DNA of 10,682 bases from Planctomycetota bacterium. Its GTDB lineage: Bacteria; Planctomycetota; Phycisphaerae; UBA1845. Positions 1 to 10,682 of this stretch are shown piece by piece. The stretch's first letter is position 1. Every line of letters begins with the position of its first letter. A program made the translations under genes and the position numbers. The stretch covers positions 1-10,682 of the forward strand of contig JADFOB010000016.1 of assembly GCA_022563055.1 (NCBI GenBank). The letters run 5' to 3'. A model generated the notes under the pieces. It did no database searches, was not told the origin of the DNA, and was given only the letters and a program-made list of their open reading frames with translations.

Positions 1-54
1 ACAACCTCTGCGCTCTTGGCGCTCTTTGGGGAGTGAGGAATACGGGCAAACGGC

Positions 55-81
55 CAGGCGCTTCCTGATTGAAAGCGCCTG
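55..81 (-). terminator. Hairpin downstream of the Cys-rich lipoprotein gene, possible terminator
   Basis: A 9-bp perfect stem (CAGGCGCTT at 55-63, AAGCGCCTG at 73-81) closes a 9-nt loop about 49 nt past the stop codon of the minus-strand lipoprotein gene. Allowing one C-A mismatch, three more pairs extend it to 51-85. Position and strength suit transcription termination, but only a short T run follows on the minus strand. It could instead be another dispersed hairpin. Confidence 0.35.
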
Positions 82-129
82 ACCGTAGGACATTACTCGG
101 TTGCGTGCGTCACACCGCGTGCGAGTGGA

Positions 130-2211
130 TTAACCTTCGCACAGCGCCAGACATTCCTCCACGAACTCACGCCGGAGGACGTTGCACTCCGCCGGTTCGC
201 CGCCCGCATCCACGCACTCCCGGAAGACAGCCTGCCCCGCTAAACGGCACTCACTCTGACATGAACCCGGAGGATCACAGTGCTCGTCCAAACACTCCTC
301 GACGAACTCTCTCCGCAGAGCGTTGCACTCCTCCTCGTTGTCGATCTCGTCCATGCACTCGTCGAAGATTCCCTCGCCCTGTTCGTGGCACTCGCGCTCG
401 CACTCGCCGTGCGGGTCACAGTTCTCGCGCAGACAGTTCTCCACGAACTCACGCGCTAGGTCTTCACACTCTTCGACACTACCGCCTTCTTCGCGACACT
501 CCTCGAAAATCCCCCGGCCAAGCTCAAAGCATTCTCGCCGGCACTGGGCCGGTCCTTCACACTGCGTGTCGATACAATGTCCCACGAACTCGCGGGCCAG
601 CGCCTCACACTCTTCGACGCCGCCACCCTCTTCGCGACACTCTTCGAAGATCCGTCTTCCCTGCGCTAAGCATTCTCGCCGGCACTGGGCCGGTCCTTCA
701 CACTGCGTCTCGATACAATGTCCCACGAACTTGTGCGCGAGGGCTTCGCACTCTTCGAGGCTGCCGCCTTCTTGGCGACATTCATGGAAGATCTGCTCGC
801 CGTGTTCGAGGCAGCGTTCCCGACATTCGCCCGGGCCTTCGCACCGCTCCTCGATGCAGTTTCCAACGAACTCCTGCGCCAGCGCCTCGCAGTCGTCGAC
901 ATCGCCACCCTCTTCGAGGCAGTCATGGAGCACCTGCTCGCCGAGCTCCCGGCACTCCAGTACACACTCGTTGGGTGTGCCAACGCGGATGATCCTCATC
1001 CCGGTGGCACGGCGACCATCCTTCATCGCAACGACGAGCCTGACGGCATACTCACCGGGCTCGGTGTAGGCGTGGGTGACCCTGGCACCGGTGTTGGCAT
1101 TGCCGTCACCGAACCGCCAGTGCAAGAACTGGATGGGACCGCCGGGCGACACGTCTCCACGGAACTGCACGACCTGTCCCACGTCGGGTCGCTCGGGCTC
1201 GAGGCGAATCATGACCTCCAGCAGTTGTTCGGTAGAAACCTCGATGTCGGCGCTGGCTTGGTGCCCCTCGCCGTCGATAACCTCAGCCCGGAAGACATAG
1301 ATCCCCGGTACGACCAGATCCGCGACCGCCGTCCACGCCGGCAAGTTCTCGACGGGAACTTCCTCGGGGCCGACGATCCAAGACCATTCGACCTGGTCGT
1401 AAGGTCGGGCGCCGCCGAAAGCGACAGCCACCAGGACGACCGTCGTGCCGCCGTCCGGCCCAGGTCTGGCGGTGAAGTGCGGCCGAATGCCCAGCGGCAT
1501 GGGTCGAGGTCCGTCGCCGAACCTGGTCGCGAGCCCCTCGACGTCGACGGAGTCGAGACTGCACAAGTCCCGCAGAAGAGCGGTTGCCCTTTCGAGCGAG
1601 CCGCCACAGAGGGTCGGATCGGCGGCGGCGCCATCGCAGTTGAAGAACTCGTCGAGCACACGCCTAAGGGCGCGCAGTCTGCCGCAGAGGTTCGGTCGGC
1701 CCAACGCTCGGGCGTCCTCTGCGTCGCCGGCATCGTCGGCGTCAGCCTGCTCAGCCGGATCGGATACTTCCGTCACGCTTATGGCACCGTCGCTATTGAC
1801 GACCTCCGCGCGCACCGTACCGGCGTCCACGTCGTAGGCGAAGGTGGCTTCGCTCCTGTCGTCGATCTCCACCCGGAGCGGACGCTCCCGCTCATCCAAA
1901 GCCACCGAGACGGTCTCACCGCCCCCTCCGAGCAACAGATCGATCTGCGATATCCGCTGGATCCGCCCTTGCTCGTCCTTATCGCCGAAAACGGCGATTT
2001 CAGACCCGTCAGGCGTCTTGGCGGAAACCAGCAGTTTGCTGCCCGGCTCCTCGTTGAAGCTGATTAGCAGATCCTGAGCCCGTTCTCCATCGGCGTTCGA
2101 TCCAGCCTGTGCCGCCGGCGTACCCGAGTCGGTACATCCCGCACCGAGCAAGCCGATAGCCAGTAGACACCCGGTCAGGCCACACAGTACGCGTGCACGC
2201 AGTCCTATCAT
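130..2211 (-). CDS. Lipoprotein with PKD domain and six Cys-ladder repeats, function unknown
   Basis: This 693-residue protein begins with a short basic segment, a hydrophobic stretch and a lipobox-like LLGAGC, giving a probable lipidated Cys26 and export to the cell envelope. ATG is preceded by AAGGAG (2218-2223) with 6-nt spacing, so the start is well supported. Residues about 45-150 look beta-rich. Cysteines 176, 192, 202 and 217 lie in a small helical segment. Residues about 242-326 look Ig/PKD-like, and 334-411 are a clear PKD domain with WRFGDG and THAYTEPGEYAVRL. Residues 416-691 are six repeats of exactly 47 residues, each with six cysteines at offsets 0, 4, 15, 25, 36 and 41 (last one at 40) and the conserved core EFV. 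The array is Glu-rich and probably helical. PKD domains usually serve protein or glycan contacts outside the cell, and the even cysteines suggest disulfides. Both points are inference, and I do not recognise the repeat family. It is divergent from the beta-helix gene. Confidence 0.9.
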   Translation of the reverse strand: MIGLRARVLCGLTGCLLAIGLLGAGCTDSGTPAAQAGSNADGERAQDLLISFNEEPGSKLLVSAKTPDGSEIAVFGDKDEQGRIQRISQIDLLLGGGGETVSVALDERERPLRVEIDDRSEATFAYDVDAGTVRAEVVNSDGAISVTEVSDPAEQADADDAGDAEDARALGRPNLCGRLRALRRVLDEFFNCDGAAADPTLCGGSLERATALLRDLCSLDSVDVEGLATRFGDGPRPMPLGIRPHFTARPGPDGGTTVVLVAVAFGGARPYDQVEWSWIVGPEEVPVENLPAWTAVADLVVPGIYVFRAEVIDGEGHQASADIEVSTEQLLEVMIRLEPERPDVGQVVQFRGDVSPGGPIQFLHWRFGDGNANTGARVTHAYTEPGEYAVRLVVAMKDGRRATGMRIIRVGTPNECVLECRELGEQVLHDCLEEGGDVDDCEALAQEFVGNCIEERCEGPGECRERCLEHGEQIFHECRQEGGSLEECEALAHKFVGHCIETQCEGPAQCRRECLAQGRRIFEECREEGGGVEECEALAREFVGHCIDTQCEGPAQCRRECFELGRGIFEECREEGGSVEECEDLAREFVENCLRENCDPHGECERECHEQGEGIFDECMDEIDNEEECNALRREFVEECLDEHCDPPGSCQSECRLAGQAVFRECVDAGGEPAECNVLRREFVEECLALCEG
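133..966 (-). repeat. Six tandem 141-bp repeats encoding the 47-residue Cys-ladder units
   Basis: First cysteines fall at residues 416, 463, 510, 557, 604 and 651, an exact 47-residue (141-bp) period. At DNA level 530-590 matches 671-731 with a single mismatch over 61 bp, at exactly 141-bp offset, across the junctions of units 2/3 and 3/4. The outer units have diverged much more. The array therefore seems to have grown by internal duplication, with the central copies youngest or homogenised by gene conversion. It is a coding tandem repeat, not a CRISPR: there are no unique spacers. Confidence 0.9.
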
Positions 2212-2350
2212 GTTGGGCTCCTTTTCAAAACGCTTAACAGGTTCTCAGACGCTGGGTTCTTAATCACCCCTACTGAGGATTCTAACGCTCGCGCAAGTGG
2301 CCGATTGCAAGAAAAACTTCCGGCAACCACCACGACCGCAAACACGCCCC

Positions 2351-2437
2351 GAGCCGCAGGCTTTAGCCTGCGCGATGCCAGGATCGCCGTGGCGTCGGCG
2401 ACTTTCGTGGATTCGCGCGGGCTAAAGCCTGCGGCTC
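2351..2437. repeat. REP/BIME-like inverted pair
   Basis: Two 24-bp arms, 2351-2374 and 2414-2437, are reverse complements with one mismatch and a 39-bp spacer. Each arm is itself nearly self-complementary around GCAGGCTTTAGCCTGC, so each can fold alone or the pair can fold together. This nested symmetry is typical of REP sequences paired as BIME/REPIN units, usually moved by IS200-like RAYT transposases. No RAYT gene is in the window. Similar motifs are, to my recollection, common in planctomycete genomes. Confidence 0.75.
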
Positions 2438-2570
2438 AGATACCGCGAAACGTATGAAACACGGTACCGGTTGAACTGCCTGGGAGCTTGCTTGTATTCG
2501 CCCATCGCCGCGGAATAGAATCAGGGTCCGCGCAATGCCGGGTCGAGCGGAAGCGCATGGGGGCACACTC

Positions 2571-2690
2571 TATGACTGCGCGCAGACGTGCGACGTGCAT
2601 TCGGAGCCCCAAGCGTAAGCGCGGGGTCGTTGACCGGTCGCTTGCGCTCCCGGCTCGGATCAGCGCTGCGGCATTACGTACCGTCATTTA
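2571..2690. mobile_element. Palindromic MITE-like element, copy A (116 bp between TA dinucleotides)
   Basis: The element has a core hairpin (left arm from 2604 with GAGCCCCAAGCGTAAGCG, right arm ending GGCTCGGATC near 2661) inside longer imperfect inverted ends (ATGAC at 2572, GTCAT at 2683-2687). Its right end read outward, TAAATGACGGTACGTAATG, resembles the end of copy B (TAAACCACCGTGCGCAATG). A 27-nt segment (2601-2627) is identical, inverted, to 5338-5364 in copy C. It encodes no protein, so any movement would be in trans. It lies directly before the ribosome-binding site of the beta-helix gene and could alter that gene's leader. Confidence 0.65.
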
Positions 2691-2705
2691 GGTTAGGAAA
2701 GAGGC

Positions 2706-4376
2706 ATGGATCGAAAAGGTTCGACGATTGCACTCGTCGCGATGGCACTGGCGGCCATGGCTGCCAGTGGCTCCGCGGTGGGGGAAGACATCTTCGTCGA
2801 CGAGAATGCCACCGGGACGGAACCGATCGGAGAAACCTGGTGTACAGCCTATACGGACCTCCAGGCAGCCCTCGCAGTCGCCGGTCCCGGCGCTGTGATC
2901 CGTGTGGCCAACGGCACCTACACACCAACCGCGCCGGACGGTGACCGACTAATCAGCTTCCAACTCGCCAACGGTGTTGAGCTACGCGGCGGCTTTGCGG
3001 GATGCGGCGCGCCCGATCCGAATTTTCACGACCCCGTCGCCTTTGAAACGATTCTAAGCGGCGATCTCAACGGCGACGACGACACCGGCGGCGACAACAG
3101 CGAAAACAGCTTACACGTGGTGACCGGTGACGGCATTGACGAAACGGCTGTCCTCGACGGGTTTACGATCACAGCCGGCCACGCGAACGGCGGGAATCCG
3201 AGCGACCGCGGCGGCGGCATCTTCATCTTCTTCCGTCAAAGCAGCCCGACGATCAGCAACTGTGTGATCCGTGGCAATCACGCGCCGGGCAACGGCGATC
3301 CCGGATTGGGCAAGGGCGGTGGAATGTACGGCAGCGCGAACACCGGAACATTGACGGGTTGCGTCTTTGCGGACAACAGTGCTACCAACGGCGGGGGGCT
3401 CTACAACGTTTCTCAGAGCAGCCCGACAGTTGTCGACTGCCTATTCGAGAGCAACGAGGCGACGGTTCTTGGTGGTGGAGCCATCAATGTCTCCGGCGAA
3501 CCGAGCTACACCGGCTGCACGTTCCGCTATAACACCGCGGCGGGGGGTGGTGGAATGGCCAACGTGTCGTCCAGCAGCCCCACGATTACGAACTGCGTGT
3601 TCACCGAAAACACCGCCGCAGGAGGCGTGTCGCCCAGCGGCGGTGCCATCTACGATCAGGGCAGCGATCCAGTCGTGGCGAATTGTCTGTTCAACGGCAA
3701 CACCGCAGGAGCCAAGGGCGGCGGTATCACTCACATCTTGGGGGGGAGCCTGGCACTCCTGAACTCAACGTTTAGCCACAACTCGGCTGGGCTCACCGGT
3801 GGTTTACGCGCGACATCCGGCGACATTGCGGTGACGAGCTGTGTCTTCTGGAACAACACCGACGACGGCGGCTCCGGCGAATCGGCCCAGATTCTCTTAT
3901 CCGGCATCGGGTTGCTCAGCGTGGATTATTCCTGCGTGCAAGGTCTTACCGGCTCGCTGGGCGGCGTGGGGAACATCGGCGACGATCCTGTTTTCCTGGA
4001 CGAAGATGGAGACGACAACATCGACGGAACGCCGGACGATAACTTGAGACTCGCAGCCGGTTCGCCCTGCATCAACACCGGCGCACCGGGTTTCCCCGTG
4101 GAACTCGGGACAACCGACCTCGACGGTCAACCGCGTCTGGCGGGCTGCCGCGTGGACATGGGTGCCTACGAAACTGATACGGTTCAGTTGCCAAATGACT
4201 TCGACGCGAACGGGACTGTTGACCTTGCCGACTTTGCGGCGTTTGAGATATGCTTCGGCTTTGCGTCCGGGAACCCGGCGTGGCTAAGTACCTGTCTGTG
4301 CGTCTTCGACTTCGACGCCAGTGACAAGATCGACCTCGCCGACTACGCCGCCTTCCAAACCGACCTGGACCCCTAA
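2706..4376 (+). CDS. Secreted right-handed beta-helix protein with dockerin-like C-terminus
   Basis: The 556-residue product has a Sec signal peptide (basic start, hydrophobic residues 8-20, likely cleavage after AVG at 26). About residues 28-70 match the usual opening of these proteins (VDENATG, then DLQAAL and a VANGTYTP-like turn). Residues about 140-410 hold repeated beta-helix coils of the type SSPTISNCVIRGN, GGGMYGSANT, TLTGCVFADNSA, as in Pmp-like and parallel beta-helix proteins. TDLDGQPRL followed by DMGAYE (residues 470-489) is the choice-of-anchor Q signature. Two calcium-loop motifs follow, DFDANGTVDLADFAAF from residue 498 and DFDASDKIDLADYAAF from 535, resembling the dockerin-like modules common in planctomycete exported proteins. 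The role is probably extracellular or surface glycan binding or adhesion; no catalytic residues were identified. ATG follows AGGAAAGAGG closely. The start lies just after MITE copy A. Confidence 0.9.
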   Translation: MDRKGSTIALVAMALAAMAASGSAVGEDIFVDENATGTEPIGETWCTAYTDLQAALAVAGPGAVIRVANGTYTPTAPDGDRLISFQLANGVELRGGFAGCGAPDPNFHDPVAFETILSGDLNGDDDTGGDNSENSLHVVTGDGIDETAVLDGFTITAGHANGGNPSDRGGGIFIFFRQSSPTISNCVIRGNHAPGNGDPGLGKGGGMYGSANTGTLTGCVFADNSATNGGGLYNVSQSSPTVVDCLFESNEATVLGGGAINVSGEPSYTGCTFRYNTAAGGGGMANVSSSSPTITNCVFTENTAAGGVSPSGGAIYDQGSDPVVANCLFNGNTAGAKGGGITHILGGSLALLNSTFSHNSAGLTGGLRATSGDIAVTSCVFWNNTDDGGSGESAQILLSGIGLLSVDYSCVQGLTGSLGGVGNIGDDPVFLDEDGDDNIDGTPDDNLRLAAGSPCINTGAPGFPVELGTTDLDGQPRLAGCRVDMGAYETDTVQLPNDFDANGTVDLADFAAFEICFGFASGNPAWLSTCLCVFDFDASDKIDLADYAAFQTDLDP

Positions 4377-4418
4377 TGCTCCGACACACCTGAAGTGATG
4401 GAGGAAGTTCTCCTAAGT

Positions 4419-4497
4419 GTGCCACTCCCGTGCCGGTAGTGCCGCTCGTCGTGACGCCCACATGCGAGCAAGCACACCGCTCACGGAGCAGTGGCAC
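4419..4497. repeat. GTGCCACT palindromic repeat, copy 1
   Basis: The ends are inverted: GTGCCACTCCCGTG at 4419-4432 pairs with CACGGAGCAGTGGCAC at 4482-4497, allowing a 2-nt gap. The inside is GC-rich with further GTGCC motifs. Length and termini resemble the element at 8769-8847. It lies 42 bp past the beta-helix stop codon, where it could also act as a terminator or mRNA 3' stabiliser; that role is inference. Confidence 0.5.
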
Positions 4498-4520
4498 CCA
4501 ACAGAACCCATCGTTTGGCC

Positions 4521-4580
4521 GGCGTCGACGCCATAACTCGGCAAGTGAATTGGCCGCTTCGTTGTCGAGTTCGCTTCATG
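4521..4580 (+). repeat. 60-bp direct repeat, left copy (IS 3'-end remnant)
   Basis: The 60 bp at 4521-4580 match 6551-6610 without gaps, 52 of 60 identical by hand count. The right copy encodes the last residues of the transposase (GVDAIGRQVNRPLRC) and its stop. The left copy reads GVDAITRQVNWPLRC in the same phase but continues past the position of the stop. Similarity stops abruptly on its 5' side, so it looks like the truncated end of an older related IS. Confidence 0.75.
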
Positions 4581-4843
4581 GTAACTCTTCAGCCGTCTGC
4601 AATGTCGGCGTCGGGTAGACGTGGTCATGGTCGGTGACCAGGTTGGTTTGGAGGGCATTGCGAATAACCTCGGTGGCCCCAAGCCTGCGGTAAGCGATTA
4701 GTGAAGAAACGTAAGCCCCGTCAGAGGCGAAAGTCCTCTAGCCCTAAGCCAAGCGTAGTTTGAGCGATTCTTTGCAGAAAAAGACTCGAAATGCGTTCGG
4801 TAAAGCGTTAGAATGCTGTGCCAAAGAAACGACACTCTTACGC

Positions 4844-4850
4844 AAGGAGG
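4844..4850 (+). promoter_or_regulatory. Ribosome-binding site that sets the transposase start
   Basis: AAGGAGG lies 8 nt before an in-frame GTG at 4859. The open frame extends 33 codons further upstream to a TTG at 4760, but no Shine-Dalgarno sequence is seen there. The GTG is therefore preferred as the start. Confidence 0.75.
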
Positions 4851-4858
4851 CATTTCGA

Positions 4859-6598
4859 GTGAACAACAGCATACGCAAACAACTCGCCCGTGGCAAGCGG
4901 AAAAACCAGTACCGTCTCCGAGACATCGAAGGGGAGGATCAGCCCCACCCGATGTTCTCGGCAAGCAACATCAAGTATGAGCTGGCGGACAAGACCCGCG
5001 GGCTGGTCTGCGGAGGAATCGGGGCGATACACACCCTCGCACGGCAACGCGGGCTCCTGGACGCCATCGACAAGCGGTTGCACCTGCTCAAGATTCACAA
5101 GCCCTACCACGAATCCGATCACGTGCTCAACATCGCCTACAATCTCCTCTGCGGCGACCAATGCCTGGAACATATCGAACTGCGCCGCAACGACGAAGTC
5201 TTTGCCGACGGGTCCGTGACGGAATCGGCGGCCCGCCGGTCGGGATATCGAAACGGGCGACAACATGGATGCGCCACGCAATCAGAGCCCCGAGCGTCAG
5301 CGAGCGGGTTCTCTGGCGCGACGCCGGCACCGGTGAAACCCCGCGCTTACGCTTGGGGCTCCGATGAGTGCCGCCGGAAGTGTTACGCACCCCTTGCCGA
5401 CGCCCTCGGGGCGCAGCGAATTCCCGATCCCACCACAGCCGGCGACTTCTGTCGGCGTTTCAAGGCGCACCATGTAGAGACTCTCATGGAGACCATCAAC
5501 GAGGTTCGCGTCGGGGTCTGGCGCAAGCAGCCGGAGGCGTTTTTCGATCTGGCCGTCATCGACGGCGACGGCACGCTGGCCGAGACGACCGGACAGTGCA
5601 AAGAGGGTATGGACATCTCCTACAAGGGGCCGTGGGGATACCATCCATGGATCATCTCGTTGAACAACACGGGCGAGCCGCTCTACCTGGTCAACCGAAG
5701 CGGGAACAGGCCGTCGCACGAAGGCGCGACTCCGCGTTTCAACAGTGCGATCGATCTTTGCCTTGGCGCGGGCTTCAAGCGTGTCCTCCTTCGCGGCGAT
5801 ACGGACTTTACGCAAACCAAAGCCCTCGATGACTGGCACGGGCGGGGCGTGCAATTCATCTTCGGCATGGATGCGACGAAGAATCTCGTCGAGATGGCCG
5901 AAAGTCTGGAAAACAAGGCGTTCAAGCCGCTCAAGCGAAAGCCGAAGTACACTGTCAAAACCCAACCTCGCCAGCGGCCTCGTAATGTCAAGGAAGCCAT
6001 CGTGAAGGAGCGTGAGTTTGAGAACATCCGACTTCAATCGGAAGACGTGGCCGAGTTCGACTACGCACCGGGGCATTGCCGTCGAAGCTATCGCATCGTG
6101 GTGGTTCGCAAAAACCTCACGGTCGAGCGTGGCGAGTGGGCGTTGTTCGATGACGTACGTTACTTCTTCTACATCACGAACATTCGCAGCCGGACGCCCG
6201 CCAGTATTGTGAAGTGGGCCAATGGTCGCTGCAATCAGGAAAAACTGATCGGCCGGCTCAAGGGCGGCATTGGGGCGTTGGACATGCCGGTGGACAACTG
6301 GGTGAGCAACTGGGCCTACATGGTGATGGCCTCACTGGCGTGGACGCTGAAAAGTTGGTTCGCGCTGTCGTTGCCGGAGTGCGGACGGTGGCGGAAGAAG
6401 TACAAGTCGGAGAAGGAGAAGGTGCTGCGTATGGAATTCCAGACGTTTCGCAACGCGTTCATGAACATTGCGACCCAGGTGATTCGGACGGGGCGTCGTA
6501 TTGTTTATCGCGTGCTGGCATGGAGTCCGTGGTTGGAGGTGTTCTTACGCGGCGTTGACGCCATAGGTCGGCAAGTGAATCGCCCGCTACGGTGTTGA
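4859..6598 (+). CDS. IS1380-family transposase with a 64-residue in-frame insertion
   Basis: From GTG the product has 579 residues. IS1380-type features are IPDPTTAGDFCRRF (188-201), the first catalytic Asp in VIDGDGTLAETTG (D235 or D237), the second in LRGDTDF (D314) and the Glu in NGRCNQEKLIGRLKGG (E461). This gives a complete DDE set for an RNase H-like transposase. Residues 118-181 do not belong to the family: they are encoded by a palindromic element bounded by a 9-bp direct repeat. Removing 192 nt restores DEVFADALGAQRIPDPTTAG, the expected continuous motif, and leaves about 515 residues, a usual length. The frame is open throughout, so a full protein can be made. Whether it folds and transposes with the insert, which lies before the catalytic core, is unknown. 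Confidence 0.9.
   Translation: MNNSIRKQLARGKRKNQYRLRDIEGEDQPHPMFSASNIKYELADKTRGLVCGGIGAIHTLARQRGLLDAIDKRLHLLKIHKPYHESDHVLNIAYNLLCGDQCLEHIELRRNDEVFADGSVTESAARRSGYRNGRQHGCATQSEPRASASGFSGATPAPVKPRAYAWGSDECRRKCYAPLADALGAQRIPDPTTAGDFCRRFKAHHVETLMETINEVRVGVWRKQPEAFFDLAVIDGDGTLAETTGQCKEGMDISYKGPWGYHPWIISLNNTGEPLYLVNRSGNRPSHEGATPRFNSAIDLCLGAGFKRVLLRGDTDFTQTKALDDWHGRGVQFIFGMDATKNLVEMAESLENKAFKPLKRKPKYTVKTQPRQRPRNVKEAIVKEREFENIRLQSEDVAEFDYAPGHCRRSYRIVVVRKNLTVERGEWALFDDVRYFFYITNIRSRTPASIVKWANGRCNQEKLIGRLKGGIGALDMPVDNWVSNWAYMVMASLAWTLKSWFALSLPECGRWRKKYKSEKEKVLRMEFQTFRNAFMNIATQVIRTGRRIVYRVLAWSPWLEVFLRGVDAIGRQVNRPLRC
5202..5402. mobile_element. Palindromic MITE-like element, copy C, inside the transposase gene
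   Basis: The element (5211-5393, 183 bp) is flanked by TTGCCGACG at 5202-5210 and 5394-5402, the pattern of a 9-bp target duplication. Its ends are imperfect inverted repeats (GGGTCCGTGAC from 5209 and, inverted, GGGTGCGTAAC ending near 5392), with CGGCGGC conserved further in on both sides. The core hairpin pairs 5285-5310 with 5337-5361 (GAGCCCCGAGCGTCAGCG against CGCTTACGCTTGGGGCTC). Its right arm is identical over 27 nt, inverted, to copy A. Net gain is 192 nt, a multiple of three, with no stop in the host frame. Confidence 0.8.
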
Positions 6599-6610
6599 GT
6601 TCGCTTCATG
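6551..6610 (+). repeat. 60-bp direct repeat, right copy (transposase 3' end)
   Basis: This copy covers the last 15 codons of the transposase, its stop codon and 12 bp beyond. It matches 4521-4580 in direct orientation, with two fully conserved blocks, GCAAGTGAAT and GAGTTCGCTTCATG. Recombination between the two copies would delete the transposase. Confidence 0.75.
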
Positions 6611-6714
6611 ATGCCGGGGTAGGGAAGTCCCGGTCCGCGTAGGCCCCCAACAAGTACGAGGTGTGAGCCTGACAAGAGAACCACCGAGTGCCACAATGCC
6701 GGCCCCGATGGCGG

Positions 6715-6748
6715 GCGGGCTGGTCCGCGCTCGAACCGGCCGGCCCGC
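6715..6748 (-). terminator. GC-rich hairpin between convergent transposase and dehydratase genes
   Basis: GCGGGC (6715-6720) pairs with GCCCGC (6743-6748), and GGT (6722-6724) with ACC (6735-6737). It lies in the 239-bp gap where the transposase and the minus-strand dehydratase converge, so it could stop transcription from either side, but there is no T tract. Just left of it, 6679-6709 (AACCACCGAGTGCCACAATG and onward) resembles the end of MITE copy B, so the hairpin may be part of a decayed repeat. Confidence 0.3.
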
Positions 6749-6837
6749 GCCGCGGCGAAGAAACCAATCGTTGTTCGCTTGTTTTGGGACTAGTAGGCAC
6801 CGTTTCAGAGGGATCGCCGTGAACGGGCATCAGTGAG

Positions 6838-7917
6838 TTACCCTATTAGCCGGCGGACGTCGACGTTGCCGCCGCTGAGGATGACGCCGACGCGCGCGAT
6901 TCCCGATAGCGACTTGAATTCATCGCTCAATACGGCTGCGACAGCCACCGCGGAACTTGGCTCGATGATGATCTTCATCCGCTCCCAGACGAGCCGCATG
7001 GCTGCGATGATCTGATCATCAGCCACGGTAATGATCCGTTCGACATGATCGCGAATGATCGGCCAGGTGTGCTGACCGAGGCTCGTCAAGAGTCCGTCCG
7101 CAATCGTGTGGGGGTTCGTCTGCTTGATGAGTCGACCGGCAGCCAGTGACCGCGCGGCGTCATCGGCGCCGATGGGTTCAGCCGCAAACAGACGAATGAC
7201 CGGGTCGAGGCCTCTTGCGGCGATGCTGACGCCGCTGATCAACCCACCGCCACCGACCGGAGCGACAATGGCATCCAGTGCAAGCTCCGTTCTCTCGTCG
7301 TCCCGGCGCGCCGGAACCCCCGTGGCGGCGGTGGAGCGTTGTTGGGCATCGCTGTCGGTGTCGGGCAACGAACCGCCCCGCGCCCACGAAGAACCCTGTA
7401 GCGATGGCACCTGCTCCATGAGTTCGAGCCCGACCGTCCCCTGACCGGCGATGACGTCCGGGTGATCGTAGGGCGGAATCAACGTCGCGCCGGTCTTCTC
7501 GATGACCTCGGCTGCCAGCGCCTCCCGCGCAGCCAGCGTCGGCTCGCAGGGATAGATTCTCGCACCGTAACCCTCGACGGCCCGGCGCTTGACGTGAGGC
7601 GCGTTGGTGGGCATCACGATGTGTGCGTCGATCCCTCGAATCGACGCTGCCAGGGCAACGGCCTGTGCATGATTGCCGGAGCTGTGCGTCACCACACCTT
7701 GCGACGCAATCTCCGCCGGCAAGCGCAAGATTGCGTTGCAGGCTCCACGGAACTTGAACGCACCAACCTTCTGAAGATTCTCGCACTTGAAGAACAGTTC
7801 GCGTCCAGCCAACTTGTCGAGTGTCGAGCAGGTCAACACCGGTGTGCGATGGGCGTAGGGGGCGATCCGGTTCTGCGCTTCTTGTATTGACTCCAGAGTG
7901 GCTGCGTAGGCTGTCAT
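6838..7917 (-). CDS. Threonine dehydratase/serine racemase-family PLP enzyme with inserted loop
   Basis: A fold-type II PLP enzyme of 359 residues, counting from ATG at 7917 (MTAYAATLESI). An upstream in-frame TTG at 7950 would add 11 residues that are not needed by the family. Signatures are the PLP lysine in KVGAFKFRGA (K55), SSGNHAQA (79-86), the phosphate-binding GGGGL (222-226) and SGGNVD (348-353). There is no C-terminal ACT/regulatory domain, so it resembles catabolic threonine ammonia-lyase or serine racemase: deamination of L-threonine/L-serine to 2-oxobutyrate/pyruvate, or serine racemisation. Sequence alone does not decide which. Residues 174-212 are extra, interrupting a family-like LMEQVPSL-LDAIVAPVGGGG, and are encoded by a palindromic repeat. 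The insert is hydrophilic and in a likely surface loop, so activity may survive. It is cytoplasmic and monocistronic, with no clear ribosome-binding site. Confidence 0.88.
   Translation of the reverse strand: MTAYAATLESIQEAQNRIAPYAHRTPVLTCSTLDKLAGRELFFKCENLQKVGAFKFRGACNAILRLPAEIASQGVVTHSSGNHAQAVALAASIRGIDAHIVMPTNAPHVKRRAVEGYGARIYPCEPTLAAREALAAEVIEKTGATLIPPYDHPDVIAGQGTVGLELMEQVPSLQGSSWARGGSLPDTDSDAQQRSTAATGVPARRDDERTELALDAIVAPVGGGGLISGVSIAARGLDPVIRLFAAEPIGADDAARSLAAGRLIKQTNPHTIADGLLTSLGQHTWPIIRDHVERIITVADDQIIAAMRLVWERMKIIIEPSSAVAVAAVLSDEFKSLSGIARVGVILSGGNVDVRRLIG
7282..7398. repeat. Palindromic repeat inserted in frame in the dehydratase gene
   Basis: About 117 bp (39 codons) have no counterpart in the enzyme family. 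The inside, about 7313-7396, is an imperfect palindrome: on the plus strand CGTGG near 7320 pairs with CCACG near 7383, and GTTG near 7342 with CAAC near 7374. The outer ends share GTTCT when read inward from both sides. I could not identify a clear target duplication, so the ends are good to only a few bases. It is unrelated in sequence to copies A, B and C. Confidence 0.65.
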
Positions 7918-8015
7918 TAGCAACAGTATTGAACCCGAAAGCGTTGGCAAAGTGAAGGGCGGATCGGGGACGCCAGCGCTCCGTTTAGGATGCTTCGATG
8001 GGGAGAACCGTGTGG

Positions 8016-8067
8016 CACAGCGGCCCTCCGCTGTGTCTGGGGAGACACCCAGCCGAGGGCGGCTGGG
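8016..8067. repeat. Twin-hairpin repeat upstream of the HbpS/GlcG-like gene
   Basis: There are two perfect 8-bp stems with 4-nt loops, CACAGCGG-CCCT-CCGCTGTG (8016-8035) and CCCAGCCG-AGGG-CGGCTGGG (8048-8067). They are separated by 12 nt (TCTGGGGAGACA). The loops CCCT and AGGG are complementary and the two hairpins are roughly inverted copies, so the unit is symmetric as a whole. It lies in the 293-bp divergent gap between the dehydratase and HbpS/GlcG-like genes, and nothing else clear was seen in that gap. I recall similar units as dispersed repeats in planctomycetes; a role is not known to me. Confidence 0.65.
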
Positions 8068-8210
8068 CTACATATGACTCAGCTTACTCGTCAAGACAAG
8101 TGTTACCGAGCGCGGGCAACCGGTTGACAGGACTTGGTACCGCAACGTACCGTGCTCGTCGGTGAAGCACGAACCCATGGCGCTCGGCACTTAATTGAAG
8201 GAGCAAGATC

Positions 8211-8615
8211 ATGAACGATATCACGTTGCAGCAGGCGCAGGCGGCGGTGGCGGCTGCCGTACGGAAGTCGCAAACGATCGACGCCAAGATGGACATTGCC
8301 GTCGTGGATTCGGGCGCGAATCTCAGGGCTTTTGCCCGCATGGACGGCGCCTGGCTCGGATCCATCGACATCGCCGTCAAGAAGGCTCGAACGGCTCGCT
8401 TCTTCGATATGAACACGGGCGAGATCGGGAAGCTCTCGCAGCCCGGTGGTCCACTCTACAACATCGAGCACTCCAACGGGGGATTGATCACGTTTCCCGG
8501 CGGCATACCGATCAAGAATGGTCAAGGCGAGATCATCGGCGCGATCGGCGTCTCGGGCAGCACGGTCGAGAACGACCATCTGGTCGCCCAAGCCGGTGTG
8601 AACGCGAACGTCTAA
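8211..8615 (+). CDS. HbpS/GlcG family (DUF336) small protein
   Basis: 134 residues, about the normal family length. Recognisable features are the N-terminal helix ([13 protein letters not shown]), the strand-turn [21 protein letters not shown], the helix KKARTARFF, then [12 protein letters not shown] and the C-terminal [20 protein letters not shown]. This family includes extracellular haem-binding HbpS and GlcG of glycolate loci; many members have no assigned role and small-molecule binding is usual. No signal peptide is visible, so this one is probably cytoplasmic. AAGGAG (8198-8203) lies 7 nt before the ATG. TTGACA at 8124-8129 may be a -35 box, but no good -10 follows. No glycolate oxidase gene is adjacent. 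The stop codon overlaps the outer end of MITE copy B. Confidence 0.88.
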
Positions 8616-8733
8616 ACCACCGTGCGCAATGCCGCGCCACCGATCCGAGCCCCAAGCGCGAGGGCGGGGTTGGTCACCGGTCGCTTGCGCTCGCGGCTCG
8701 GAAAAGCGGCGCCTCATCGCGCGCAGTGGTTTA
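8613..8733. mobile_element. Palindromic MITE-like element, copy B (117 bp between TA dinucleotides)
   Basis: The two 37-bp ends (8615-8651 and, inverted, 8695-8731) match at 28 of 37 positions without gaps. Most mismatches are transitions that would still pair as G-U in RNA. The core is GAGCCCCAAGCG (8647 on) against CGCTTGCGCTCGCGGCTC (8683-8700). TA at 8613-8614 and 8732-8733 bounds it, as expected for IS630/Tc1-mariner-type MITEs. The core (8647-8702) matches copy A (2604-2659) at about 49 of 56 positions. The left TA plus the next A form the TAA stop of the HbpS/GlcG-like gene. As a hairpin just after a stop codon it may also terminate that transcript. Confidence 0.72.
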
Positions 8734-8974
8734 GTACTCCGTCGCCTGTCAACGGATGGATTGTCTTGGTGTGCCACTGCTCTTGAGCCGTGCCGGACGG
8801 CACGGTGTTGGTCGTGCCAAGAGCACTGCTCAAGAGCCGTGCCACACATCCTGCCCCGTTGGATGATCCGTCAAGACATCGGCAACGGGGCACTAGCCGG
8901 CATCGACCCGCTGCGACGGCCCACGACTTGGACGCATACCTCCACGCCGTCCGATCTGCTACGATGCTTGCACC
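8616..8974. other. Intergenic region filled by two palindromic repeats
   Basis: Of these 359 bp, about 200 are repeat: MITE copy B to 8733 and a GTGCCACT element at 8769-8847. The remaining part, 8848-8974, should hold the methyltransferase promoter. TACGAT at 8960-8965 is a possible -10 box. It would put the transcript start only a few bases before the ATG, giving a leaderless or nearly leaderless mRNA, consistent with the absence of a ribosome-binding site. No matching -35 is evident, so this is a weak call. No gene is seen. Confidence 0.5.
8769..8847. repeat. GTGCCACT palindromic repeat, copy 2
   Basis: The outer arms, 8769-8788 and 8828-8847, are inverted with 18 of 20 matches (GCTCTTGAGC/GCTCAAGAGC inside). 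An inner hairpin is perfect: CCGTGCCG (8788-8795) and CGGCACGG (8798-8805) with a GA loop. GTGCCAAGAGCAC at 8815-8827 is a further GTGCC unit. Size and ends resemble the element at 4419-4497. Confidence 0.6.
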
Positions 8975-10237
8975 ATGACGACGGTGCTCTCCTGCCCGCA
9001 TTTTCCCGCATGTAGCGGTTGCACGGCGATCGGTACGCCCTACACGGCCCAGCTCGCGCACAAGCTCGCGGAACTCCAGCGGCACTTCGCCGGGCCATCA
9101 CTGGTTCCCGGTGAGGCAAACGCGATTACACAGATCACCGCGAGTCCCAACGTCGAGGCCTATCGCAATCGGGTGAAGCTCGTGCCTGCCCGGGCCTTCC
9201 GCCGTGGCGAGAGTTCCGATTCGAGTGCGTCGCGCGTCGAGCTTGGGCTCTACCGGGCCTCTTCGCACGAGGTCGTGGACATCCCCGGTTGCCCGATCCA
9301 AATGGACGGGCTCAATCGGGCGATCGAGACCATCAGAGCCGGGCTCAATACATTTGAGATCGAACTCTACGACGAAGTCAGTCATACGGGCGATCTTCGA
9401 TTCATCACGGTTCGCCAGGGGCACGCCACATCGGAACTGCTCGTCGGCTTTGTGACACGGACCGAGCAGTTTCCCGGCGGCAAGGAACTCGCGCAAGCCG
9501 TCATGCAACAGTGCGACGGCGTCATCGGCGTCATGCAGAACATCAACCCCGACAAAGGCAATGTCATCTTCGGGTCGACCAACCGCCTGATGGCGGGTCG
9601 CAACTACATGGTGGAGATGGTCTGTGGCGTGCGGCTGCGGCTTGGACTGAGGAGCTTTTTTCAGGTCAACACACCGGTGGCGGAGTTGGCCTACGGTGCG
9701 ATTCAGCGTCATCTACAGCTCGACCACCGCACAACACTGCTCGATCTCTATTGCGGTGTCGGCGCGATCGGCCTGGTCACCGCCGGTTCGGTACTCCGCG
9801 TGATCGGGATGGAGGCTGTGTCCGAATCCATCGAGTTCGCCCGTGAGGCTGCGCGCGATAACGACCTGCTCAACGTGGAGTTCCGGCGGGGCCTGGTGGA
9901 AGAGCGTCTCCCGCAGGTGGTCACGGACCTGCGGCGGGCCGGCATCAGCGCCGGACGACTCGCCGTCGTGGTCAACCCGCCGCGAAAAGGGCTTGAAGAA
10001 AAGGTCCGGCGCATGTTGACCCAGATGGGCGCCATTCGCATCGCCTATCTTTCATGCTCACCGCCGTCGTTGGTTCGTGATCTTAAGTATTTCCTCGAGG
10101 GGGGCTATCGCCTGCGCTACGTCGAAGCGTTCGATATGTTTCCCCAGACACCGCAGGTGGAGACGTTGGCGATTCTGGAAAGAAGACCCCGTGCCGCGGA
10201 TCGCCGTTCCACGCCGGGAAGGAGGCTGCGGAAGTAA
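8975..10237 (+). CDS. 23S rRNA (uracil-C5)-methyltransferase, RlmC-like (TrmA/RlmC/RlmD family)
   Basis: 420 residues. Transfers methyl from S-adenosylmethionine to C5 of a uridine in RNA, most likely 23S rRNA. Cys7, Cys13 and Cys16 (CPHFPACSGC) with Cys106 (DIPGCPIQ) form the expected 4Fe-4S site. FFQVN (228-232), the SAM motif DLYCGVGAIG (257-266), VNPPRKG (333-339), the nucleophile Cys361 in YLSCSPPSLVRDL and the base Glu396 in FDMFPQTPQVE complete the catalytic set. There is no N-terminal TRAM domain, and the VNPPR and FDMFP wording is closer to RlmC than RlmD. Family and chemistry are secure, but the target uridine is inference. The last 15-20 residues (RAADRRSTPGRRLRK) are a basic tail beyond the family core. 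No Shine-Dalgarno sequence precedes the ATG. The 3' end overlaps a weak antisense ORF. Confidence 0.9.
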   Translation: MTTVLSCPHFPACSGCTAIGTPYTAQLAHKLAELQRHFAGPSLVPGEANAITQITASPNVEAYRNRVKLVPARAFRRGESSDSSASRVELGLYRASSHEVVDIPGCPIQMDGLNRAIETIRAGLNTFEIELYDEVSHTGDLRFITVRQGHATSELLVGFVTRTEQFPGGKELAQAVMQQCDGVIGVMQNINPDKGNVIFGSTNRLMAGRNYMVEMVCGVRLRLGLRSFFQVNTPVAELAYGAIQRHLQLDHRTTLLDLYCGVGAIGLVTAGSVLRVIGMEAVSESIEFAREAARDNDLLNVEFRRGLVEERLPQVVTDLRRAGISAGRLAVVVNPPRKGLEEKVRRMLTQMGAIRIAYLSCSPPSLVRDLKYFLEGGYRLRYVEAFDMFPQTPQVETLAILERRPRAADRRSTPGRRLRK

Positions 10238-10579
10238 CGCCATGGACACCGACGGAGGTTGGCCATGCTGTGTGTAACGTCCAGGTTGACAGACTACGCC
10301 CTTGCCGGTTGGCAGGTCTACTTCGGCACCAGCCCACGGGTCGATCTCACGCTGTCCCTGCAGAACCTTGCGTATCACGGCTTGTGTCAAGATCGCGTGG
10401 TACTCACCGTTCTGGTCTTCAAACATGATGCCGCCCGGAAAATACTCCGAACATAGGTTTCGACTCAGGAGATTGCCAAGCCTATGGAGTAGCTCGTCCC
10501 AATCCTGAACGCCGTCGCCCACATCGCCCGAATAGATGAACCGCTTGATCTGACGATCCTTCTCCTTCTTCTTACGCAT
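10058..10579 (-). CDS. Hypothetical small protein, 3' part overlapping the methyltransferase gene
   Basis: An ORF of 173 codons from ATG 10579, preceded by AAGGGGG (10584-10590). An upstream GTG at 10615 is in frame but less well placed. The first about 95 residues look protein-like: a basic start (MRKKKEKDRQIKR), then DWDELLHRLGNLLSRNLCSEYF, GGIMFEDQNGEYHAILTQAV and REIDPWAGAEVDL. No signal peptide, membrane segment or known domain is recognised. The last 60 residues lie antisense to the methyltransferase and are Arg/Pro/Ser-rich, as expected of shadow translation. Either the gene lost its original stop and now reads into its neighbour, or only the first half was ever real. The start region lies close to the window edge, and I am unsure it is expressed. 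Confidence 0.4.
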   Translation of the reverse strand: MRKKKEKDRQIKRFIYSGDVGDGVQDWDELLHRLGNLLSRNLCSEYFPGGIMFEDQNGEYHAILTQAVIRKVLQGQREIDPWAGAEVDLPTGKGVVCQPGRYTQHGQPPSVSMALLPQPPSRRGTAIRGTGSSFQNRQRLHLRCLGKHIERFDVAQAIAPLEEILKITNQRRR

Positions 10580-10682
10580 GTTGCCCCCTTGCCTTTCCGC
10601 ACAGAATCCGGCCACCAGCTTGTCCAGTGGCCATACCTAGCCCGGGTTGCGCAGTTTGGAAGAAATCGAGGCGATTTTTGGG

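Follow-up and report, generated by a model that had tools for sequence, protein, structure and literature searches.

The transposase gene of an IS1380-family insertion sequence in a planctomycete genome contains, in frame, a second mobile element that is very probably a non-autonomous MITE, mobilised in trans by a transposase of the ISKra4 family (p-MULT 4) and left readable by luck. The two lie in a 10,682-nucleotide stretch of contig JADFOB010000016.1 (assembly GCA_022563055.1, Planctomycetota bacterium), the whole of which was analysed and is called the window here. In the course of events that we propose, an ISKra4-family transposase would recognise the roughly 22-bp ends, GGGTSCGTGACAGAATCGGCGG, and insert the MITE, and repair would duplicate 8-9 bp of the target; one copy would have gone into the IS1380 transposase gene, within its N-terminal part, and the gene would have stayed open through the length of that copy (183 bp, i.e. 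183 + 9 nt or 64 codons) and the lack of a stop in that frame. The resulting hybrid transposase would be translated, though it is probably impaired and drifting. The features concerned are the following.

4742..6789, plus strand: host insertion sequence, IS1380 family, apparently complete, with ends CCCTAAGCCAAGCG and CGCTTGTTTTGGGA and CTAG at 4738-4741 and 6790-6793
4859..6598, plus strand: IS1380-family transposase gene, 579 aa including the 64-codon insert (PF13701, NF033539)
5210..5392, unstranded: MITE of 183 bp with ISKra4-type ends and flanking duplication; homologues L081, L087, L084, L090 and L082
5210..5231, plus strand: left terminal inverted repeat, GGGTCCGTGACGGAATCGGCGG
5371..5392, minus strand: right terminal inverted repeat (reverse complement GGGTGCGTAACACTTCCGGCGG), identical to the left at 15 of 22 positions
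5201..5209, unstranded: left copy of the target duplication in the family register (5202-5210 in the register of the first-pass annotation)
5393..5401, unstranded: right copy of the target duplication in the family register (5394-5402 in the register of the first-pass annotation)
5281..5366, unstranded: REP/REPIN-like palindromic core of the MITE, limits approximate, which occurs elsewhere without these ends
2601..2691, unstranded: related core without ISKra4-type ends, not the same element
8612..8734, unstranded: different palindromic element with a related core, roughly 123 bp, ends mostly CTAAA...TTTAG

Insertion sequences of the IS1380 family have inverted ends and a short target duplication of 4-5 bp, and the host element shows both: compared by eye, its ends (4742-4755 and 6776-6789) match at 10 of 14 positions, with CTAG on either side. 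At the DNA level, the homology with L001 and L011 begins at 4738, and that with L001, L003 and L011 ends at 6793-6796. The transposase scores 244.7 bits against NF033539, above the cut-off of 180 for the family, and its 11 closest relatives (from the best 120 of 7994 scored proteins) are 514-516 aa long and 75-78% identical to it. Just upstream of the host element, a 61-bp fragment at 4520-4580 is 87% identical to 6550-6610, the 3' end of the transposase gene, and is perhaps the remnant of an earlier copy of the insertion sequence.

The first-pass annotation had described a 9-bp direct repeat, TTGCCGACG, at 5202-5210 and 5394-5402, spaced 192 nt apart, in a reading frame that continues across both copies without a stop; repeat, spacing and open frame are all present as described. 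We reject the repeat as significant by itself, since the window holds 40 maximal 9-bp direct repeats no more than 250 bp apart, many of them within 141-bp tandem repeats. (These tandem repeats give rise to the cysteine-rich repeats of about 47 residues in a 693-aa protein with a PKD domain, encoded on the minus strand at 130-2211.) What makes the repeat convincing is its position at the ends of an element with terminal inverted repeats, together with the lack of the block in relatives. The annotation had further suggested a comparison with IS1380 relatives in search of uninterrupted copies, and such copies exist: the 64-codon block is empty in all 17 relatives of one alignment and in all 63 of a second, the latter taken from the best 120 of 7994 proteins scored. 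Among copies in named genomes the closest is L001 (Planctomycetota B5T3L8); its DNA aligns with the window up to 5210 and again from 5394, and its insertion site reads on without a break as GAAGTCTTTGCGGACGCC. Removal of the block does restore an IS1380 motif, as had been claimed. A protein search with residues 115-182 scored no match among 103 candidates; together with the absence of the block from the aligned relatives, this leads us to reject the 64 residues as native protein.

Aligned on its family, the duplication reads TTTGCCGAC and CTTGCCGAC, identical at 8 of 9 positions; one base further on, in the register first proposed, it is identical at 9 of 9, and 192 nt are removed in either register. 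The imperfect inverted ends are real, and the insert has what defines a MITE, i.e. a short non-coding length, terminal inverted repeats and a target-site duplication. One mobile element sits inside another, as had been suggested, with its own inverted ends and target duplication and with the block missing from relatives.

Further copies and their duplications, which the first-pass annotation had proposed to look for in the same genome, were found in other genomes. With 5202-5402 as the query, the genomes of L001, L002 and L011 all gave matches, including four of 110-176 bp in genome G001. One of the long G001 copies, L081, is 80% identical to the window element over 168 bp and has a length of 184 bp; another, L087, measures 184 bp end to end, and their flanking 9-mers are GGCGATGTA and GGCGATGTT for the former and CGCCGCCCG twice for the latter. 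The window element is 77-80% identical to these long copies, and related copies are dispersed in G001, G003, G093 and other genomes, with terminal inverted repeats close to GGGTCCGTGACAGAATCGGCGG. When S was allowed at position 5 and no more than 2 mismatches were accepted, the end pattern GGGTSCGTGACAGAATCGGCGG gave 522 matches, spread over 48 of 200 relatives of G001, against 2 for the reversed pattern (totals summed across genomes). Several relatives have two ends that are more alike than the 15 of 22 seen in the window.

Among the matches listed, we collected 47 pairings of inverted ends 45-800 bp apart, from loci L081 onward and the window (L001-L080 were left out), skipping those with N nearby; three are second pairings at the same place (window, L207 and L225). 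The flanking 9-mers are identical at 8 or 9 positions in 27 of the 47, 11 of them perfectly, while in a control of mismatched pairings 8 positions were reached in 3 of 2162 and 9 in none. The flanking bases match at 6 or fewer of 9 positions in 17 pairings, one of which is the window's other register, and some poorly flanked pairings, e.g. L101, have near-perfect ends. Two loci, L114 (54 bp) and L120 (64 bp), are minimal elements with little beyond two ISKra4-type ends; the first is flanked by a perfect 9-bp duplication and the second by bases matching at 6 of 9 positions. A scan of viral contigs for the exact end returned no match, and Rfam found nothing in the window at gathering scores.

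Passages of PMC3942029 describe ISKra4, or p-MULT 4, as a group of prokaryotic Mutator-like elements whose inverted repeats measure 18-39 bp and have a terminal cytosine that is conserved, whose duplications are 8 or 9 bp long, and which are reported from the Planctomycetes and other phyla. In G001, contig C212 carries the end GGGTCCGTGACAGTATCGGCGG, which matches the MITE end consensus at 21 of 22 positions, and an ISKra4-type transposase begins 86-110 bp after it; the contig stops before the opposite end of this insertion sequence, and only this cut copy reaches 21 of 22. A homologue at E 1e-10 is present in 11 of 200 relatives. Four full-length insertion sequences of 1524-1541 bp (L171-L174) have similar ends on both sides, matching the MITE end consensus at just 16-19 of 22 positions; L175 and L179, which are more distant, likewise carry ends of this kind. 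One of the four, L174, is a 1533-bp insertion sequence with ends GGGTGCATGAC... and a perfect 9-bp duplication, CGATCTTCG, on both sides; it alone has one, no flanking duplication being found at L171, L172, L173 or L175 despite ends on both sides. The best model for these transposases is NF033572 (ISKra4), with E 5.2e-59 for L172, but the hits all fall short of the NCBIfam cut-off, the highest reaching 200.4 of 205 bits for what is one ORF of a two-ORF gene. A Mutator-like MITE is thus the best reading of the insert; its likely partner would be an ISKra4-family insertion sequence of roughly 1.5 kb, which we infer, from the indirect evidence of the similar ends, to have mobilised it in trans.

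The locus that matched the ISKra4 model best in a profile search, L139 in G002, showed no matching pair of ends. An origin of the MITE by internal deletion from any of nine ISKra4-type loci is not supported, as its interior has in common with them only a 12-bp chance match. The motif TTTTT(T)CCCC(C)TCAGG is present in all six loci shown (L170-L174 and L181) at the passage from the N-terminal zinc-ribbon ORF to the catalytic ORF, and the shift between the two ORFs there is +1 (or -2), in contrast to the -1 frameshift predicted for the two-ORF transposases of the ISMich2 group in the part of PMC3942029 that deals with it.

How the gene stayed open can be approached from the composition of the insert and from its siblings. 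A dinucleotide model at this composition gives a chance of 0.33 for 61 stop-free codons; with a factor of 1/3 for the frame, the chance of in-frame openness is about 0.33 x 1/3, or about 0.11 (about 1 in 9). L081 and L087, the nearest siblings that extend from end to end, both measure 184 bp and have a stop in the frame that the window uses, and relative to both the window copy is without one base near element position 28. It might be, though we consider it unlikely, that a 184-bp element first broke the frame and that a later deletion of this base (at about 5236) restored it, by chance or by selection: with the base the insert would be 193 nt, and an identity of 77-80% to the long G001 copies leaves time for change in either; the family, however, varies in length, with distant members L144 and L166 at 182 bp, and the copy may as well have inserted as a 183-bp variant.

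Across the 27 elements with verified duplications, the window included, length plus 9 leaves a remainder of 0, 1 or 2 on division by three in 7, 6 and 14 cases, respectively. The frame of the empty site is open for at least 60 codons on each side and 250 in sum in 8 of the 27, and the window copy is the only one of these 8 that both keeps the frame and reads through. The threshold is our own choice, applied to the two best frames of each element, and the counts are rough, as long chance frames occur in GC-rich genomes. Three more elements, L204, L223 and L231, also keep the frame and read through in their best frame, with one side open for just 12-52 codons; L231, with 500 open codons upstream and 12 downstream, perhaps lies near the end of a gene.

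The host gene bears mild signs of change. Of 230 alignment columns with a conservation of 95% or more, the window protein departs from 5, against 0-2 for the 13 closest relatives, an excess that holds only against these 13, since 11 of the 63 relatives likewise depart at 5 or more conserved columns. When L011 is used to polarise the changes, 24 nonsynonymous and 25 synonymous ones fall on the window branch and 15 and 33, respectively, on the L001 branch (77 codons of the right part, where L011 has a frame break, are omitted); the neutral ratio is 3.4 to 1 (1191 to 354 sites), and both branches are well below it. With numbers this small, the gene would have undergone at most a recent or partial relaxation, and a possible reason for the below-neutral ratio on the window branch is that the hybrid transposase remained functional for a while.

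These figures also bear on whether the MITE family has been selected for readability, in the manner of the Rickettsia palindromic elements, with the insert tolerated and the transposase still working. The ratio on the window branch would fit such a history, as would the fact that all 579 codons of the ORF are open, the additional read-through at L204, L223 and L231, and the precedent of in-frame MITEs documented in Rickettsia and Coxiella in the parts of PMC10969869 and PMC5896051 that treat them. Siblings of a family so selected should have an open frame and a frame-keeping length, however, and the two closest have neither; moreover, the residues of the insert are without any protein relative, and the window copy stands alone among the 8 elements with an open empty-site frame. 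The stop in the siblings, the 7 of 27 frame-keeping lengths and the roughly 1-in-9 chance together favour a neutral reading over a selected one, so that selection on the family is quite improbable and the frame fit of the insert is best put down to luck. As for the 192-nt block being an assembly artefact, repeats do invite misassembly, but the block has the borders of the element family and is flanked by the target duplication that such an element should leave, neither of which is expected from an artefact, and we give this explanation hardly any weight.

The MITE folds strongly (z -4.9), and the first-pass annotation had linked its core hairpin to two other sites in the window. The palindromic core is indeed common to 2601-2638 and 8634-8681, but a search for ISKra4-type ends at these places found none, and we reject the sites at 2601 and 8612 as copies of the same MITE. 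The element at 8612-8734 has relatives in 12 of 120 genomes, and no direct repeat or duplication is evident at its flanks or those of L236-L239 in the copies read; it abuts the stop codon of an HbpS-like gene (8211-8615). Two further inverted repeats, at 2351-2437 and 8769-8847, with arms of 33 and 25 nt, are REP- or terminator-like.

In other genomes as well, the core occurs both with and without the ends. From the 61 loci up to L169, end-only matches and duplicates not counted, we chose 44; 3 of these are without the core motif, and of the 41 that have it, 6 show ISKra4-like ends on both sides, 13 on one side and 22 on neither within 130 bp, compared with 13.8% of random places for any such end and 0.7% for both. 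A Y1 transposase (PF01797) is present in all 8 core-bearing genomes tested. The interiors of 26 verified elements (the remaining one of the 27, at 54 bp, was too short) fall into 13 clusters unlinked by blastn, and folding with z below -2 was seen in 22 of the 26 but in just 1 of 51 stretches of flanking sequence. One type of end thus encloses many different palindromic interiors. We tentatively suggest, as a possibility that we rate somewhat below even, that the Planctomycetota have a modular system in which palindromic sequences of unrelated origin are packaged, time and again, by one Mutator-like end type, among them REPIN-like cores that also occur free or in other shells. Such packaging in bacteria would parallel the Pack-MULE capture of eukaryotes.

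The MITEs mobilised in trans by IS transposases, such as Chunjie (named in PMC10969869) and Nezha (named in PMC3733652), resemble the window element in being short and non-coding, with terminal inverted repeats, a target duplication and ends like those of an autonomous insertion sequence; the likely partner here differs in belonging to ISKra4 (Mutator-like), and the interior has no likeness to the nine ISKra4-type loci compared. The inverted repeats and duplications fall within the ranges given for ISKra4 / p-MULT 4 elements in PMC3942029, as far as the passages cited go, whereas the window element is a 183-bp passenger with no transposase. Like the Rickettsia palindromic elements (RPEs) and Coxiella QMITE2, it is a short element in frame inside a protein gene; RPEs, according to a passage of PMC10969869, are in frame at high frequency and encode a conserved peptide, whereas here a single in-frame case is clear, and its nearest siblings would interrupt the frame. 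With the REP and REPIN sequences treated in part of PMC3733652 the element has in common a core built from two inverted palindromes, which recurs in the genomes of many relatives; here, unlike there, the core lies between ISKra4-type ends, and Y1 transposases co-occur with it in the genomes tested. A literature search that covered few subscription journals found no MITE of the ISKra4 family by title and the start of the abstract (PMC9208149 included), and no in-frame MITE in a transposase. In-frame MITEs are already known from Rickettsia and Coxiella; what differs here is a partner family for which no MITE was found in print.

Together, these results provide a precisely delimited example of a mobile element that sits in frame within another, and retention of the frame is explained here without selection on the element. 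They also tie the numerous short elements of planctomycete genomes, a large population of which we found no description in the literature so covered, to a named transposase family. This tie to the ISKra4 family makes mobilisation testable, and a single kind of end is common to palindromic interiors that differ greatly; if the modular system that we tentatively suggest is real, REP-like repeats would travel as passengers of a DDE transposase.
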